From the NCBI GenBank assembly GCA_029916745.1, contig JARXWK010000019.1:1-64000 (forward strand): a DNA stretch of 64,000 bases, written 5' to 3'. Positions 1 through 64,000 of the stretch are shown here, piece after piece. This DNA is from Dysgonomonadaceae bacterium PH5-43 (GTDB lineage: Bacteria; Bacteroidota; Bacteroidia; Bacteroidales; Azobacteroidaceae). The notes under the pieces are model-generated. The model saw nothing but the letters and a program-made list of their open reading frames with translations, was not told where the DNA came from and made no database searches. Both the position numbers and the translations under genes were made by a program. The first letter of the stretch is position 1; the number at the start of each line of letters is the position of its first letter.

Positions 1-75
1 AGTCCTTTCGCTTACCAATGGGTATGCTGTGGACTTAAATGAGAATACGAAGAATATGAATATACAATAACTTAA

Positions 76-498
76 ACGAAACTCAGGTTATTAGGAGATG
101 GGGACATGGATTATATTTTGTATTTAAAACGAATAGTTAAGCGAATAAATAATGTTAAATTCTTAGGCTTTCAAGACCCTATGCCTTTCTATCAATCTGC
201 TTCTGTTCTATGTATGACTTCTAATTATGAAGGTTGGGGAATGGTATTAACTGAATCTATGCAGTTTGGTGTAGTTCCAATTGCTTTTAATTCTTCAGGT
301 GCATTTATAGATATTATTAATAATGAAAAAAATGGGATTTTAATTTCACCTTTTAATATGGCTCAATATAAAAAACAGCTTTGTAATTTGCTTGATAATA
401 ATTCTTTACGATTGGAAATGTCAATGAATGCACAAGAAGATATTAAAAAATATTCAGTAAAAAACATAGTTGATTCTTGGGAGATTATTTTGAAGTAG
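76..498 (+). pseudogene. Glycosyltransferase family 4, C-terminal fragment
   Basis: This is the C-terminal half of a GT-B fold, family 4 glycosyltransferase. The frame reads LRLLGDGDMD, a spacer, VKFLGFQDPMPFYQSASV, then SNYEGWGMVLTESMQFG and VVPIAFNSSG. This is the usual order of the nucleotide-sugar binding half, including the EGWGMVLTES stretch that carries the E-x7-E type motif. The family is normally 350-400 residues, but here only about 140 codons remain. The frame is open only from about position 76, because a TAA lies at 73-75 and bases 1-75 do not encode the missing N-terminal half in any frame I checked. The ATG at 106 lies inside the conserved domain and is unlikely to be a native start. 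I infer a 5'-truncated remnant; a frameshift is less likely. Confidence 0.75.
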
Positions 499-611
499 AT
501 AATGTTTTGAATAAAATTATTATCTCATACAGAAAGAGAATAAAATTTTAATTTTCTTTCTTGTAAAAAGATAGAATGTTGGGCTATGTGAAAAAAAAGC
601 TAATCATCACA

Positions 612-2078
612 CTAACCCTTCCGACTAACCACTTTATTGTATATAACCAAAGCAACGGCAGAAACTATTCCTATTCCTACGAATACATACCAAAGATAAT
701 GGGCGTGTTCGGTTGCTGCGGTGTATTCTAACGACTCTCTGCCTCCAATAAAGTTTTTGGGGTCTGGACAAAACTTTTCTAATAAAGCGCCACCTGCTAT
801 AAACGCAATTATAGACGATAGGAAAGAGTGAAGATGACTAAATCCTAAATATAAACCTTCTTCTCCTTTGGGCGATTGTAAAGAGAAATATTCTAAAAAG
901 CGAGGAGAGATAAAACATTCGGCTAAGGCTTGGAATACTATTCCTATTATCATCATAAATGCTACTGGGTGTAAACCTAATATGTAACTGTCGCCAATAA
1001 CATTTCCCATACTCATAATAAGAGCCGATAACGGTATTATAAACATTCCTATAGTCATTGAAGTAATAGCCTTCTTGTTTCTCATAAATGATGTAACTAA
1101 GTTAACGCATAGAAATACTATGAAAGGATTAACGTTGGCATACCAACCTGGAGAAGCTCCTTCGCCAACCATACGCAACACATACTTAGGCATAGATGCA
1201 TATAACTGTTGTTGCACAACCCAAAAACCGCTAACAATTATTATCAAAGCTATAAGTTTTCCATTGCAACACACTTTAATTAAAGCTTGCCATATTTCTT
1301 TGAAACTCTTTCCCCTTCCTTGTGTTTGTACCGATTTGTAGAAGAAATAAACAGCAATAAGAGCAGCAAGTGTCATAAATGCAGAAAAATAATTCAGATA
1401 AACCAAACCACTATCACCTAAAGCTTTTCTTAAAGGGTCTACCACTGTTTTTCCCGTAAAGGCTCCTATGTTTACCATCATATAGAAAACCGCATAACCG
1501 CGAGCTCTATTACTTTCTGATGTTTCGCGAGCAACAGTTCCCGAGATAACTGCTTTGATAAACGAACCGCCAATTACTATTAATAATAAAACAGGAGCAA
1601 TAGTCCAACGAAGCGAACTTTTTTCTAAACCCGAGAATACTGTTTCGGTATCGTATGTAACAAAGCTTGTGTTTTTAAGGTATTCCGAAAAAGCACTGCC
1701 CGTACCATCTCCGAAACCATAGCTTACAAGTCCGGCACTTTCTAATAAGGTAGGTAGTATTCCTAATCCCGCATATCCTATTGTTAATAGAGAAAAAGCT
1801 AAAATTATAGCTGAGCGAAAACCTATTTTATCGGCATAAGCTCCTGAGAACGTGGGTAATAGATATAGTAAGGCAGAGAATATACCAGATATGATACCGG
1901 CTTCTATGTCTGAAAATCCCCAAATGTTAGAAAGATATATGGTTAATACAATAAATACGGCATAGTAAGCCAGGCGTTCTAATAGTTCTACGGTGTTGGC
2001 AACCCAAAAAGCTTGAGTAAAACCTTTGATACTTCCTAAAAATCCCTTCTTCTCTTCTTGTTCTGTTTGTGTTGCCAT
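612..2078 (-). CDS. POT-like MFS transporter (proton-dependent oligopeptide transporter family)
   Basis: The product is a 488-residue integral membrane protein with about 12-14 hydrophobic segments. Near the N-terminus it carries ELLERLAYYAVFIVLTIYLS, which matches the E-R-x-x-Y-Y signature of TM1 in POT/PTR peptide transporters. It then has the MFS loop FSGAYADKIGFRSAI. Further on, RARGYAVFYMMVNIGAFTGK resembles the second POT signature. Family members import di- or tripeptides with protons; the substrate here is an inference. A promoter on the minus strand (TTTG at 2131-2134, 20 bases, TACTTTTG at 2103-2110) lies 25 bases upstream of the ATG, so the gene starts its own transcript divergent from the ABC-F gene. 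Confidence 0.8.
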   Translation of the reverse strand: MATQTEQEEKKGFLGSIKGFTQAFWVANTVELLERLAYYAVFIVLTIYLSNIWGFSDIEAGIISGIFSALLYLLPTFSGAYADKIGFRSAIILAFSLLTIGYAGLGILPTLLESAGLVSYGFGDGTGSAFSEYLKNTSFVTYDTETVFSGLEKSSLRWTIAPVLLLIVIGGSFIKAVISGTVARETSESNRARGYAVFYMMVNIGAFTGKTVVDPLRKALGDSGLVYLNYFSAFMTLAALIAVYFFYKSVQTQGRGKSFKEIWQALIKVCCNGKLIALIIIVSGFWVVQQQLYASMPKYVLRMVGEGASPGWYANVNPFIVFLCVNLVTSFMRNKKAITSMTIGMFIIPLSALIMSMGNVIGDSYILGLHPVAFMMIIGIVFQALAECFISPRFLEYFSLQSPKGEEGLYLGFSHLHSFLSSIIAFIAGGALLEKFCPDPKNFIGGRESLEYTAATEHAHYLWYVFVGIGIVSAVALVIYNKVVSRKG

Positions 2079-2102
2079 ATTTAGATAATTCTTTTAATTT
2101 AG

Positions 2103-2134
2103 CAAAAGTAGTTACAATATCAATAAGTTACAAA
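2103..2134 (-). promoter_or_regulatory. Promoter of the POT-like transporter
   Basis: Read on the minus strand, TTTG (2134-2131) and TACTTTTG (2110-2103) are separated by 20 bases. This fits the Bacteroides -33/-7 consensus TTTG/TAnnTTTG and precedes the ATG at 2078. Confidence 0.65.
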
Positions 2135-2158
2135 TTTTAATAACATTGATATTTAAGA

Positions 2159-2190
2159 GTTGCAGAAGTAATGTCAAAGTCTTAACTTTG
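2159..2190 (+). promoter_or_regulatory. Promoter of the ABC-F gene; predicted leaderless transcript
   Basis: TTG at 2159-2161 and TAACTTTG at 2183-2190 are 21 bases apart. The ATG of the ABC-F gene begins at 2195, only four bases after the -7 element. The expected transcription start would therefore fall at or next to the start codon, leaving no room for a ribosome binding site. Confidence 0.6.
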
Positions 2191-2194
2191 CAGA

Positions 2195-3946
2195 ATGACT
2201 CCATATTTACAAATAGACAATCTTACAAAATCGTTTGGTGATTTAATTTTGTTTCAAGATATTTCTTTCGGTGTTGCCGAAGGAGACAGAATAGGGCTGA
2301 TAGCCAAAAACGGAACAGGTAAAACAACTCTCCTTAATATTATAGCAGGAAAAGAAGATTATGATGCTGGGAATATTGTTTTTAGAAGAGACTTGCGTAT
2401 AGGTTATTTAAACCAAAATCCAGAATATCCTTCCGAGATTACTGTTTTGCAAGCTTGCGCTAACTCTGGCAACGAGTTACGAGCTAAACAAATTCTTACT
2501 AAACTGAAGATTACTAATCTTGAACAAAAAATAGGAGAGTTATCAGGTGGACAATTAAAGCGAGTTGCTTTAGCTGAAGTATTGATTACTGAACCAGATT
2601 TTTTAATCCTTGATGAACCGACCAATCATCTTGATTTAGAGATGACCGAATGGCTCGAAGGTTATCTTTCGCGCTCAAACATTACCCTTCTTATGGTTAC
2701 TCACGACCGATATTTCTTAGATCGTGTTTGTAACGAAATTATCGAAATTGAAAATAAAGAACTTTTTCAGTATAAAGGTAACTACAACTATTACTTAGAG
2801 AAAAGACAAGAGAGGTTAGATGCTCGTAGCACCGAACTTGATAGAGCAAATAATTTGTTTAAGAAAGAGTTAGAATGGATGCGTCGTCAGCCTCAGGCAA
2901 GAGCAACGAAAGCTAAATCTCGTATCGATTCTTTTTACGAACTCGAAAAGAAAGTGCAGCAAGAAAAAGCTCAAGGTAATGTTAAGTTAGCCGTAAACTC
3001 TTCCTATATAGGTAACAAAATATTTGAAGCAAAAAGTGTTTATAAAAGTTTCGACAACCTTAAGATATTAGAAAATTTCAACTACACATTTTCTCGTTAC
3101 GAAAAGATGGGAATTGTAGGTAACAATGGAACAGGAAAATCTACCTTTATAAAACTGCTGGTAGGAGAGGTACAGCCCGATAAAGGAGCTTTCGATATAG
3201 GAGAAACCGTTAAGTTTGGATATTATAGTCAAGATGGATTGCAGTTTGATGAACAAATGAAAGTTATAGATGCAGTGCGAGATATTGCCGAAGTTATAGA
3301 CTTAGGAGGAGGAAATCAGCTTACGGCTTCGCAGTTTTTGCAGCATTTTTTATTTAAGCCCGAAAAACAATACGATTATATACACAAACTTAGTGGAGGT
3401 GAAAAGCGCAGACTTTATTTGTGTACAGTGTTGATTAAAAACCCTAACTTCCTTATTCTCGACGAGCCTACTAACGACCTCGATATTGTAACTCTTAATG
3501 TATTGGAAGAGTATCTTGCTTCGTTTAAGGGTTGTGTTATTGTAGTATCGCACGATAGATATTTTATGGATAAAGTCGTCGACCACCTTCTTGTATTCAA
3601 AGGTAATGGAGAGGTAAAAGACTTTCCGGGTAACTATACTATTTATCGCGATTGGAAAGACGAGCAAGAGAAAGAAACGGTTAAAAAAGAAAAAGAAGTA
3701 CAAGACAAACGTAACATAAAAAAAACTTCGGAGAAAACGAAACTTACTTTCAAAGAGAAAAGAGAGCTTGAATGTTTAGAACAAGAAATAGCCGACTTGG
3801 AGGAAGAGCAAACTAAACTTGAAAAAGAATTATCTTCGGGAACTTTATCTAATGATGATTTGGTTTTGAAGTCGCAACGCATTAGTGAAATTATAGAGTT
3901 GTTGGACGAAAAATCGCTCCGCTGGCTCGAATTGTCGGATATATAG
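2195..3946 (+). CDS. ABC-F family ATPase (Uup-like)
   Basis: This is a 583-residue soluble protein with two ABC ATPase domains and no membrane segments. Domain 1 has Walker A AKNGTGKTT (about 37-45), signature LSGGQLKRVAL and Walker B FLILDEPTNHLD. Domain 2 has Walker A GNNGTGKST, signature LSGGEKRRLYL and Walker B FLILDEPTNDLD. Each domain ends in an SHD/THD switch. The linker is rich in charged residues and contains RRQPQARATKAKSRI, the ABC-F interdomain signature. The last ~90 residues form a Lys/Glu-rich coiled coil, as in Uup. Family members act on the ribosome or on DNA-linked processes. Nothing points to the antibiotic-resistance branch. The predicted start gives a leaderless mRNA. Confidence 0.9.
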   Translation: MTPYLQIDNLTKSFGDLILFQDISFGVAEGDRIGLIAKNGTGKTTLLNIIAGKEDYDAGNIVFRRDLRIGYLNQNPEYPSEITVLQACANSGNELRAKQILTKLKITNLEQKIGELSGGQLKRVALAEVLITEPDFLILDEPTNHLDLEMTEWLEGYLSRSNITLLMVTHDRYFLDRVCNEIIEIENKELFQYKGNYNYYLEKRQERLDARSTELDRANNLFKKELEWMRRQPQARATKAKSRIDSFYELEKKVQQEKAQGNVKLAVNSSYIGNKIFEAKSVYKSFDNLKILENFNYTFSRYEKMGIVGNNGTGKSTFIKLLVGEVQPDKGAFDIGETVKFGYYSQDGLQFDEQMKVIDAVRDIAEVIDLGGGNQLTASQFLQHFLFKPEKQYDYIHKLSGGEKRRLYLCTVLIKNPNFLILDEPTNDLDIVTLNVLEEYLASFKGCVIVVSHDRYFMDKVVDHLLVFKGNGEVKDFPGNYTIYRDWKDEQEKETVKKEKEVQDKRNIKKTSEKTKLTFKEKRELECLEQEIADLEEEQTKLEKELSSGTLSNDDLVLKSQRISEIIELLDEKSLRWLELSDI

Positions 3947-4029
3947 AGTGTTTGTTTTAACCTCATTTTAGGATATTTAACTACATACGTTAATATGCAA
4001 ACTATGGCGTTTAGATACCCTCAAAGACA

Positions 4030-4155
4030 TTTTCCGAATACTTAGTGCGCTAAAGAAAAAACACAGTGAGATATTTTAAAAACTCGGTGTATTTTACCTT
4101 GAAACTTACCGAATTTGTATAGAAACTTACCGAGTTTTCCCTCATATAACAGTAT
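4030..4155 (-). repeat. Array of ~22-bp degenerate repeats, family A, copy 1
   Basis: Read on the minus strand, the segment breaks into units of about 22-23 bp that start with ACTCGGTAAG, TTCGGTAAG, ACACCGAG, ACTGTGTT and ACTAAGT. The preceding TACTGT and AGGGAAAACTCGGTA match the start of the array at 47.4 kb closely. The remainder of the gap between the ABC-F gene and miaB (3947-4282) holds the short RNA unit listed next and no credible ORF. Confidence 0.6.
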
Positions 4156-4200
4156 AAAAAAACTGCTGAGAACTATCTCTCAGCAGTTTTTACTTTTTGC
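4156..4200 (-). ncRNA. Candidate ~45-nt RNA, family D copy 1, with own promoter and terminator hairpin
   Basis: On the minus strand, TTG (4236-4234) and TATATTTG (4213-4206) are 20 bases apart and predict a start near 4200. The short transcript ends in a perfect 13-bp stem (4159-4171 with 4178-4190, loop ACTATC on the plus strand) followed by T residues. A paralogous unit at 47.3 kb is colinear over more than 100 bp. It keeps the promoter, the spacer CAAAAAGTA and the stem, but the stem bases differ by compensatory changes. The hairpin is also a symmetric terminator that could stop plus-strand transcription from the ABC-F gene. A real RNA function is an inference. Confidence 0.45.
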
Positions 4201-4282
4201 TTATGCAAATATACAAAATAAAAAGGCGTTTGTCAAGTGCCTGTTAACATTCGTTTAAGCTTTCGAGTAAGCGAATTAACTC

Positions 4283-5641
4283 TTACACCAGTTCTCCGAA
4301 TAGAGTTGCTGCCGTAGCATCGTGTACTTTCACATTAACGGTGTCGCCAACACGATGAGTTCCTTTGTTAAAAATAACAACCTTATTTTGAGATGTCCTT
4401 CCAAACAGTTGCTCTTTCGAACGCTTAGAGAACCCTTCAACTAAAACATCGAAAGTTTTACCAATATCCCTTTTGTTACTTTCTAACGATAGTTCTAATT
4501 GTAGAGCAATAATCTCTTCTAAGCGACGAATCTTAACTTCTTCGGGTATATTATCGGGCATATTTTTAGATGCAAACGTGCCCGGACGCTCCGAATACTT
4601 AAACATAAATGCCGAATCAAAGCCAACTTCACGCATTAGCGATAGAGTTTCTTGATGGTCTTCCTCTGTTTCGGAATGAAATCCACAAAATAAGTCGGTC
4701 GAGATACCAGCTTCTGGTATAATTCTTTTGATGGCAGCTATTCGGTCGAGGTACCATTCTCTTGTATACTTCCTGTTCATAGCCTTAAGCACAGCCGAAC
4801 TTCCCGATTGAGCAGGCAAATGTATTTGTTTGCAAATGTTTTTGTGTTTAGATATAGCGTGTAGAATTTCATCGCTCATATCTTTAGGGTGCGATGTGGT
4901 AAATCTAACTCTCATATTAGGTGCGGTTTCGGCAACCATTTCCAGTAAGCGTGGGAAATCGATAGTCTCGTTTTCTTTTTTAAAAGAGTAAGAGTTTACA
5001 TTTTGTCCTAAAAGAATCACTTCTTTATAGCCTTCGTTTTTAAGAGCCAACAGTTCATTTAAGATGCTTTCAGGCTCTCGACTTCGTTCTCGTCCTCTTG
5101 TGTAAGGCACTATACAGTAAGAGCAGAAGTTGTTACAGCCTCTCATTATAGAAATGTAACCCGAAATTTTCACCCCCGAAACCTTTAGAGGAATCACATC
5201 TTTATATGTTTCGGTTGTCGAAAGCTCTACGTTTATCGCTTTCTCGCCATTTTCGACACTACCTATAAGATTAGGTAAATCTAAATAAGAGTCAGGACCA
5301 ACAACCAGGTCTACTTTGTGCTCTGCTATTAGTTCGTCTTTAACTCTTTCTGCCATACAACCCAAAACACCAATAATAAGATGTTTCTTTTTCTTCTTTA
5401 AAGATTGAAAATATTGCAATCTTGATAAAACTTTTTGTTCGGCATTGTCTCTTATCGAACAAGTATTTACAAAAATAACGTCGGCTTCACCAATTTCTTC
5501 TGTCGGTTCGAAGCCGTCCATCTTCATAATTGCTAAAATTACTTCACTATCGGCTACATTCATTTGGCAACCGTAAGTTTCGATAAATAATTTGCGTAAT
5601 TCGCTGTGAGTTACAGATTTAAAGTCTGTTTCTTGTCTCAT
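4283..5641 (-). CDS. miaB: tRNA-2-methylthio-N6-dimethylallyladenosine synthase MiaB
   Basis: MiaB is a radical-SAM methylthiotransferase acting on i6A37 of tRNAs that read UNN codons. The N-terminal UPF0004 domain shows ETYGCQMNVADSE, FVNTCSIRDNAEQK and GVLGCMAERV, giving the three cluster-binding cysteines. The radical SAM core has CNNFCSYCIVPYTRGRERSR, and the C-terminus is TRAM-like (SQNKVVIFN...GDTVNVKV). The longest frame begins at 5704, but its first 21 residues are atypical. I place the start at the ATG at 5641, where MRQETDFKSVTHSELRK matches the normal N-terminus and gives about 452 residues. The flanking gaps suggest a single-gene unit. Confidence 0.93.
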   Translation of the reverse strand: MRQETDFKSVTHSELRKLFIETYGCQMNVADSEVILAIMKMDGFEPTEEIGEADVIFVNTCSIRDNAEQKVLSRLQYFQSLKKKKKHLIIGVLGCMAERVKDELIAEHKVDLVVGPDSYLDLPNLIGSVENGEKAINVELSTTETYKDVIPLKVSGVKISGYISIMRGCNNFCSYCIVPYTRGRERSREPESILNELLALKNEGYKEVILLGQNVNSYSFKKENETIDFPRLLEMVAETAPNMRVRFTTSHPKDMSDEILHAISKHKNICKQIHLPAQSGSSAVLKAMNRKYTREWYLDRIAAIKRIIPEAGISTDLFCGFHSETEEDHQETLSLMREVGFDSAFMFKYSERPGTFASKNMPDNIPEEVKIRRLEEIIALQLELSLESNKRDIGKTFDVLVEGFSKRSKEQLFGRTSQNKVVIFNKGTHRVGDTVNVKVHDATAATLFGELV

Positions 5642-5730
5642 TTTTCTTCTGTTTATTATATTATTAAAAAGGACTTTTAGTCCGTTAACTATTTTTAACG
5701 CCACAAAATTACTATTTTTTCTTCAAATAG

Positions 5731-5761
5731 TTTGCAGGTATCAAAAAAAGCTTTACCTTTG
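5731..5761 (+). promoter_or_regulatory. Strong-consensus promoter with no adjacent ORF
   Basis: TTTG (5731-5734), 19 bases, TACCTTTG (5754-5761). This fits the Bacteroides consensus exactly, but it lies 160 bases ahead of the nearest ORF, which has its own promoter at 5871-5900. Confidence 0.55.
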
Positions 5762-5767
5762 CATTAT

Positions 5768-5845
5768 AAAAATATAAAATTTTTTCATAGTTAAGGTTTT
5801 GGTTAAATGGGTTTAGGGCAGTTGTGAAACTGTCCTAAACTATTT
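5768..5845 (+). ncRNA. Candidate small RNA ending in a 13-bp hairpin
   Basis: The segment begins just after the promoter at 5731-5761. It contains the inverted repeat GTTTAGGGCAGTT (5811-5823) paired with AACTGTCCTAAAC (5828-5840), with one G-U pair and a four-base loop. The bases after the stem are T/A-rich (TATTTTAAAG), so it is a weak terminator at best. It could instead be a 5' leader of the 5922 gene. Confidence 0.3.
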
Positions 5846-5870
5846 TAAAGCATTTTATAACCAATAATAC

Positions 5871-5900
5871 TTGACTTCTCATTTATTTTCTTTACTTTTG
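5871..5900 (+). promoter_or_regulatory. Promoter of the 5922 gene
   Basis: TTG (5871-5873), 19 bases, TACTTTTG (5893-5900), 21 bases before the ATG at 5922. Confidence 0.6.
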
Positions 5901-5921
5901 AGCTACAAATACATATAGTTT

Positions 5922-6305
5922 ATGAACGAAGGAGATTTAATAACGCTAATATTAATAGTAGGCTCAATAGTTTACTCTATAATAAAAGGAGTAGTGAAGT
6001 CGAAGCCCGCCGAAGACTTGTCGAAAACCACCTTGCCAGGAGTTAAAGAAGTTGATAAACCTATGGTGTTTGACGTGTATGACGAGATAGAAGAACAAGA
6101 AGAGCCAATAAAAATAAGTAGTCGAGAGTCTAAATTAGAACGAGCGGTTACACAAAGAACTAAAACAACAAAATCTTCCCCAAATACAAACATCTTAGAA
6201 GAAGATACAGATACACAATCGTCGATTATTGACTTAGGAGATATTGACGAACTTAAAAAGGGTATCATTTATGCTGAAATATTGAATAGAAAAGAGCCTT
6301 TTTAA
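5922..6305 (+). CDS. Small single-pass membrane protein of unknown function
   Basis: The protein has 127 residues. Residues 5-23 (DLITLILIVGSIVYSIIKG) form one membrane segment. A long acidic and Ser/Thr-rich cytoplasmic stretch follows, ending in ELKKGIIYAEILNRKEPF. That tail looks like a conserved short motif, because similar endings occur in small Bacteroidales proteins (recalled, not checked). No enzymatic motif is visible. The gene lies 89 bases upstream of the CoA-transferase in the same direction, but both have promoters of their own, so shared function is only suggested. Confidence 0.7.
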   Translation: MNEGDLITLILIVGSIVYSIIKGVVKSKPAEDLSKTTLPGVKEVDKPMVFDVYDEIEEQEEPIKISSRESKLERAVTQRTKTTKSSPNTNILEEDTDTQSSIIDLGDIDELKKGIIYAEILNRKEPF

Positions 6306-6394
6306 TAAGTATTAGGTTTTATATTCAACATAAAAAATGTATCTTTGCGAGGTTTTTAATAATTATTTAACCTCGTTTTAATATCATAATTGCA

Positions 6395-7888
6395 ATGGCG
6401 TATAAAAGAATGACTGCCGAAGAGGCTGCAAGTTTCATCAACAATGATGATTTAATTGGTTTTAGCGGTTTTACTGCCGCTGGTTGTCCAAAAGTAATTA
6501 CTACTGCTTTAGCTAAGAAAGCTGAAGAAGAGCACGCAAAAGGAAATCCCTTTAAAGTAGGTATATATACAGGAGCATCTACAGGCGACTCTATAGATGG
6601 AGTTTTGTCTCGTGCTCATGCTATTAAGTTTAGAACTCCTTATCAGTCGAATAAAGATATGCGCACCGAACTAAATTCTCACGGAGCACATTATTTCGAC
6701 CTTCACTTATCAGAACTTCCACAGTATTTACGTTATGGTTTTCTTCCTAAACCTAAATATGCGATAATAGAAGCTTGCGATATTACCGACGATGGGAAAA
6801 TATATCTTACATCGGCGGTTGGTATTATTCCTACAGCAGCGCGTTTGGCTGACAAAATATTTGTTGAATTAAATGCTTATCACCCTAAAGAGTTGGCAGG
6901 AATGCACGATATTTATGAACCAGCAGACCCACCTCTTCGTAGAGAAATTCCGGTTTATAGCGCAAGCGATAGGATAGGAGTGCCTTATCTTCAAGTAGAT
7001 CCTTCTAAAATAGTAGGAATTGTAGAAACTAATCTTCCTAATGAGGTGGGAGGTTTTACTCCTTCAGATGATGTTACTAATAAAATTGGTGAGAATGTTG
7101 CTGCATTTTTATCTTCTGAAATAAAAGCAGGACGTATACCAACAACATTCCTTCCTGTGCAATCGGGAGTAGGCAATATAGCAAATGCGGTTCTCGGAGC
7201 AATGGGAGCAAATGAAGATATTCCTCCTTTTGAAGTGTATACTGAGGTAATACAAGATGCTGTGATAGATTTAATGAAAGAAGGAAATGTTAAGTTTGCT
7301 TCGGGTTGTTCTTTAACGTTAAGTACTCCTGCGTTAGAAAATGTGTATAATAACTTAGATTTCTTCAAAGAAAAAATAGTATTACGTCCTCAAGAAATAT
7401 CTAACAATCCAGAGGTTGCACGTCGTTTAGGTTTAATATCAATAAACACAGCATTAGAAGCAGATATTTTTGGTAATATAAATTCAACACACGTTGTGGG
7501 AACTAAGATGATGAATGGTATTGGAGGTTCGGGAGATTTTTGTCGTAACTCTTATCTTTCTATCTTTACTACACCATCAACTGCTAAGGGTGGTAAAATA
7601 TCGGCAATAGTTCCTATGGTATCTCACTTGGATCATAGCGAGCACTCGGTTAAGATTTTAATAACAGAGTATGGAGTTGCCGACTTAAGAGGTTTATCGC
7701 CAATACAAAGAGCTGAAACAATTATCGAAAACTGTGTAGACCCAATGTATAAGGACGCGTTAAGAAAATATCTTAATTTAGGACAGAAAGGACATACACC
7801 TCAGAATATGGCTGCGGCATTGTCTTTCCACGTTGCATTCAATAAAACTGGCGATATGCGAGATGTTGATTGGTCGGAGTTTGAGTAA
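6395..7888 (+). CDS. Acetyl-CoA hydrolase/transferase (succinate:acetate CoA-transferase type)
   Basis: This 497-residue protein belongs to the class I CoA-transferase/acetyl-CoA hydrolase family. The expected catalytic glutamate is E284 in VYTEVIQDA. The C-terminal half carries GTKMMNGIGGSGDFCRNSYL, MVSHLDHSEHSV and LITEYGVADLRGLSP, typical of the AarC/Cat1-like branch. Such enzymes move CoA between succinyl-CoA and acetate, or make acetate from acetyl-CoA, in acetate- and succinate-producing fermentation. TATCTTTG at 6340-6347 is a -7 element. A strong terminator follows at 7911-7950, so the gene ends its transcription unit. Substrate preference cannot be read from the sequence. Confidence 0.9.
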   Translation: MAYKRMTAEEAASFINNDDLIGFSGFTAAGCPKVITTALAKKAEEEHAKGNPFKVGIYTGASTGDSIDGVLSRAHAIKFRTPYQSNKDMRTELNSHGAHYFDLHLSELPQYLRYGFLPKPKYAIIEACDITDDGKIYLTSAVGIIPTAARLADKIFVELNAYHPKELAGMHDIYEPADPPLRREIPVYSASDRIGVPYLQVDPSKIVGIVETNLPNEVGGFTPSDDVTNKIGENVAAFLSSEIKAGRIPTTFLPVQSGVGNIANAVLGAMGANEDIPPFEVYTEVIQDAVIDLMKEGNVKFASGCSLTLSTPALENVYNNLDFFKEKIVLRPQEISNNPEVARRLGLISINTALEADIFGNINSTHVVGTKMMNGIGGSGDFCRNSYLSIFTTPSTAKGGKISAIVPMVSHLDHSEHSVKILITEYGVADLRGLSPIQRAETIIENCVDPMYKDALRKYLNLGQKGHTPQNMAAALSFHVAFNKTGDMRDVDWSEFE

Positions 7889-7910
7889 AATAACGTCCCC
7901 ATTATATAAC

Positions 7911-7950
7911 AAGACCGTCAATCATTTAACTGATTGACGGTCTTTTTTTT
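7911..7950 (+). terminator. Rho-independent terminator of the CoA-transferase gene
   Basis: A perfect 14-bp stem (AAGACCGTCAATCA at 7911-7924 with 7931-7944) and a 6-base loop are followed by a run of eight T residues. Confidence 0.92.
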
Positions 7951-8028
7951 GTATATTTATTGAAAATATGTTTTAGAATATAAATTTTTTCTTTGTGTTA
8001 TACTAAAAAAATCAGATCTTTGCTCTTG

Positions 8029-8112
8029 AACCTAAAACAATCTTTTTCCTTTTCAAAATGCTAATATCTATTAGAGATTAAGCATAGGTCCTCAGAAATG
8101 GGGACCTTTTTT
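8029..8112 (+). ncRNA. Candidate ~84-nt small RNA
   Basis: TTTG (7992-7995), 19 bases and GATCTTTG (8015-8022) form a promoter with one mismatch to consensus. About 60 bases further comes a terminator stem, AGGTCC (8086-8091) with GGACCT (8102-8107), then a T run to 8112. Between them, ATGCTAATATC and GATTAAGCAT (about 8058-8085) form a second imperfect hairpin. No ORF with a start and ribosome site fits between promoter and terminator. Together this is the architecture of an independent small RNA gene. I do not recognise the family. Confidence 0.55.
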
Positions 8113-8130
8113 GTTCCTATTGAGTTTTAT

Positions 8131-8370
8131 TGTAGAGCCCCCTTGTCGTTGTTAGTAGAAAGGCGAGTTGCTTCTTAGTAGATACCCCCTGTCGCTCTTA
8201 GTAGATACCCCTCCTCTCTCTTAGTAGAGACCCGATGCCGCTCTTTATAGAACCGCCTAATCTCTCTTAGTAGAACCACCCCGTCGTTCTTAGTAGATAC
8301 CCCTCGCCTTTCTACTAAGAGAGGGAAGGGGTCTCTTAGTAGAGAGACGACCCTAAGTGAAGCTTTGCAT
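8131..8370 (+). repeat. 23-bp modular tandem array (core TTAGTAGA), copy 1
   Basis: Units of 23 bp consist of a core CTCTTAGTAGA and about 12 variable C-rich bases. Examples of the variable part are TACCCCCTGTCG, GACCCGATGCCG and ACCACCCCGTCG. About nine units are visible; one is mutated (TTTATAGA) and the unit near 8310 is inverted. The block ends in CCCTAAGTGAAGCTTTGCAT (8351-8370), which occurs exactly inverted at 36038-36057. Reading frames through it are shadows, because 23 is not a multiple of three. The gap 7951-8657 otherwise holds the small RNA, the repeats of the next entry and a terminator. Confidence 0.8.
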
Positions 8371-8391
8371 TTTTTAGAACTAAGAACTAAG

Positions 8392-8572
8392 AGTGAAGAA
8401 CTAAGAATTGGCGCGAAGCGACAAGTGAGCAAGCTCGTAGTTAAAAACTAAAAGATAAAAGTTAAGACACCCAAAGGGTGAAAATTCCATAGCCGTATGG
8501 CGAGCGAAGCGTTGCCTACGGGGACAGAGTGAAGAACTAAGAACTGGCGCGAAGCGACAAGCGAGCAAGCTC
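8392..8572 (+). repeat. 45-bp direct repeat pair with family C sequence between
   Basis: Bases 8392-8436 and 8528-8572 are the same 45-bp sequence with two T/C differences. They contain AACTAAGAAYTGGCGCGAAG and end in GAGCAAGCTC. Between them lie AAAAACTAAAAGATAAAAGT, the hairpin CACCCAAAGGGTG (8469-8481) and ATTCCATAGCCGTATGG. Related AAAGATAAAAGTT/GGCGCRAAGCG sequence recurs at 14.84-14.95 and 42.94-43.05 kb. Confidence 0.8.
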
Positions 8573-8602
8573 TAAAAGATAAAAGTTAGGATATATGGAT
8601 AT

Positions 8603-8631
8603 AAAAAAAGAGGGAGCGTTGCCGCTCCCTC
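8603..8631 (-). terminator. Terminator of the outer-membrane barrel gene
   Basis: GAGGGAGCG (8610-8618) and CGCTCCCTC (8623-8631) form a 9-bp GC-rich stem with a 4-base loop. On the minus strand it is followed by seven T residues (8609-8603). Confidence 0.9.
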
Positions 8632-8657
8632 TCTATTATTTATTCTTTTGTTATTAC

Positions 8658-9155
8658 TTAGAAGTTTACGTAGAAACCAAAAGAAATGTTGTTAGTTAGG
8701 TTTAATCCGAAACCGTCTTTAGCATTAAGATACTTGTCATTGTAACCTAAGAAACCAAATTTAGCAACTAAGCTGAATTTTTCTGTTAAGCTAACAGCAA
8801 CACCTGGTTGTAATCCAATGTTGAAACCTGTTTCGTCGTTATCTTGATCCTTGTAAGAAAAACCGAAACCACCATCAACAAATAAACTTAATCTGTCTTG
8901 GTTGAAATAAGTGTAACGAGCGTAAGGGCTTGCTGCGAAAGTAGCAACACCAACAGCATCTTCGTTGAAATAACCAAGTTCAAGTCCTACAGACCATTTT
9001 TCGTTCAAGTTGTAACCAACTTCAGGAGCGATAAAGAATGCTGTTTCGTCAGCATCGTCATCATTCCAAAATCCTAAACTACCACCAGCATAAAACTGAG
9101 CACTTGCTGTTAAGCTAACTAAAGCTACAGCCATAAGTAAAAATACTTTCTTCAT
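8658..9155 (-). CDS. Small outer-membrane beta-barrel protein
   Basis: The 165-residue precursor has a signal peptide, MKKVFLLMAVALVSLTASAQ. The rest consists of alternating amphipathic strands with aromatic girdles (WSVGLELGYF, FSLVAKFGFLGYN) and ends in the outer-membrane assembly signature ISFGFYVNF, with a terminal Phe. This fits the 8-stranded Omp_b-brl/OmpX-like class. The function could be a structural or adhesion porin and cannot be fixed. The gene is monocistronic, with its own consensus promoter, a hairpin in the 5' leader and a strong terminator, which suggests high and regulated expression. Confidence 0.85.
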   Translation of the reverse strand: MKKVFLLMAVALVSLTASAQFYAGGSLGFWNDDDADETAFFIAPEVGYNLNEKWSVGLELGYFNEDAVGVATFAASPYARYTYFNQDRLSLFVDGGFGFSYKDQDNDETGFNIGLQPGVAVSLTEKFSLVAKFGFLGYNDKYLNAKDGFGLNLTNNISFGFYVNF

Positions 9156-9184
9156 TGTTTAATTATTTAATTAGTTAATAATTA

Positions 9185-9255
9185 TTTTCTCAGATTTTAC
9201 TCTGAGAAAAGCTTAATTCATCGACAAAGTTATTGTTAATATTGAATTTAACAAA
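9185..9255 (-). promoter_or_regulatory. Promoter and 5'-leader hairpin of the outer-membrane barrel gene
   Basis: On the minus strand, TTTG (9255-9252), 19 bases and TAACTTTG (9232-9225) form a full consensus promoter. The leader then contains a perfect 10-bp inverted repeat, TTTTCTCAGA (9185-9194) with 9201-9210 and a six-base loop, 30 bases ahead of the ATG. The hairpin may protect the 5' end of the mRNA or act as a control element. Confidence 0.65.
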
Positions 9256-9276
9256 TAATTTTAACAAATAAATTCA

Positions 9277-10806
9277 TTAATCTACAATTAGGTTTTTACC
9301 TGTCATCTCACTTGGTTGAGCTAACCCTATGATATGCAATAGAGAAGGAGCAACATCGGCAAGCTTTCCGTCTATAACTTTTGCATCTTTATTTTCCGAT
9401 ACAAATACAAAAGGAACAGGGTTAAGAGAGTGAGCTGTGTTCGGACTTCCATCTTCGTTCATTGCATTATCGGCGTTACCGTGGTCGGCAATAATAATAG
9501 ATTCGTATCCGTTAGCTTTTGCTGCTTCTATAGTATCTTTCAAACAAGAGTCTACGGCTTTAACAGCTTTTTCTATAGCTTCGTATATACCAGTGTGTCC
9601 TACCATATCTCCGTTAGCGTAGTTTACAACAATAAAATCGAACTTTTGAGAGTTGATAGCTTCAACTAATTTATCTTTTACTTCGTAAGCCGACATTTCG
9701 GGTTGAAGGTCGTAAGTTGCAACCTTTGGAGATGAAACTAATATACGTTCTTCTCCTTTATATGGTTCTTCTCTACCTCCATTGAAGAAGAAGGTAACGT
9801 GAGCATATTTTTCTGTTTCTGCAATGTGTAGCTGACTTTTATCAAGATTAGAAAGATATTCTCCTAAAGTATTTTCTACATTTTCTTTATCGAATATAAC
9901 CGTAACATCTTTGTATGTTGGGTCGTAAGGAGTCATTGTGAAATACTGAAGGTTGGCAACAGTATGCATTCCTTCTTCAGGCATATCTTGTTGTGTAAGC
10001 ACCACTGTAAGTTCTTTAGCTCTATCGTTTCTGTAGTTAAAGAATATAACAACGTCTCCTTCTTCTATTGTTGCAACAGGTTTATTGTCTTTTACGCAAA
10101 CAATAGGTTTAATAAATTCGTCGGTTACACCGTTGTTGTACGATTCTTCTATAGCCGCTACAGGGTTGGTAGTAGGAGTGCCTGTGCCATTAACTAATAA
10201 ATCGTAAGCTTCTTTTACTCTTTCCCAACGTTTATCTCTATCCATTGCATAATAACGACCAACGATAGAAGCTATTTCACCTGTTGTTTCCTTAAGATGC
10301 TCTTCTAATTGTTTAATAAAACCTGCACCGCTCTTAGGGTCGGTATCTCTACCGTCCATAAAACAATGAACGTAAGTTTTATCAACTCCGTAAGTTTTGC
10401 TAATATCTGTTAGTTTGAAAAGGTGTTCTAAAGAACTATGTACACCACCATCAGAAACTAATCCCATAAGGTGTATCTTTTTGTTGTTATCTTTAGCGTA
10501 AGAATAAGCTTTCTTTATAGCAGGGTTTTCTAATATTGAATTGTCGCGAGCAGCAATATTAATCTTTACCAAATCTTGATAAACTACACGTCCTGCACCA
10601 ATGTTTAAGTGTCCAACTTCTGAATTTCCCATTTGTCCATCGGGTAATCCTACGTTTTCACCCGAAGCCTGAAGCTCAGAATATGGATATGTTTTAAGAA
10701 GATAATCCCAATAAGGAGTTTCAGTTTGAGAGATTACATCTCTTTTTGTTTTGTCGCCAAATCCCCAACCATCGAGGATAACTAATAATGCTTTTTTATT
10801 TGCCAT
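9277..10806 (-). CDS. gpmI: 2,3-bisphosphoglycerate-independent phosphoglycerate mutase
   Basis: GpmI interconverts 3- and 2-phosphoglycerate in glycolysis and gluconeogenesis in the cytosol, using two Mn ions and a phosphoserine. The 509 residues match the family length. D12 in [10 protein letters not shown] and the catalytic S62 in [17 protein letters not shown] are present, as are the substrate loop [13 protein letters not shown] and the second metal site [12 protein letters not shown] -7 element TAATTTTG lies at 10844-10837 on the minus strand. It stands apart from the upstream peptidase gene and looks like a single-gene unit. Confidence 0.97.
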
Positions 10807-10891
10807 GATTATATTATTATTATATTTTTAAGCTTGCAAAATTACAAATTCTTATTAAAAATCTATTTAAGTTTTATGTGAATGTTTATTG

Positions 10892-12895
10892 TTATTGAAT
10901 TTCTCTTACCGCTTTCAATAAAGGTTCAACAGAAAGAGGTTCGCCTGTAGCTTGAATCATCCATTGATTAGGAGTAAGTCGTCCTAATCTAAAAATTCTA
11001 TCTATTTCTGTTGCAAAATCCCGTCCATTGAAATATTGCTCTAACTGAAATTCTATTATTTGTCCGAAAGAGTAAGCCGAAAGATAAAGCGGATAGCTAA
11101 GCATATGAGAATAAATGCCTAAAACAATTTCATCTTTAACACCAAATATAGGAGCGTAGTATTCGTTCCATATTTCTTTAGCTAAGCTTATTGTTGTTTC
11201 TTTTAACTGTTCTGGAGTTGCATCAGGGTTTGCATATAACCATTTCCAAACAGATATGTCAAGAAGAGATACTCCCGCTATTTCGTATAACTGCCAAGCC
11301 TTATCAAGAATATCCATAGCATCTTTTTCGGGATTACTATTTTGTATGCCTAATATATCCAAATCTCTTTTTTGAAAAGCAAATGCCAAGGCTTCAGTAA
11401 AGGCAGTGTTAGGAACGCCGTTTAGCATATAATAATCTACATCGTATAAAGATATAGTTTGTTCAACGTTATGTCCGAACTCGTGAACAGCAATGTTGTA
11501 CCCTTTGTAGTCCATTCCGCCTTCAGGAATACGAGTGCGTAGGTGAGCTTTTTGTCCTTTCATAACTCCACCCCAAGCGTGTCCTGAGCCACGAGCTGCG
11601 TCAACTTCTATTCTGTCGGTAAGATATTTAGCTCTATCTTTATTAAAGCCAAGTTTGATAAGCATATTAGGTAAATCTTTTTCCATAGCTTCTGCATTCG
11701 GGTATAATTTACGAGTTTGTTCGCTTAATTTAGCTTCATCTAAATTGCTTCTTGGCTTAAATCCGTCATACCATATATCAAAAGCTTGTAAGTCGCGACC
11801 TAAATTGGCTTTAATTTTTTCTGCAACAAGTTTAAGTTCGGGGGCTGAAACGTATTGTTTTAGAAGTTCTTCGGTAACATCTAAAGAAATTTCCATTTCT
11901 TCGTTAAACTTTCTGTTGATATAAGTATTGCCTGTGTATGTGTCCATAGCTTTTAATGCCTTGAATACATTTAACAAAGTAGCGTATCTTTTGTTGTTTT
12001 CTTTGTTGTAAGTTATAGGTTCTCCATTGCTAAAAACTTCGTTGGTAAACGGATTCCAATCATAATCTCCAGAATTAATAACAACCTCTGGAATGTCTTG
12101 AGTAATAATGTTTTTCATTACTTCATAGATTGTCAGTTGTTTTGTGAAGTTTTTCTCCCCTCTGCTGTAGTTAGCTTTTATTTCATCACGTAGGTTCCAA
12201 TGCGAAAGAAGAATCATATTTTCGGGAAATAACTTTTCTCCGTCTTTATTAATAAGGTGTCCTGCATATACATTATAATCTGCAATATACATATCCGCAT
12301 CGTTGCTTGCTTTAGAATAGTTTTGTTTTATCTCGGCAGGTATTCTTGAAGTAAATATATCGCCTAAGCGAGAGTATGCCCACTGTAATCTGTCGTTTCC
12401 GAAGTTTTCTTTCTCTTCTAAAGAATATTCGGGATAATTAAGAGCTATAACAAAAGCTATTTTATTGTTGTATAAGTCGTCGCTAAGGTGAGTTGACGGA
12501 TTATAAGCCGAAAACATTTCATCAATATTAGTTAAAGCACCAGTAGCCTCTTGAACATTTTTTTGAAGTTGTAGTGTTATCTCATTGTTATGACCATATA
12601 TAGCTTCTAAGTAATCACTTATTTTTAAGAAGGTAGTTTCTTTAAGCTTTTCATCTGCTATGTAGTTTTGTTCGCAAAAGCTAATAAAATCTGTTTCGTT
12701 ACCATCAGTTGCTTGCCAAAGACGTGCAATCTGCTTAACGCCTTTCTCTATTAACGCCTTATTTTGAGGATATTTTTCAACTAAACTATTAATAACAGTA
12801 TCTACATTGTTGGTTGATATACCAACGGGGTTTTGTTCGCTTGAGCAAGACATAACAAGCACAGTAATTAGAAATAAATAAATAATCTTTCTCAT
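10892..12895 (-). CDS. Lipoprotein zinc metallopeptidase (gluzincin-type), family uncertain
   Basis: This is a 667-residue lipoprotein precursor. MRKIIYLFLITVLVMSC is a type II signal with the lipidated cysteine at residue 17. The catalytic motif HEFGH starts at H471 in IAVHEFGHNVEQ. A downstream ALAF-flanked glutamate in NTAFTEALAFAF is about 30 residues later, which fits an HExxH...E gluzincin. The rest is largely helical, as in M3/M32/M49-like peptidases, but DPP III itself has HExxxH, so M49 is not a good fit. It probably cleaves peptides at the cell surface or in the periplasm. The gene is third in a minus-strand run after slyD and aroC, with only 18 bases to aroC. Confidence 0.75.
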   Translation of the reverse strand: MRKIIYLFLITVLVMSCSSEQNPVGISTNNVDTVINSLVEKYPQNKALIEKGVKQIARLWQATDGNETDFISFCEQNYIADEKLKETTFLKISDYLEAIYGHNNEITLQLQKNVQEATGALTNIDEMFSAYNPSTHLSDDLYNNKIAFVIALNYPEYSLEEKENFGNDRLQWAYSRLGDIFTSRIPAEIKQNYSKASNDADMYIADYNVYAGHLINKDGEKLFPENMILLSHWNLRDEIKANYSRGEKNFTKQLTIYEVMKNIITQDIPEVVINSGDYDWNPFTNEVFSNGEPITYNKENNKRYATLLNVFKALKAMDTYTGNTYINRKFNEEMEISLDVTEELLKQYVSAPELKLVAEKIKANLGRDLQAFDIWYDGFKPRSNLDEAKLSEQTRKLYPNAEAMEKDLPNMLIKLGFNKDRAKYLTDRIEVDAARGSGHAWGGVMKGQKAHLRTRIPEGGMDYKGYNIAVHEFGHNVEQTISLYDVDYYMLNGVPNTAFTEALAFAFQKRDLDILGIQNSNPEKDAMDILDKAWQLYEIAGVSLLDISVWKWLYANPDATPEQLKETTISLAKEIWNEYYAPIFGVKDEIVLGIYSHMLSYPLYLSAYSFGQIIEFQLEQYFNGRDFATEIDRIFRLGRLTPNQWMIQATGEPLSVEPLLKAVREIQ

Positions 12896-12913
12896 AATAA
12901 ATTGTTGTTTAAT

Positions 12914-13987
12914 TTAGTTTTCGCCATTCCTTTTAAGAAGAGAATCTAATAAAGTAATTGCTGCCATAGCTTCAACTATAGGTACAGCACGAGGAAGCAC
13001 ACAAGGGTCGTGTCTTCCATTTACTTTTAATTCTATATTATTACCATCTTTATCGATGGTTGGTTGAGTTTGCAATATAGTTGCCACAGGCTTAAAGGCT
13101 ACTCTAAAGTAAATATCTTCACCATTAGATATACCTCCTTGTATTCCTCCCGAATAATTAGTTAGAGTAGAGATTTTACCTTTTTCGTTTTTATAAAATA
13201 TATCGTTAACCTGTGAACCTCTTTGTGATATTTCATCGAATCCCATTCCGTAATCGAATCCTTTTGCTGCATTTATACTCATCATAGCAGAAGCTAAAGT
13301 TGCGCTTAATCGTCCGAAAACAGGATTTCCTAAACCTACGGGTACTCCTTTACAAACGCACGAAACAACTCCACCTATGGTGTCGCCTTCAGCTTTTACT
13401 TCTTTTATGAGATTAATCATTTGTTCGGCTGTTTCGAGGTGAGGACAGCGAACGGCAGTGTTTTCTGTATTTTCTAAGTTAAGTTCTTTGTAGCTGGTTT
13501 CAAGTTTGATGTTTCCCACTTGCGAAACATAAGCATTAATCGATACTCCATACTGTTTCAACACCAACTTTGCAATAGCACCAGCAACTACACGAGCAAT
13601 CGTTTCTCGTGCCGAAGAGCGACCGCCGCCTCGATGATCTCTATGTCCGTATTTTTGTTGATAAGTATAATCGGCGTGAGATGGTCTGAACGCATTGCGA
13701 AGATTTTCATAATCAGACGAATGTTGATTGGTATTACGCACGATAAAACCTATTGGAGTTCCTGTAGTTTTACCCTCAAAAATACCTGAAAGAAATTCTA
13801 CTTTATCAGATTCTTTACGAGAAGTAGTAAGCTCAGACTGTCCTGGTTTTCTTCTATCTAATTCTTTCTGTATAAATTCAAAATCCAAAGAAACATTGGC
13901 AGGGCAACCATCGATTACTCCGCCAATAGCTTCTCCGTGCGACTCGCCAAAAGAGGAGAGTCTGAATATATTACCAAAGGTATTCAT
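12914..13987 (-). CDS. aroC: Chorismate synthase
   Basis: AroC converts 5-enolpyruvylshikimate-3-phosphate to chorismate with reduced FMN, the last step of the shikimate pathway. The protein has 357 residues, the normal length. The signatures are [18 protein letters not shown], the central [20 protein letters not shown] and the C-terminal [18 protein letters not shown]. The gene starts nine bases after the slyD stop, and a peptidase gene follows after 18 bases. The three genes are therefore probably co-transcribed from the slyD promoter. Confidence 0.97.
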
Positions 13988-13996
13988 TTCTTTATA

Positions 13997-14557
13997 TTAA
14001 CAATCGCAACCACAGCCACAGCCAGCTTCTTTGTCGCCACTATCGCAACCGCTGCAATTACAACCGTGAGGTTGAGTAATGCTTGCTATTTCTTCAGGAG
14101 TTGCTTCGTGAACATCAACAACTTCGCCAGTGTAAGTTAGTGTTTCGCCAGCGTAAGGTTCGTTGAAGTCCATAACAACTATGTCGTCTTCAATTTCCAT
14201 TACTAAACCCATAAGATGTTCACCCAAGCTATTCATCATAGGAATAACACTACCAACAGCAAATTTTTCTTCATCAAATTTACCATCTATTTCAAATATA
14301 CTTTTAGGAAGTTCTTGAACTTTTTCTTCGTCATACTCTCCTTGAGCTTCTTCGGGAGATAGTGTTAGAGTGAATGTTTCTCCAACTTCTAATCCTTCAA
14401 CAGCTTTTTCGAAAGCGTCAAGAACCATACCCATACCAAATATAAAAGTAAAAGGGCGTTCTATCGGTGCGCGCTCCATTAATTCATCTTGTCCTTCATC
14501 ATCACGAATTGTTAAATCGTATGTTAGAGATACGACTTTTCCATCAGAAATTTTCAT
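13997..14557 (-). CDS. slyD: FKBP-type peptidyl-prolyl isomerase, SlyD type
   Basis: SlyD-like proteins are cytosolic prolyl isomerases and chaperones with a metal-binding tail. The FKBP domain starts SDGKVVSLTYDLTIRDDEG and contains RPFTFIFGMGMVLDAFEKA and GLEVGETFTL. The IF insert is in the middle. The C-terminus is rich in cysteine (CNCSGCDSGDKEAGCGCGCDC, split here by acidic residues), which suits nickel or zinc binding. The frame is open to an ATG at 14590, but a -7 element TACCTTTG lies at 14595-14588 on the minus strand. The ATG at 14557 is therefore the likely start, giving 186 residues. It leads the slyD-aroC-peptidase unit. Confidence 0.9.
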   Translation of the reverse strand: MKISDGKVVSLTYDLTIRDDEGQDELMERAPIERPFTFIFGMGMVLDAFEKAVEGLEVGETFTLTLSPEEAQGEYDEEKVQELPKSIFEIDGKFDEEKFAVGSVIPMMNSLGEHLMGLVMEIEDDIVVMDFNEPYAGETLTYTGEVVDVHEATPEEIASITQPHGCNCSGCDSGDKEAGCGCGCDC

Positions 14558-14759
14558 TGTAGATATTTTTTTATAAATAATTTGACACAAAGGTAATGCT
14601 AAATAATGAATAAAAGTTCATTTTTATCTTTTAATGTCTTATAAACCGCCTCTTGTATTCTTGTATTATTTCCTTGTCTAAACCTCAATTGTTTCAAAAA
14701 CCGCCCATTTTATCGAGGTTTTTGCACTTTTTTACGGTGAAGTTTCACAAAAACAGCTT

Positions 14760-14826
14760 GCCTTCACACTTTTCCTTTACTGCTCAATAAGTTACAAGAT
14801 GTGAAGGGTGGAAAAATAAAACTCCC
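14760..14826 (+). repeat. Dispersed repeat family B, copy 1
   Basis: About 66 bp starting GCCTTCACACTTTTCC and containing GCTCAATAAGTTACAAGA. It recurs inverted at 58696-58761 with about six mismatches. The sequence just upstream (CCCATTTTATCGAGG, about 14704-14718) has a relative near the second copy (CCCATATTTCATCGGTG at 58617). The stretch 14591-15345 holds this, the next three entries and a promoter, and no ORF. Confidence 0.75.
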
Positions 14827-14839
14827 TGTACGCGCGCGA

Positions 14840-14945
14840 GAGGAAGATAAAAGCTAAAAACTAAAAGTGAGAAATTTACGCGAAGCGTATTAGAGTCGCT
14901 TCGCGCTAACTTTTATCTTTTAGTTTTTATCTTTTAACTTTTTCA
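14840..14945 (+). repeat. Imperfect long palindrome, repeat family C
   Basis: The left arm has GATAAAAGCTAAAAACTAAA, the right arm has CTTTTATCTTTTAGTTTTTA. At the centre is a perfect 9-bp hairpin, CGCGAAGCG (14879-14887) with 14897-14905. The same words occur between atpA and atpG and at 8.4-8.6 kb, so this is a dispersed element, not a gene-specific signal. Confidence 0.7.
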
Positions 14946-14959
14946 GCGTGTAGCACGCC

Positions 14960-15062
14960 GAAATCGTACTGTGTTACAAAAAAACCTGACTGTGTTTTGT
15001 GTCGAATCTCAGTGTGTTGCGAAGTAAAACTCTGTGAGTTTTTTTAGAATTGTAGTGAGTTT
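14960..15062 (+). repeat. Array of ~22-bp degenerate repeats, family A, copy 2
   Basis: Units begin GTACTGTGTT, CTGACTGTGTTTTG, AATCTCAGTGTG, AAACTCTGTGAG and TTGTAGTGAG at intervals of about 20-23 bp. The opening CGTACTGTGTT is shared with the array at 47.4 kb. Confidence 0.6.
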
Positions 15063-15152
15063 TTAAAACCTCTCGCCATTCCACAGATACTCCACAGTTT
15101 CTGTTTTTACATAAGGCTCTATTTTCTTTTGATCTTCGAGACTTAGATATTT
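15063..15152 (-). pseudogene. Orphan copy of the 3' end of the 16885-17490 gene
   Basis: These 90 bases match 16885-16974 with about seven differences, beginning exactly at the stop codon. They encode YLSLEDQKKIEPYVKTETVE followed by YLWNGERF and a stop. Similarity ends abruptly upstream of codon ~30. No start codon or remaining body of the gene is present. The orphan end and the intact gene flank the ATPase/TOPRIM-like pair in direct orientation, which points to insertion or recombination at this site. Confidence 0.8.
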
Positions 15153-15345
15153 AGATACAATGATAAATTAGAGGTGTTCAAATATTGTTATTGTGATTTA
15201 TCTATATTTTGCGAGATTCTTCTTATATTTGTGCGAGCGTTTTATAGAGTATGTTGGTTTGCTTAGTTCTGTTTTGAGCAAAGAGGATTGTTAGCAAATA
15301 TTTGTGAATGAGGATATTGTAGAATATAATAAAGAATAAAAAGAT

Positions 15346-16323
15346 ATGACAACTAAAATAGAAATAAAGAACTTTAAATCAGTTCGGCATGTGATTCTTG
15401 AGGATTGCAAAAGAATAAACTTGCTTATAGGGAAACCGAACGTGGGGAAGAGTAATATCTTGGAGGCGTTATCTGTTTTTAGTTTGCCTTATGCTAGATA
15501 TACAAATAATAAATCTCTTCAACAGTTTATTCGATGCGAAAATGAGTCAGAATTATTCTACAATGGAGATAAAACAAAAAATATTGAAATAAATACTGAT
15601 TCAGATGAATTTGTTTTCCAGTCAAATAAAACCAGTTTTATTTCTCGCTTGAATGGATTTATCAATGGGAAATCAGTTGTTGAATTGACTGGGCTAAAAG
15701 TCAAGCAAACAGGTTCTGAAATGCCCAATAAAGATGTGAGAAGTTATTTCTTTCCAACACCATTTCAATTTGAAAATACAGGCCTCAACTTTTTACAGCC
15801 GACAACAGGATGCAATCTTTCTTCTGTATTAAATTCACTAGAAGATACAAAGAATGAAATTTCGGATATTCTTGCATTATATGGGTTAAAACTTTCTTTT
15901 GATCAAGCAAGCCAGCAAATAAAACTGCTGAAATCGGTTTCAGAGAGTAGCATATATCTTGTCCCATTCAATTCTATTGCTGATACACTACAAAGAATAA
16001 TGTACTATAAGACGGCTATAGCAAGTAATGAAAATGCAATATTAACATTTGAAGAACCAGAAGCACATTCTTACCCTCCATATATCTCTAAAATAACAAC
16101 AGATATTCTTTATTCCGAATCAAACCAATTCTTTATAACAACACATAGTCCCTATGTGTTGAATGAGTTTTTGGAAAACAAAAGAGAGGATTTGGCTATT
16201 TATCTTGTCGGTTTTGAGAATGGGGAAACATCAGTTAAAGGACTTTCAAAAGAAGAAATTGATAGAGTTTATCAGTTTGGAGTTGATCTTTTTTTTAACG
16301 CCGAAATCTTCTTGACGAAATGA
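15346..16323 (+). CDS. AAA/ABC-type ATPase of the OLD/RecF-like class (candidate defence ATPase)
   Basis: The product has 325 residues. The N-terminus IEIKNFKSVRHVILEDCKRI leads into Walker A G29-KPNVGKS-36. A late Walker B reads ILTFEEPEAH (E236/E237), and a switch histidine lies in FITTHSPYVLNEF (H267). This is the layout of AAA_15/AAA_21 ATPases, as found in OLD-family and AAA-TOPRIM defence proteins. No nuclease domain is fused. The next gene overlaps by four bases (ATGA), so translation is coupled. A -7 element TATATTTG (15224-15231) precedes it with a leader of about 100 bases. The antiphage role is an inference from architecture and setting. Confidence 0.8.
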   Translation: MTTKIEIKNFKSVRHVILEDCKRINLLIGKPNVGKSNILEALSVFSLPYARYTNNKSLQQFIRCENESELFYNGDKTKNIEINTDSDEFVFQSNKTSFISRLNGFINGKSVVELTGLKVKQTGSEMPNKDVRSYFFPTPFQFENTGLNFLQPTTGCNLSSVLNSLEDTKNEISDILALYGLKLSFDQASQQIKLLKSVSESSIYLVPFNSIADTLQRIMYYKTAIASNENAILTFEEPEAHSYPPYISKITTDILYSESNQFFITTHSPYVLNEFLENKREDLAIYLVGFENGETSVKGLSKEEIDRVYQFGVDLFFNAEIFLTK

Positions 16324-16865
16324 ATGAGCTGACAATTATTCCAGAATGCTACGTTGATACTTGCCTTACAGAGACTATCACTTCGTGCTTTAATCAGTTC
16401 AATCATCAAAAGGGTTGTGGAACTGTGACTAAAAAAATGCAAACGACTTTTAGTGATAGTTTTGCTGTTGGTATTATTGATAGAGACAAAAAGGAAGAGC
16501 CTTATTTGCTTGATTTTGACCTGCTTGCTTCTAATGAATCGTTATTTCTTTACAAGCATAGAACAAAGGACCATTATATTATCCAAATTTTTCCAGCTAT
16601 TGAACGTTTTTTCTTGAAAGCAGCTGAAGAAAAAGGAATTGACATCACTACTCTGTATGGACTTCCAACAGACCTGAAAAGACTTACAAAAAGGACTAAG
16701 CAAATTGCAGATAAGAATGAAAATGATTTCAAGACTTTCAAAAAGCTTTTTAGAGATATTTCCGATGCGTCTGAACTTCAACGGTTGGCATCTTTGATAC
16801 AGTACCTCAAAGATAATACATACAATGCAAGAAAGGAAAATTTAATAGAAATAATTAACGGTTAA
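16320..16865 (+). CDS. TOPRIM-like partner of the ATPase (candidate nuclease/effector)
   Basis: This 181-residue protein was not recognised at family level with certainty. It begins LTIIPECYVDTCL and later has FAVGIIDRDKKEE. The acidic E9 followed by D54-x-D56 after a beta strand is the pattern of TOPRIM folds (E...DxD), as in OLD nucleases and the AriB/DUF4435-type partners. The C-terminal 90 residues are helical and Lys-rich. It overlaps the ATPase gene by ATGA, and the two form a closed two-gene unit between the duplicated gene ends. If the TOPRIM reading is right, the pair resembles a split OLD or PARIS-like system, though shorter than those I know. Confidence 0.55.
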   Translation: MNELTIIPECYVDTCLTETITSCFNQFNHQKGCGTVTKKMQTTFSDSFAVGIIDRDKKEEPYLLDFDLLASNESLFLYKHRTKDHYIIQIFPAIERFFLKAAEEKGIDITTLYGLPTDLKRLTKRTKQIADKNENDFKTFKKLFRDISDASELQRLASLIQYLKDNTYNARKENLIEIING

Positions 16866-16884
16866 TCCGAAGGAGAACATTTCA

Positions 16885-17490
16885 TTAAAACCTCTCACCA
16901 TTCCACAGATACTCCACTGTTTCTGTTTTTACATAAGGCTCTATTTTCTTTTGGTCTTCGAGACCTAAATATTGTAGGCTGTTGTTTTTCAGAGTTAATA
17001 CCTTATTGTTGGGATTGTATGTAAATTGATAGAAAGGAATAAATAGTTCTGGAAAGTTTTCGGTATTGTTTACAAAACTACTTAAGGGGGCTAATGCTAT
17101 AAACTTATCAGAGTTTAGTTTGTGCCAAGATGTATTGTAAAACTCTATATTGCTGTCGCATATAGGTCCACATACAGTGTTGATAACGCAATATATTGAG
17201 GCGGACAGAATAATGAGTTGTAGCGAATTATTGCTATTAGTACCTCTGGAAAGAAGTAAGTAATCATCGGTGAGATTTTCTATAATAATGTCTTCTTCGA
17301 ACTTGTTTTTCACAGAAATAGCTTTCTTTTCATATTTATAAGTCGCTATAAGTTCCGTTTTGTTTACGCTGCTAATATCATAACTTATACTTGTAGGCAT
17401 CGACATAAAAGCATCTTTAATATTATTGTTTGCGCTTAACGATAAAATCGATAAAACGGCGACTAAACTCAAACTTAAAATTCTATTCAT
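16885..17490 (-). CDS. Exported protein of unknown function
   Basis: The 201-residue precursor has a cleavable signal, MNRILSLSLVAVLSILSLSA. The mature part is mixed alpha/beta with no catalytic motif that I recognise. It contains two close cysteines in YCVINTVCGPICDSN. It starts five bases after the truA stop and is probably translated from the truA mRNA. The last ~30 codons occur again as an orphan fragment at 15063-15152, on the other side of the ATPase/TOPRIM-like pair. Confidence 0.65.
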   Translation of the reverse strand: MNRILSLSLVAVLSILSLSANNNIKDAFMSMPTSISYDISSVNKTELIATYKYEKKAISVKNKFEEDIIIENLTDDYLLLSRGTNSNNSLQLIILSASIYCVINTVCGPICDSNIEFYNTSWHKLNSDKFIALAPLSSFVNNTENFPELFIPFYQFTYNPNNKVLTLKNNSLQYLGLEDQKKIEPYVKTETVEYLWNGERF

Positions 17491-17495
17491 TATAA

Positions 17496-18245
17496 TTATA
17501 TTTCAAATATATTTTTAGGATATTCAATATCAGAAAGAAACAGAGCGTTGCCAGGAACTGATGTGCCAGCCTTGCATCTGTCTTTACTTTCTATAACTCT
17601 TCTAAAACCTTCAATGTTTAATTTGCCTCTGCCAACCTCAAGCAGTGTGCCGACTATAGCGCGAACCATATTTCTTAAAAAACGGTCGGCTTGTATTGTA
17701 AATACAGCACAATTACCTTCTTGTTTCCATTCGGCTTTCATAATCTTACAATTATTGGTTTTTACATCAGTATGTAGTTTGCTGAAACTTGTGAAGTCGG
17801 TATATTCAAACAAAACTTTACAGGCTTCATTCATTAGGTTGTAATCTAAATTGAAAGTTACCCTATGCGAAAGTTCGTTAAGAAAAGGGTCTTTCTGAGA
17901 CGTTATATAATAATTGTAAGTTCTTGATATAGCATCAAAACGAGCGTGTGCATCGGGTTTTACTTCTAAAACCTTATATATAACTATATCTTTGGGAAGT
18001 ATTCGGTTAAGTTTATCAGTTATATTATTGCAATCAATATTTTCGGAATAATCGAAATGCGCTACCATAGACTTAGCATTTACCCCTGCATCGGTTCTTC
18101 CGGCTCCTGTTATACTAATATTGGTGCGTAACAAAATGCTCAGAGCTTTTTCTAAAGTTTCTTGAATGGTAATACCATTGGGTTGTATTTGCCAACCACA
18201 ATAATTTTTCCCGTTATATGCTAAGTATATAAAGTATCGTTTCAT
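17496..18245 (-). CDS. truA: tRNA pseudouridine(38-40) synthase TruA
   Basis: TruA isomerises U38-U40 in the anticodon arm of many tRNAs. The protein has 249 residues. It shows [20 protein letters not shown], the catalytic aspartate in [19 protein letters not shown] and the later [18 protein letters not shown], all in family order. A -7 element TAATTTTG (18264-18257, minus strand) lies just upstream of the ATG. The exported-protein gene follows directly. Confidence 0.96.
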
Positions 18246-18344
18246 ATAATAAGGTGCAAAATTATTCCTTTAATCTGAGAAATAAAAGGTTTTATTAAAT
18301 AAAAGGTTTATATTTGCAATCGCAACAAAATAAATTATTATACT

Positions 18345-19730
18345 ATGAAATGTAAACAGATAATTACTATAGTAATTTTATTAGTAATATCACAAAAAAT
18401 GATTAACGCCCAGAATACTCCTTCGTGGGCTAAAGAAAGTAAAGAACAAAAAGCAGAAAGACTTTCGTGGTGGACAAATGACCGATTTGGTTTGTTTATT
18501 CATTGGGGCGTTTATGCTATGCCTGCCAGACACGAATGGGTTAAGAGGAATGAACGTATATCCGACGAAAAATATAATATGTATACTGAATATTTTAATC
18601 CGGATTTATACGATCCTACAGAGTGGGCAAAGAAGACAAAGGAAGCAGGTATGAAGTATGTTGTTTTTACTACTAAACATCACGATGGTTTTTGTATGTG
18701 GGATACTAAGCATACCGATTATAAGATTACTAATACGCCTTACGGTAAAGATGTGTTAAAGCCTTTTGTTGATGCTTTTCGTGCTGAAGGCATAAGAGTG
18801 GGGCTTTATTATTCTCTTATTGATTGGCATCACCCCGATTTTACAGTAGATAACGTACACCCTTTATGGACTAACGATAAATCTCAACTTGAAAAGCTTA
18901 ATGAAGGCAGAGATATGAATCGTTACCGACAATATATGAAAGATCAGTTAACAGAACTTCTTTCTGATTTCGGACAGATAGATGAGTTGTTTTTAGATTA
19001 TTCTTATCCTGGCGAAAATGGAAAAGGTTATCTTGATTGGGATTCTGAAGGCTTGCTTAAAGTAATTCGTAAATTACAGCCACAGATTATAGTTGATAAT
19101 CGTATGGATATGGATCATACTTCGTGGGGTTGGGATTTTGTAACCCCCGAACAGTTTATGCCTAAAGAGTGGCCAACGGTTAATGGAGAGAAAGAATACT
19201 GGGAAACTTGTCAGACTTTTTCTGGTGCTTGGGGATATTATCGTGATGAATATTCGTGGAAGAGTGTGCATCAACTTATTGTTATGTTGATTGAAACTGT
19301 AAGTAAGGGCGGAAATCTGCTGCTAAATGTTGGTCCAACAGCAAGAGGAGTATTTGATGATCGAGCTAATAATAGATTAGAGGGCATAGGTAAGTGGATG
19401 AAGTTTCATAGTAGTTCTATTTATGGTTGTACTCAAGCTCCAGATGAGTTTGAAGCTCCAAATAATTGTATGCTTACATATAATCCAACAACAAACCGAT
19501 TGTATGTTCACGTGTTGGAATGGCCTTTTAAGTCTTTGCACTTTAAGAACCTAAAAGGGAAAGTTAAATATATTCAACTTCTAAACGATAATTCAGAATT
19601 AAGATATAGAACACAAACGAGAGGTGGAGGAAATATGGCAGAGCTTTCGGGCGAGAACGATATTATAATTTCTTTACCCGTAGAAAAGCCAAACGTGGAA
19701 GTTCCCGTAATAGAGATTATACTCTTTTGA
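18345..19730 (+). CDS. Alpha-L-fucosidase, glycoside hydrolase family 29
   Basis: This is an exported 461-residue glycosidase with signal peptide ITIVILLVISQKMINAQ. The GH29 barrel begins WWTNDRFGLFIHWGVYAMPA and contains YVVFTTKHHDGFCMWDTKHT and IRVGLYYSLIDWHHP. The likely nucleophile is D218 in DELFLDYSYPG, and a C-terminal beta sandwich follows ETVSKGGNLLLNVGPTARG. It releases alpha-linked L-fucose from host or dietary glycans, probably in the periplasm. It stands alone, with a -7 element at 18309-18316 and no SusC/SusD pair nearby, so it is not part of a classical PUL here. Confidence 0.93.
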   Translation: MKCKQIITIVILLVISQKMINAQNTPSWAKESKEQKAERLSWWTNDRFGLFIHWGVYAMPARHEWVKRNERISDEKYNMYTEYFNPDLYDPTEWAKKTKEAGMKYVVFTTKHHDGFCMWDTKHTDYKITNTPYGKDVLKPFVDAFRAEGIRVGLYYSLIDWHHPDFTVDNVHPLWTNDKSQLEKLNEGRDMNRYRQYMKDQLTELLSDFGQIDELFLDYSYPGENGKGYLDWDSEGLLKVIRKLQPQIIVDNRMDMDHTSWGWDFVTPEQFMPKEWPTVNGEKEYWETCQTFSGAWGYYRDEYSWKSVHQLIVMLIETVSKGGNLLLNVGPTARGVFDDRANNRLEGIGKWMKFHSSSIYGCTQAPDEFEAPNNCMLTYNPTTNRLYVHVLEWPFKSLHFKNLKGKVKYIQLLNDNSELRYRTQTRGGGNMAELSGENDIIISLPVEKPNVEVPVIEIILF

Positions 19731-19740
19731 AGAATTAATA

Positions 19741-20541
19741 CTACTTACACGCTTTTAATGCTTTTATTATAGCATTGGTAAATCCGTTTGCTTCGAGTTC
19801 GTTTATCCCTTTAATGGTTATACCGCCTGGCGTAGTAACTTTATCGATTTCTTGTTCGGGGTATCCTTTAGTTTCGTCGAGTAGGGTAGCCGCTCCTAAC
19901 ATAGTTTTTACTGTCATTTCTTGAGCATCTTTGGCTGAAAAACCCATTTCTACTCCCGCCGACATAGCAGCTTTAACGTAACGGAAAAAGAATGCAATGC
20001 CACACGATGTTAATGCTGTGCCTGCAACAATTTTGTTTTCTTCTATGGATATTGCACAACCTAACTCGTTGAAAATATTTGCGATGAAATCTTTTTGTTG
20101 TGATGATGCATTAGGCGATGATGCTACTAAAGTAACGCTTTGTTTTACGGATATAGCAGTGTTGGGAACTACACGAAATATAACAGGCTCGGCAGAAGCT
20201 TCATAACCTTTTATAAGAGTATCTCTTATTTCACTAATGCTAATACCTGCTGCAACAGAAATAATGGTTTGTTTAGTGTAGTCGAGCATAAACTTAATGT
20301 CAATCAACACATCTTTTATAAGCCAAGGCTTAACTGCTAAAATTATTATATCTGTATTCTTTATGCTTTCGTAATTGTTTAAAGCAATATTAATAGATGA
20401 ATTATACTCCTTCAAAGCTTTTAATGGAGCTTCGTTTACATCAACAACGGTAATATCTTCGGGTTTGAAGATATTACCTTGTGTTAGTCCGCGCACTATT
20501 GCGCCACCCATATTGCCGCCTCCGATTACCGAAATCTTCAT
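19741..20541 (-). CDS. proC: Pyrroline-5-carboxylate reductase
   Basis: ProC reduces pyrroline-5-carboxylate to proline with NAD(P)H. The 266 residues open with the Rossmann motif ISVIGGGNMGGAIVRGL. They contain ILAVKPWLIKDV and the conserved C-terminal TPGGITIKGINELEANGF. The start codon overlaps the argD stop by four bases. It is the last gene of the minus-strand argR-GNAT-argG-argC-argD-proC unit, linking ornithine-family synthesis to proline. Confidence 0.95.
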   Translation of the reverse strand: MKISVIGGGNMGGAIVRGLTQGNIFKPEDITVVDVNEAPLKALKEYNSSINIALNNYESIKNTDIIILAVKPWLIKDVLIDIKFMLDYTKQTIISVAAGISISEIRDTLIKGYEASAEPVIFRVVPNTAISVKQSVTLVASSPNASSQQKDFIANIFNELGCAISIEENKIVAGTALTSCGIAFFFRYVKAAMSAGVEMGFSAKDAQEMTVKTMLGAATLLDETKGYPEQEIDKVTTPGGITIKGINELEANGFTNAIIKALKACK

Positions 20542-21665
20542 ACTTCTAATACTTTTTTGAAGCGAGCCAAAAACTCGTCAGCTATTTCTTTAGTAATATT
20601 AAGAGGAGGTAATAAACGGAAAACATTTGTGCCTGTTACTCCTGTAAAAACTTTGCCTTCAAATAGAAGTTTGTCTCTTAATGGTTTTATCGGTGCTTCA
20701 AATTCAAGACCTATCATCAATCCTTTACCACGCACATCTTTTATTTGAGGTAGCTTTTTAAGTTCGCTCATAAGATATTCTCCAACGTTATAAGCGTTTT
20801 CTACTAAGTTTTCTTCTTCCATTACATCAATAACAGCAAGAGCTGCAGCACAAGCTAAATGGTTACCTCCGAAAGTAGTACCTAACTGTCCGTGTATTGC
20901 TGGGAACTTAGGAGAGATTAACATTCCCGACACAGGGAAACCGTTACCCATACCTTTAGCTATAGTAATAATGTCGGGTTTTATATCGCTATATTGGTGA
21001 GCGAAGAATTTACCCGAACGTCCGTACCCCGATTGTATTTCATCTAATATAAGAACAGTATCTGTATCTGTACACACTTTACTTAATTCTTGAAGGAACG
21101 ATGTTTCAGGAATAACTATTCCTCCAATGCCTTGTATTCCTTCAATAATAACCGAAGATATTTCTTTAGTTTCTATAATCTCTTTTGCTTGCTTAATATC
21201 GTTAAGAGGAAGAAATATAACTTCGTAATCTTCATTCATTGCAGACCAATAATTAGGAATGTCAGTAACCTTAACAGCCGCAGCAGTACGTCCGTGAAAA
21301 GCTCCTTTGAAAGCTATAATTTTCTTTCTGTTATTGTAAAAAGAAGCAAGTTTAATCGCATTTTCATTAGCTTCTGCTCCAGAGTTAACCATAAACAAAG
21401 AGTAGTCGGGATAACCTGATGCTTTACCTAATTTTTCGGCATATTCGTCTTGAAGAGGAATAAGCACCGAGTTTGAGTAAAAGCCTATATTATTTAGTTG
21501 ATTTGTAATTCTTTCTACATACTTAGGGTGGGAGTGTCCGATAGAGATAACGGCGTGTCCACCATAGAAGTCGAGATATTCATTACCTTCCTTGTCATAT
21601 ATTTTGCAACCTTGAGCCTTTACGGGTTCAATTTGCCATCTTGGGAATACATCAAATTGTTGCAT
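20538..21665 (-). CDS. argD: Acetylornithine/succinylornithine aminotransferase
   Basis: This class III PLP-dependent aminotransferase of 375 residues makes N-acylornithine from the semialdehyde produced by ArgC. It has GAEANENAIKLASFY, FHGRTAAAVKVT, LILDEIQSGYGRSGKFF and the PLP lysine in ITIAKGMGNGFPVSG. In Bacteroides the arginine pathway runs through N-succinylated intermediates (established for the transcarbamylase of B. fragilis). This enzyme may therefore act on succinylornithine, which the sequence does not settle. It lies 18 bases after argC. Confidence 0.92.
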   Translation of the reverse strand: MQQFDVFPRWQIEPVKAQGCKIYDKEGNEYLDFYGGHAVISIGHSHPKYVERITNQLNNIGFYSNSVLIPLQDEYAEKLGKASGYPDYSLFMVNSGAEANENAIKLASFYNNRKKIIAFKGAFHGRTAAAVKVTDIPNYWSAMNEDYEVIFLPLNDIKQAKEIIETKEISSVIIEGIQGIGGIVIPETSFLQELSKVCTDTDTVLILDEIQSGYGRSGKFFAHQYSDIKPDIITIAKGMGNGFPVSGMLISPKFPAIHGQLGTTFGGNHLACAAALAVIDVMEEENLVENAYNVGEYLMSELKKLPQIKDVRGKGLMIGLEFEAPIKPLRDKLLFEGKVFTGVTGTNVFRLLPPLNITKEIADEFLARFKKVLEV

Positions 21666-21683
21666 ATAATTATAAGTGTTAAG

Positions 21684-22655
21684 TTAAAAAGCCGATGGCT
21701 TTAATTTTAATCCAGTAGTTTCATCTAATCCAAACATAAGATTGAAATTCTGCATCGCTTGTCCCGATGCACCTTTAATTAAGTTGTCAATCATAGATAT
21801 AACAAACAATTTATTGCCGTGTTTCTCTAAATGAATAACGCACTTATTGGTATTTACTACTTGTTTCATATCCGGATTTTTATCTGTAAGGAATACAAAA
21901 GCAGCATCTTTATAGAAATCGCTATATAATGCTTTGGCTTCATCTAAAGATAAATCACATTCGGTATAGATAGAAGCAAATATTCCACGAGAGAAATTAC
22001 CACGCACTGGTATAAAGTTAATTTCTTTATTGAAGTTCTCTTGAAGCTGATTAACAGATTCTTTTATTTCCTTCAAATGTTGATGGTCGAAAGCTTTATA
22101 CACAGATATATTATTGTCGCGCCAACTAAAATGAGATGTAGCTGACGGTTTAACACCTGCGCCAGTTGAACCAGTAATAGCATTCACGTGAACTTCGTTA
22201 TTCAACAAACCTTTGCTTGCCAAAGGAAGTATGCCTAATTGTATACAAGTAGCGAAACAACCAGGATTAGCTAACTTATTGGTCGACTTTATTGCTTCTT
22301 TGTTTATTTCTGGTAATCCGTAAACAAAACCTTCGTTAGTTGCTTTATGACGATAGTCGGTAGATAAATCTATAATCTTTAAGCCTTCGGGAATAGTATT
22401 CGCATCGATAAACTTCTTGCTATCGCCGTGAGCAGAACAAAGGAATAAAGCATCGACAGAGTTTAAATCGTAAGTTTCGTCAAATACTAAATCTGTTTCT
22501 CCGATTAAACCACCGTGAACGTCTGATAGTTTGTTGCCTGCATTACTTGTGCTATGAACAAAACTAATCTCTACCGAAGGGTGATTGATAAGCAAACGAA
22601 GAAGTTCGCCTGCCGTATATCCTGCACCTCCTATAATACCTGTTTTTATCTTCAT
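21684..22655 (-). CDS. argC: N-acyl-gamma-glutamyl-phosphate reductase
   Basis: ArgC reduces N-acylglutamyl phosphate to the semialdehyde with NADPH. The 323 residues start with the Rossmann motif TGIIGGAGYTAGELLRLL. The active-site cysteine is in NKLANPGCFATCIQLGILPL, and a conserved histidine region reads FSWRDNNISVYKAFDHQHL. It overlaps argG by four bases (ATGA type), so the two are translationally coupled. Confidence 0.95.
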   Translation of the reverse strand: MKIKTGIIGGAGYTAGELLRLLINHPSVEISFVHSTSNAGNKLSDVHGGLIGETDLVFDETYDLNSVDALFLCSAHGDSKKFIDANTIPEGLKIIDLSTDYRHKATNEGFVYGLPEINKEAIKSTNKLANPGCFATCIQLGILPLASKGLLNNEVHVNAITGSTGAGVKPSATSHFSWRDNNISVYKAFDHQHLKEIKESVNQLQENFNKEINFIPVRGNFSRGIFASIYTECDLSLDEAKALYSDFYKDAAFVFLTDKNPDMKQVVNTNKCVIHLEKHGNKLFVISMIDNLIKGASGQAMQNFNLMFGLDETTGLKLKPSAF

Positions 22656-23857
22656 TTCTTTTCGTTTTTCTTTTGAACGTTAAAGAATATCTTGGTAGGT
22701 ATAGCCGTAATCTTAGTGAAACCTTTTGCATCATCGGCAGTCCAAGCTTTGTTTATCTCTCCGTATTCGCCGAAATCAGTTTTCATTAAATCAAAATCGC
22801 TTTCAACACCCACTAAAGTATATCTGTAAGGTTTTAACTGAATAATAACAGTTCCGTTTACATTTTGCTGAGAACTTGTAAGGAAAGCCTCAATGTCGCG
22901 CATCACAGGTTCAAGGTATTGAGCTTCGTGTAAAAACATTCCGTACCAGTTGCCAACTTGATCTTTCCAATACTGTTGCCATTTAGTAAGTGTATGTTTT
23001 TCCAACATCTTATGAGCGTTGATGATTACTAACGGAGCAGCAGCTTCAAAACCAACTCTTCCTTTTATACCTATAATAGTATCACCTATGTGCATATCTC
23101 TACCGATAGCATAACGAGATGCGATAGCTTCGATTTTCTGAATAGCTTCTACCTTATTAGTATATTCTTTTCCGTTTACAGCCGATATTTCTCCTTCTTT
23201 AAAGGTAAGAGTAAGAGTTTCTTCTCCTGTTTCTTGTAGCTGAGAAGGATAAGCTTCTTCTGGTAAAGTCTGATTAGATTGAAGAGTTTCTTTACCTCCT
23301 ATACTTGTCCCCCATAAACCTTTGTTTATAGAGTACTCCATTTTAGTGAAATCAGCTTCAAATCCGTGTTCTTTCAAGTAGTTTATTTCGTACTCACGAG
23401 TAAGAATCATATCGCGAGTAGGAGTTATTATACCAATTTCGGGAGCTAATACATCAAATGTAAGGTCGAAACGAACTTGGTCGTTACCAGCACCAGTACT
23501 TCCGTGTGCTACAAAGTCAGCGCCAACTTCTTTAGCATAATTTATAATAGCAATAGCTTGGAATATACGTTCAGAACTAACCGATATAGGGTAAGTTCCA
23601 TTGCGAAGCACATTACCATATACCATATATTTAATACTCTTTTCGTAGTATTCTTGAGTAATGTCTAAGTTTACGTGTTTAACTGCACCTAATTTATAAG
23701 CTTTCTCTTCTACGCGTTTAAGTTCTTCTTCAGAAAAACCACCTGTGTTAGCTAAAGCTGTGTAAACTTCGTAACCTAACTCTTGAGATAAATACATAGC
23801 ACAGAAAGAAGTATCTAAACCTCCACTGTATGCTAAAACTACTTTTTGCTTCTTCAT
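22652..23857 (-). CDS. argG: Argininosuccinate synthase
   Basis: ArgG joins citrulline and aspartate with ATP. The 401 residues open with the PP-loop VVLAYSGGLDTSFCAMYL and contain the citrulline/aspartate-binding GSTGAGNDQVRFDLTF and TPTRDM. The C-terminal helix is shorter than in E. coli, but the length is normal for this branch. It sits between the GNAT gene (20 bases) and argC (overlap). Confidence 0.96.
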   Translation of the reverse strand: MKKQKVVLAYSGGLDTSFCAMYLSQELGYEVYTALANTGGFSEEELKRVEEKAYKLGAVKHVNLDITQEYYEKSIKYMVYGNVLRNGTYPISVSSERIFQAIAIINYAKEVGADFVAHGSTGAGNDQVRFDLTFDVLAPEIGIITPTRDMILTREYEINYLKEHGFEADFTKMEYSINKGLWGTSIGGKETLQSNQTLPEEAYPSQLQETGEETLTLTFKEGEISAVNGKEYTNKVEAIQKIEAIASRYAIGRDMHIGDTIIGIKGRVGFEAAAPLVIINAHKMLEKHTLTKWQQYWKDQVGNWYGMFLHEAQYLEPVMRDIEAFLTSSQQNVNGTVIIQLKPYRYTLVGVESDFDLMKTDFGEYGEINKAWTADDAKGFTKITAIPTKIFFNVQKKNEKK

Positions 23858-23877
23858 TGTTATATAATTTAATTTGT

Positions 23878-24480
23878 TTATTTCTTCTTTACTGTTTTAA
23901 GTTTGATAGGCTTCTTTATGTCTTTATGAATATTCTTTTTTGCATCTTTCTTTGGGTCGAACAGCATAGCCGTACAGATGCAATATTTGCGATTAGTACG
24001 TTTTAGAATATCATAATTAACACAGCCCTGACAGCCACTCCAAAAGGCTTCGTCGTCGGTTAGTTCGGCGAAAGTTACAGGAGCATACCCCAATTCGGTA
24101 TTGATTTTCATAACGGCAGCACCCGAAGTTAGTCCGAAAAGCTTTGCTTTAGGGAACATTTTACGAGACAAATCAAAAGATTTCTCTTTAATTCTTTTAG
24201 CTAAACCGTGTCCTCTAAACTTATCAACCACTATTAAACCAGAATTGGCAACGTATTGTTTGTTGCCCCAACTTTCGATATAGCAAAATCCCGCAAACTC
24301 TTCACCGGCAAGAGCTATAATAGCTTTGCCTTCTATCATCTTTGTTTCTACGTATTCGGGAGTTCGTTTTGCTATCCCAGTGCCACGCACTTTAGCTGCG
24401 GCTTCTATAGTATCTAAAATAATGTTCACATATTTAATGTGACTCTCATTTGCAATTAAAACTTCTATCTTGTTATCCAT
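23878..24480 (-). CDS. GNAT N-acyltransferase in the arginine operon, with cysteine-rich C-terminal part
   Basis: The 200-residue protein has the acyl-CoA loop of the GNAT fold in VVDKFRGHGLAKRIKEKSF (a variant of R/Q-x-x-G-x-G/A). It is followed by WSGCQGCVNYDILKRTNRKY and CICTAM, giving four cysteines that could bind a metal, and a Lys-rich tail. No separate argA or argJ is seen, so the likely job is the first step, acylation of glutamate, perhaps with succinyl-CoA. This rests on operon position and fold only. Confidence 0.7.
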   Translation of the reverse strand: MDNKIEVLIANESHIKYVNIILDTIEAAAKVRGTGIAKRTPEYVETKMIEGKAIIALAGEEFAGFCYIESWGNKQYVANSGLIVVDKFRGHGLAKRIKEKSFDLSRKMFPKAKLFGLTSGAAVMKINTELGYAPVTFAELTDDEAFWSGCQGCVNYDILKRTNRKYCICTAMLFDPKKDAKKNIHKDIKKPIKLKTVKKK

Positions 24481-24487
24481 TTATAAG

Positions 24488-24940
24488 TTAAAATAAAACC
24501 GATAATGCATTAATAATTTCCTCTCTACTGAAGTTTTCTCTTGGTATTAAAAGTATTGTATCGTCGCCAGCTATTGTTCCGAGTATAACGTGCGATACTT
24601 TTGTATCTATATCCGATGCTATTCCTTGTGCGTAGCCCGGACGAGTTTTTATTATTCCCAACTTGTCTGAAAATTCAAGAGAAATAAATCCTCCCACAGT
24701 AAGTTCGTTAGTTGGCGATAAATATACATTCTCTTTAGCAGTCTGGATTGTATATTTGTAATTGCCGTTTTCGTCAGGTATTCGTCCTATCTTAAGCTCT
24801 TTCATATCTCTTGATAAGGTAGCCTGAGTGGTTTCAAAACCTTGTTCTTTCAGCATTTGCAACAACTCCTCTTGGTTATTGATAGAGTTTGTCTTTACAA
24901 TTTCTAAAATAGCTTTTAATCTCTCTTGTTTCGACTTCAT
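24488..24940 (-). CDS. argR: Arginine repressor ArgR
   Basis: ArgR senses arginine and represses biosynthetic operons as a hexamer. The winged helix shows ETTQATLSRDMKELKIGRIP. The oligomerisation domain has PGYAQGIASDIDTKVSHVIL followed by GTIAGDDTILLI, with the Asp pair that binds arginine. The open frame reaches 24976, but a -7 element occupies 24971-24964 on the minus strand, so I start at the ATG at 24940 (150 residues, MKSKQERLKAILEIV). It is first in the arginine operon and probably autoregulates it. Confidence 0.92.
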   Translation of the reverse strand: MKSKQERLKAILEIVKTNSINNQEELLQMLKEQGFETTQATLSRDMKELKIGRIPDENGNYKYTIQTAKENVYLSPTNELTVGGFISLEFSDKLGIIKTRPGYAQGIASDIDTKVSHVILGTIAGDDTILLIPRENFSREEIINALSVLF

Positions 24941-24963
24941 TGTATATTTATACTTTAAGGCTG

Positions 24964-24994
24964 CAAAATTATGCAATATATTCTTATAAACAAA
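24964..24994 (-). promoter_or_regulatory. Promoter of the argR-proC operon
   Basis: On the minus strand, TTTG (24994-24991), 19 bases, TAATTTTG (24971-24964). The A/T-rich spacer containing AAGAATATATTGCAT would suit ArgR binding, but I cannot define an ARG box with confidence. Confidence 0.65.
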
Positions 24995-25170
24995 GAGAAT
25001 CAGAGGAATAATACTTTAGTAAACAAAAAATAAGGATAAAAAGAAATTGATTAAGAACTTTTATTTATTCTTATAAAAACCGTACCTTTGAAATAATTTT
25101 TCATTGAAAACATCTGTGAAAGATTTGAATAATGATATTGTAAATTACCTTCATTATAAAATTTATTAAA

Positions 25171-25647
25171 ATGACTATAACAGAAGAAGATATTCGTTGG
25201 GAACAACGATTCTCCAGCTTTAGAAAGGCTCTAATTAAATTCAATGAAGCTGTAGAGATATTGAAAAAAGATGACGATAATGAAATTTCATCATCAGTAA
25301 AGGAAATACTTAAAGAAGGATTAATTCAACGTTTTGAATACACACACGAGTTGGCTTGGAAAACAATGAAAGATTACATTGCATATCAGGGCAATTCGGA
25401 CATAAAAGGCTCAAGAGATGCAACGAGAGAGGCATTTAAAATTGAGTTAATTAATGATGGAGAAACCTGGATGGATATGATAAGCAGTAGGAATAAAACA
25501 TCTCACACATATAATGATACAACAGCAACGGAAATCTATGATAAAATAGTTGATGAATACTATGCTGCTTTTAATCGGTTTATGGAAACAATGGAAGAAC
25601 TGCGATCAGGGAAACAAGGTGAAATTTTCACTAAAGAATTACTGTGA
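25171..25647 (+). CDS. HEPN-domain toxin of a HEPN/MNT module (HI0074-like)
   Basis: This 158-residue all-helical protein belongs to the nucleotidyltransferase substrate-binding family (HI0074/HepT-like). The conserved body reads EGLIQRFEYTHELAWKTMKD, and the HEPN RNase motif Rx4-6H is present as SSRNKTSHTY. In this class the HEPN protein is an RNase toxin that is silenced by the partner nucleotidyltransferase through AMPylation near the motif. The MNT gene overlaps by four bases. A -7 element TACCTTTG lies at 25083-25090. Neighbours are unrelated, so the pair looks mobile. Confidence 0.85.
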   Translation: MTITEEDIRWEQRFSSFRKALIKFNEAVEILKKDDDNEISSSVKEILKEGLIQRFEYTHELAWKTMKDYIAYQGNSDIKGSRDATREAFKIELINDGETWMDMISSRNKTSHTYNDTTATEIYDKIVDEYYAAFNRFMETMEELRSGKQGEIFTKELL

Positions 25648-25970
25648 TGAAATACGGTTTAAAAGAAGAGACAATAATAAGAATTCAAAAGGTTTTTTCT
25701 CAATATCCTCAAATTGAACAGGCAATTATTTATGGCTCAAGAGCTATGGGGAATTATAAGCCAGCATCGGATATTGACATTGCATTTGTTGGTGAAAATT
25801 TAAGCTTAGATATTATTAGTAAAATAGAATGGGATTTGGACGACTTGCTCTTGCCGTATACATTTGACCTTTCAGTATATAATAAAATAACCAATCCAGA
25901 TGTACAAAACCATATAAATCGAGTTGGTAAGATTTTCTATAATAAATCCCAATATGAATTATTTGAATAA
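25644..25970 (+). CDS. MNT-type nucleotidyltransferase antitoxin (HI0073-like)
   Basis: This 108-residue protein has the minimal nucleotidyltransferase motif, GSRAMGNYKPASDIDIAFVG (GSx...DxD), and a third acidic residue in FDLSVYNK. It is expected to AMPylate and neutralise the HEPN toxin encoded just upstream. Start and stop overlap as ATGA. A palindromic repeat array begins about 30 bases downstream. Confidence 0.87.
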   Translation: MMKYGLKEETIIRIQKVFSQYPQIEQAIIYGSRAMGNYKPASDIDIAFVGENLSLDIISKIEWDLDDLLLPYTFDLSVYNKITNPDVQNHINRVGKIFYNKSQYELFE

Positions 25971-25998
25971 AATATTGTCTTCGTGTAGTGTCTTTGTT

Positions 25999-26152
25999 TG
26001 AAACAGATTGTTTCAGCAAGGAGAAACAAATAGTTTCATTATGGTGAAACAAGTAGTTTCATTAGTATGAAACAAACTCTTTCAAAGTATGAAACAAGTA
26101 ATTTCAGTTATATGAAACAAATTCTTTCAAAGTATGAAATAAGTCGTTTCAA
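25999..26152 (+). repeat. Array of seven ~22-24 bp palindromic units (GAAAC...GTTTC)
   Basis: Seven units such as TGAAACAAGTAGTTTCATTA and TGAAACAAACTCTTTCAAAG follow each other, and each is a short inverted repeat (GAAA...TTTC). The period is 22-24 bp. No identical longer repeat or unique spacers exist, so this is not a CRISPR. It fills most of the gap 25971-26269, which otherwise shows nothing recognisable. Confidence 0.75.
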
Positions 26153-26269
26153 GGTATAAAAAAAACGCCAAGAACTATTTAGTAGCACCTTTTTTTGGAT
26201 GAATCAACCCATCTATTTCACTACAAAAGGACTTCTTTTTGTGAAATAAATGATCAAATGTTTCCCAAT

Positions 26270-27541
26270 CTAATTTAAAATATCTCTCAGAGACATTCCA
26301 TTATGATTCTCCATTAGGTTATGTGCAATAAGTCTATATTTGACAGCTTCAATAGACACATTAAAATGAGTGCTGATTTCATTGGCAACTCTATAAAATA
26401 AATCTCTGTTACAAGGTTGATTGTCTAAATATAGTCTTCCTCTATTTACTCTATTTTGTGAAAAGGCAATTTGAGTAACTTGCAAAAACGATTTTGCAGG
26501 CATTAGCAGAGCACTTGCAAATATATTAGCTTGAAATTCAATCCTTTTCAAGGACTTATTATCTAAAACAATCTCATTATCAATAGAGTTTTCTGTATCA
26601 ATAGCTTCTTGATAAGTTTTGGAAAGAATTTTAGAATGAAGAATATGATGTCCTATTTCATGAGCTAATGTAAAACGCCACCTATGACCATCACTTTTTA
26701 GATTTTTAGTGATATATATACAGGGAGAAGAAAAAGATATTTTCCCTAATATTTCTTTACTTCCACTATAACCTAAATCTTCATCAATAATAAACTTCAT
26801 TCCACATTCTTTTTCTAATTTGCTACAAATAGAAGCCAAAGATGTTGGTTGTACAGTTTCTAATAAACTATTACCAATCATTTGCTCTGATATTTGTTCA
26901 ATTTCACTTAAAGATAAAAATGGCACTTTTAATTCGATTTCTCTTTCTTTGGGTTTTTGATCTATTATATTTAGGTAAAGAAAATAAGACAAGATGTTAT
27001 CAAAGGAACGATAATCAAATATATAATCTCTGTTTGTAGGTGATGTTTCTCCACAAATAACAGCTTCTACATTTTCACTAATAGATTGTTCACCAAATCG
27101 ACTTTTTCTATTTGTGTCAGGTGTCAATTCCTTCTGAAATAATCTATATAGCCCAATTCCTTTATTTCTTGCAAGAGTCAGGGTATTGGATGAATATTGA
27201 GAGCTTGTGATCATAACACCTTTTACATTATACCCTGCAATTTGGGATAATTTCAATGCAAATTCTTCAATATCACTAATTGGGACAGTATTTTCCCCAT
27301 AATTTTTACATTCAAATACTGTCAAAATAGAATATCCATTGGCATTAGGCATTGTTGTTTCTATGGCTATATCAACAATAATATTACTTTCTCTATCTCT
27401 TGAATAATAGGCTTTTTTGTGAAATATCTTACTCATTTTCCCATTGAGAAACAGTTCATCATTTGAAAGTTTTGATTTAAGTAATTCAAAAACTTCTTTT
27501 TCAAAAATATCTCCTTTTTCAACAGAACTAATTTTTTTCAT
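26270..27541 (-). CDS. Nuclease-like domain fused to an ImmA/IrrE-type metallopeptidase
   Basis: The protein has 423 residues in two parts. Residues 1-130 look like a PD-(D/E)xK restriction-type fold: D57 in NIIVDIAIE, then E77-x-K79 in TVFECKNYG, with helices on either side (DIFEKEVFELLKSKL). Residues ~250-380 form an ImmA/IrrE (COG2856) domain with FTLAHEIGHHILH (H294, E295, H298) and the later EFQANIFASALLMPAKSF. The C-terminal 40 residues resemble a small helix-turn-helix (HFNVSIEAVKYRLIAHNL). ImmA-type peptidases cleave repressors. The fusion suggests a switch that couples proteolysis to a nuclease. It overlaps a 41-codon upstream ORF by ATGA. Confidence 0.75.
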   Translation of the reverse strand: MKKISSVEKGDIFEKEVFELLKSKLSNDELFLNGKMSKIFHKKAYYSRDRESNIIVDIAIETTMPNANGYSILTVFECKNYGENTVPISDIEEFALKLSQIAGYNVKGVMITSSQYSSNTLTLARNKGIGLYRLFQKELTPDTNRKSRFGEQSISENVEAVICGETSPTNRDYIFDYRSFDNILSYFLYLNIIDQKPKEREIELKVPFLSLSEIEQISEQMIGNSLLETVQPTSLASICSKLEKECGMKFIIDEDLGYSGSKEILGKISFSSPCIYITKNLKSDGHRWRFTLAHEIGHHILHSKILSKTYQEAIDTENSIDNEIVLDNKSLKRIEFQANIFASALLMPAKSFLQVTQIAFSQNRVNRGRLYLDNQPCNRDLFYRVANEISTHFNVSIEAVKYRLIAHNLMENHNGMSLRDILN

Positions 27542-27663
27542 AAAGTGCGTATTTTTACCTTTACATCATCCACTATTGAAATGAAATAGATTAGTTCCTC
27601 TGATTCAGGATCTAAAGAACTTTTCAAATTGAAATTACAAGCTTTTTTTGTTTTTCTTCCCAT
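27538..27663 (-). CDS. Small 41-residue ORF coupled to the nuclease-ImmA gene
   Basis: It encodes MGRKTKKACNFNLKSSLDPE followed by SEELIYFISIVDDVKVKIRTL. The stop overlaps the next start as ATGA, the pattern of translational coupling. A -7-like TATATTTG lies at 27689-27682 on the minus strand. The protein is short, with a basic N-terminus and an acidic middle. I do not recognise it. It could be a partner, substrate or inhibitor of the downstream peptidase. Confidence 0.5.
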   Translation of the reverse strand: MGRKTKKACNFNLKSSLDPESEELIYFISIVDDVKVKIRTL

Positions 27664-27795
27664 AATTCAAAAACAATAGTTCAAATATACTTTGGTACAA
27701 AAATAATTAAAAAAAATGATCCCTCAAATATAATTAGGGGTTGTTTTAGGGGCTATATTTTAAAATGTGACAGAAATAGAGGCTTGCTAATACAA

Positions 27796-27832
27796 AAAGA
27801 GTTAGCTCTAAATTTGGCTAACTCTTTTTTAT
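27796..27832 (-). terminator. Terminator of guaA (symmetric)
   Basis: AAAAAGAGTTAGC (27796-27808) pairs with 27819-27831 over 13 bp with a 10-base loop. Both strands give a T run, so it can work in either direction. Bases 27664-27795 show only the promoter of the small ORF. Confidence 0.85.
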
Positions 27833-27870
27833 ATAGATTAATATAAAATATTCTTGATGGGTGTATATGT

Positions 27871-29388
27871 TTATTCCCACTCTATTGTTGCAGGTGGTTT
27901 AGAGCTTATATCGTAAACAACTCTGTTTACACCTTTTACTTTGTTGATAATATCGTTAGAAACTTTCGCCATAAAATCGTAGGGTAGGTGAGCCCAATCG
28001 GCAGTCATAGCGTCGGTTGAGTTTACCGCTCTAAGAGCAACGGCGTTTTCGTAAGTTCTTTCGTCTCCCATAACTCCTACCGATTGCACGGGAAGAAGTA
28101 TTGCGCCTGCTTGCCAAACTTGGTCGTAAAGATTCCAGTCGCGAAGAGCTTGGATATAAATATCGTCTGCATCTTGTAGTATGCGTACTTTTTCGGGGGT
28201 AATGTCTCCTAAGATACGAACGCCTAATCCTGGTCCTGGGAATGGGTGACGGCTTATTAAATGGTCTTTCATTCCTAATTCTCTACCTATGCGGCGAACT
28301 TCATCTTTGAAAAGGAGTTTTAGAGGTTCTACTAATTTAAGATTCATCTTTTCTGGCAGTCCTCCTACGTTGTGGTGCGACTTAATAACGTGACCTGTAA
28401 TAGAAAGCGATTCTATTATATCTGGGTATATAGTTCCTTGTCCTAACCACTTAATGTCTTTTAGTTTGTGAGCTTCTTGGTCGAATATTTCGATAAAGCC
28501 TTTGCCTATAATCTTACGTTTCTTTTCAGGTTCGGTAACGCCTTTAAGTTCTCCGTAGAAATATTCTTTTGCGTCTACACCAATAACATTTAATCCTAAG
28601 TGTGCGTAGTCTTCTAATACTCTTTCAAACTCGTATTTGCGAAGAAGACCGTGGTCTACGAATATACAAGTAAGGTTTTTACCTATTGCTTTGTTTAGTA
28701 ATACGGCAGTAACCGAAGAGTCGACTCCGCCTGAAAGAGCAAGAATAACTTTGTCGTCTCCTAATTGTTCTTTAAGCTCGGCAACTGTTGCTTCTATAAA
28801 GCTTGCAGGAGTCCAATCCTTTTTAGCGTTACAGATGTCTAAGAAGTTATCGAGTATAGTTGTTCCTATTTCGGTGTGGAATACTTCTGGGTGAAACTGT
28901 ACTCCCCAAGTATTTTCTCCTTCTATGTGGTATGCAGCACACTTTACGTCTTCGGTGTTAGCAATTATCTTAAAGTTATCGGGGATAACGGTTATTGTGT
29001 CGCCGTGAGACATCCAAACCTGAGAGTTTGCTTTGATGTTTTTCATCAAAGGATTGGCACTTTCAGTAGGAGTAAGCATTGCGCGTCCGTATTCTCTTGA
29101 GTCTCCTTTTTCTATTTTACCTCCCGATGAGTAAGCTAAGTATTGCGCTCCGTAGCAGATACCTAACACGGGGTATTTACCTCTTATAGAAGATAAGTCG
29201 GGCTTGAAAGCTTCTGTATCGTTAACAGAGAACGGACTGCCTGAAAGAATTACGCCTATAACAGATTTGTCGTTTTCGGGAAACTTATTGTAAGGAACTA
29301 TTTCGCAATACACGCTTAATTCGCGAAGGCGACGTCCTATTAACTGTGTAGTTTGTGAACCAAAATCAAGAATAATTACTTTTTGCAT
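27871..29388 (-). CDS. guaA: GMP synthase (glutamine-hydrolysing)
   Basis: GuaA aminates XMP to GMP. The N-terminal class I amidotransferase has the catalytic cysteine in [13 protein letters not shown] and a histidine in [12 protein letters not shown]. The ATP pyrophosphatase domain has the PP-loop [16 protein letters not shown], and the dimerisation domain ends [10 protein letters not shown]. The frame extends to 29421, but TAATTTTG occupies 29426-29419 on the minus strand as a -7 element. The ATG at 29388 ([18 protein letters not shown]) is therefore the start, giving 505 residues. Confidence 0.96.
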
Positions 29389-29526
29389 CTGAATAAATCG
29401 TTTTATTATATTATGGTGCAAAATTACACAAATACTTTAAAATAATTACTATTTGGGGAACTTAATAGATAAAATGTTGTTTATTAGGTATAACGATATA
29501 ACAAACAATATAAAAATATTATCATT

Positions 29527-29778
29527 ATGAAAAATTCAAAGTTAATTATCGGAGTAGGCATAGGCTTACTTGTAGGTGGAGCAATAGCGGCATACCTAAT
29601 TACAAGCGATGAAGAGAAACAAGAGTTTGTAGACGAAATAAACTCTACGGTTAAGCGTGCTAAAAAAACTATCGGAAGAGTTGTTGAAGATGGTTTGGCT
29701 GAATTGGATAGCAAAGCTAATAAGGTTTCTAAAACAGCTATGGAAGCAGTTAATAACATAAAAAAAGGAATGTCGTAA
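29527..29778 (+). CDS. YtxH-like small membrane protein
   Basis: The protein has 83 residues. The N-terminal segment LIIGVGIGLLVGGAIAAYLI is a glycine-zipper membrane helix, followed by a charged coiled-coil helix. This is the YtxH family layout, associated with envelope stress in other phyla. It is first of three overlapping plus-strand genes. The next ATG overlaps its stop (TAATG). Confidence 0.75.
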   Translation: MKNSKLIIGVGIGLLVGGAIAAYLITSDEEKQEFVDEINSTVKRAKKTIGRVVEDGLAELDSKANKVSKTAMEAVNNIKKGMS

Positions 29779-30260
29779 TGAATAAGGGATACGATTTAGG
29801 TACTCTTATATCTGTAATTAAAACAGATGTAATAGAACTTGTAAACGCTAAGATAGAGTATTACAAACTCGAGATGTTTGAGAAGGTTTCGAGTGTAGGT
29901 TCTTTATTGGTTTACGGTTTAATAGTTATCAATCTGGTGTTTTTTGCTTTCCTTTTTGGTTTCTTAGCTTTAGGGTTTTTAATTAGCGATTGGGTTGGCA
30001 GTGTTGCTGGAGGCTTTGGTATAGTAGCTTTACTTTATCTGATTATTATGGCTGTATTGTTTGCTTTACGTAAACCAATACTTAAAGTTTTCCAAAATAT
30101 ATTTCTCAAAGAACTTGATCCTGATTTAGAAGACGAAGCAAGGTATGAGGAGAAATGTGCTCAACAAAGAAGTAAGGCAAAAAAAGAACGCAGACAACGT
30201 ATGAGAGATTGGGACGAAGATTTAATTAATAAATACAAAGATTTATATGAGCTCGACTAA
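29778..30260 (+). CDS. Phage-holin-like/DUF1469-type membrane protein
   Basis: The 160-residue protein starts with an amphipathic helix (DVIELVNAKIEYYKLEMFEK). Two hydrophobic segments follow (LVYGLIVINLVFFAFLFGFL and FGIVALLYLIIMAVLFAL), then a charged cytoplasmic tail. This fits the holin-superfamily III-like/DUF1469 group, often paired with YtxH-like proteins. It is probably an envelope protein, not a phage gene. Confidence 0.7.
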   Translation: MNKGYDLGTLISVIKTDVIELVNAKIEYYKLEMFEKVSSVGSLLVYGLIVINLVFFAFLFGFLALGFLISDWVGSVAGGFGIVALLYLIIMAVLFALRKPILKVFQNIFLKELDPDLEDEARYEEKCAQQRSKAKKERRQRMRDWDEDLINKYKDLYELD

Positions 30261-30606
30261 ATTAACTCCGATAGACATATTGAAGAGACGAAAAATTAGA
30301 TTGCAGGTTAAGTCAGACGCTTTAATTGATATACTTGAAGATAATTTTACTTACTTGCAAAACAATGCAGTTTCTTTAGCAAGCGAAACGGCTGCTGATA
30401 CATTTATCTCTAAGCTACCACCGTTTGTACAAAGTTTATTGGGTAAGGGTCATAAAGTCCCTTGGTCGGAAGCCCTTCCTTCGTCTGATAAACTTAGTGG
30501 TATAGCAATGGGTGCTTTAGATTTTCTACCTATATTATTTAGGGGCAAGAAAGGTATAGTTGCAACATTGCTTATTAGAATGATTAAGAAATTAATGAAG
30601 AGTTAA
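30247..30606 (+). CDS. Hypothetical protein of the YtxH/DUF1469 operon
   Basis: The protein has 119 residues. It begins inside the end of the previous gene (14-base overlap). The N-terminal half is polar and helical; the C-terminal half is hydrophobic (GIAMGALDFLPILFRGKKGI). No domain was recognised. Its place in the operon suggests an envelope role. Confidence 0.6.
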   Translation: MSSTKLTPIDILKRRKIRLQVKSDALIDILEDNFTYLQNNAVSLASETAADTFISKLPPFVQSLLGKGHKVPWSEALPSSDKLSGIAMGALDFLPILFRGKKGIVATLLIRMIKKLMKS

Positions 30607-30624
30607 TTTCAGTAGTTGAAGAAA

Positions 30625-30668
30625 GAAAAAGGGGCATAAGGTAATTAATACTTTGTGCCCCTTTGTTG
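30625..30668. terminator. Shared terminator between converging genes
   Basis: AAAGGGGCA (30628-30636) pairs with TGCCCCTTT (30656-30664), flanked by A and T runs. It can end both the 29527-30606 operon and the M56 gene on the minus strand. Confidence 0.8.
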
Positions 30669-30670
30669 TT

Positions 30671-32578
30671 TTACTCTACAATTTTATTTACTTGTTTCTT
30701 GTAATATTCAAGATCAATGTTTTGAATGTGAGTGCCAGTACCATTAGTGGAATTATCTGGAAGGTCAACTCTATTAGGTGGAGAGTAATACTCTAATGTT
30801 TTCACACCTTTGTCTAAAGGAGGGAAAATAAGAACTCTTTCAATGTATGCACCTTTTAGACCCATAACTACAAACATACGTCCTAGTTCGTAAGGAGCTT
30901 CAACATCTCTGATCTTATATCTAGTATTTGTTTTAGAGTCTATAAGACAGGCGTTTTTGTCGGTGAATAACCAGTTCGAAGGCCAGTGAATCTTCGTAAC
31001 AGTTGTTACTCTTGTTTCACCCTTAACCTCTTCAATAGATTTGATATTCATTGTAGGGTATATTTCTGCTGCTAAAGGAGGTACAAGAGTAACTTCATTA
31101 CGAGCAAGATAGTATGCGTCAAGATTCTTTGCGGCATTAATATCTCCTTTAGATAATACTACACCATCGGGATTGTAATACTTGTTATCTTCCGTATTGA
31201 ATGTAAGACCGCTTGCTTCATAATTCCAAGTGCTTGGATCTATGAAATCGTCAGCGGGTTTGCTGTTTTTTAAGGGTATCTTCACCAAAGCTTCATCAGA
31301 GTTGTCAATGTATACATAAGTAGTATCGTTCTTTTCAACAATATCAATGTTATCGACATTTTTGTTAGTCTCTAAAGACGACACACTTCCTGTATCGGTG
31401 TTTTTTAAGCTTATTTTTACCGTTTCTTTCTTTACGGTTGGAGGCGGAACGTCTGCTACAATTTTTACTTTCTTTACAGTTGGTGGAGTAAATTGTACAG
31501 TCTTTGTTTCCTTCTTTACAGGTGGTGGCGGTGGAACATCTTCTACAATCTTTACGGTCTCCTTTTTAACTACAGTTTGAGCTTGAGCAACAGGTTTGAA
31601 AGAGAAGAATGCGAGAAGCATAACTAACATTGGTGTCATAAGAACTACCCGTAGTCTCTTATAACGGATTTGATTACCAGTTTTCATTTTAATAAACCTT
31701 TTTTTAATTAATGATGTATTGAATCCGTTAGCCATAGCAGGGAGGAAGCCGGCAGTTTCTTCCAAGATAAAGCTCATATATATTTCTCGTTCAATGCCGT
31801 TGCGCAAGATGCAGTCGTCAACCTGAAACTCGTGAGTTAAACGAATCTCGTAGCGTATGAGCCACATCACGGGATTAAACCAGAATATTACGGTAAATAA
31901 TTCTAACAATGCCATATCTATATAGTGATAGTTCGAGATGTGGAATTGTTCGTGAGTAATAATAATATGTTGTTTGTCTTTGTTAGACTCAGAGGGTAAA
32001 TATATCTCTCTCATAAAAGAGAATGGATTTTTTATTACCTTACTTTTATAAATCTTTATATTCCCAATATCTTCACGCTCCGACCTTTTACGCAAGAGTT
32101 TAATCTTGTATAAATGAATGAAAAGGAGTACGAGATAAAGAAACATTACACCTACATATATATAAGGAGTAAAAGATGCGTAATTAATCTCCTTATTTAT
32201 TTTTGTTTCTTTTGCAGGAGTAACTGTAGGCGTAATAGCAACCTCGGTAATAGGTTCGTTGTAGATAACGACTGCCCCTTCCGAAGCAGGCTCCGAAACA
32301 ATCTCTTCGAGAGCCTGCACATCAAGATTACTTTCTATTACTCTATTATTATCAGTTACAGTATATTCTTGTTTGGCTGCTTTTTGAAATAAAACCCAAT
32401 CGGCAGGTAGGGGGATAGTTATTACTGATATTATAAGTGCAATAACTGGTATTGATATAAGGTAGACTCTGTTGCCAACAAAAGAACCTTTGTTTTTGAA
32501 CAGAAGATAGTAGAATACCATCAAAACTCCCGATATTAATAGAAATTCTATTGCTGTTGTTAATATAGAAGTTATCAT
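30671..32578 (-). CDS. BlaR1/MecR1-like M56 metallopeptidase with TonB-like proline-rich periplasmic part
   Basis: This 635-residue membrane protein has N-terminal segments (FLLISGVLMVFYYLLF, VYLISIPVIALIISVITIPL, PYIYVGVMFLYLVLLFI). The M56 zinc motif is HEQFH (H209, E210, H213), in a cytoplasmic loop followed by LLELFTVIFWFNPVMWLIRY. After the last membrane helix (~310) come repeats such as VEDVPPPPPVKKETKTV and VADVPPPTVKKETVKI, which resemble a TonB linker. It probably senses an envelope signal and cleaves the BlaI-type repressor encoded just upstream (6-base gap). Confidence 0.88.
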   Translation of the reverse strand: MITSILTTAIEFLLISGVLMVFYYLLFKNKGSFVGNRVYLISIPVIALIISVITIPLPADWVLFQKAAKQEYTVTDNNRVIESNLDVQALEEIVSEPASEGAVVIYNEPITEVAITPTVTPAKETKINKEINYASFTPYIYVGVMFLYLVLLFIHLYKIKLLRKRSEREDIGNIKIYKSKVIKNPFSFMREIYLPSESNKDKQHIIITHEQFHISNYHYIDMALLELFTVIFWFNPVMWLIRYEIRLTHEFQVDDCILRNGIEREIYMSFILEETAGFLPAMANGFNTSLIKKRFIKMKTGNQIRYKRLRVVLMTPMLVMLLAFFSFKPVAQAQTVVKKETVKIVEDVPPPPPVKKETKTVQFTPPTVKKVKIVADVPPPTVKKETVKISLKNTDTGSVSSLETNKNVDNIDIVEKNDTTYVYIDNSDEALVKIPLKNSKPADDFIDPSTWNYEASGLTFNTEDNKYYNPDGVVLSKGDINAAKNLDAYYLARNEVTLVPPLAAEIYPTMNIKSIEEVKGETRVTTVTKIHWPSNWLFTDKNACLIDSKTNTRYKIRDVEAPYELGRMFVVMGLKGAYIERVLIFPPLDKGVKTLEYYSPPNRVDLPDNSTNGTGTHIQNIDLEYYKKQVNKIVE

Positions 32579-32584
32579 AAGCGT

Positions 32585-32950
32585 TTATTTTTTACAGTCG
32601 TTAAGTATCTGTATTAATTCATCTATTTCTTTATCCGAAAGCTTTTCTTCCGATGCAAAGAACGACATCATAGATTTGAAACTCCCAGCAAAGAAGTTTT
32701 CTTTAGTCTTTTTCATAAAGTTGCGAGTGTAGTCGCTTTTAGATATAAGCGGATAATAACGATTGCTTTTGCCGAAAGTTTCGAAACCGACAAACTCCTT
32801 AGTTACCAGTATTCGCATCATTGTAGAAATTGTGCTGTTGGCTAACTTGGGAGTAGGCAATTCGTCGATTATTTCGCTAACGAAAGCGTGCTCTTTATCC
32901 CATAAAATGTTCATTAACTTTAGTTCGAGTTTACTTAATTCCTTCTCCAT
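32585..32950 (-). CDS. BlaI/MecI/CopY-family transcriptional repressor
   Basis: This 121-residue winged-helix repressor has the family core LSKLELKLMNILWDKEHAFV, SEIIDELP and ANSTISTMMRILVTKEFVGF, and a C-terminal dimerisation region (LSDKEIDELIQILNDCKK). It is expected to repress its own operon with the M56 gene. Cleavage by the M56 protein would lift repression. The regulated function beyond the pair is unknown: no beta-lactamase is nearby. Confidence 0.92.
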   Translation of the reverse strand: MEKELSKLELKLMNILWDKEHAFVSEIIDELPTPKLANSTISTMMRILVTKEFVGFETFGKSNRYYPLISKSDYTRNFMKKTKENFFAGSFKSMMSFFASEEKLSDKEIDELIQILNDCKK

Positions 32951-32977
32951 AACTTCTTTTGTTTATTAAGTTCGGGA

Positions 32978-33022
32978 CAAATGTATAACTAAAGTTTTAA
33001 TTATACAACTAAATTAATAGTT
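32978..33022 (-). promoter_or_regulatory. Promoter and putative BlaI-type operators
   Basis: A -7 element TACATTTG lies at 32985-32978 on the minus strand, with TTG at 33008-33006. Two dyads overlap it: AACTAAAGTT (32987-32996), between the two promoter boxes, and AACTA-N6-TAGTT (33007-33022), across the -33 box. This placement is what a BlaI-type repressor would need for autoregulation. Confidence 0.6.
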
Positions 33023-33077
33023 ATATTTAATTATTTTATTTCTTTTCTGGTTAAGTAACTGTAAATGAGTATTGCTT

Positions 33078-34166
33078 TTAATTAGGAGCCTTAGTATAAA
33101 GGTAAGCTGCAATGAATGCGTAAATAACATTTGGGAACCACGTAGCGATAAAAGGGCTTACCAATCCGTTTATGGCGAACGAGGAAGAAACCTGCTGAAA
33201 CAGTATATAAGAAAAACTAAGCAGCAAACCCAATCCTATGTTTATACCCATACCGCCTTTCTTTTTGCGGGCAGAAAGAGACGCACCTATCACGGTGAGA
33301 ATAAAGGCTGCAAACGCCATCGCAAATCGTTTGTGGTATTCTATCTCGAAGAGGTGAATTTGTCTTATACCTCGCTTCTTTTGTCTTTCGATGTATGTTC
33401 GGAGTTCGCTGGTATTCATTTGCTCACAATCGTTTACCGATATCATAAAATCGGAAGGTATAATGGTGAGTGTCGTATCCATTGCTGCACCAGATTTAAG
33501 CTCTTCGGTTAAACCCTTGAAATCGCGTATAAGATAATTTTTGAGAGTCCAATGATAAGCCGTGTCCCAAACAATTTGTTGAGCAGTAAGTCGAGATTTA
33601 AGTTCCTTGCCCTCAAACCTTTCGAGAGAGAATTTGTAGCCAGTTTTATTGTTGGCGTCAAATCGGTCGAAGTAAGCTATAACGTTTGGTTCTACCTCTA
33701 ATTGTATATTGTCTCCCCATACTACACGCTTATCTCTCACGTATTTATTCTGAAATTCTATGCGTTTAACGTTTGCCGGAGGTATTACGTAACTACTTAA
33801 GATAAAGGTCATAACGGCAATAAACCCTGCCGAAACAAGATACGGACGCATTAGCCTCGTAAAGCTTATGCCACTCGAAAGTATTGCTATTACTTCCGAA
33901 TTGTCGGCCATCTTAGCAGTGAAAAATATTACGGCTATAAAAACAAACAACGGGCTTAGTAGATTAATAAAATAGGGTATGAAGTTAACATAATAATCGA
34001 ATATGATGGCACTTGTGGGAGCATTGTGATCGATAAATTTATCAACCTTTTCGATAAAGTCGAACATCACACAGATAGAAATTATTAACAGTATTGCTGA
34101 AAAATAAGTCCCTAAGAATTTTTTTATTATGTACCAATCTATTTTATATAATCCCGGTATTTTCAT
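33078..34166 (-). CDS. LptF/LptG family lipopolysaccharide export permease
   Basis: The 362-residue protein follows the YjgP/YjgQ layout: three N-terminal membrane segments (FSAILLIISICVMFDFIEKV, FINLLSPLFVFIAVIFFTA), a periplasmic beta-jellyroll of about 150 residues, and three C-terminal segments (FAMAFAAFILTVIGASLSA). It forms the membrane part of the Lpt ABC transporter that moves LPS to the outer membrane. Its start overlaps the tgt stop (TAATG). Confidence 0.9.
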   Translation of the reverse strand: MKIPGLYKIDWYIIKKFLGTYFSAILLIISICVMFDFIEKVDKFIDHNAPTSAIIFDYYVNFIPYFINLLSPLFVFIAVIFFTAKMADNSEVIAILSSGISFTRLMRPYLVSAGFIAVMTFILSSYVIPPANVKRIEFQNKYVRDKRVVWGDNIQLEVEPNVIAYFDRFDANNKTGYKFSLERFEGKELKSRLTAQQIVWDTAYHWTLKNYLIRDFKGLTEELKSGAAMDTTLTIIPSDFMISVNDCEQMNTSELRTYIERQKKRGIRQIHLFEIEYHKRFAMAFAAFILTVIGASLSARKKKGGMGINIGLGLLLSFSYILFQQVSSSFAINGLVSPFIATWFPNVIYAFIAAYLYTKAPN

Positions 34167-35296
34167 TATAATCTGTATTGAAGTTTAGGAATCATAGTCT
34201 GTTTCCACGACGAAAAATCGCCTTCGATAATATGTTTGCGAGCTTCCTTTACCAACCACAGGTAGAAAGCAAGATTATGAATCGACGCTATTTGAAGAGC
34301 CAATATCTCGTCTACCATAAAAAGATGACGTAGATAGGCTTTCGTATAAAGGGTGTCGACCACCGATGCTCCGTCGGCTTCGATAGGCGAGAAGTCGGCC
34401 TCCCATTTTTTGTTTCTCATATTCATAATTCCCTCCTTAGTAAACAGTTGTCCGTTGCGTCCGTTGCGAGTTGGCATAATACAGTCGAACATATCAACAC
34501 CTCGTTCTATCGCTTCGAGTAGGTTAGCCGGAGTGCCAACACCCATCAAATAGCGAGGTTTGTCTTTCGGAAGAATCTCGTTTACCACCTCAATCATTTC
34601 GTACATCTTGTCGGTAGGTTCGCCAACGGCTAATCCGCCGATAGCGTTTCCGTCGGCATTTTTATTTGCAACGTTTTCGGCAGCTTTTCTTCTCAAGTCG
34701 GGGTATACGCAGCCCTGAACAATAGGGAATAGGGCTTGTGTGTAGCCATATTTTCCCTCCGTAGAGTTGAAGCGGGCAAAGCATCGGTCGAGCCAACGCT
34801 CGGTGAGTTCTAACGATTTTTTAGCGTACGAATAATCGGCATCACCAGGGGTACATTCGTCGAATGCCATAATAATATCGGCTCCGATGCTTCTCTGTAT
34901 ATCCATCACCCGTTCGGGAGTAAAAAGGTGCTTCGAGCCGTCGATGTGCGAACGGAACTCGGCTCCTTCTTCCCTTAGTTTTCTGTTGGCAGAGAGCGAG
35001 AATACTTGAAATCCGCCGCTGTCGGTAAGTATCGGTTTGTCCCAACCGTTAAATTTGTGCAGTCCGCCAGCTTTTTCGAGTATCTCGATGCCCGGACGGA
35101 GATATAGGTGATAAGTATTTCCTAAGATGATTTCGGCTTTTATATCTTCCTTTAATTCGGTGAAGTGCACTGCCTTAACTGTGCCCTGCGTACCTACGGG
35201 CATAAATATAGGTGTTTCGATTGTGCCGTGGTCGGTAGTAATTTTACCTGCTCGGGCATTCGATAACTTGTCGGTATGTTGTAAATCAAATTTCAT
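34166..35296 (-). CDS. tgt: tRNA-guanine transglycosylase (queuosine synthesis)
   Basis: Tgt exchanges G34 of GUN tRNAs for preQ1. The 376 residues have ILTDSGGFQVFSLSANRK, IMAFDECTPGDADY, GGLAVGEPTDKMYEM and the nucleophile region GVDMFDCIMPTRNGRNGQLF. The C-terminal zinc site that usually reads CxCxxC...H is not present: the region DFSPIEADGASVVDTLYTKA has no cysteine, although IHNLAFY remains. I believe Bacteroidota relatives share this but could not check. A -7 element TATCTTTG lies at 35314-35307 on the minus strand. lptG follows by overlap. Confidence 0.94.
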   Translation of the reverse strand: MKFDLQHTDKLSNARAGKITTDHGTIETPIFMPVGTQGTVKAVHFTELKEDIKAEIILGNTYHLYLRPGIEILEKAGGLHKFNGWDKPILTDSGGFQVFSLSANRKLREEGAEFRSHIDGSKHLFTPERVMDIQRSIGADIIMAFDECTPGDADYSYAKKSLELTERWLDRCFARFNSTEGKYGYTQALFPIVQGCVYPDLRRKAAENVANKNADGNAIGGLAVGEPTDKMYEMIEVVNEILPKDKPRYLMGVGTPANLLEAIERGVDMFDCIMPTRNGRNGQLFTKEGIMNMRNKKWEADFSPIEADGASVVDTLYTKAYLRHLFMVDEILALQIASIHNLAFYLWLVKEARKHIIEGDFSSWKQTMIPKLQYRL

Positions 35297-35327
35297 AATG
35301 AGGGTGCAAAGATAATCTTTTTCCTTA

Positions 35328-35948
35328 TTATTTTACGATAGTTAAAACATAATCGTCGGTAACGAGGTAATCTACGGCGAACGATTGTTGCTTTTTGCTT
35401 CTTGTTTCTCTCGCCATAAATTTCGCCCATTGGTTTATTTTCGGCACAAAGGGTTGAATCTCTAGTTCTGATATGAAATTTATATCCTTGTAGTTGAGCC
35501 GTTTAAACAGAGACTCTTTGGCCGACCAGTGCAACAAGAGGTGTGTTACGGGGTTGCTGGTCGAGATGTTTTTCAGTTCTACGTCGCTCATAAATCTACT
35601 CTGTATATTTTTCACTCTCGTGGATATAAATTCTATGTCGATACCTACTTCGTGTTTTTTACTGAGTGCGACGGCTACGTAACCCTTTGTGTGGCTGATG
35701 CTTATGTTGTACGAATTGTCGTGTAGCAACGGTCTGCCGTTTTCGTTGTACGTTATTTTTTTATGTTCGCCCAGCAGCATATATATAAGGTAACGCACGG
35801 TTAGTTTTTCAACCCGCCGGGCTTCGCATTTAGTTTCTATATCAGCGAGATAGGCGTTGTTGCGGAGTATATCTATAAGCTCGTCCGACGAATGTTCGAT
35901 AGGCAACACGCCCACAATGCAATCGTCTATATTTTCTAACGTATTCAT
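35328..35948 (-). CDS. 4'-phosphopantetheinyl transferase superfamily protein
   Basis: The 206-residue, Sfp-like protein transfers phosphopantetheine from CoA to carrier proteins. It has ISISHTKGYVAVALS, the Mg-binding VGIDIEFIS and LLHWSAKESLFKRL (the WxxKE motif). The gene lies 31 bases upstream of tgt on the same strand and could be co-transcribed, but tgt has its own -7 box. Its -7 element TATCTTTG lies at 35977-35970 on the minus strand. Confidence 0.9.
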   Translation of the reverse strand: MNTLENIDDCIVGVLPIEHSSDELIDILRNNAYLADIETKCEARRVEKLTVRYLIYMLLGEHKKITYNENGRPLLHDNSYNISISHTKGYVAVALSKKHEVGIDIEFISTRVKNIQSRFMSDVELKNISTSNPVTHLLLHWSAKESLFKRLNYKDINFISELEIQPFVPKINQWAKFMARETRSKKQQSFAVDYLVTDDYVLTIVK

Positions 35949-36037
35949 TTAAAATAATGTGTGATTGCACAAAGATAGTATAAAAAAGTGGGAACGTAAA
36001 TTTACGTACGTATGAAAAAGAAAAATAGAGATGGTAA

Positions 36038-36326
36038 ATGCAAAGCTTCACTTAGGGTCTTCTCTCTACTAAGAGACCCCTTGTGTCTCTACTAAGAGAG
36101 GAGAGGTCTCTCTACTAAGAACGGCGGGGTGTCTTAAGTATAAAGACGGGGTGGTTCTACTAAGAGCTGCATCGGGTCTCTACTAAGAAACAGCTCGCCT
36201 ATCTACTAACAAAGGCGAGGGGTATCTAATAAGAAGCAACCGTCCTCTCTACTAAGAGCAACAAGGGAGTTCTCATAAGATGCGGAGAGAGAGTTCTATT
36301 AAGAGCAACTAAGTGCTTTGCAAGAG
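36038..36326 (-). repeat. 23-bp modular tandem array (core TTAGTAGA), copy 2, inverted
   Basis: The array begins with ATGCAAAGCTTCACTTAGGG (36038-36057), the exact inverse of 8351-8370. About eleven 23-bp units with core TCTACTAAGAG follow. Several variable parts match copy 1 in a different order or combination, for example CTGCATCGGGTC, GACGGGGTGGT and AAAGGCGAGGGGTA. Bases 36327-36640 upstream of the atp promoter are A/T-rich and I see nothing further in them. Confidence 0.8.
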
Positions 36327-36646
36327 AGATATAGCCGTCCATTTGTCCTGTCGCTCATTTTTACGCTATTCTCCGAGAGTTAAGAGATTGCAGATGGTTG
36401 CCTATTGTGGCAGTTTACTTACTCTCTTGCCTTCTCTCTCAAATTAAGTAAAGGGTCGATAATATCAAAATAATATAAAAAAGAGAAGTGTTGTGAAAAT
36501 AAGTAAGTAGAGAAAATGTTGAGAATTTGGGTGAAATAGAAAAAATACGCTTGGAAAACTAAAGTTATTCATCTAATTTTTGTCGGAAAAATTTAAGTAG
36601 CCAACCTTTAATGTTATGAATTAAATAAAATAATGTTAAACAGTGC

Positions 36647-36677
36647 TTGCTAATTGCGTAATAAGTATGTACATTTG
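36647..36677 (+). promoter_or_regulatory. Promoter of the ATP synthase operon
   Basis: TTG (36647-36649), 20 bases, TACATTTG (36670-36677), 26 bases before the atpD start. Confidence 0.65.
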
Positions 36678-36697
36678 CAAACGTTTAAAATAAATAA

Positions 36698-38209
<1,512 letters not shown>

Positions 38210-38219
38210 ATTAGAGTAT

Positions 38220-38453
38220 ATGAGATTAGAAATAATTTCTCCTGAAAAGATAATATATATAGGTGAGGCAGAAATGGTTAGCTTGCCCGGTTTGAAGGGA
38301 AGCTTTACTATACTTGAACGTCACGCTCCTATTATTTCTTCTTTATCTAAAGGGAAGGTGGTTTATCGTAAAGACGCTCAAGAGTATTCTTGCGAGATAA
38401 ATGGAGGATTTATAGAGATGAAAGATAATAAAATAACTGTCTGTGTAGAGTAA
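38220..38453 (+). CDS. atpC: ATP synthase F1 subunit epsilon (short form)
   Basis: The 77 residues contain only the N-terminal beta-sandwich (EAEMVSLPGLKGSFTILERH, then APIISSLSKG). The C-terminal helical hairpin found in E. coli epsilon, which inhibits ATP hydrolysis, is absent, as in related phyla (recalled). It lies 10 bases after atpD. Its stop overlaps the next start (TAATG). Confidence 0.93.
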   Translation: MRLEIISPEKIIYIGEAEMVSLPGLKGSFTILERHAPIISSLSKGKVVYRKDAQEYSCEINGGFIEMKDNKITVCVE

Positions 38454-38881
38454 TGAACAAGCTTAAGCAACATAGCAAGATAAAGGATTCGCTGATTTAT
38501 CTTACATTGATAACAGTATTCTTGTATTCGTTGATAACGGTTTATTGGAGTCATATATTTATAGACAAGTCGTTGCTTTATTGGTCTTTAGGCGTTATAA
38601 CTTTCTTTTTTCTCTACGAAACATTTTCAATCGTATTTGTTAATAAACAGGCTAAGATAGCTAAACCGAAGCAAATGGTTGCTGTATATATGATGTTGAA
38701 GGGACTAAAATTATTTGTGTTTCTAGGAACTTTAGTAATTTATATGCTGGCAATAAAGATAGAAGCAAAACGCTTTGTGTTAGTGTCTGTGGCAATTTAT
38801 TTTATTTACTTATTATTAGATACCTTGTTTCTGTCGTGGGTTGAAAAAGGTATTAAAACAGAAAAAACGGAAGATAAATGA
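38453..38881 (+). CDS. Four-helix membrane protein in the AtpI position
   Basis: The 142-residue protein has four hydrophobic segments (SLIYLTLITVFLYSLITVYW, LYWSLGVITFFFLYE, GLKLFVFLGTLVIYML, FVLVSVAIYFIYLLLDTLFL). It sits between atpC and atpB, with overlaps on both sides. The position fits AtpI, which helps assemble the c-ring or Fo, but I see no sequence match to AtpI and make no firm assignment. Confidence 0.7.
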   Translation: MNKLKQHSKIKDSLIYLTLITVFLYSLITVYWSHIFIDKSLLYWSLGVITFFFLYETFSIVFVNKQAKIAKPKQMVAVYMMLKGLKLFVFLGTLVIYMLAIKIEAKRFVLVSVAIYFIYLLLDTLFLSWVEKGIKTEKTEDK

Positions 38882-39957
38882 TTACTCGTGTAAAATATAT
38901 ATTAATTCTTGTTTTGTTCTCTATGTCTGCGTGTTTTACAGCTAATGCAGCACACGAAGAGGGAGAAAATATAAATGTAAGAGAGCTAATTCTCGACCAC
39001 GTCGGAGATAGTTATGATTGGCATATGGCAACTATTGGAGATAAGCATATCTCTATTCCTTTACCTGTTATTGTAAAGGGAAAAGACTCAGGTTGGCACG
39101 TGTTTATGTCGTCTAAGTTTCATCACGGACACGATTCTTATATGGGTTTCTCTATAGCGCAAGAAGGCGATTATAAAGGCAAAATAGTCGAAACATTAGA
39201 CTCTGGAGAAGTGGTAAGACCTTGGGATATTTCATTAACAAAGAATGCGGCATCGTTGCTTATGAGTAGCATCGTTTTGGTTGTAATATTAATGATGTGT
39301 GCCAGATGGTATAAAAAGAGAGAGAATAGTCCGGAAGAAATCTCCCCCAAGGGATTTATTGCCTTTGTAGAGTTAGTAATAATGAGTGTGGTAGACGGCG
39401 TAATAAAACCGTGTATAGGTAAAAATTATAAAAGATATACACCTTATTTGTTAACTGTGTTCTTCTTTATAATATTCAATAACCTATTAGGTTTAATCCC
39501 AATATTCCCAGGAGGAGCAAACGTAACGGGTAATATTGCTGTAACTTCGGTTCTTGCCTTATTCACTTTTGTAATAGTAAATATATTTGGTTCAAGAGAA
39601 TATTGGAAAGAAATATTTTGGCCAGAGGTTCCCGCTTGGTTGAAATTGCCTATCCCTATTATGCCAGCAATAGAATTGGTAGGAGTTTTCACAAAGCCTT
39701 TCGCATTGATGATTCGTTTGTTTGCTAATATTCTAGCAGGACACGCTATAGTTTTAGGACTTACGTGTATGATTTTTCTTACTGTTAGCTTAGGAACTAC
39801 AATGAATACAGTTATGACAGGTCTTTCGGTTGTGATGACGGTATTTATTGATTTTATAGAATTATTGGTCGCATACATTCAAGCTTATGTGTTTACTATG
39901 CTTTCGTCTGTATTTATAGGTTTATCGCAAGTAGAACCACATCATCATAAAGATTGA
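38878..39957 (+). CDS. atpB: ATP synthase Fo subunit a
   Basis: The 359 residues include a cleavable-looking N-terminal signal (ILILVLFSMSACFTANA) and a periplasmic extension of about 110 residues, as in other Bacteroidota. The conserved proton-channel helix follows: FALMIRLFANILAGHAIVLG, with the essential arginine, and FIELLVAYIQAYVFTML. It starts inside the stop of the preceding gene (ATGA). Confidence 0.96.
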   Translation: MITRVKYILILVLFSMSACFTANAAHEEGENINVRELILDHVGDSYDWHMATIGDKHISIPLPVIVKGKDSGWHVFMSSKFHHGHDSYMGFSIAQEGDYKGKIVETLDSGEVVRPWDISLTKNAASLLMSSIVLVVILMMCARWYKKRENSPEEISPKGFIAFVELVIMSVVDGVIKPCIGKNYKRYTPYLLTVFFFIIFNNLLGLIPIFPGGANVTGNIAVTSVLALFTFVIVNIFGSREYWKEIFWPEVPAWLKLPIPIMPAIELVGVFTKPFALMIRLFANILAGHAIVLGLTCMIFLTVSLGTTMNTVMTGLSVVMTVFIDFIELLVAYIQAYVFTMLSSVFIGLSQVEPHHHKD

Positions 39958-39981
39958 GATTAAAAATAAATAAACAATTAA

Positions 39982-40236
<255 letters not shown>

Positions 40237-40313
40237 TCAATTACGAAATATATTGATGTGTTAATGTGCTTTTAATTAAGCATATTAACCATCAATACAT
40301 AAAAATCATTTTT

Positions 40314-40808
40314 ATGTCATTATTAACACCTGATTTTGGTTTATTCTTTTGGATGCTTTTATCTTTTGGGATAGTGTTCTTTGTTTTGGCAATGTTCGGT
40401 TTCCCAGTTATAGTTAAAATGGTTGACAAACGTAAAGAATTTATAGATAATTCTTTAGAGTCGGCAAAACAAGCTAACGAGAGATTGAAAGGTATAAAGG
40501 AAGAAAGCGAAAAGATTTTATCTGACGCTCACTTAGAGCAAGCTCGTATTTTACGAGAAGCTAACGAGGTTAGATTACAAATTATAAGTGAAGCAAAGGA
40601 TCAAGCTCATATAGAGGCTAACAAAATTATCGAAGAAGCTAATCAAAGTATTCAAAAGGAAAAAGAAATTGCAATGAGAGATGTTCATAATCAGATTGCA
40701 GTTTTATCTATTGATATTGCAGAAAAAATTCTTCGTAAGAATTTGGATAATAAGTCAGCTCAAATGGAATTGGTTGATAAATTAATTGACGAAGCTCAAA
40801 AGAATTAA
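40314..40808 (+). CDS. atpF: ATP synthase Fo subunit b
   Basis: The peripheral stalk subunit has one N-terminal membrane helix (FGLFFWMLLSFGIVFFVLAM) and a long charged coiled coil. The frame runs back to 40266, but the extra 16 residues are unlike the family. The ATG at 40314 gives MSLLTPDFGLFFW and 164 residues, so I use it. Nine bases separate it from atpH. Confidence 0.95.
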   Translation: MSLLTPDFGLFFWMLLSFGIVFFVLAMFGFPVIVKMVDKRKEFIDNSLESAKQANERLKGIKEESEKILSDAHLEQARILREANEVRLQIISEAKDQAHIEANKIIEEANQSIQKEKEIAMRDVHNQIAVLSIDIAEKILRKNLDNKSAQMELVDKLIDEAQKN

Positions 40809-40816
40809 TAGAGGAT

Positions 40817-41353
40817 ATGAATTTAGGAATAATTGCTACCAGATATGCACGTGCAATATATGAATATGCGGCAGTGAACAGTTGTGAAACTGCCATATAC
40901 AAAGAAATGAATGTGCTTAATCAGAATTTTGAAAAGTTTCCTAATCTACAAAAGGCATTAATAGATCCTACCGTTACAAACGATAAAAAAATAAAATTGC
41001 TTTTAACGGCTTGTGGTATTAAAATTAATCCCGTTTTGGAGAAGTCTATCGCAATGATAGTTGAAAACGGAAGAGCTGATTATATGGCAAATATAGCTTT
41101 AAAGTATGTCGAATTATACAGAAAAGCTAAGAGCATTACAATAGTTTCTCTTACTACAGTTGATACATCTGGAGAGGAAATAGAAAAAGCTCTTTTAGAT
41201 ATTATTCCTAAAAAAGAAAACGATACTATTGAGTTTCATACAAAAGACGATTCTTCTATAATAGGAGGATTTGTATTAGAGATTGGAGATAAACGTATGG
41301 ACGCAAGCGTTAAAACTCAATTGAATCAATTAAAATTAGATTTAACAGATTAA
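40817..41353 (+). CDS. atpH: ATP synthase F1 subunit delta
   Basis: The 178 residues of the OSCP/delta family start GIIATRYARAIYEYAAVN. The C-terminal sandwich is SIIGGFVLEIGDKRMDASVK. It links F1 to the b stalk. It lies nine bases before atpA. Confidence 0.95.
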   Translation: MNLGIIATRYARAIYEYAAVNSCETAIYKEMNVLNQNFEKFPNLQKALIDPTVTNDKKIKLLLTACGIKINPVLEKSIAMIVENGRADYMANIALKYVELYRKAKSITIVSLTTVDTSGEEIEKALLDIIPKKENDTIEFHTKDDSSIIGGFVLEIGDKRMDASVKTQLNQLKLDLTD

Positions 41354-41362
41354 GAAAACGAT

Positions 41363-42940
41363 ATGGCAGACATAAAAGCAAGTGAAGTTTCGGAAGTATT
41401 AAAAATGCAATTAGAAGGCATTGATACTCGTGTAGAGTTTGCTGAAGTAGGAAAAGTATTGCAAGTTAGCGATGGTGTAGTTCGTATTTTTGGATTAAGT
41501 AATGCCGAAGCAGGAGAATTACTTCAATTCGATAATGGAGATATGGCCGTTGTGATGAACTTAGAAGAAGATAATGTTGGTGCCGTGCTTTTTGGTCCTA
41601 CAGATAATATTAGAGAAGGAGATACGGTTAAGAGAACTAAACGTATAGCTTCTGTATCTATGGGAGAAGAAATGTTGGGTCGTGTAGTTAATCCTTTGGG
41701 ACAACCAATAGATGGTAAAGGTCCAATAGGTGGAGAACTTATCGATATGCCTTTAGAAAGAAAAGCACCAGGAGTAATATATCGCCAACCTGTAAACGAA
41801 CCTCTTCAAACAGGGATAAAAGCTATTGATGCTATGATTCCTATAGGTAGAGGACAACGCGAACTTATTATTGGAGACCGTCAGACTGGCAAGTCTGCTA
41901 TTGGTATTGATACTATTATTAATCAAAAAGCTAATTATGATGCTGGTGATCCTGTGTATTGTATATATGTAGCTATCGGACAAAAAGGTTCAACTGTAGC
42001 CAATATAGTTAATACACTTAAAGAACACGGTGCTATGGACTATACTATAATAGTTTCGGCTACCGCTTCTGATCCTGCGGCTTTACAGTTTTACGCTCCT
42101 TTTGCTGGAGCTGCTATTGGTGAATATTTCAGAGATACCGGTCGTCACGCTTTAGTTATTTATGATGATTTATCTAAACAGGCTGTTGCGTATCGTGAGG
42201 TTTCTTTGATTTTACGTCGTCCTTCAGGACGTGAAGCTTATCCAGGAGATATATTCTATCTTCACTCTCGTTTGTTAGAAAGAGCCGCAAAAATTATTAA
42301 GAATGATAAAGTAGCTGCTGAGATGAACGACCTTCCTGATAATTTGAAAGATAAAATAAAAGGCGGAGGTTCACTTACTGCCTTACCTATAATAGAAACT
42401 CAAGCTGGAGACGTTTCAGCATACATTCCTACCAATGTTATTTCTATTACTGACGGACAAATATTCCTTGAAACAGGTTTGTTTAATGCAGGTATTCGTC
42501 CTGCTGTTAATGTTGGTATCTCTGTTTCTCGTGTTGGAGGTAATGCTCAAGTAAAGGCAATGAAAAAAGTAGCTGGTACGCTTAAAACCGACCAAGCTCA
42601 ATTTAGAGAGTTAGAGGCTTTCTCTAAATTCGGTGGAGATATGGACGCTGTAACTCGTGCTACTCTTGATAAAGGACGTAAAAATTCGCAACTATTGATT
42701 CAACCTCAGTATGCTCCTGTTCCTGTGGAAAAAGAAATTGCTATTATATATGTAGGTACTCAAGGCTTGCTTTCTAATGTTCCTTTGGAAAAAGTGCGAG
42801 AATTTGAAACTGCATTCTTAGATATTTTGGAAACAAAACATAAAGAAGATATATTGAGCGTTCTTAAAGCAGGAATACTAAACGAAGAGGTAGAAAATAA
42901 ACTTAAAGAAGTAGCAATTAGCGTAGCGAAAAACTACTAA
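41363..42940 (+). CDS. atpA: ATP synthase F1 subunit alpha
   Basis: The non-catalytic nucleotide-binding subunit of F1 has 525 residues. The P-loop is [16 protein letters not shown], followed by [15 protein letters not shown] and [20 protein letters not shown] with the arginine finger region. It is followed by an intercistronic hairpin before atpG. Confidence 0.98.
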
Positions 42941-43052
42941 AAAGATAAAAGTTAAAAACTAAAAGATAAAAGTTGGCGCAAAGCGTATACAAAAGACAAT
43001 GTGTTAACTTTTATCTTTCAACTTTTGGTTTTTAGCTTTCACTTTTAACTCT
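42941..43052 (+). repeat. Intercistronic palindrome between atpA and atpG, repeat family C
   Basis: AAAGATAAAAGTT (42962-42974) pairs perfectly with 43006-43018, and outer arms (AAAGATAAAAGTTAAAAACT and GGTTTTTAGCTTTCAC) extend the pairing imperfectly. The loop has GGCGCAAAGCG, a word shared with the repeats at 8.4 and 14.88 kb. In the mRNA this would be a hairpin just ahead of atpG. Confidence 0.8.
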
Positions 43053-43065
43053 TAAATTAAAAAAC

Positions 43066-43944
43066 GTGGCTTCATTAAAAGAAATAAAAGGTAGAATAAC
43101 ATCAGTTAAATCGACACAGAAGATAACGTCGGCAATGAAAATGGTAGCTTCCGCTAAATTGCGTAAAGCACAGTACCAAATAGAAAGATTTTTACCTTAC
43201 CAAGGTAAATTAAATGAAATATTAAGTTCTTTCTTGTCTTCAACAACTGATTTTGATTCTAATTTGGCAGAAGAAAGAGAAGTTAATAGATTAGCCATTG
43301 TAGTGGTTTCTTCTAACTCAAGTTTATGTGGAGCATTTAATGCCAATGTAATCAAACTTCTTAATGATACTCTCAACAAATATAAGGGTTTAAGTTGCGA
43401 AAATATAGAAATTTATGCAATAGGAAAGAAGGTGGAAGATTATGTAAATAAACTAACTCTTCCTTTCGTAGTTAAAGGTGGCTATATTGATTTAATGGAT
43501 AAGCCAAATTTTGATGAAGCTAAACAAATTGCCAACGAACTCGTAGAAAGATTTTCAAAGTCTGAGATTGATAGGGTGGAACTTATCTATAATCATTTTA
43601 AGAGTAATGCAGTCCAAATTCCTACTGACGAACAGTATCTTCCTATTGATTTAACCATACAAACAAACAATGTAACGCCAGTTAATGCCGATTATATTGT
43701 TGAACCAGACAAAGAAACTGTATTACATTCTTTAATACCTAAATCGTTATACAGTAAACTATATGCAGTTATATTAGACTCGGCAGCTGCCGAACACGCT
43801 GCGCGAGTAATGGCTATGCAAATAGCGACCGACAATGCTGACGATTTACTTGAAGAATTAACAATTCAATTTAATAAACAGCGTCAACAAGCTATTACAA
43901 ACGAACTCTTAGATATATTGGGAGGTTCTGAAGCTCTTAAATAA
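43066..43944 (+). CDS. atpG: ATP synthase F1 subunit gamma
   Basis: The central rotor shaft has 292 residues. It begins with GTG, giving (M)ASLKEIKGRITSVKSTQKI, and has TSAMKMVASAKLRKAQ. The C-terminal helix is EHAARVMAMQIATDNADDLL. No ATG alternative fits better. It ends the operon, 125 bases after atpA, and no clear terminator follows. Confidence 0.97.
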   Translation: MASLKEIKGRITSVKSTQKITSAMKMVASAKLRKAQYQIERFLPYQGKLNEILSSFLSSTTDFDSNLAEEREVNRLAIVVVSSNSSLCGAFNANVIKLLNDTLNKYKGLSCENIEIYAIGKKVEDYVNKLTLPFVVKGGYIDLMDKPNFDEAKQIANELVERFSKSEIDRVELIYNHFKSNAVQIPTDEQYLPIDLTIQTNNVTPVNADYIVEPDKETVLHSLIPKSLYSKLYAVILDSAAAEHAARVMAMQIATDNADDLLEELTIQFNKQRQQAITNELLDILGGSEALK

Positions 43945-43995
43945 GAGTTTTGTCTATTAGATTAGACTTTTTATTATTAAACTAAATTCATTTAT

Positions 43996-46900
43996 ATGAG
44001 AACACAAATTACAAAAAAAATTCTGTGTCTTGTTTTGTTGTGTACCACTTGTTCTTTAGTTTCTTATGGAACAATACGCGAAAAAATAAACATAGGCACT
44101 GATTGGAAATTCAAAACAAAAATTCTAACTAATGCTCCAGCTACAGAAGATTATGATGATTCTTCGTGGAGTAGTGTTAGTATTCCTCATACTTGGAATG
44201 CTTTAGATGCTCAAGATGGAGGTAGTGCTCAAAACAATAATTCAGGATCTGGTTATCTACAAACAACCAGTTGGTACAGAAAAACACTAAAATGGAATCA
44301 AGAGTACGAAGGAAAGAAAATCTATTTAGATTTTTTAGGTGCTAATATTCAGGCAGAAGTGTATATCAACGGAGTTTCTGTTGGAATACACAAAGGTGGT
44401 TACACTGCTTTCCGCTTCGATATTACTAATAACTTAAAAGAAGGCGATAACATTATTGCTGTAAAAGTTGATAACGATAATAATGGTAGCAAGCTTCAAG
44501 ATATTGCACCTATATCGGGCGACTTTTCTTTCTATGGAGGTATTTATCGTAAAATACATATAGTCGTAGTAAATCCTGTTCACGTCGACTTAATGGATAA
44601 AGCTTCTTCTGGTTTATATTTAACTACTACTAATGTATCAAACACAAGCGCAAACTTAGAGGTTAGGGCAAAAGTAGTCAACGAATCAAATGAACCTAAA
44701 ACCGTAAACCTAAAAGCTGTATTCAAACACCCCGATACTTTTAATGCTATAGATGAAGTACCTAAGCCTGTTTTTGATGTTGCTACAATGACTAAGAATG
44801 GCGAAGTTATTGAAACTCTAAACGATGATAATATCGTTATCCCTGCCAATTCTTCTTACGAATTTAAGAAACAAATAACTGTATCAAATCCTCGCTTATG
44901 GAATGGTTTGGAAGATCCTTATCGTTATCTTGTAGATTTTACAGTTTCTGAAGGAAACTCTGTTATTGATGCAGTATCTGAATATGTAGGTTTTCGTTAT
45001 TTCTCTGCAAATCAAAATGGATTTTACTTAAATGGTAAATTATATCCTCTTCGTGGTATTTGTCGTCATCAAGACTGGGAAGGTCTGGGTAATGCTATTA
45101 CTGAAACAGAACATAATATAGACTTTGGTATGATGTACGATATAGGAGCAAATACAGTTCGTTTGGCTCATTATCCTCAAGACCCTTATATGTACGATCT
45201 CTGCGATCGCTATGGTATTGTTGTTTGGGCTGAAATTCCTTTTGTAGATCATATTGGTAATAATGCCAATTTTGAAACTGTTACTCGTCAGCAATTGGAG
45301 GAAATGATTAAGCAACAATATAATCGTCCTTCTATTCTTATGTGGGGATTACAAAACGAAGTTAAATCAAGTTACGATGCTAAAATGATTCCTATGATGC
45401 AGGGCTTACACGACTTAGCTTACTCTATCGATCCTACTCGTCTTACAGTTCAAGCAACTAATCAAGGTACGGCGCGTAATTGGAAGTCCGACTTAATAGG
45501 CTGGAATATATACCACGGTTGGTATCAAGATGGCTCTTTAGGAGGGTTTATGGACGGTTGTAGAAATAAAACAGTACCTGAAGGTATGGCAGAATATGGT
45601 GCAGGAGCAAATGTTAATCATCACGAAATAGGACGAACTACTCGTCCGCAACACGATGGCGACTGGCACCCAGAAGAATGGCAAAACTATGTTCACGAAG
45701 CGGCGGCTAAAAGTATTGCTACCAGAAACTATATTTGGGGAACTTATATTTGGAATATGTTTGAATTTGGTTCGGATTGGAGAGATGAAGGTGAACGTCC
45801 GGGTGTAAACGATAAAGGCTTAGTAACTTTCGACCGTTCGATTAAGAAAGATAGCTATTATCTGTATAGAGCTAACTGGAGTAAAGATCCATTTTCTTAT
45901 ATTTCAAGTCGCAGGTTTAACGAAAGAGACGTTGATGATACTCCTGTAACTATTTATTCTAATTGCGAATCTGTAGAGTTGTTTTTAAACGGAGTATCGC
46001 AAGGTAAGAAAACTAAAACAAGCAATACTTGTGGTATTTTTACTTGGAATAAAATATCTTTAACCAATGTAGGAGAAAACACTATAAAGGTTGTAGGCTT
46101 AAGTAATGGGAAAGAATATACAGATGAAATAATCTGGAACAGAGTATTAGCATCGTCAACCAGTTTAACATCGTCAACATTATATGTCGATAACGCTAAA
46201 AAGAGAATAGGATTAACTACCGAAGATATTGCATATAACCAATTAGACAAATATCTTATAGGTGATAAAGGTGCAACTTTTGCTTTATTTGAAAGCGACG
46301 GAACTACGGCTGTAACTTCTGGAACTGTAAAAATAGGAATGAAAGTAATAGTAACCTCAGAAAGTGGTAAGGAAACCGCAATTTATAATATTGTAGCTTC
46401 GAGCCATTTGGCTTTAGGTAAAGCTGTAACTACCGACTCTACAGAAGCGGGCAACGATGCATCCAATGCTGTCGATGGTAATTCTTCTACACGCTGGGCT
46501 GCCGCAAATTCAAGTTCTCACTGGTTACAGATAGATTTAGGGAAAAAATATATACTTAATCAAGTGGTGGTTCACTGGTTTAATAATACGAGTTCGTCAA
46601 GAAGCTACTACTACACAATAGGAGGAAGCAATAATGGTAGTTCTTTTACAACTTTAGTTAATCGTTCTACAAATACGGTAGTAGGTAAAGTAACGAGTAA
46701 TATTTCAAACAAAGAGGCTCAATATCTTAAGATTAATGTAACTGGGTCGTCTACAGGTTCGGCATATCCATCTATCTACGAAGTAGAAGTTTATGGTTGG
46801 ATGTTGGAGTCTGATGTTTACGAAGTTAATTTCGACAAAGGTTATATATTAGTTCCCGAACCCGAAGGGGCTGCCAACATTACAACAGCCGAGTTTAGCG

Positions 46901-47283
46901 AAAATGTAACTATATCAGGTATTCAAAATAATGAATTGCAAACTGCATCGTACTTTATTCAGAATGGAGATAAACTAATTATTACTGATTCTCAGAAAAA
47001 GAAAAACGAATTTAATATCTATATAGGCAAACTTCCTAATAGTATTTCAACGATTTCAAACGATTCTAATTTATTTGCTATTACAGAAAACAACGGTTTT
47101 GTAGAAATTAAACTTTCTGATAACGTAGGAGAGGCTCGACTTGAGGTTTACGATATTGTAGGTAAAACTGTTTATTCTTCTATTGTAAATGATAAAACAG
47201 AATTAAACTTACCTTCTGGAGTTTATGTCTTTAAGGTATCTACAGATTCGAACTATAAAACAGTGAAGTACATTGTGAAATGA
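43996..47283 (+). CDS. Secreted GH2 beta-galactosidase-like glycosidase with CBM32 and T9SS sorting domain
   Basis: The 1095-residue precursor has a signal peptide (ILCLVLLCTTCSLVSYG). It then has the GH2 sugar-binding sandwich (YEGKKIYLDFLGANIQAEVY, HKGGYTAFRFDIT) and the TIM barrel with acid/base E455 in LMWGLQNEVKSS and nucleophile E533 in GMAEYGAGANV. Residues ~802-935 form an F5/8C (CBM32) domain (ALGKAVTTDSTEAGNDASNA, RWAAANSSSHWLQIDLGK). The last ~75 residues are a T9SS type A sorting domain (ARLEVYDIVGKTVYSS, PSGVYVFKVST, KTVKYIVK). It is probably attached to or released from the cell surface. Substrate is a beta-galactoside or related glycan. Confidence 0.92.
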   Translation: MRTQITKKILCLVLLCTTCSLVSYGTIREKINIGTDWKFKTKILTNAPATEDYDDSSWSSVSIPHTWNALDAQDGGSAQNNNSGSGYLQTTSWYRKTLKWNQEYEGKKIYLDFLGANIQAEVYINGVSVGIHKGGYTAFRFDITNNLKEGDNIIAVKVDNDNNGSKLQDIAPISGDFSFYGGIYRKIHIVVVNPVHVDLMDKASSGLYLTTTNVSNTSANLEVRAKVVNESNEPKTVNLKAVFKHPDTFNAIDEVPKPVFDVATMTKNGEVIETLNDDNIVIPANSSYEFKKQITVSNPRLWNGLEDPYRYLVDFTVSEGNSVIDAVSEYVGFRYFSANQNGFYLNGKLYPLRGICRHQDWEGLGNAITETEHNIDFGMMYDIGANTVRLAHYPQDPYMYDLCDRYGIVVWAEIPFVDHIGNNANFETVTRQQLEEMIKQQYNRPSILMWGLQNEVKSSYDAKMIPMMQGLHDLAYSIDPTRLTVQATNQGTARNWKSDLIGWNIYHGWYQDGSLGGFMDGCRNKTVPEGMAEYGAGANVNHHEIGRTTRPQHDGDWHPEEWQNYVHEAAAKSIATRNYIWGTYIWNMFEFGSDWRDEGERPGVNDKGLVTFDRSIKKDSYYLYRANWSKDPFSYISSRRFNERDVDDTPVTIYSNCESVELFLNGVSQGKKTKTSNTCGIFTWNKISLTNVGENTIKVVGLSNGKEYTDEIIWNRVLASSTSLTSSTLYVDNAKKRIGLTTEDIAYNQLDKYLIGDKGATFALFESDGTTAVTSGTVKIGMKVIVTSESGKETAIYNIVASSHLALGKAVTTDSTEAGNDASNAVDGNSSTRWAAANSSSHWLQIDLGKKYILNQVVVHWFNNTSSSRSYYYTIGGSNNGSSFTTLVNRSTNTVVGKVTSNISNKEAQYLKINVTGSSTGSAYPSIYEVEVYGWMLESDVYEVNFDKGYILVPEPEGAANITTAEFSENVTISGIQNNELQTASYFIQNGDKLIITDSQKKKNEFNIYIGKLPNSISTISNDSNLFAITENNGFVEIKLSDNVGEARLEVYDIVGKTVYSSIVNDKTELNLPSGVYVFKVSTDSNYKTVKYIVK

Positions 47284-47355
47284 AGATTATAGGCGTGTGA
47301 ACGGATGTTAATTAACACTTGACAAACGCCTTTTAATTTTGTACCTTTGTGTAAA

Positions 47356-47399
47356 CAAAAAGTATATAACCGTCAGGAGATAACTCTTGGCGGTTTTTT
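47356..47399 (+). ncRNA. Candidate ~45-nt RNA, family D copy 2, with own promoter and terminator
   Basis: TTG (47319-47321), 20 bases and TACCTTTG (47342-47349) predict a start near 47356. The hairpin AACCGTCAGGA (47368-47378) pairs with TCTTGGCGGTT (47385-47395), followed by T residues to 47399. The upstream CACTTGACAAACGCCTTTT and the spacer CAAAAAGTA match copy 1 at 4.2 kb. The stem differs from copy 1 at five of eight inner pairs, but pairing is kept. Confidence 0.45.
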
Positions 47400-47530
47400 C
47401 GTACTGTGTTTAAAGGAAAACTCGGTATCTTTCGATGTAAAACTCAGTGAGTCTAACGACGAAACTCACCGAATTTAAAGGTCAAAGACACTGAGAGATT
47501 TTTTTGTCACACTGAGTTTGTAGTAAAAAG
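47400..47530 (+). repeat. Array of ~22-bp degenerate repeats, family A, copy 3
   Basis: Units begin ACTCGGTATC, ACTCAGTGAG, ACTCACCGAA, ACACTGAGAG and CACTGAGTTT at about 22-24 bp. The array follows the RNA unit directly, as at 4.0-4.26 kb. Bases 47531-47690 contain no gene; an A/T-rich palindromic stretch near 47622-47664 (CAACATCCGAC...GTCAAATGTTGC) may end the acyl-CoA dehydrogenase mRNA. Confidence 0.65.
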
Positions 47531-47690
47531 TCTTTGCGCTGCCTAAAGAACACAATTTAGAGGAATATCATTACGGTTAAAGATTGTAAAGTTGGGTTAA
47601 AGTTTGGATTGAGGCTATAAAACAAAAATGCAACATCCGACTAAGTTTGTCAAATGTTGCATTAAATGTTGATTAGTATTTTCTTAATCT

Positions 47691-49400
47691 TTAGTAAGCT
47701 TTGTACATAGGTAATGTATCTATACAGAAGTTGTTTATAAAGCTTGCAGCCTTATTTACTTCAGCTTCGCCGTAATTGATATATACTTCGGCTGATGTTT
47801 TGAATAATTCGGCATTGCGATTAGCATCAGAAAGCATTAGATAACCTATAATAATATGACCAGCAGAATCGACTAAGCGACGAGCTTGGAAATCCACATA
47901 TTCATTATCTTTAGTTTCAGAAACAGTATTAACCATTTGTTCGTAGGTTTCTACCATCTTAGCCAACTTAGCTTTCAAACTGTCGTATTCGGGTTTTAAC
48001 TCCTCAGTTTGATATTCTTTCATCTGATTAAGATAAGTACCTGTTAATACGTGACGGATAGCAGCTACTACTTGCAACTGAGTTGTTCCTTCGTATATGT
48101 TTGTGATACGAGCATCGCGATATAATCTTTCACAAGCATAATCTTTCATAAATCCCGAACCTCCGTGAACTTGCACACAGTCGTAAGACGTTTGATTAGC
48201 ATATTCAGTAGCCATAGCTTTACCAAGAGGAGTAAATGCATCAGCAAGTTTTTTATACTTCTTAAGTTCAGCTTTTTCTTCTGGTTCTAATTTACGTTCT
48301 TTCTCAATATCTTCTAATATTTTGTAAATATCTACGAAGCGAGCGGTTTCGTAAAGAATAGTACGAGAGGCATCTAATTTAGCTTTGATATTAGCAACCA
48401 TTTCGTAAACAGCAGGAAATTCGATAATTGCTTTTCCGAATTGTTTTCTTTCTTTTGCGTAAGCTAATGCTTCTCGGTAAGACGCTTCAGATATACCAGT
48501 AGCTTGAGCTATAATACCTAAGCGAGCACCATTCATCAAAGACATAACGTAGCGAATTAAACCTAACTTACGTTGTCCGCAAAGTTGAGCTTTAGCGTTT
48601 TTGTATGTTAATTCGCAAGTAGGAGAGCCTTTGATACCCATTTTGTTTTCTATACGACGAACATCAACTCCTCCGTCTTTCTTATCGTAGATAAACATCG
48701 ATAATCCGCGACCGTCTTTTGTTCCTTCTTCCGAACGAGCTAAAACTAAGTGAATGTCGGCATCTCCGTTTGTTATAAAGCGTTTAACGCCATTAAGTCT
48801 CCAACAATCTTCTTTCTCATCGTAAGTTGCTCTTAACATAACCGATTGAAGGTCAGAACCAGCATCTGGTTCAGTTAAGTCCATAGACATAGTTGCGCCA
48901 GCACATACTTGAGGAATAAACTCTTTACGTTGTTCTTCATTACCAAATTCGTATAAAGTTTCGGCACAATCTTGTAAAGCCCAAAGATTACCAAAACCAG
49001 CATCGGCACGAGAAGTAAGTTCAGATGCCATAATGAATGTTACCATAGGGAAGTTTAATCCTTCGTATCGGCGAGGCATAGAAAGACCCATAAGCCCAGC
49101 TTTAACTGTAGCATCTAAGTTTTCGGCAGTGCCAGGAGCGTAAACAACACGATTGTTTACTACTTTAGGACCAACAGCGTCTACACCTTCGGCGTTAGGA
49201 CCTATAATGTCTCCACATATTTCACCAGTAATTTCCATTACCTTTTCGTAACTATCCATTGCGTCTTCGAAGTCGAAAGGCGCATAGTCGAAGTTTTTAC
49301 TGTCGGTGTAATTTCTTTCTTTAAGCTCCACTATTCTCTTCATAAGAGGGTGTGTTAGGTGGTGCTTCAAAGAAGGATTGTCTAAATAAAAATTAGCCAT
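47691..49400 (-). CDS. Acyl-CoA dehydrogenase family protein
   Basis: The 569-residue flavoprotein is longer than the usual 380-390 because of a C-terminal helical extension. It has SMDLTEPDAGSDLQSVMLRA, RFITNGDADIHLVLARSEEG, QVHGGSGFMKDYACERLYRD and the catalytic glutamate region ARITNIYEGTTQLQ. It passes electrons to the ETF encoded upstream on the same strand. In related genomes etfB, etfA and this gene are adjacent (recalled). Here three genes separate them. The start lies 25 bases after the DUF3307 gene. Confidence 0.92.
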   Translation of the reverse strand: MANFYLDNPSLKHHLTHPLMKRIVELKERNYTDSKNFDYAPFDFEDAMDSYEKVMEITGEICGDIIGPNAEGVDAVGPKVVNNRVVYAPGTAENLDATVKAGLMGLSMPRRYEGLNFPMVTFIMASELTSRADAGFGNLWALQDCAETLYEFGNEEQRKEFIPQVCAGATMSMDLTEPDAGSDLQSVMLRATYDEKEDCWRLNGVKRFITNGDADIHLVLARSEEGTKDGRGLSMFIYDKKDGGVDVRRIENKMGIKGSPTCELTYKNAKAQLCGQRKLGLIRYVMSLMNGARLGIIAQATGISEASYREALAYAKERKQFGKAIIEFPAVYEMVANIKAKLDASRTILYETARFVDIYKILEDIEKERKLEPEEKAELKKYKKLADAFTPLGKAMATEYANQTSYDCVQVHGGSGFMKDYACERLYRDARITNIYEGTTQLQVVAAIRHVLTGTYLNQMKEYQTEELKPEYDSLKAKLAKMVETYEQMVNTVSETKDNEYVDFQARRLVDSAGHIIIGYLMLSDANRNAELFKTSAEVYINYGEAEVNKAASFINNFCIDTLPMYKAY

Positions 49401-49425
49401 TATAATTAAATTTTTAAGTTATTGT

Positions 49426-50139
49426 TCAAATAAATATAAATAAATACACGATACCTAATATTATTGCCATTCCGAAACTTAGTAAAGAACCTATTAAAAG
49501 GTATTCAGTCTTTGCTGTTTCTGTATCCTTGAATCGCAATAAAGATTTAGCGGCAAAAATAAATCCTACTGCTGCAAACTGATTAAAGACAACCAATATA
49601 AAAGATAATACGCGTTCTAAAGAGCCTATTATTCTTCCTGCTTTAATTAACGAATTATTTTTTTCATCATCAGATACCATTATACTGTTTGCTTCCATAA
49701 ACTTTTTTATAAATATGTTGTATGGTTTGCCGCATAGTAATATGGAAAACACAAAGAATAAAATTTGTATCGTTATTGTGCCGAAAGATGTTTCGTTAAT
49801 CTTAGAATATAAAATAACTATAGAAGAGATAATAATTATATGTAGAAGTTGATCTAAGAAAAATAGATTTTTTTTAACTCTACAATTAAGTTGATTATTT
49901 AAGATTAAGGAACTTTTCAGTAAGTCGAGAAGAAGATGAAATACAGATATTATTAATGCTGCCCACCAGAAAGATATACTAAAAGATAGTAAATAAGAAG
50001 ATACTAAAACAACTAAAAAGTGATAGCAATGCACTTTAGAAAAGTATTTGTTATCCTTTTGGTCGCACCAACTTTGGGGCTGAAAATAAAAATCAGCCAT
50101 TAGGTGAGCTATATATTGTAAAAGTAATAATTTAATCAT
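49426..50139 (-). CDS. DUF3307 membrane protein
   Basis: The 237-residue protein has about six hydrophobic segments. It starts LLLLQYIAHLMADFYFQPQS and has CYHFLVVLVSSYLLSFSISF and FHLLLDLLKSSLI, with conserved histidines and aspartates, the DUF3307 pattern. The function is unknown. It follows the SatD-like regulator by three bases and forms a two-gene module with it. Confidence 0.8.
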   Translation of the reverse strand: MIKLLLLQYIAHLMADFYFQPQSWCDQKDNKYFSKVHCYHFLVVLVSSYLLSFSISFWWAALIISVFHLLLDLLKSSLILNNQLNCRVKKNLFFLDQLLHIIIISSIVILYSKINETSFGTITIQILFFVFSILLCGKPYNIFIKKFMEANSIMVSDDEKNNSLIKAGRIIGSLERVLSFILVVFNQFAAVGFIFAAKSLLRFKDTETAKTEYLLIGSLLSFGMAIILGIVYLFIFI

Positions 50140-50142
50140 AAA

Positions 50143-50814
50143 TTAATGAATAACTTCTTCAAAATATTTAACTGCACTATTAATAGCATTCCACCCTGCG
50201 GTTCGTGAATGCTGATTAATAGTCGATTGAGTTTTACCTATAATATGTTTAATTTCTTCTTCTGTTTTTTGCAATAATTTATAGTAGATAATCTCGCTTT
50301 GAGAAGCTGTCATTTTAGAAAATATCACATCAAGAAGTTCACATATAGGTTCAAAACTTTCATTCCAGTTATTATTGCCACTTCTAAATGTTAGAGTATT
50401 TTTTATCTTCTCGTGAATAGTCATCTCATTGACTGCTCTGCCTGAAAAATAAATAGCCTCTCCATCAATAATTCCTTTTTCTTTATCCCAAATAGATAAA
50501 TTTCCAACTCCTATCGCTACTCTTATCCCATAAGTTTTGAAGTCTTGAAACTTCTTATCCTTTATGTTAGCTTGCTCTATCGGAAGCTTTTTTATAAAAG
50601 CTTTTAATAGTAATGCTACTCTTAAAGCTATTTTAGGCTCTTCGAGAACACATTCTATGTAATCTCCCTTTATTAGTCGTCCATAAAACATAGGAGTAAA
50701 ATTATCACTTAATTCTATCAAAAGATCTTTTAATCCTTTTTCAAGAATCCATCTTTGTTCTACATTCAAAGAAGTTGAACTTATGATGTCGGCTGATATT
50801 GTTGCTTTATTCAT
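50143..50814 (-). CDS. SatD-family protein with C-terminal helix-turn-helix
   Basis: The 223-residue protein starts MNKATISADIISSTSL, has FYGRLIKGDYIECVL and YGIRVAIGVGNLSIW and ends with a helix-turn-helix-like segment (EEEIKHIIGKTQSTINQHSR). This fits the SatD family seen beside DUF3307 genes. It probably regulates its own operon. TATCTTTG (50826-50819, minus strand) is so close to the ATG at 50814 that the transcript is predicted to be leaderless, and three palindromes lie just upstream. Confidence 0.78.
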   Translation of the reverse strand: MNKATISADIISSTSLNVEQRWILEKGLKDLLIELSDNFTPMFYGRLIKGDYIECVLEEPKIALRVALLLKAFIKKLPIEQANIKDKKFQDFKTYGIRVAIGVGNLSIWDKEKGIIDGEAIYFSGRAVNEMTIHEKIKNTLTFRSGNNNWNESFEPICELLDVIFSKMTASQSEIIYYKLLQKTEEEIKHIIGKTQSTINQHSRTAGWNAINSAVKYFEEVIH

Positions 50815-50831
50815 AGAGCAAAGATACTAAA

Positions 50832-50913
50832 ATTATCGGCTCTACAACCGATAATGGGTGATTATCGGCTCTACAACCGATAATGGGTGATTATCGGCTC
50901 TACAACCGATAAT
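50832..50913 (-). promoter_or_regulatory. Triple palindromic operator of the satD-DUF3307 genes
   Basis: Three identical 24-bp copies of ATTATCGG-N8-CCGATAAT lie at 50832-50855, 50861-50884 and 50890-50913. The GGGTG linker gives a strict 29-bp period, so successive sites are not quite on the same helix face (about 2.8 turns). The first copy supplies the TTG of the -33 region. The array ends at the stop codon of the upstream YcxB-like gene. Confidence 0.9.
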
Positions 50914-51417
50914 TTACGAGATATTCATTATTAATATAGCTTCTAATTCTGTTGTTTCCGATATATCTCTTGTGGGTATGATATAAACATATCCTTTCTT
51001 GGAATAAATAAAGAAATAGTTTTTGTTTTTCTCGAATTTATCAACATCACTCCACAATAGACTTTTTGTATTTGTTGAAGTTACAATATCTATTCCTTCG
51101 TTGGTGAAATCCATTGTAATATTACCGAAAGCTCCAGGGCTTTTTTCGGCAATAGCTTCACCTGTTGCAAAAAGATTTTTCTTTGCTTTATTCCGAGTAT
51201 ATCCTAAAAAAATAAATACTCCTACGCATATCAAGCATATAACCGAATACATACTAAGTCCGTAAGTTGTATAATGCCAAGCACCTCCAATAACATTCAA
51301 AAATGTTAGAATATATATTGCTGGAACAAGACACCCTGTAATAGGAGCTTTCTTTTTCTGATAATACTCTTGAAAGTTTACCCAATCGGCAACTGATAAG
51401 TTATAAGCTATCTTCAT
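50914..51417 (-). CDS. YcxB-like membrane protein
   Basis: The 167-residue protein has two hydrophobic segments (AIYILTFLNVIGGAWHY and LSMYSVICLICVGVFIFLGY) and a C-terminal cytoplasmic domain with TMDFTNEGIDIVTSTNTKSL and FFIYSKKGYVYIIPTRDI, the YcxB layout. No function is known. It starts six bases after etfA and so is probably transcribed with etfBA. Confidence 0.7.
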   Translation of the reverse strand: MKIAYNLSVADWVNFQEYYQKKKAPITGCLVPAIYILTFLNVIGGAWHYTTYGLSMYSVICLICVGVFIFLGYTRNKAKKNLFATGEAIAEKSPGAFGNITMDFTNEGIDIVTSTNTKSLLWSDVDKFEKNKNYFFIYSKKGYVYIIPTRDISETTELEAILIMNIS

Positions 51418-51423
51418 CAGAGA

Positions 51424-52455
51424 TTATTTACTGTTCTTTTTATAGAACTTTATCATCTTAGGCACTACGCTTTCAACGTCTCCTGTAATAACATAATCGG
51501 CAATAGCATTAATAGGAGCATTAGGGTCGTTGTTGATTGCTATAATCATAGACGAATCTTGCATACCCGCAATGTGTTGTATTTGTCCTGAAATACCACA
51601 AGCGATATAAAGTTTAGGGCGTACAGTTACTCCAGTTTGACCTATCTGACGTTCGTGTTCGCAATATCCAGCATCAACAGCAGCACGAGAAGCTCCAACT
51701 TCAGCACCGATAGTATTAGCTAAATCGTATAATAAACCGAAACCTTCTTTAGATCCCATACCGTAACCTCCAGCTACAATAATAGGAGCTCCTTTAATAT
51801 TAACTTTAGAAGCTTCAACGTGGCGCTCTATTATACTAACAACAAAATCGCAGTCGCTAACATAATTAGCTACTTCGTGTTTTACTGTTTCTCCCTTATA
51901 ATTAGCGTCAAGAATTTCTTTTTTCATAACACCTTCGCGAACGGTTGCCATTTGAGGTCGATTATCAGGATTGATAATTGTAGCAACAATGTTTCCACCG
52001 AAAGCAGGACGTATTTGATAAAGAAGATTTGTGTAATTTGTATTTGTTTTCTTTTCTTCGTGGTCGCCTATTTCTAAAGAAGTACAGTCGGCTGTTAGTC
52101 CGCTAAATAAAGCAGAAGAAACTCTTGGGCCTAAATCTCTACCTATACTTGTTGCTCCCATAAGAGCTATTTGAGGTTTTTCTTCTTCGAAAAGTTTCAC
52201 AAGAATAGATGTGTGAGGAAGAGAAGAGTAGGGGTATAAACGAGAATCGTTAAATGTGTGAAGAACGTCAACTCCGAAAGGGAATACTTGTTCTCCGATA
52301 TTATCTAAATCGTTGCCTATAGCAACTGCTTCTAACTTACAGTTTAGTTTGCTTGCTAAAGAGCGTCCTTTGGTAAGGAGTTCAAGACTTACGTCTTCTA
52401 CTTTACCGTTTTCTATTTCGAGATATACAAATAAATTGTTCATAATGTTATCCAA
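51424..52455 (-). CDS. etfA: Electron transfer flavoprotein subunit alpha
   Basis: The 343 residues contain the FAD-binding C-terminal domain (IIVAGGYGMGSKEGFGLLYD, ASRAAVDAGYCEHERQIGQT, KLYIACGISGQIQHIAGM). It forms a heterodimer with EtfB and takes electrons from acyl-CoA dehydrogenase. It overlaps etfB by eight bases. Confidence 0.95.
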   Translation of the reverse strand: MDNIMNNLFVYLEIENGKVEDVSLELLTKGRSLASKLNCKLEAVAIGNDLDNIGEQVFPFGVDVLHTFNDSRLYPYSSLPHTSILVKLFEEEKPQIALMGATSIGRDLGPRVSSALFSGLTADCTSLEIGDHEEKKTNTNYTNLLYQIRPAFGGNIVATIINPDNRPQMATVREGVMKKEILDANYKGETVKHEVANYVSDCDFVVSIIERHVEASKVNIKGAPIIVAGGYGMGSKEGFGLLYDLANTIGAEVGASRAAVDAGYCEHERQIGQTGVTVRPKLYIACGISGQIQHIAGMQDSSMIIAINNDPNAPINAIADYVITGDVESVVPKMIKFYKKNSK

Positions 52456-53320
52456 TGGTGTGATTACTAATTAACTCTATCATCAACTCTTCTATCTCAT
52501 TGTCTGAGTCGGTAAGAGTTTTACTCTCTTTAGCTTGGAAAACCACGTTTTCTATCTTCTTTACTTTAGTAGGAGAACCCGAAAGCCCACATTGTTGAGC
52601 ATCGGCATTAACGTCAGCTACATTCCATTCTGTTAAGTTTAAGTAAGAACGACCATTGCAAAGATTAACGTAATCATTGTTTTCTGCTTGCTTTTCAATC
52701 ATAGTGCGAGCATATTTATACTTCTGTATAAGTTTTGCATTGCGGGGACGACATTCGGCAGCCGAACCGTTTACTGTAATTAATAAAGGAAGTTTTCCTT
52801 CTACAACTTCAACACCTCTTTCTAAGCGTCTTTTTACTTTGATAGCTCCATCTTTTACCGACTGAATTTCTTCAGCATAAGTAATTTGAGGGATTCCTAA
52901 CTTTTCTGCAACTTGAGGTCCAACTTGAGCTGTATCTCCATCAATAGCCTGACGACCTGAGATAATTACATCAAACTCGCCAATCTTTCTGATAGCCATA
53001 CTAAGAGCATAGCTTGTTGCAAGAGTGTCGGCACCTGCAAAAGCGCGGTCGCTTATTAGGTAGCCTCCATCAGCTCCTCTGAATAAGCCTTCGCGAATAA
53101 TGTCGGCAGCACGAGAAGGACCCATTGTTAGTAACTCAACGGTAGAACCGGGATATTCATCTTTCAAACGGAGCGCTTGCTCCAATGCATTTAAGTCTTC
53201 TGGATTAAAAATAGCAGGAAGAGCTGCGCGGTTTATAGTTCCATCAGCTTTCATTGCATCTTTTCCAACATTCCTTGTGTCAGGAACTTGTTTAGCCAGT
53301 ACAATAATTTTTAGACCCAT
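52448..53320 (-). CDS. etfB: Electron transfer flavoprotein subunit beta
   Basis: The 290 residues start LKIIVLAKQVPDTRNVG and contain the adenine-nucleotide-binding DVIISGRQAIDGDTAQVGPQ and the recognition loop region LPLLITVNGSAAECRPRN. It is the first gene of the minus-strand unit, behind a consensus promoter at 53394-53364. Confidence 0.95.
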   Translation of the reverse strand: MGLKIIVLAKQVPDTRNVGKDAMKADGTINRAALPAIFNPEDLNALEQALRLKDEYPGSTVELLTMGPSRAADIIREGLFRGADGGYLISDRAFAGADTLATSYALSMAIRKIGEFDVIISGRQAIDGDTAQVGPQVAEKLGIPQITYAEEIQSVKDGAIKVKRRLERGVEVVEGKLPLLITVNGSAAECRPRNAKLIQKYKYARTMIEKQAENNDYVNLCNGRSYLNLTEWNVADVNADAQQCGLSGSPTKVKKIENVVFQAKESKTLTDSDNEIEELMIELISNHTIG

Positions 53321-53363
53321 TGTTATTAGTTATAATATTACTATTTATTTATTTTAATTGAGG

Positions 53364-53394
53364 CAAAAGTAAGGTATTTTATTAAGTTAACAAA
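53364..53394 (-). promoter_or_regulatory. Promoter of the etfBA operon
   Basis: On the minus strand, TTTG (53394-53391), 19 bases, TACTTTTG (53371-53364). Confidence 0.7.
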
Positions 53395-53435
53395 AGAAAC
53401 TTAAATAAAACTGCACAATAATACAGTTTTTGTGC

Positions 53436-54230
53436 TTAATTTGAAACTCCATTATTTGCTATTGTTTTTGTCAACTCTATAAATTCTTCTACGGATAATT
53501 GTTCAGGACGCATATTAAATATAGGGTTAGTGAGCAATTCATTATCTTTACCTATCAATGCTTTTAAGGAGTTACGCATAGTTTTGCGTCTCTGATTGAA
53601 AGCTGTTTTAACAACTGTACGCAGCAGGCTTTCATCACAATCTAATGTAGTTCGATTGTTTCTGGTCATTTTTATAACTGCCGACTTAACCTTAGGAGGA
53701 GGGTCGAACACTACAGGTTCTACAGTAAAAAGATATTCTATATCATACCATACTTGTAGCAATACAGTTATTATGCCAAACGATTTTTTGCCAGGTTTAG
53801 CAGCTAAACGTTCAGCAACTTCTTTTTGTATCATACCTGTGCAACAAGGAATTTTATCTTTATATTCTAATACCTTAAAAAATATCTGACTTGATATATT
53901 ATAAGGGTAATTGCCAGTTACGCAAAAAGGAGTAGAAAAGTATTCATCTAAATTCATCTTTAGAAAATCTTTCTCTATAATCCTGCCTTTGAGTTTGGCG
54001 TAATTATTGTTTAAGTACTCTACCGATTCGGTATCAAGTTCGACTACAGTCAGTTCTCTTTTGTTCTCCAACAAGAACTGAGTAAGCACTCCAGTGCCAG
54101 GGCCAACCTCTAATACTGGTAACTCAGGATAATCGTTAATTGTATCAGCTATTCTTTTAGCTATCGATAAATCTTTCAAAAAGTGTTGTCCTAAAGATTT
54201 CTTAGGACGTATTTCTCTTCTGTATTGCAT
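53436..54230 (-). CDS. rsmA: 16S rRNA dimethyladenosine transferase (KsgA)
   Basis: RsmA dimethylates two adenosines in the 3' hairpin of 16S rRNA during 30S assembly. SAM binding is shown by LEVGPGTGVLTQFLLE, and the catalytic loop by GNYPYNISSQIFFKVLE. The C-terminal part is RKTMRNSLKAL. The frame opens at 54254, but a -7 element TACTTTTG (54261-54254, minus strand) abuts that codon. The ATG at 54230 (MQYRREIRPKKSLGQHFL) is therefore the start, giving 264 residues. Confidence 0.95.
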   Translation of the reverse strand: MQYRREIRPKKSLGQHFLKDLSIAKRIADTINDYPELPVLEVGPGTGVLTQFLLENKRELTVVELDTESVEYLNNNYAKLKGRIIEKDFLKMNLDEYFSTPFCVTGNYPYNISSQIFFKVLEYKDKIPCCTGMIQKEVAERLAAKPGKKSFGIITVLLQVWYDIEYLFTVEPVVFDPPPKVKSAVIKMTRNNRTTLDCDESLLRTVVKTAFNQRRKTMRNSLKALIGKDNELLTNPIFNMRPEQLSVEEFIELTKTIANNGVSN

Positions 54231-54284
54231 ATTTTTATTACCTTTGCGACTCACAAAAGTAAGTAAAATTTAGATTGCATACTA

Positions 54285-55283
54285 ATGAATAACAAATTGA
54301 AAGCAGGTTTAATTAAATTTGCAAAAACATTTTTTCCTCTATTGTTCGGACTATTTATCTTCTGGCTTGTGTTTAGAAGTATGGATTTCAATGAAATAAT
54401 GTCGATACTTAAGCAAGATGTTAACTGGTGGTTTATAGCTCTGTCTCTCCCTTTTGGGTTGTTAGCTAACATTGTGCGTGCTTATCGTTGGAATTTATTG
54501 ATAGCACCTCTTGGTTTTACTCCTAAGAAGTCGAACTTGGTTTATGCCGTTTTAGGTAATTATGGAGTAAACTTAGTATTTCCTCGTTTGGGCGAAGTAT
54601 GGCGTTGTACTATGATTACTCGTTACGAGAAAATTCCTTTTACTAAATTATTCGGAACTCTTATTACAGATCGCCTTGCCGATACAATGATGGTAGCACT
54701 TATTGTTATTGCAGCATTTATAATGAATGTACCTTATTTTAATAGTTTTTTTGAACAACACCCTGAAGTCTTCAATAGTTTTAATAACATTATAACATCG
54801 GTATGGACTTATGTTTCTGTTGTTGCATTAGTTGCAGTAGTATGGTTGTTTTACTATTTGTTTAGACATCACCCTTTGGTGAAAAAGATAAAACAAATGC
54901 TTGCCAGTGTATGGGAAGGAATACATACTATTTCGGTAATGAAAGAGAGAAGATTATTTATTTTCTATACAATTCTTATTTGGTTAGGATATTATTTATA
55001 CTTTTACATTTGTTTTTACGCATTCCCCTTTACCGAAAGTTTAGGTTGGAATTGCGGATTAATAGCTTTTGGTATGAGTAGCGTAGCCGTTGCAGTGCCT
55101 GTGCAAGGAAGTATAGGACCTTGGCACGCTATGGTAATAGCAGTGTTGATAGGTTTTGGAGTTACATCGATAGATGCAGGAGCTTTTGCTTTTTGTGTAC
55201 ACACTATACAACAATTAGTATTTACCGCCGCATTTGGATTGTTTGGAGTAATAGCACTACCAATAGCAAATAAAGGAAAGTGA
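54285..55283 (+). CDS. UPF0104/YbhN-like (LPG synthase transmembrane domain) membrane protein
   Basis: The 332-residue protein has about eight hydrophobic segments. It carries LLANIVRAYRWNLLIAPLG and NYGVNLVFPRLGEVWR, the family's conserved N-terminal motifs, and VAVPVQGSIGPWHAMVIAVL near the end. Members resemble the flippase half of MprF, without its synthase domain. The substrate is unknown. It is divergent from rsmA (-7 element TACCTTTG at 54239-54246), and pepD follows 19 bases later. Confidence 0.85.
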   Translation: MNNKLKAGLIKFAKTFFPLLFGLFIFWLVFRSMDFNEIMSILKQDVNWWFIALSLPFGLLANIVRAYRWNLLIAPLGFTPKKSNLVYAVLGNYGVNLVFPRLGEVWRCTMITRYEKIPFTKLFGTLITDRLADTMMVALIVIAAFIMNVPYFNSFFEQHPEVFNSFNNIITSVWTYVSVVALVAVVWLFYYLFRHHPLVKKIKQMLASVWEGIHTISVMKERRLFIFYTILIWLGYYLYFYICFYAFPFTESLGWNCGLIAFGMSSVAVAVPVQGSIGPWHAMVIAVLIGFGVTSIDAGAFAFCVHTIQQLVFTAAFGLFGVIALPIANKGK

Positions 55284-55302
55284 AACTTATAAAAATATAA
55301 TC

Positions 55303-56778
55303 ATGGAAAACAGCATTTTGAATCTTAAGCCTTCGAATGTTTGGAAGCACTTTTACGCATTAACACAAATTCCTCGTCCTTCAGGACAAATGGAAGAGAT
55401 AACTAAATTTGTAGAAAACTTTGGTAAATCATTAAAGTTAGAAACTCTTCGCGATGAAGCTGGTAATATATGTATTCGCAAACCAGCAACTAAAGGTTAC
55501 GAAAATAAAAAAACAATTATTCTGCAATCGCACTTAGATATGGTGCCGCAAGCTAATTCCGACATTAATTTCGATTTCTCTCAAGATGCGATACAGGCTT
55601 ATGTAGATGGTGATTGGGTAAAAGCTAAAGGAACAACATTAGGAGCCGATAACGGAATAGGAGTTGCTGCTACTATGGCTGTATTAGAAGCTACAGACTT
55701 AGAGCACGGTCCGTTAGAAGGAGTTTTTACAATCGACGAAGAAACAGGAATGTTTGGAGCAGTAGCTATTCGTCCCGGATTTATAGAAGGAAAAATAATG
55801 CTTAACTTAGATTCGGAACTTGATGGCGAACTATACATAGGTTGTGCAGGTGGAGCTGATGTAGAAATACAATTTCAGTACGAAGACGAAGAGTGGATAT
55901 CTAAAGACGATATTGCAGTAAAAGTTTCTTTAACCGGACTTAAAGGCGGACACAGTGGAGTAGATATTCATCTTGGCAGAGCTAATGCTAATAAGCTTAT
56001 GTTTCGTTTCTTAAAAGAAGCTATGCAAACTTACAACATTCGTCTTTCTTCAATATCTGGAGGAACTTTGCGTAACGCTATCCCAAGAGAAGCATTTGCA
56101 ATTATCGTTATAGACGGAAAAGATAAATACGATAAAGTTAAAGCGATGATTGCAGGCTATGAAGATTTGTTTAATCAAGAATATAAAGGAATAGAAAACA
56201 AGATAAATTTCAAATCTGAGTTTGTAGATATAACAACCGATATGAAACTTATTCCTAAAAACATACAAACTAAACTTACTCACGCAATAACAGCTTGTCC
56301 TAACGGAGTGGTAAATATGTTTGCAGAACTTGATAACACTGTCGAAACGTCTATTAACGCAGCTATTGTAAAATCAGAAGAAGGAATTACCGATGTAAAG
56401 TTTTTAGCTCGTAGTTCTTCCGAAAGCAAAAAGATGGCTATTTGTAGTGCAGCCGAAAGTGTATTTGCATTGGCAGACGCCGATAGCATAGAAACAGGTA
56501 ATAGTTATCCGGGCTGGGATCCAAATCCACAATCAGAAATACTGGCAATAATGTCTGATGTGTATGAAAAACAAAGAGGAGAAAAACCCAAAGTACAAGT
56601 AATGCACGCAGGCTTAGAGTGTGGAATTATACTTTCTAATGTTCCTGGTTTAGATACCGTATCATTCGGGCCAACAATTAGATTCCCTCATTCTCCAGAT
56701 GAAAAAGTTGAAATAGCATCTGTAGAGAAGTTTTGGAACTATTTAGTAGAGATATTAAAGCAAGCTCCAAATAAATAA
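55303..56778 (+). CDS. pepD: Aminoacyl-histidine dipeptidase (M20 family)
   Basis: The cytosolic zinc dipeptidase has 491 residues. Metal and catalytic residues are in LQSHLDMVPQAN, TLGADNGIGVAATMAVLE, TIDEETGMFGAV and HAGLECGIILSNVPG. The dimerisation lid sits in the middle. It cleaves Xaa-His dipeptides such as carnosine. It probably shares an mRNA with the upstream membrane protein gene. Confidence 0.94.
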   Translation: MENSILNLKPSNVWKHFYALTQIPRPSGQMEEITKFVENFGKSLKLETLRDEAGNICIRKPATKGYENKKTIILQSHLDMVPQANSDINFDFSQDAIQAYVDGDWVKAKGTTLGADNGIGVAATMAVLEATDLEHGPLEGVFTIDEETGMFGAVAIRPGFIEGKIMLNLDSELDGELYIGCAGGADVEIQFQYEDEEWISKDDIAVKVSLTGLKGGHSGVDIHLGRANANKLMFRFLKEAMQTYNIRLSSISGGTLRNAIPREAFAIIVIDGKDKYDKVKAMIAGYEDLFNQEYKGIENKINFKSEFVDITTDMKLIPKNIQTKLTHAITACPNGVVNMFAELDNTVETSINAAIVKSEEGITDVKFLARSSSESKKMAICSAAESVFALADADSIETGNSYPGWDPNPQSEILAIMSDVYEKQRGEKPKVQVMHAGLECGIILSNVPGLDTVSFGPTIRFPHSPDEKVEIASVEKFWNYLVEILKQAPNK

Positions 56779-56855
56779 TAGTATAACGATTAAACTTATT
56801 GAGGGTTTAGTTTGTCATATACTCATAGTAATAACAACTAATAAAAAGTAAAATC

Positions 56856-57287
56856 ATGAAGAAGTTTGTATTATTTGGGCTTTTAGCCTTACTGTTTAGT
56901 TCGTGCGAAGATGACGTTACTCAGGTTGTAGAGCCTGGAAGTTTTTCAAAAGTGTACAGCATACACATCGATGATATGGAAAGAGTTGTTGATGAAAGCG
57001 GAGCGTACTTTTTTTATAGCTTTAAAGAACGAGAATTAACAAACTATATTTTCAACAACGGAGTTATGCAAGCTTTCCTTTATTATAAAATAGACGGAAA
57101 AAGTACTCTATGTCCTCTTCCTTTTAGCGACTTTATTGTTGATGAATATAATTATAAATGGGAAGAGCAACTAACCGTAGAGTTTCAACCAGGATATATT
57201 AATTTTATATTGAAGTTAGACGACCACGCAATATCTGAGGGAGCAGCTTATTTTGAGTACGATATATTAGTGAAATTTTTGTGGTAA
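56856..57287 (+). CDS. Small lipoprotein of unknown function
   Basis: The 143-residue precursor has a type II signal (MKKFVLFGLLALLFSSC, lipidated Cys17). The mature part is rich in beta structure and acidic residues. No domain was recognised. It is 77 bases after pepD and not obviously linked to it. Confidence 0.7.
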   Translation: MKKFVLFGLLALLFSSCEDDVTQVVEPGSFSKVYSIHIDDMERVVDESGAYFFYSFKERELTNYIFNNGVMQAFLYYKIDGKSTLCPLPFSDFIVDEYNYKWEEQLTVEFQPGYINFILKLDDHAISEGAAYFEYDILVKFLW

Positions 57288-57333
57288 GGGGTTAAAAACC
57301 ATCTTCAAAGAAGCAAATAACGGCTCAGACGAA

Positions 57334-57396
57334 ATGAAAACCAATACCATATTGATACTTAGTCAACACGGCATCATTAAAGTAGTATCAGTATAA
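57334..57396 (+). CDS. Possible 20-residue leader ORF ahead of rhuM
   Basis: The frame encodes MKTNTILILSQHGIIKVVSV and ends 15 bases before the rhuM start, with AAGGA as ribosome site for rhuM in between. It may be a leader peptide or a fossil. The evidence is length and position only. Confidence 0.25.
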   Translation: MKTNTILILSQHGIIKVVSV

Positions 57397-57411
57397 CGAA
57401 AGGAAATAAAT

Positions 57412-58419
57412 ATGGAAAATAATTTAGGCAAAATGCTTATTTATCAGAATGAAAAAGGGAACACTAAAATTGATGTCTTTTTTCATAATGAAAATATTTG
57501 GATGACACAAAAATCGTTAGCCGAGTTATATCAGGTTACAGTACCAACTGTTAATGAGCATATTAAAGCGATTATAAATGATGGAGAGGTAGATGGAGCG
57601 GCAACTATTCGGAAATTCCTAATAGTTCAAATTGAAGGAGAAAGAGCAGTAGAAAGAGAACCCTTGCATTATAGTTTTGAAATGATATTGGCTATTGGTT
57701 ATAGGGTAAGGTCGAAAGTAGGAATTCATTTTCGCAATTGGGCAACCTCTATTTTGAGAGAATATGTACAAAAAGGGTTTGCTATGAATGATGAAAGATT
57801 GAAAAATCCTAAGCCTTTTGGTGTTGATTATTTCGATGAGCTTTTAGAGAGAATAAAGGATATTAGGGCTTCGGAAGCTCGTTTTTACGAAAAGATCAAA
57901 GCCATTTATGCAACTTCATTTGATTATGATAAAGATGACGAAAAAGCTCAACTATTCTTTCAGACTGTACAGAATAAAATGCATTATAGCATTCATGGAC
58001 ATACAGCCGCAGAGCTTATAGCCTTACGAGCTGACTCAAGCCAAGACAATATGGGTTTAACTTCATTCAAGGGAGCAAGAGTAAGAAAAGGAGATATAAA
58101 TATTGCTAAAAACTACTTGACAGAAGAAGAAGTTTCTGAGCTTAATAGGATTGTTGTTATGTATCTTGATTATGCAGAAGATCAAGCACGAAGGCATCAG
58201 AAAATGTATATGGCAGATTGGGAAATTAAATTGAATGATTTTATGCAGTTTACAGGAAGAACTGTTCTGACAAATGCAGGAACAGTAAGTGCAGATATGG
58301 CAAAGCAAAAGGCAGAAATTGAATATAGAAAATTTGACTTAAACAGAAAACAAATAGGAGAGGATATTTCTAATTTGATTTCAGAAGTAAAACAAATTAA
58401 AATTAGTAAGGATAATTGA
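57412..58419 (+). CDS. RhuM-family protein
   Basis: The 335-residue protein has an N-terminal winged-helix-like region (IWMTQKSLAELYQVTVPTVN). The conserved RhuM core then reads FLIVQIEGERAVEREPLHYS, FEMILAIGYRVRSKVGIHFR, and NWATSILREYVQKGFAMND. The C-terminal half holds FQTVQNKMHYSIHGHTAAEL. The family (virulence_RhuM) is common in defence islands and mobile regions, and its molecular role is unsettled. Its neighbours are housekeeping genes, so it is probably a single-gene insertion. A repeat-rich gap follows. Confidence 0.87.
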   Translation: MENNLGKMLIYQNEKGNTKIDVFFHNENIWMTQKSLAELYQVTVPTVNEHIKAIINDGEVDGAATIRKFLIVQIEGERAVEREPLHYSFEMILAIGYRVRSKVGIHFRNWATSILREYVQKGFAMNDERLKNPKPFGVDYFDELLERIKDIRASEARFYEKIKAIYATSFDYDKDDEKAQLFFQTVQNKMHYSIHGHTAAELIALRADSSQDNMGLTSFKGARVRKGDINIAKNYLTEEEVSELNRIVVMYLDYAEDQARRHQKMYMADWEIKLNDFMQFTGRTVLTNAGTVSADMAKQKAEIEYRKFDLNRKQIGEDISNLISEVKQIKISKDN

Positions 58420-58494
58420 GTATTGTGGCAAAGAAAAATATTAAACATACGTATATTTTTTTCTGCACAAACTACAAGATTGTTAAAAATCGCA

Positions 58495-58600
58495 CTTCGA
58501 TATTAAAAAATCTGACTGTGTTTTTGCTCTAATCTCAGTGAGTTGTGAGGTAAAATACAGTCAGATTTTTTAATAATACACTGAGTTTTGTGAAAAGCTA
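58495..58600 (+). repeat. Array of ~22-bp degenerate repeats, family A, copy 4
   Basis: Units read CTGACTGTGTTTTTG, ATCTCAGTGAGTTG, ATACAGTCAGATTTTTT and ACACTGAGTTTTGTG at about 23 bp. The outer words AAAAAATCTGACTGT and ACAGTCAGATTTTTT form a 15-bp inverted repeat around the array. Confidence 0.6.
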
Positions 58601-58695
58601 CTAATTCTCTAAAAATCCCATATTTCATCGGTGTTTTCCCAATTTTTATCTTTTGGTTTTTATTGTTTAACTTATGCCTAAACTACCTCTCCCTG

Positions 58696-58761
58696 GTAGT
58701 TTTATTTTTGCACCCTTCACTTCTTGTAACTTATTGAGCCGTAACGGAAAAGTGTGAAGGC
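58696..58761 (-). repeat. Dispersed repeat family B, copy 2, inverted
   Basis: On the minus strand it reads GCCTTCACACTTTTCC..., about 90% identical over 66 bp to 14760-14826. The stretch 58420-58904 contains this, the family A array, a fragment of family C (CTTTTGGTTTTTATTG near 58649) and the lepA -7 box, and no ORF. Confidence 0.75.
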
Positions 58762-58904
58762 AAGGGTGAAAGCGTGAAGGCACACCAAAAAAAGTAGCAT
58801 TTTAAGATAAAATGCCTTATTTGCACTTCCAAAATAAAGAACAAACAATCGCACGCTGTACTTTTAAAAAACTTTGAGTATCTTTGCAACTTACTATTTT
58901 ATTA

Positions 58905-60692
58905 ATGAAAAATATTCGTAATTTTTGTATTATAGCTCATATCGACCATGGTAAAAGTACTTTGGCCGATCGTTTATTAGAGTATACTAAAACTGTAGAA
59001 GGGAAATCTATGCAAGCCCAGTTATTAGATGATATGGACTTGGAACGTGAACGTGGAATAACTATTAAAAGTCATGCTATTCAAATGAAGTATAACTATA
59101 AAGGAGAAGAATACATTCTTAACCTTATAGATACTCCAGGGCACGTCGACTTTTCGTACGAAGTTTCTCGTTCCATAGCTGCTTGCGAGGGTGCTTTGCT
59201 TATTGTAGATGCCGCACAAGGTATACAGGCTCAAACTATTTCTAACCTATATATGGCAATAGAGAATGATCTTGAGATTATTCCCGTAATGAATAAAATA
59301 GACTTAGCAAACGCTATGCCTGAAGAGGTTGAAGACCAAATCGTAGAACTATTAGGTATAGATAGAAAAGAAATACTACGCGCAAGTGGAAAAACAGGAG
59401 AGGGTGTATTTGATATACTAAATGCGGTAGTTGAAAAAGTTCCAGCTCCTAAAGGAGACCCAGATGCACCACTACAAGCTTTAATATTTGATTCGGTATT
59501 TAATCCTTTTAGAGGTATAATAGCTTATTTCAAAATTGTAAATGGGTCAATTAAAAAAGGCGACTTAGTAAAATTTGTTGCTACAGAAAAAGAATACGAA
59601 GCTGATGAAGTGGGGGTATTAAAATTAAATATGTTACCTCAACAAGAAATAAGCTGTGGTAATGTAGGGTATATTATTTCTGGAATAAAAGTATCTAAAG
59701 AGGTTAAAGTAGGAGATACAATTACTCACGTTAAACGTCCGTGCGATAAGGCTATAGAAGGTTTTGAAGAAGTTAAACCTATGGTTTTTGCAGGACTTTA
59801 TCCTATTGATAGCGAAGATTTTGAAAATCTACGAGCTTCGTTAGAAAAACTACAATTAAACGATGCGTCATTAACCTTTCAACCTGAGTCTTCGATAGCT
59901 TTAGGCTTCGGATTTCGTTGTGGATTTTTAGGTTTATTACACATGGAGATAGTACAAGAACGTTTAGACCGTGAGTTTAATATGGATGTTATAACTACCG
60001 TTCCTAACGTATCTTACAATGTTTATGATAAACAAGGAGAGTGTAGAGAGGTTCATAACCCTGCAGGTTTGCCAGAGCCTACTCTTATCGACCACATAGA
60101 AGAGCCTTACATTAGAGCTTCGGTTATTACAAGCACTAAATATATTGGACCAATAATGACTCTTTGTCTTGGTAAAAGAGGTATATTAGTGAAGCAAGAT
60201 TATATATCGGGAGATCGTGTAGAGATTATATACGATTTACCTTTGGGCGAAATTGTTATCGACTTCTACGATAAACTAAAAAGTATCTCCAAAGGATATG
60301 CATCTTTCGATTATCATATGCACGATTATCGTCCCTCTAAATTGGTTAAGTTAGATATATTGTTAAATGGAGAGCAAGTTGATGCTCTTTCTACACTAAC
60401 ACACTTTGATAATGCCGTAACTTTTGGTAGACGAATGTGTGAAAAACTAAAAGAACTTATTCCTCGTCAACAATTTGATGTGGCAATTCAGGCTGCAATA
60501 GGGGCTAAGATTATAGCAAGAGAAACAATTAAGGCGGTGCGTAAAGATGTTACGGCTAAATGTTATGGAGGTGATATAAGCCGAAAACGTAAATTGTTAG
60601 AAAAACAAAAAGAAGGAAAGAAAAGAATGAAACAGGTAGGAAATGTAGAAGTTCCTCAAAAGGCTTTCCTTGCTGTGCTGAAGCTGGATTAG
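58905..60692 (+). CDS. lepA: Elongation factor 4 (LepA)
   Basis: The 595-residue translational GTPase acts on ribosomes during initiation or under stress. G1 is [17 protein letters not shown]3 is [15 protein letters not shown]4 is [10 protein letters not shown], and the EF4-specific C-terminus ends [19 protein letters not shown]-like. The frame runs back to 58884, but TATCTTTG (58879-58886) is a -7 element there. The ATG at 58905 ([19 protein letters not shown]) is the start. Confidence 0.96.
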
Positions 60693-60748
60693 AATACAGA
60701 ATTGTAAGACTCAAATAGAACTAATACTAATATTTAAATTTAATTATC

Positions 60749-61951
60749 ATGAAAAAAAGATTACTATTTTTTGTAATCTGTTTTATGGCAATAACCTTTG
60801 GGCAAGATTTATTGGCTCAATCTGAATTGCCTAAAACAAGTACAAAAACAGACCCTGTGTGGTATTACATTAAGGTTAAGGGAAGTATAGCTTCGCGACA
60901 AAACAGATTGTTTACTGCAAGTAGCGATAATGTAGTTGGTAGTTATATGGATAATGTAACTCCAACCAATAGGAATAACTACTTGTGGCGTTTTGAAAAA
61001 AACGGCGATGTGATTAATATTGTTAGCAAACAAAACAACTTATTGTTAACAATAAGCGATAAATCGGAGCTTACAACAGCTGCAAACTCTAATGTTACTT
61101 GGGAAATTATACCTTCTGCTTCGGTAACAAAACAAGGCTATTTTCAAATAAAATCAAATACGGGTAAATATGCTACTCAAGGTAGTGCAACTGTAGAATA
61201 CGTAGTGCAAGCAGCAGCAACAGGAGGCACAGATAATTCGTTATTCTCTTTCTTAAGATTTGACGATAGTGAACCTCAAGTAAGCACTAATACGGATATA
61301 TGGTACTATATAAAGAGTGCAGAAACTGGGCAAAGAGATAAATATATAACAGATGTGAATGCTTCGACGACCGACATTGTTAAATTTAAAGTTTTAACAA
61401 AAGAAACTGACGATGAAAAGCTTTGTTATCAACAATGGAAAGTAATTAAACCTACCGATACAAGTTCTACAATGCATTTTGTTAATAGAGCTACAGGGAA
61501 TGTGATTAAAACAGCTTACGATTACAATAGCTATTTTAATGTTCAATCGGCAACAGAAGTAGGAGAGAGTAATGGTTGGAAACTTTCTTTTATAAATTTA
61601 GACCAATTTGCAATATCTGGATTAGATGCTCAAGGCATTACAGGGTATCTAAATTCTTCTTCAACCTTAAAGCCAGCTACTGCTATTCCTTTAGATGTGG
61701 AGTTTCTAAATTCGTCTTATGCTTGGCGTTTTGTAGAGATAGAAACAGATACACATATAAATAAAAACATATCAAATCCTTTTGAAAATGTAGATATAAG
61801 AGTAGAAGATAGAAGAGTAATTGTAGAAGGAGCAAACGATTATTCTGTTTATCACATTTCAGGATTTCAGGTTGGTAAAGATATTCAACTGCCAGTTGGT
61901 GTTTATCTTATCGTAATAAACGGTAGCACTAAGTCTATATTGGTTAAATAA
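60749..61951 (+). CDS. Secreted lectin-like (ricin-type repeat) protein with a short sorting-like tail
   Basis: The 400-residue precursor has a signal peptide (LLFFVICFMAITFGQDLLAQ). Two similar regions follow, VWYYIKVKGSIASRQNRLFT and IWYYIKSAETGQRDKYITDV, each followed by YLWRFEKNGD or QQWKVIKPTD-like blocks, which look like ricin-type beta-trefoil repeats. The end, VYHISGFQVGKDIQLPVGVY followed by LIVINGSTKSILVK, resembles a T9SS type A sorting domain. It precedes the M60 peptidase gene by 19 bases, and the two are likely co-transcribed. Confidence 0.65.
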   Translation: MKKRLLFFVICFMAITFGQDLLAQSELPKTSTKTDPVWYYIKVKGSIASRQNRLFTASSDNVVGSYMDNVTPTNRNNYLWRFEKNGDVINIVSKQNNLLLTISDKSELTTAANSNVTWEIIPSASVTKQGYFQIKSNTGKYATQGSATVEYVVQAAATGGTDNSLFSFLRFDDSEPQVSTNTDIWYYIKSAETGQRDKYITDVNASTTDIVKFKVLTKETDDEKLCYQQWKVIKPTDTSSTMHFVNRATGNVIKTAYDYNSYFNVQSATEVGESNGWKLSFINLDQFAISGLDAQGITGYLNSSSTLKPATAIPLDVEFLNSSYAWRFVEIETDTHINKNISNPFENVDIRVEDRRVIVEGANDYSVYHISGFQVGKDIQLPVGVYLIVINGSTKSILVK

Positions 61952-61970
61952 TGATTAAATACACAACGCC

Positions 61971-64000
61971 ATGAACAAAATAAAATACACATTAATCGCA
62001 TTGGTAATTGTTTTTAGTAATATAACCAGTTATGCGCAAGACGAGAGAATACTATCATTTACAATTGATCCTATACACACTATCCAAAATTTATCAGATA
62101 TTAAAGTTAAGGTTAAGAGTGCAACAGCATCTGAGTTTGAAGATGGGGAAAATATAGATAAAGCTCTTGATGGTGATATGAATACTATGTATCATTCGAG
62201 TTACGACAATACTGTGTTCCCTGTTACTCTTCAATTTAATTTTGAAGACAACACTATTCTCGATAATTTCATTTATTATCCAAGAATAAAAGGAAGTAAT
62301 GGTTGTTTTGAAGAAATTGAGGTTTTGTATAAACTTAAAGACGAGAAAGAAACATCTATTGGTAAATTTAATTTCCAAGGAAGTTATTCGCCTTCCAAGG
62401 TTACATTCCCAAATACATTAGAAAATGTAGAATATGTTAAGATATTGGTGAATTCAGGATTGGGTTTTTTAGATTTCAAATTTGCCAGTTGTGCAGAGAT
62501 AGAGTTTTATAGAGCAAATTCGAATGTTAACTTATCTGATTACTTTATCGACGATGTTTATTCGGGAATTAAAGAAGGTGTAACAAAAGAAGACATAATG
62601 GCTACTGATATGCCATTATTCTTTAAGATTTTAGCTGCTGAATTTATAGAAGGTACATACTCTAAAGCAAGAATAAGAGACTATGAAGCCTATCGACCAG
62701 TAACAGCATTAAAAGCAGAACTTAAAACAAACAATAACTACAACCAATACGAGAATCCGACAGGGATATATATAGAAGCTAATAAACAAATAGCTATATT
62801 TGTGGGAGAGACTCACGGTGAAAGCCTATCTTTTAATGTTAGGAATTGGAATACGGGAGAGGAGAGAATTTACATTTTATCAAAAGGTATTAATTTCATT
62901 ACTTCAGCAGTAGAAGGGAACTCTTATATTGATTATTATACTAATAATTTCAAAACAGCAAAACCTATCCGTATTCATATTTATGGAGGTAAAGATAATG
63001 GAGTATTTTATGGTAATGGTATTTCTACTAACGACGATTGGAAAGCTTTATTAGCAAATGCCTCAAGCGATTATCTTGATATAGTAGGTAAATACGTAAA
63101 CCTTACTTATTATGTTTCGGCACTAAAAACTCATTGTCCGTCAACAGGTGTAGAACTTATTAATATTTACGACGAAATAATAGAACATCAATTTGAATTG
63201 ATGGGATTGTTTAAATATGAAAGAGTGCCTAAAAACCATATGTTTGGTAGAAATACATTAACTGGATTTATGTCGGCTGGAGCTATTGGAGCAAACTTTC
63301 AATACGGAACTTTAAGTGATATTGGTAATTTTGAGAAAATTGTACAAGGAGGTAATAGTTGGGGGATTGCTCACGAGTTCGGACACATAAACCAAATAAG
63401 TCCGGATCTGAGATGGGTTGGAACAGCAGAGTGCACAAACAACGTTTATTCTTCTTACACTCAATATGTTTTACAGAAAAAATATTCTAAATTAGACTTG
63501 CGTTTAGAACACGAAACCTGCAAAGATGTATTAGACAGTGAAGGCGGAGTAAGTGTTATTGGTGGAAGATTTAATGCTTATCTGCATTATGGTGTGTTAA
63601 AAGGAGAAAATTGGATATTTCAATGGGGACCAGATGCAGGTCAAGATAGAACTTCGTCTGATCACTTTGTGAAATTAGTTCCTCTATGGCAGCTTAACTT
63701 ATACTTCAAGATAGTAGAAGGAGCCGAATGGAGTCAACCTCATTGGTATGCCGATATTTGTGAATTAGTAAGATTAGACACAAAGAGCTATTCGCACGGA
63801 CAACGCCAGATAAACTTTATAAAAAGAGCTTGTGAAGTTACAAAAACAGACTTAACAGAGTTTTTTGAAAAAGCAGGAATGTTAAAACCTATCAGCAAAA
63901 CGTTAGACGATTATGGATATGGTACTTTAACAATAACAGAAGCTATGTGTAAGGAAGTAAAAGACTATGTTGCTGCAAACCCTTCTTGGAAAAAACCTGA
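61971..64000 (+). CDS. M60-type (enhancin-like) metallopeptidase with discoidin domain, 3' end outside window
   Basis: The frame is open from ATG 61971 to the window end (676 codons). It begins with signal peptide MNKIKYTLIALVIVFSNITS (then YAQ). Residues ~40-150 form an F5/8C-like domain (NIDKALDGDMNTMYHSSYDN). The M60 peptidase domain has the zinc motif HEFGH (H468, H472) in GIAHEFGHINQIS, with E487 in VGTAECTNNVY as third ligand. M60 enzymes cleave mucin-type O-glycoproteins. With the fucosidase and GH2 enzyme in the window, this suggests use of host glycoproteins. The last residues read WKKP. Confidence 0.88.
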   Translation, partial: MNKIKYTLIALVIVFSNITSYAQDERILSFTIDPIHTIQNLSDIKVKVKSATASEFEDGENIDKALDGDMNTMYHSSYDNTVFPVTLQFNFEDNTILDNFIYYPRIKGSNGCFEEIEVLYKLKDEKETSIGKFNFQGSYSPSKVTFPNTLENVEYVKILVNSGLGFLDFKFASCAEIEFYRANSNVNLSDYFIDDVYSGIKEGVTKEDIMATDMPLFFKILAAEFIEGTYSKARIRDYEAYRPVTALKAELKTNNNYNQYENPTGIYIEANKQIAIFVGETHGESLSFNVRNWNTGEERIYILSKGINFITSAVEGNSYIDYYTNNFKTAKPIRIHIYGGKDNGVFYGNGISTNDDWKALLANASSDYLDIVGKYVNLTYYVSALKTHCPSTGVELINIYDEIIEHQFELMGLFKYERVPKNHMFGRNTLTGFMSAGAIGANFQYGTLSDIGNFEKIVQGGNSWGIAHEFGHINQISPDLRWVGTAECTNNVYSSYTQYVLQKKYSKLDLRLEHETCKDVLDSEGGVSVIGGRFNAYLHYGVLKGENWIFQWGPDAGQDRTSSDHFVKLVPLWQLNLYFKIVEGAEWSQPHWYADICELVRLDTKSYSHGQRQINFIKRACEVTKTDLTEFFEKAGMLKPISKTLDDYGYGTLTITEAMCKEVKDYVAANPSWKKP

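Follow-up and report, generated by a model that had tools for sequence, protein, structure and literature searches.

The window analysed here comprises the first 64,000 nucleotides of contig JARXWK010000019.1 of Dysgonomonadaceae bacterium PH5-43 and holds two arrays with a 23-bp periodicity (periods of 23 and 46 in array 1 and of 23 in array 2), the second of them upstream of atpD. As the first-pass annotation had described, both alternate an 11-bp core, CTCTTAGTAGA, with 12-base linkers, and both close on a common end, originally given as a 20-bp anchor, where we observe the same 24 nt (GACCCTAAGTGAAGCTTTGCATTT). The pattern TTAGTAGA has 20 matches in the window against 4.65 expected, and none of 100 shuffles reached 20 or more.

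Array 1 belongs to a short-class copy on the forward strand (8131 to 8373) made up of a variable 5′ part, nine 11-bp cores and a tail, with its leader side at low and its tail side at high coordinates; the left edge is approximate, with BLAST coverage from other copies fading about 250 nt upstream of the anchor. The 23-bp array itself spans 8149 to 8343 (+), with cores at 8149, 8172, 8195, 8218, 8241 (CTCTTTATAGA), 8264, 8287, 8311 (inverted) and 8333, and is followed by a tail (8344 to 8373, +) that begins GAGACGACCCTAAGTGAAGCTTTGCA and contains the anchor AGTGAAGCTTTGCA at 8356 to 8369. To its right (8374 to 8600, +) lie two flank modules, ii (starting AACTAAGAACTAAGAGTGAAG) and iii (AACTAAAAGATAAAAGTTA), which are found beside many copies of the element and also solo.

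Copy 2 is of the long class and runs in the opposite orientation. An array does lie at 36038 to 36326, where it was initially placed, but it is part of a 510-bp element on the reverse strand (36037 to 36546) that exceeds this range, with the tail at low coordinates, then the array, and the leader at high coordinates. These limits are the ones at which six other places in the same genome begin and end their matches (36036/36041 to 36543/36547, 83 to 91% identity). The tail (36037 to 36064, −) carries the anchor at 36039 to 36052, the 23-bp array (36065 to 36305, −) includes a stem-forming variant, CGTCTTTATACTTAAGACACC, near 36133 to 36150, and the conserved long-class leader (36306 to 36546, −) adjoins a promoter-like stretch upstream of atpD. 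This stretch, at 36545 to 36588 (AATACGCTTGGAAAACTAAAGTTATTCATCTAATTTTTGTC), matches many places in congeners at 84 to 94%, adjoins the leader of another copy (L050) as well, and looks like a conserved promoter.

Three further repeats were observed in the window. Between ORFs at 25999 to 26166 there is a second array (period 22-23/45), whose hairpin-like units, TGAAACAAATAGTTTCA, do not obviously resemble the 23-bp arrays. At 14844 to 14940 lies an inverted repeat with 44-nt arms that are 82% complementary, composed of pieces of module iii and of GCGAAGCG, with no array, and at 50832 to 50913 a perfect 29-bp tandem repeat in 2.8 copies with an internal palindrome (ATTATCGG...CCGATAAT).

In the 2.54-Mb draft genome we found 88 copies of a single dispersed intergenic element, to which both arrays of the window belong; each copy is built as a leader, a 23-bp array (11-bp cores with 12-bp linkers) and a near-invariant tail. 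The core CTCTTAGTAGA has 298 matches in this genome, against two for a reversed control. Copies were located by tail anchor, core and DNA comparison (40 of 96 candidates scored in the latter); 80 places were found at first, of which L046, without an array, was dropped, and eight further places added nine copies. All 88 are oriented by their tails, and copies without a recognisable tail may add more, so the family numbers at least 88. A leader of about 240 nt, in an element of about 510 bp, defines the long class (35 of 88); the conserved leader is absent from the remaining 53, seven of which are cut too close to a contig end for a leader to show. To the right, copies are flanked by one or another of several recurring modules, whose distribution is uneven between the classes. 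Placement is intergenic, with 77 of 79 copies free of ORFs (≥70 aa) in the 180 nt before the tail; the exceptions are copy 1 of the window (L091), which overlies an 86-aa ORF of the opposite strand, and L070, which overlaps the last 14 nt of an ORF. A diverged copy, L126 (G000:C4:10700-13700), has the core CTCTTAGGAGA and repeated stem variants and perhaps represents an older subfamily. L119 (G000:C8:46700-49900) is a tail-to-tail pair 145 bp apart, one member being a minimal copy of about 110 bp.

Unit order follows a common register when slots are counted from the tail. Slot 1 is of type H in 86 of 87 parsed copies, slot 2 is G or a close relative (G proper in 74 of 86), slot 3 is type F in 82 of 85, and slot 6 is type C in 45 of the 51 copies parsed to at least six units, 27 of which read exactly C-D-E-F-G-H; another 32 copies were parsed only to three units, where the parser fails at a stem variant. 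Beyond C, on the leader side, types A and B occur in variable number. The two arrays had initially been taken to use the same modules in different neighbourhoods, which fits the variable leader side and one displaced linker, TACCCCTCGCCT, which array 1 has in its third slot (making it one of three parsed copies without type F there) and array 2 upstream of the B linker, but not the tail side, where order is nearly constant across the family. Cores mostly keep a single orientation; inverted ones are commonest in the two tail-adjacent slots (29/87 and 49/86), which account for 78 of 107 inverted calls. Compared by eye, slot-1 versions differ solely in a 4-base centre, TAGT or ACTA, inside palindromic arms, a difference that would match hairpin-tip inversion or template switching.

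The sharing of linkers between loci was borne out, with 9 of the 10 linkers parsed from array 1 having exact matches in copies elsewhere in the genome; overall, 670 parsed linkers fall into 278 distinct ones, a few of which are very common. A CRISPR, with near-identical repeats and unique spacers, was rejected as the linkers are shared between loci. Reuse of this kind across loci is also not what slippage alone, with no module in common, would leave. That the loci are unrelated minisatellites generated by simple slippage accords with the varying number of leader-side units, yet tail, leader, slot order and identical linkers are common across loci, and with such shared flanks this explanation is refuted, its probability being next to nil. 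The unit-level recombination proposed in the first-pass annotation holds in part: the same linkers are reused between loci and copies seem to exchange array pieces, but most of the reuse reflects common descent of one dispersed element in a fixed register rather than free shuffling, since order is retained in the tail-side slots. Positions of the same linker vary in concert: among the strongest mutual-information pairs, most are less than 12 nt apart (60 copies, with 26 of 86 left out as being out of register). Leader class and array subtype are mixed among 81 copies, six long copies carrying the subtype commoner in short ones and 19 short copies the other, and right-flank modules occur in several combinations across copies.

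With respect to the location of similar copies, we observe that close relatives are found on one contig more often than by chance. Among 81 copies, 7 of the 30 most similar pairs share a contig (0.99 expected; as many in none of 5,000 permutations), as do 8 of the top 100 (3.2 expected, P = 0.017); array-poor copies are left out of these similarity tests. On average, similarity is not significantly higher for the 47 adjacent pairs (P = 0.107), which counts against the immunity-type reading discussed below.

Folding of the arrays is strong on either strand (41 copies with 25 shuffles each, mean z = −4.5 and −4.4; z = −2.1 to −3.6 in single cases) because tail-side linkers are near reverse complements of leader-side linkers. 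Among 76 copies with a head-side ORF, the short class is mostly downstream of that gene (30/43) and the long class mostly upstream (20/33; Fisher, p = 0.011). Both observations would suit a structured RNA, in which transcribed hairpins act as terminators or mRNA 3′-end elements. We nevertheless consider this reading improbable, given that a copy's own arms pair no better than arms taken across copies (P = 0.74, 82 copies), i.e., there is no sign of compensatory change, that the strongest covariation (60 copies) lies inside linkers, that Rfam gives no match in the window, and that the spacing of copies would be left unexplained. Membership in an RNA family was rejected on the absence of an Rfam match in the window and of copy-specific compensation, and we attribute the symmetry of the array to DNA sites and not to an RNA under selection. 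Orientation linked to replication was likewise rejected, with no relation to local GC skew (86 copies).

Neither the ends of the element nor the enzymes searched for gave a match to a known mode of mobilisation. In 34 long copies, terminal inverted repeats score 7.8 within a copy, against 7.5 with other copies and 6.9 (sd 1.3) when shuffled, and a scan for target-site duplications in the same 34 gave a best excess of 3.3 matches over the control, which is no clear signal; with no terminal inverted repeat standing out and no clear duplication signal, we do not file the element as a MITE. The two published terminal-repeat strings of BrickBuilt, an element described below, occur (≤2 mismatches) near 2 and 0 of the 88 copies, in both cases far outside the array. 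A Y1 transposase (RAYT) was not found in the genome by a search whose control was positive in 5 of 14 genomes, and mobilisation by RAYT was accordingly rejected; the Mu-transpos_C profile has no match in the genome, nor in any control genome. A composite transposon was rejected for the 7.5-kb interval between two head-to-head copies on contig 8: no transposase is seen among the five large ORFs, which match an ABC ATPase, a nucleotidyltransferase (weakly, narrowly below the Pfam cut-off), superoxide dismutase, an S41 protease and a PfkB kinase.

Across other genomes, the family appears restricted to this lineage. The core pair is absent from 57 relatives, 33 of them congeners, and among 294 other genomes of the order it occurs in one, in a different repeat. 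Comparison of the 34200 to 38000 region with 38 genomes gave matches in 36, its own included, to tgt and atpD and not to the element elsewhere (65 to 78% in the longer congener matches; with seven candidates scored per genome, this comparison is the weaker one). A stricter pattern has no match in a collection of named genomes that may omit near relatives; tgt itself has its best match there, among the best 80 of 591, in Parabacteroides (84%), which fits Bacteroidales. BLASTN with the long element found no relatives among plasmids and phages, and the viral matches (one of the core pair, five of the anchor) are not arrays.

The present host belongs to the Bacteroidales, as does Porphyromonas gingivalis. 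It is in the latter that the first-pass statement that no named element matches is overtaken: BrickBuilt, described in the excerpted report as a minisatellite-MITE of P. gingivalis with 19 copies and with 12-bp terminal inverted repeats resembling those of IS5-family elements (PMC4596501), has the same anatomy, a likeness that stops short of demonstrated identity. According to the same excerpts, BrickBuilt is made of 23-nt units in tandem, unspaced and more variable in one half than in the other, and has a non-repetitive leader and tail that are unlike each other, both of which features are found here; it is also intergenic and species-limited, with a variable unit number and long predicted stems (PMC4596501). 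The differences are the copy number (88 against 19), the two leader classes and inverted core centres seen here, and the terminal inverted repeats, which BrickBuilt has and which do not stand out here in 34 long copies (PMC4596501). By anatomy BrickBuilt is thus the closest known element, and the present one may work alike. The BIME/REP elements, in the excerpted account (PMC2817692), are similarly intergenic, species-specific arrays of palindromic units with recurring spacers; here, however, cores lie mostly in one orientation with a 23-bp period and a single leader and tail per array, and the RAYT transposases known there have no Y1 counterpart found in the present genome.

Pieces seem to be exchanged between copies and similar copies are often linked, yet full arrays never lie within 12 kb of each other on one contig. 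Copies with full arrays define 47 within-contig gaps, all of at least 12,784 bp, where the smallest gap in 20,000 random placements never exceeded 5,402; no gap is below 12.5 kb, against a random mean of 18.9 and never fewer than 7 (array-poor copies are left out of this test). Taking all copies, there are 54 gaps, and excluding the 145-bp pair, which is left out in part of the gap tests, 1 of 53 is below 10 kb (19.1 expected; minimum of 8 in 20,000 placements). Gaps above 12.5 kb fit an exponential (Kolmogorov-Smirnov [KS], p = 0.74), where the same data supplied both the fitted mean and the cut; cuts between 10.5 and 13 kb pass too, whereas 9 kb (p = 0.014) and no cut (p = 1e-7) fail. The longest gaps reach 94 kb, and an exponential tail past 12.5 kb is the pattern expected of random placement with a hard exclusion rather than of a metronome. 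The exclusion holds for same-orientation neighbours (29 gaps, minimum 10,966), tail-to-tail neighbours (14 gaps, minimum 13,482 besides the 145-bp pair) and head-to-head neighbours (11 gaps, minimum 13,108 besides one of 7,468), as well as between long and short classes (21 gaps, minimum 13,063 besides the 145-bp pair) and within each class. In the literature searched, which included a MITE review and was covered in excerpts, we found no report of a spacing exclusion among intergenic repeats; the excerpted BrickBuilt report describes none, its 19 copies being, as judged by eye, too few for such a test (PMC4596501).

The three smallest of the 54 gaps (145, 7,468 and 10,966) each touch an array-poor copy (p = 0.003), defined as having five cores or fewer, a threshold set after looking; seven such copies touch 9 of the 54 gaps. 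Those at short gaps are L119b (four cores), L061 (two) and L038 (five), while two of the other four are cut by contig ends, one lies near a contig end, and L126 is diverged rather than short, a mixture that tells against the immunity-type reading. Because the short-gap exceptions are array-poor copies, the exclusion appears to depend on the array. Repeat iii, which is likewise multi-copy in this assembly and served as a control, shows no exclusion (7 of 25 gaps below 5 kb, null 4.1; 9 below 10 kb, null 7.5), and module ii gaps do not depart from chance (P = 0.15 to 0.18); in these module tests array-adjacent places were kept in the gap test and two module-ii places on array-free contigs were left out. 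Solo flank modules, in turn, mildly avoid arrays (8 of 44 within 7 kb against 17.7, P = 0.001; 3 within 3 kb against 6.6, P = 0.08), which immunity conferred by the array alone would not predict and which therefore counts against that reading.

An assembly artefact, in which contigs break at repeats and close pairs are lost, could be suspected from the 12 of 92 contig ends that lie within 1 kb of an array tail, above the few expected. Close repeats do assemble, as seen from repeat iii and the 145-bp pair, and with contigs apparently numbered by size, at most 9 of 46 are smaller than C37 (14.0 kb), too few for about 18 hidden gaps, which makes this explanation very improbable. The 12.5-kb exclusion is what we measure among present copies in a draft assembly. 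Alternatively, the element could be a dispersed repeat of the ordinary kind, whose copies end up spaced because recombination between close neighbours is selected against; the copies are alike and seem to exchange units, and the exceptions, being shortened, would also be poorer substrates. This account is weakened because neighbours in opposite orientation, which are unable to delete the intervening DNA, are excluded alike: 23 of their 25 gaps exceed 13 kb and the remaining two involve shortened copies. Selection against deletions moreover gives no edge near 12.5 kb, and we regard the account as having only a small chance of being correct.

Chromosome architecture offers another possibility, namely that a nucleoid- or topoisomerase-type protein binds the arrays, about one per domain, with selection against two strong sites in the same domain. 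Cores that are near-palindromic and recur every 23 bp (81 of 88 copies have 7 to 12) resemble a binding array, BIME-2 of E. coli binds gyrase according to the excerpted account (PMC2817692), and both the exclusion of about 12.5 kb and the avoidance of arrays by solo modules fit such a landmark. We nonetheless think it rather unlikely, as gaps run up to 94 kb in an exponential tail with no preferred spacing, array orientation is unrelated to local GC skew, and the 57 relatives searched lack the core pair.

The explanation that we favour, while giving it somewhat less than an even chance, is a BrickBuilt-like non-autonomous element whose array confers an exclusion resembling target immunity. A single lineage-specific dispersed intergenic element has reached at least 88 copies. 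In this view, copies already present would give rise to new ones, preferentially in the same chromosomal region, and recombination would have swapped array units and flanking modules between copies. A protein supplied in trans (a transposase, its targeting partner or a recombinase) may bind the repeated core along the array, and the bound array would block new insertions nearby, such that each full array bars a second one for about 12.5 kb on both sides, whereas copies stripped of much of their array would cease to exclude; exclusion would act at insertion rather than by later loss. Tn7-like elements and Mu, in the excerpted reports (PMC11702153, PMC8649781, PMC7350765), likewise have arrays of transposase sites at their ends and close kilobases around a copy to insertions. 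Tn7 differs in carrying genes and three and four end sites, the present element being non-coding. Such an exclusion zone is present here as a pattern of current copies, not as an insertion experiment. Counting against the immunity reading, the terminal inverted repeats of the 34 long copies are not clearly above chance and no clear duplication signal is seen, the searches for Y1 and Mu-transpos_C proteins yielded no cognate enzyme, the assembly is a draft, and the immunity reported for Tn7-like elements and Mu in those excerpts decays with distance, where the edge near 12.5 kb is sharper (PMC11702153, PMC8649781, PMC7350765).

As a dispersed intergenic repeat the element is ordinary; what is unusual is its sharp and apparently array-dependent exclusion. 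That the 23-bp array is a cis-acting keep-out signal, keeping any second full array from inserting or surviving up to a sharp boundary at about 12.5 kb, is a tentative proposal that we hold to be possible though not probable. If true, a minisatellite element that is itself non-autonomous would carry target immunity, and one genome would suffice to read off the radius directly. Earlier work on immunity, as excerpted, concerned known transposons and prophage Mu, and the 88 natural copies here give an exclusion radius in nature, with the short-array exceptions pointing to the part that may carry it. These results also suggest that the BrickBuilt plan is not confined to Porphyromonas. Should chromosome architecture be the cause, the arrays would mark domain-sized units; in both cases, the array offers a way to test how the spacing of small elements on a bacterial chromosome arises.
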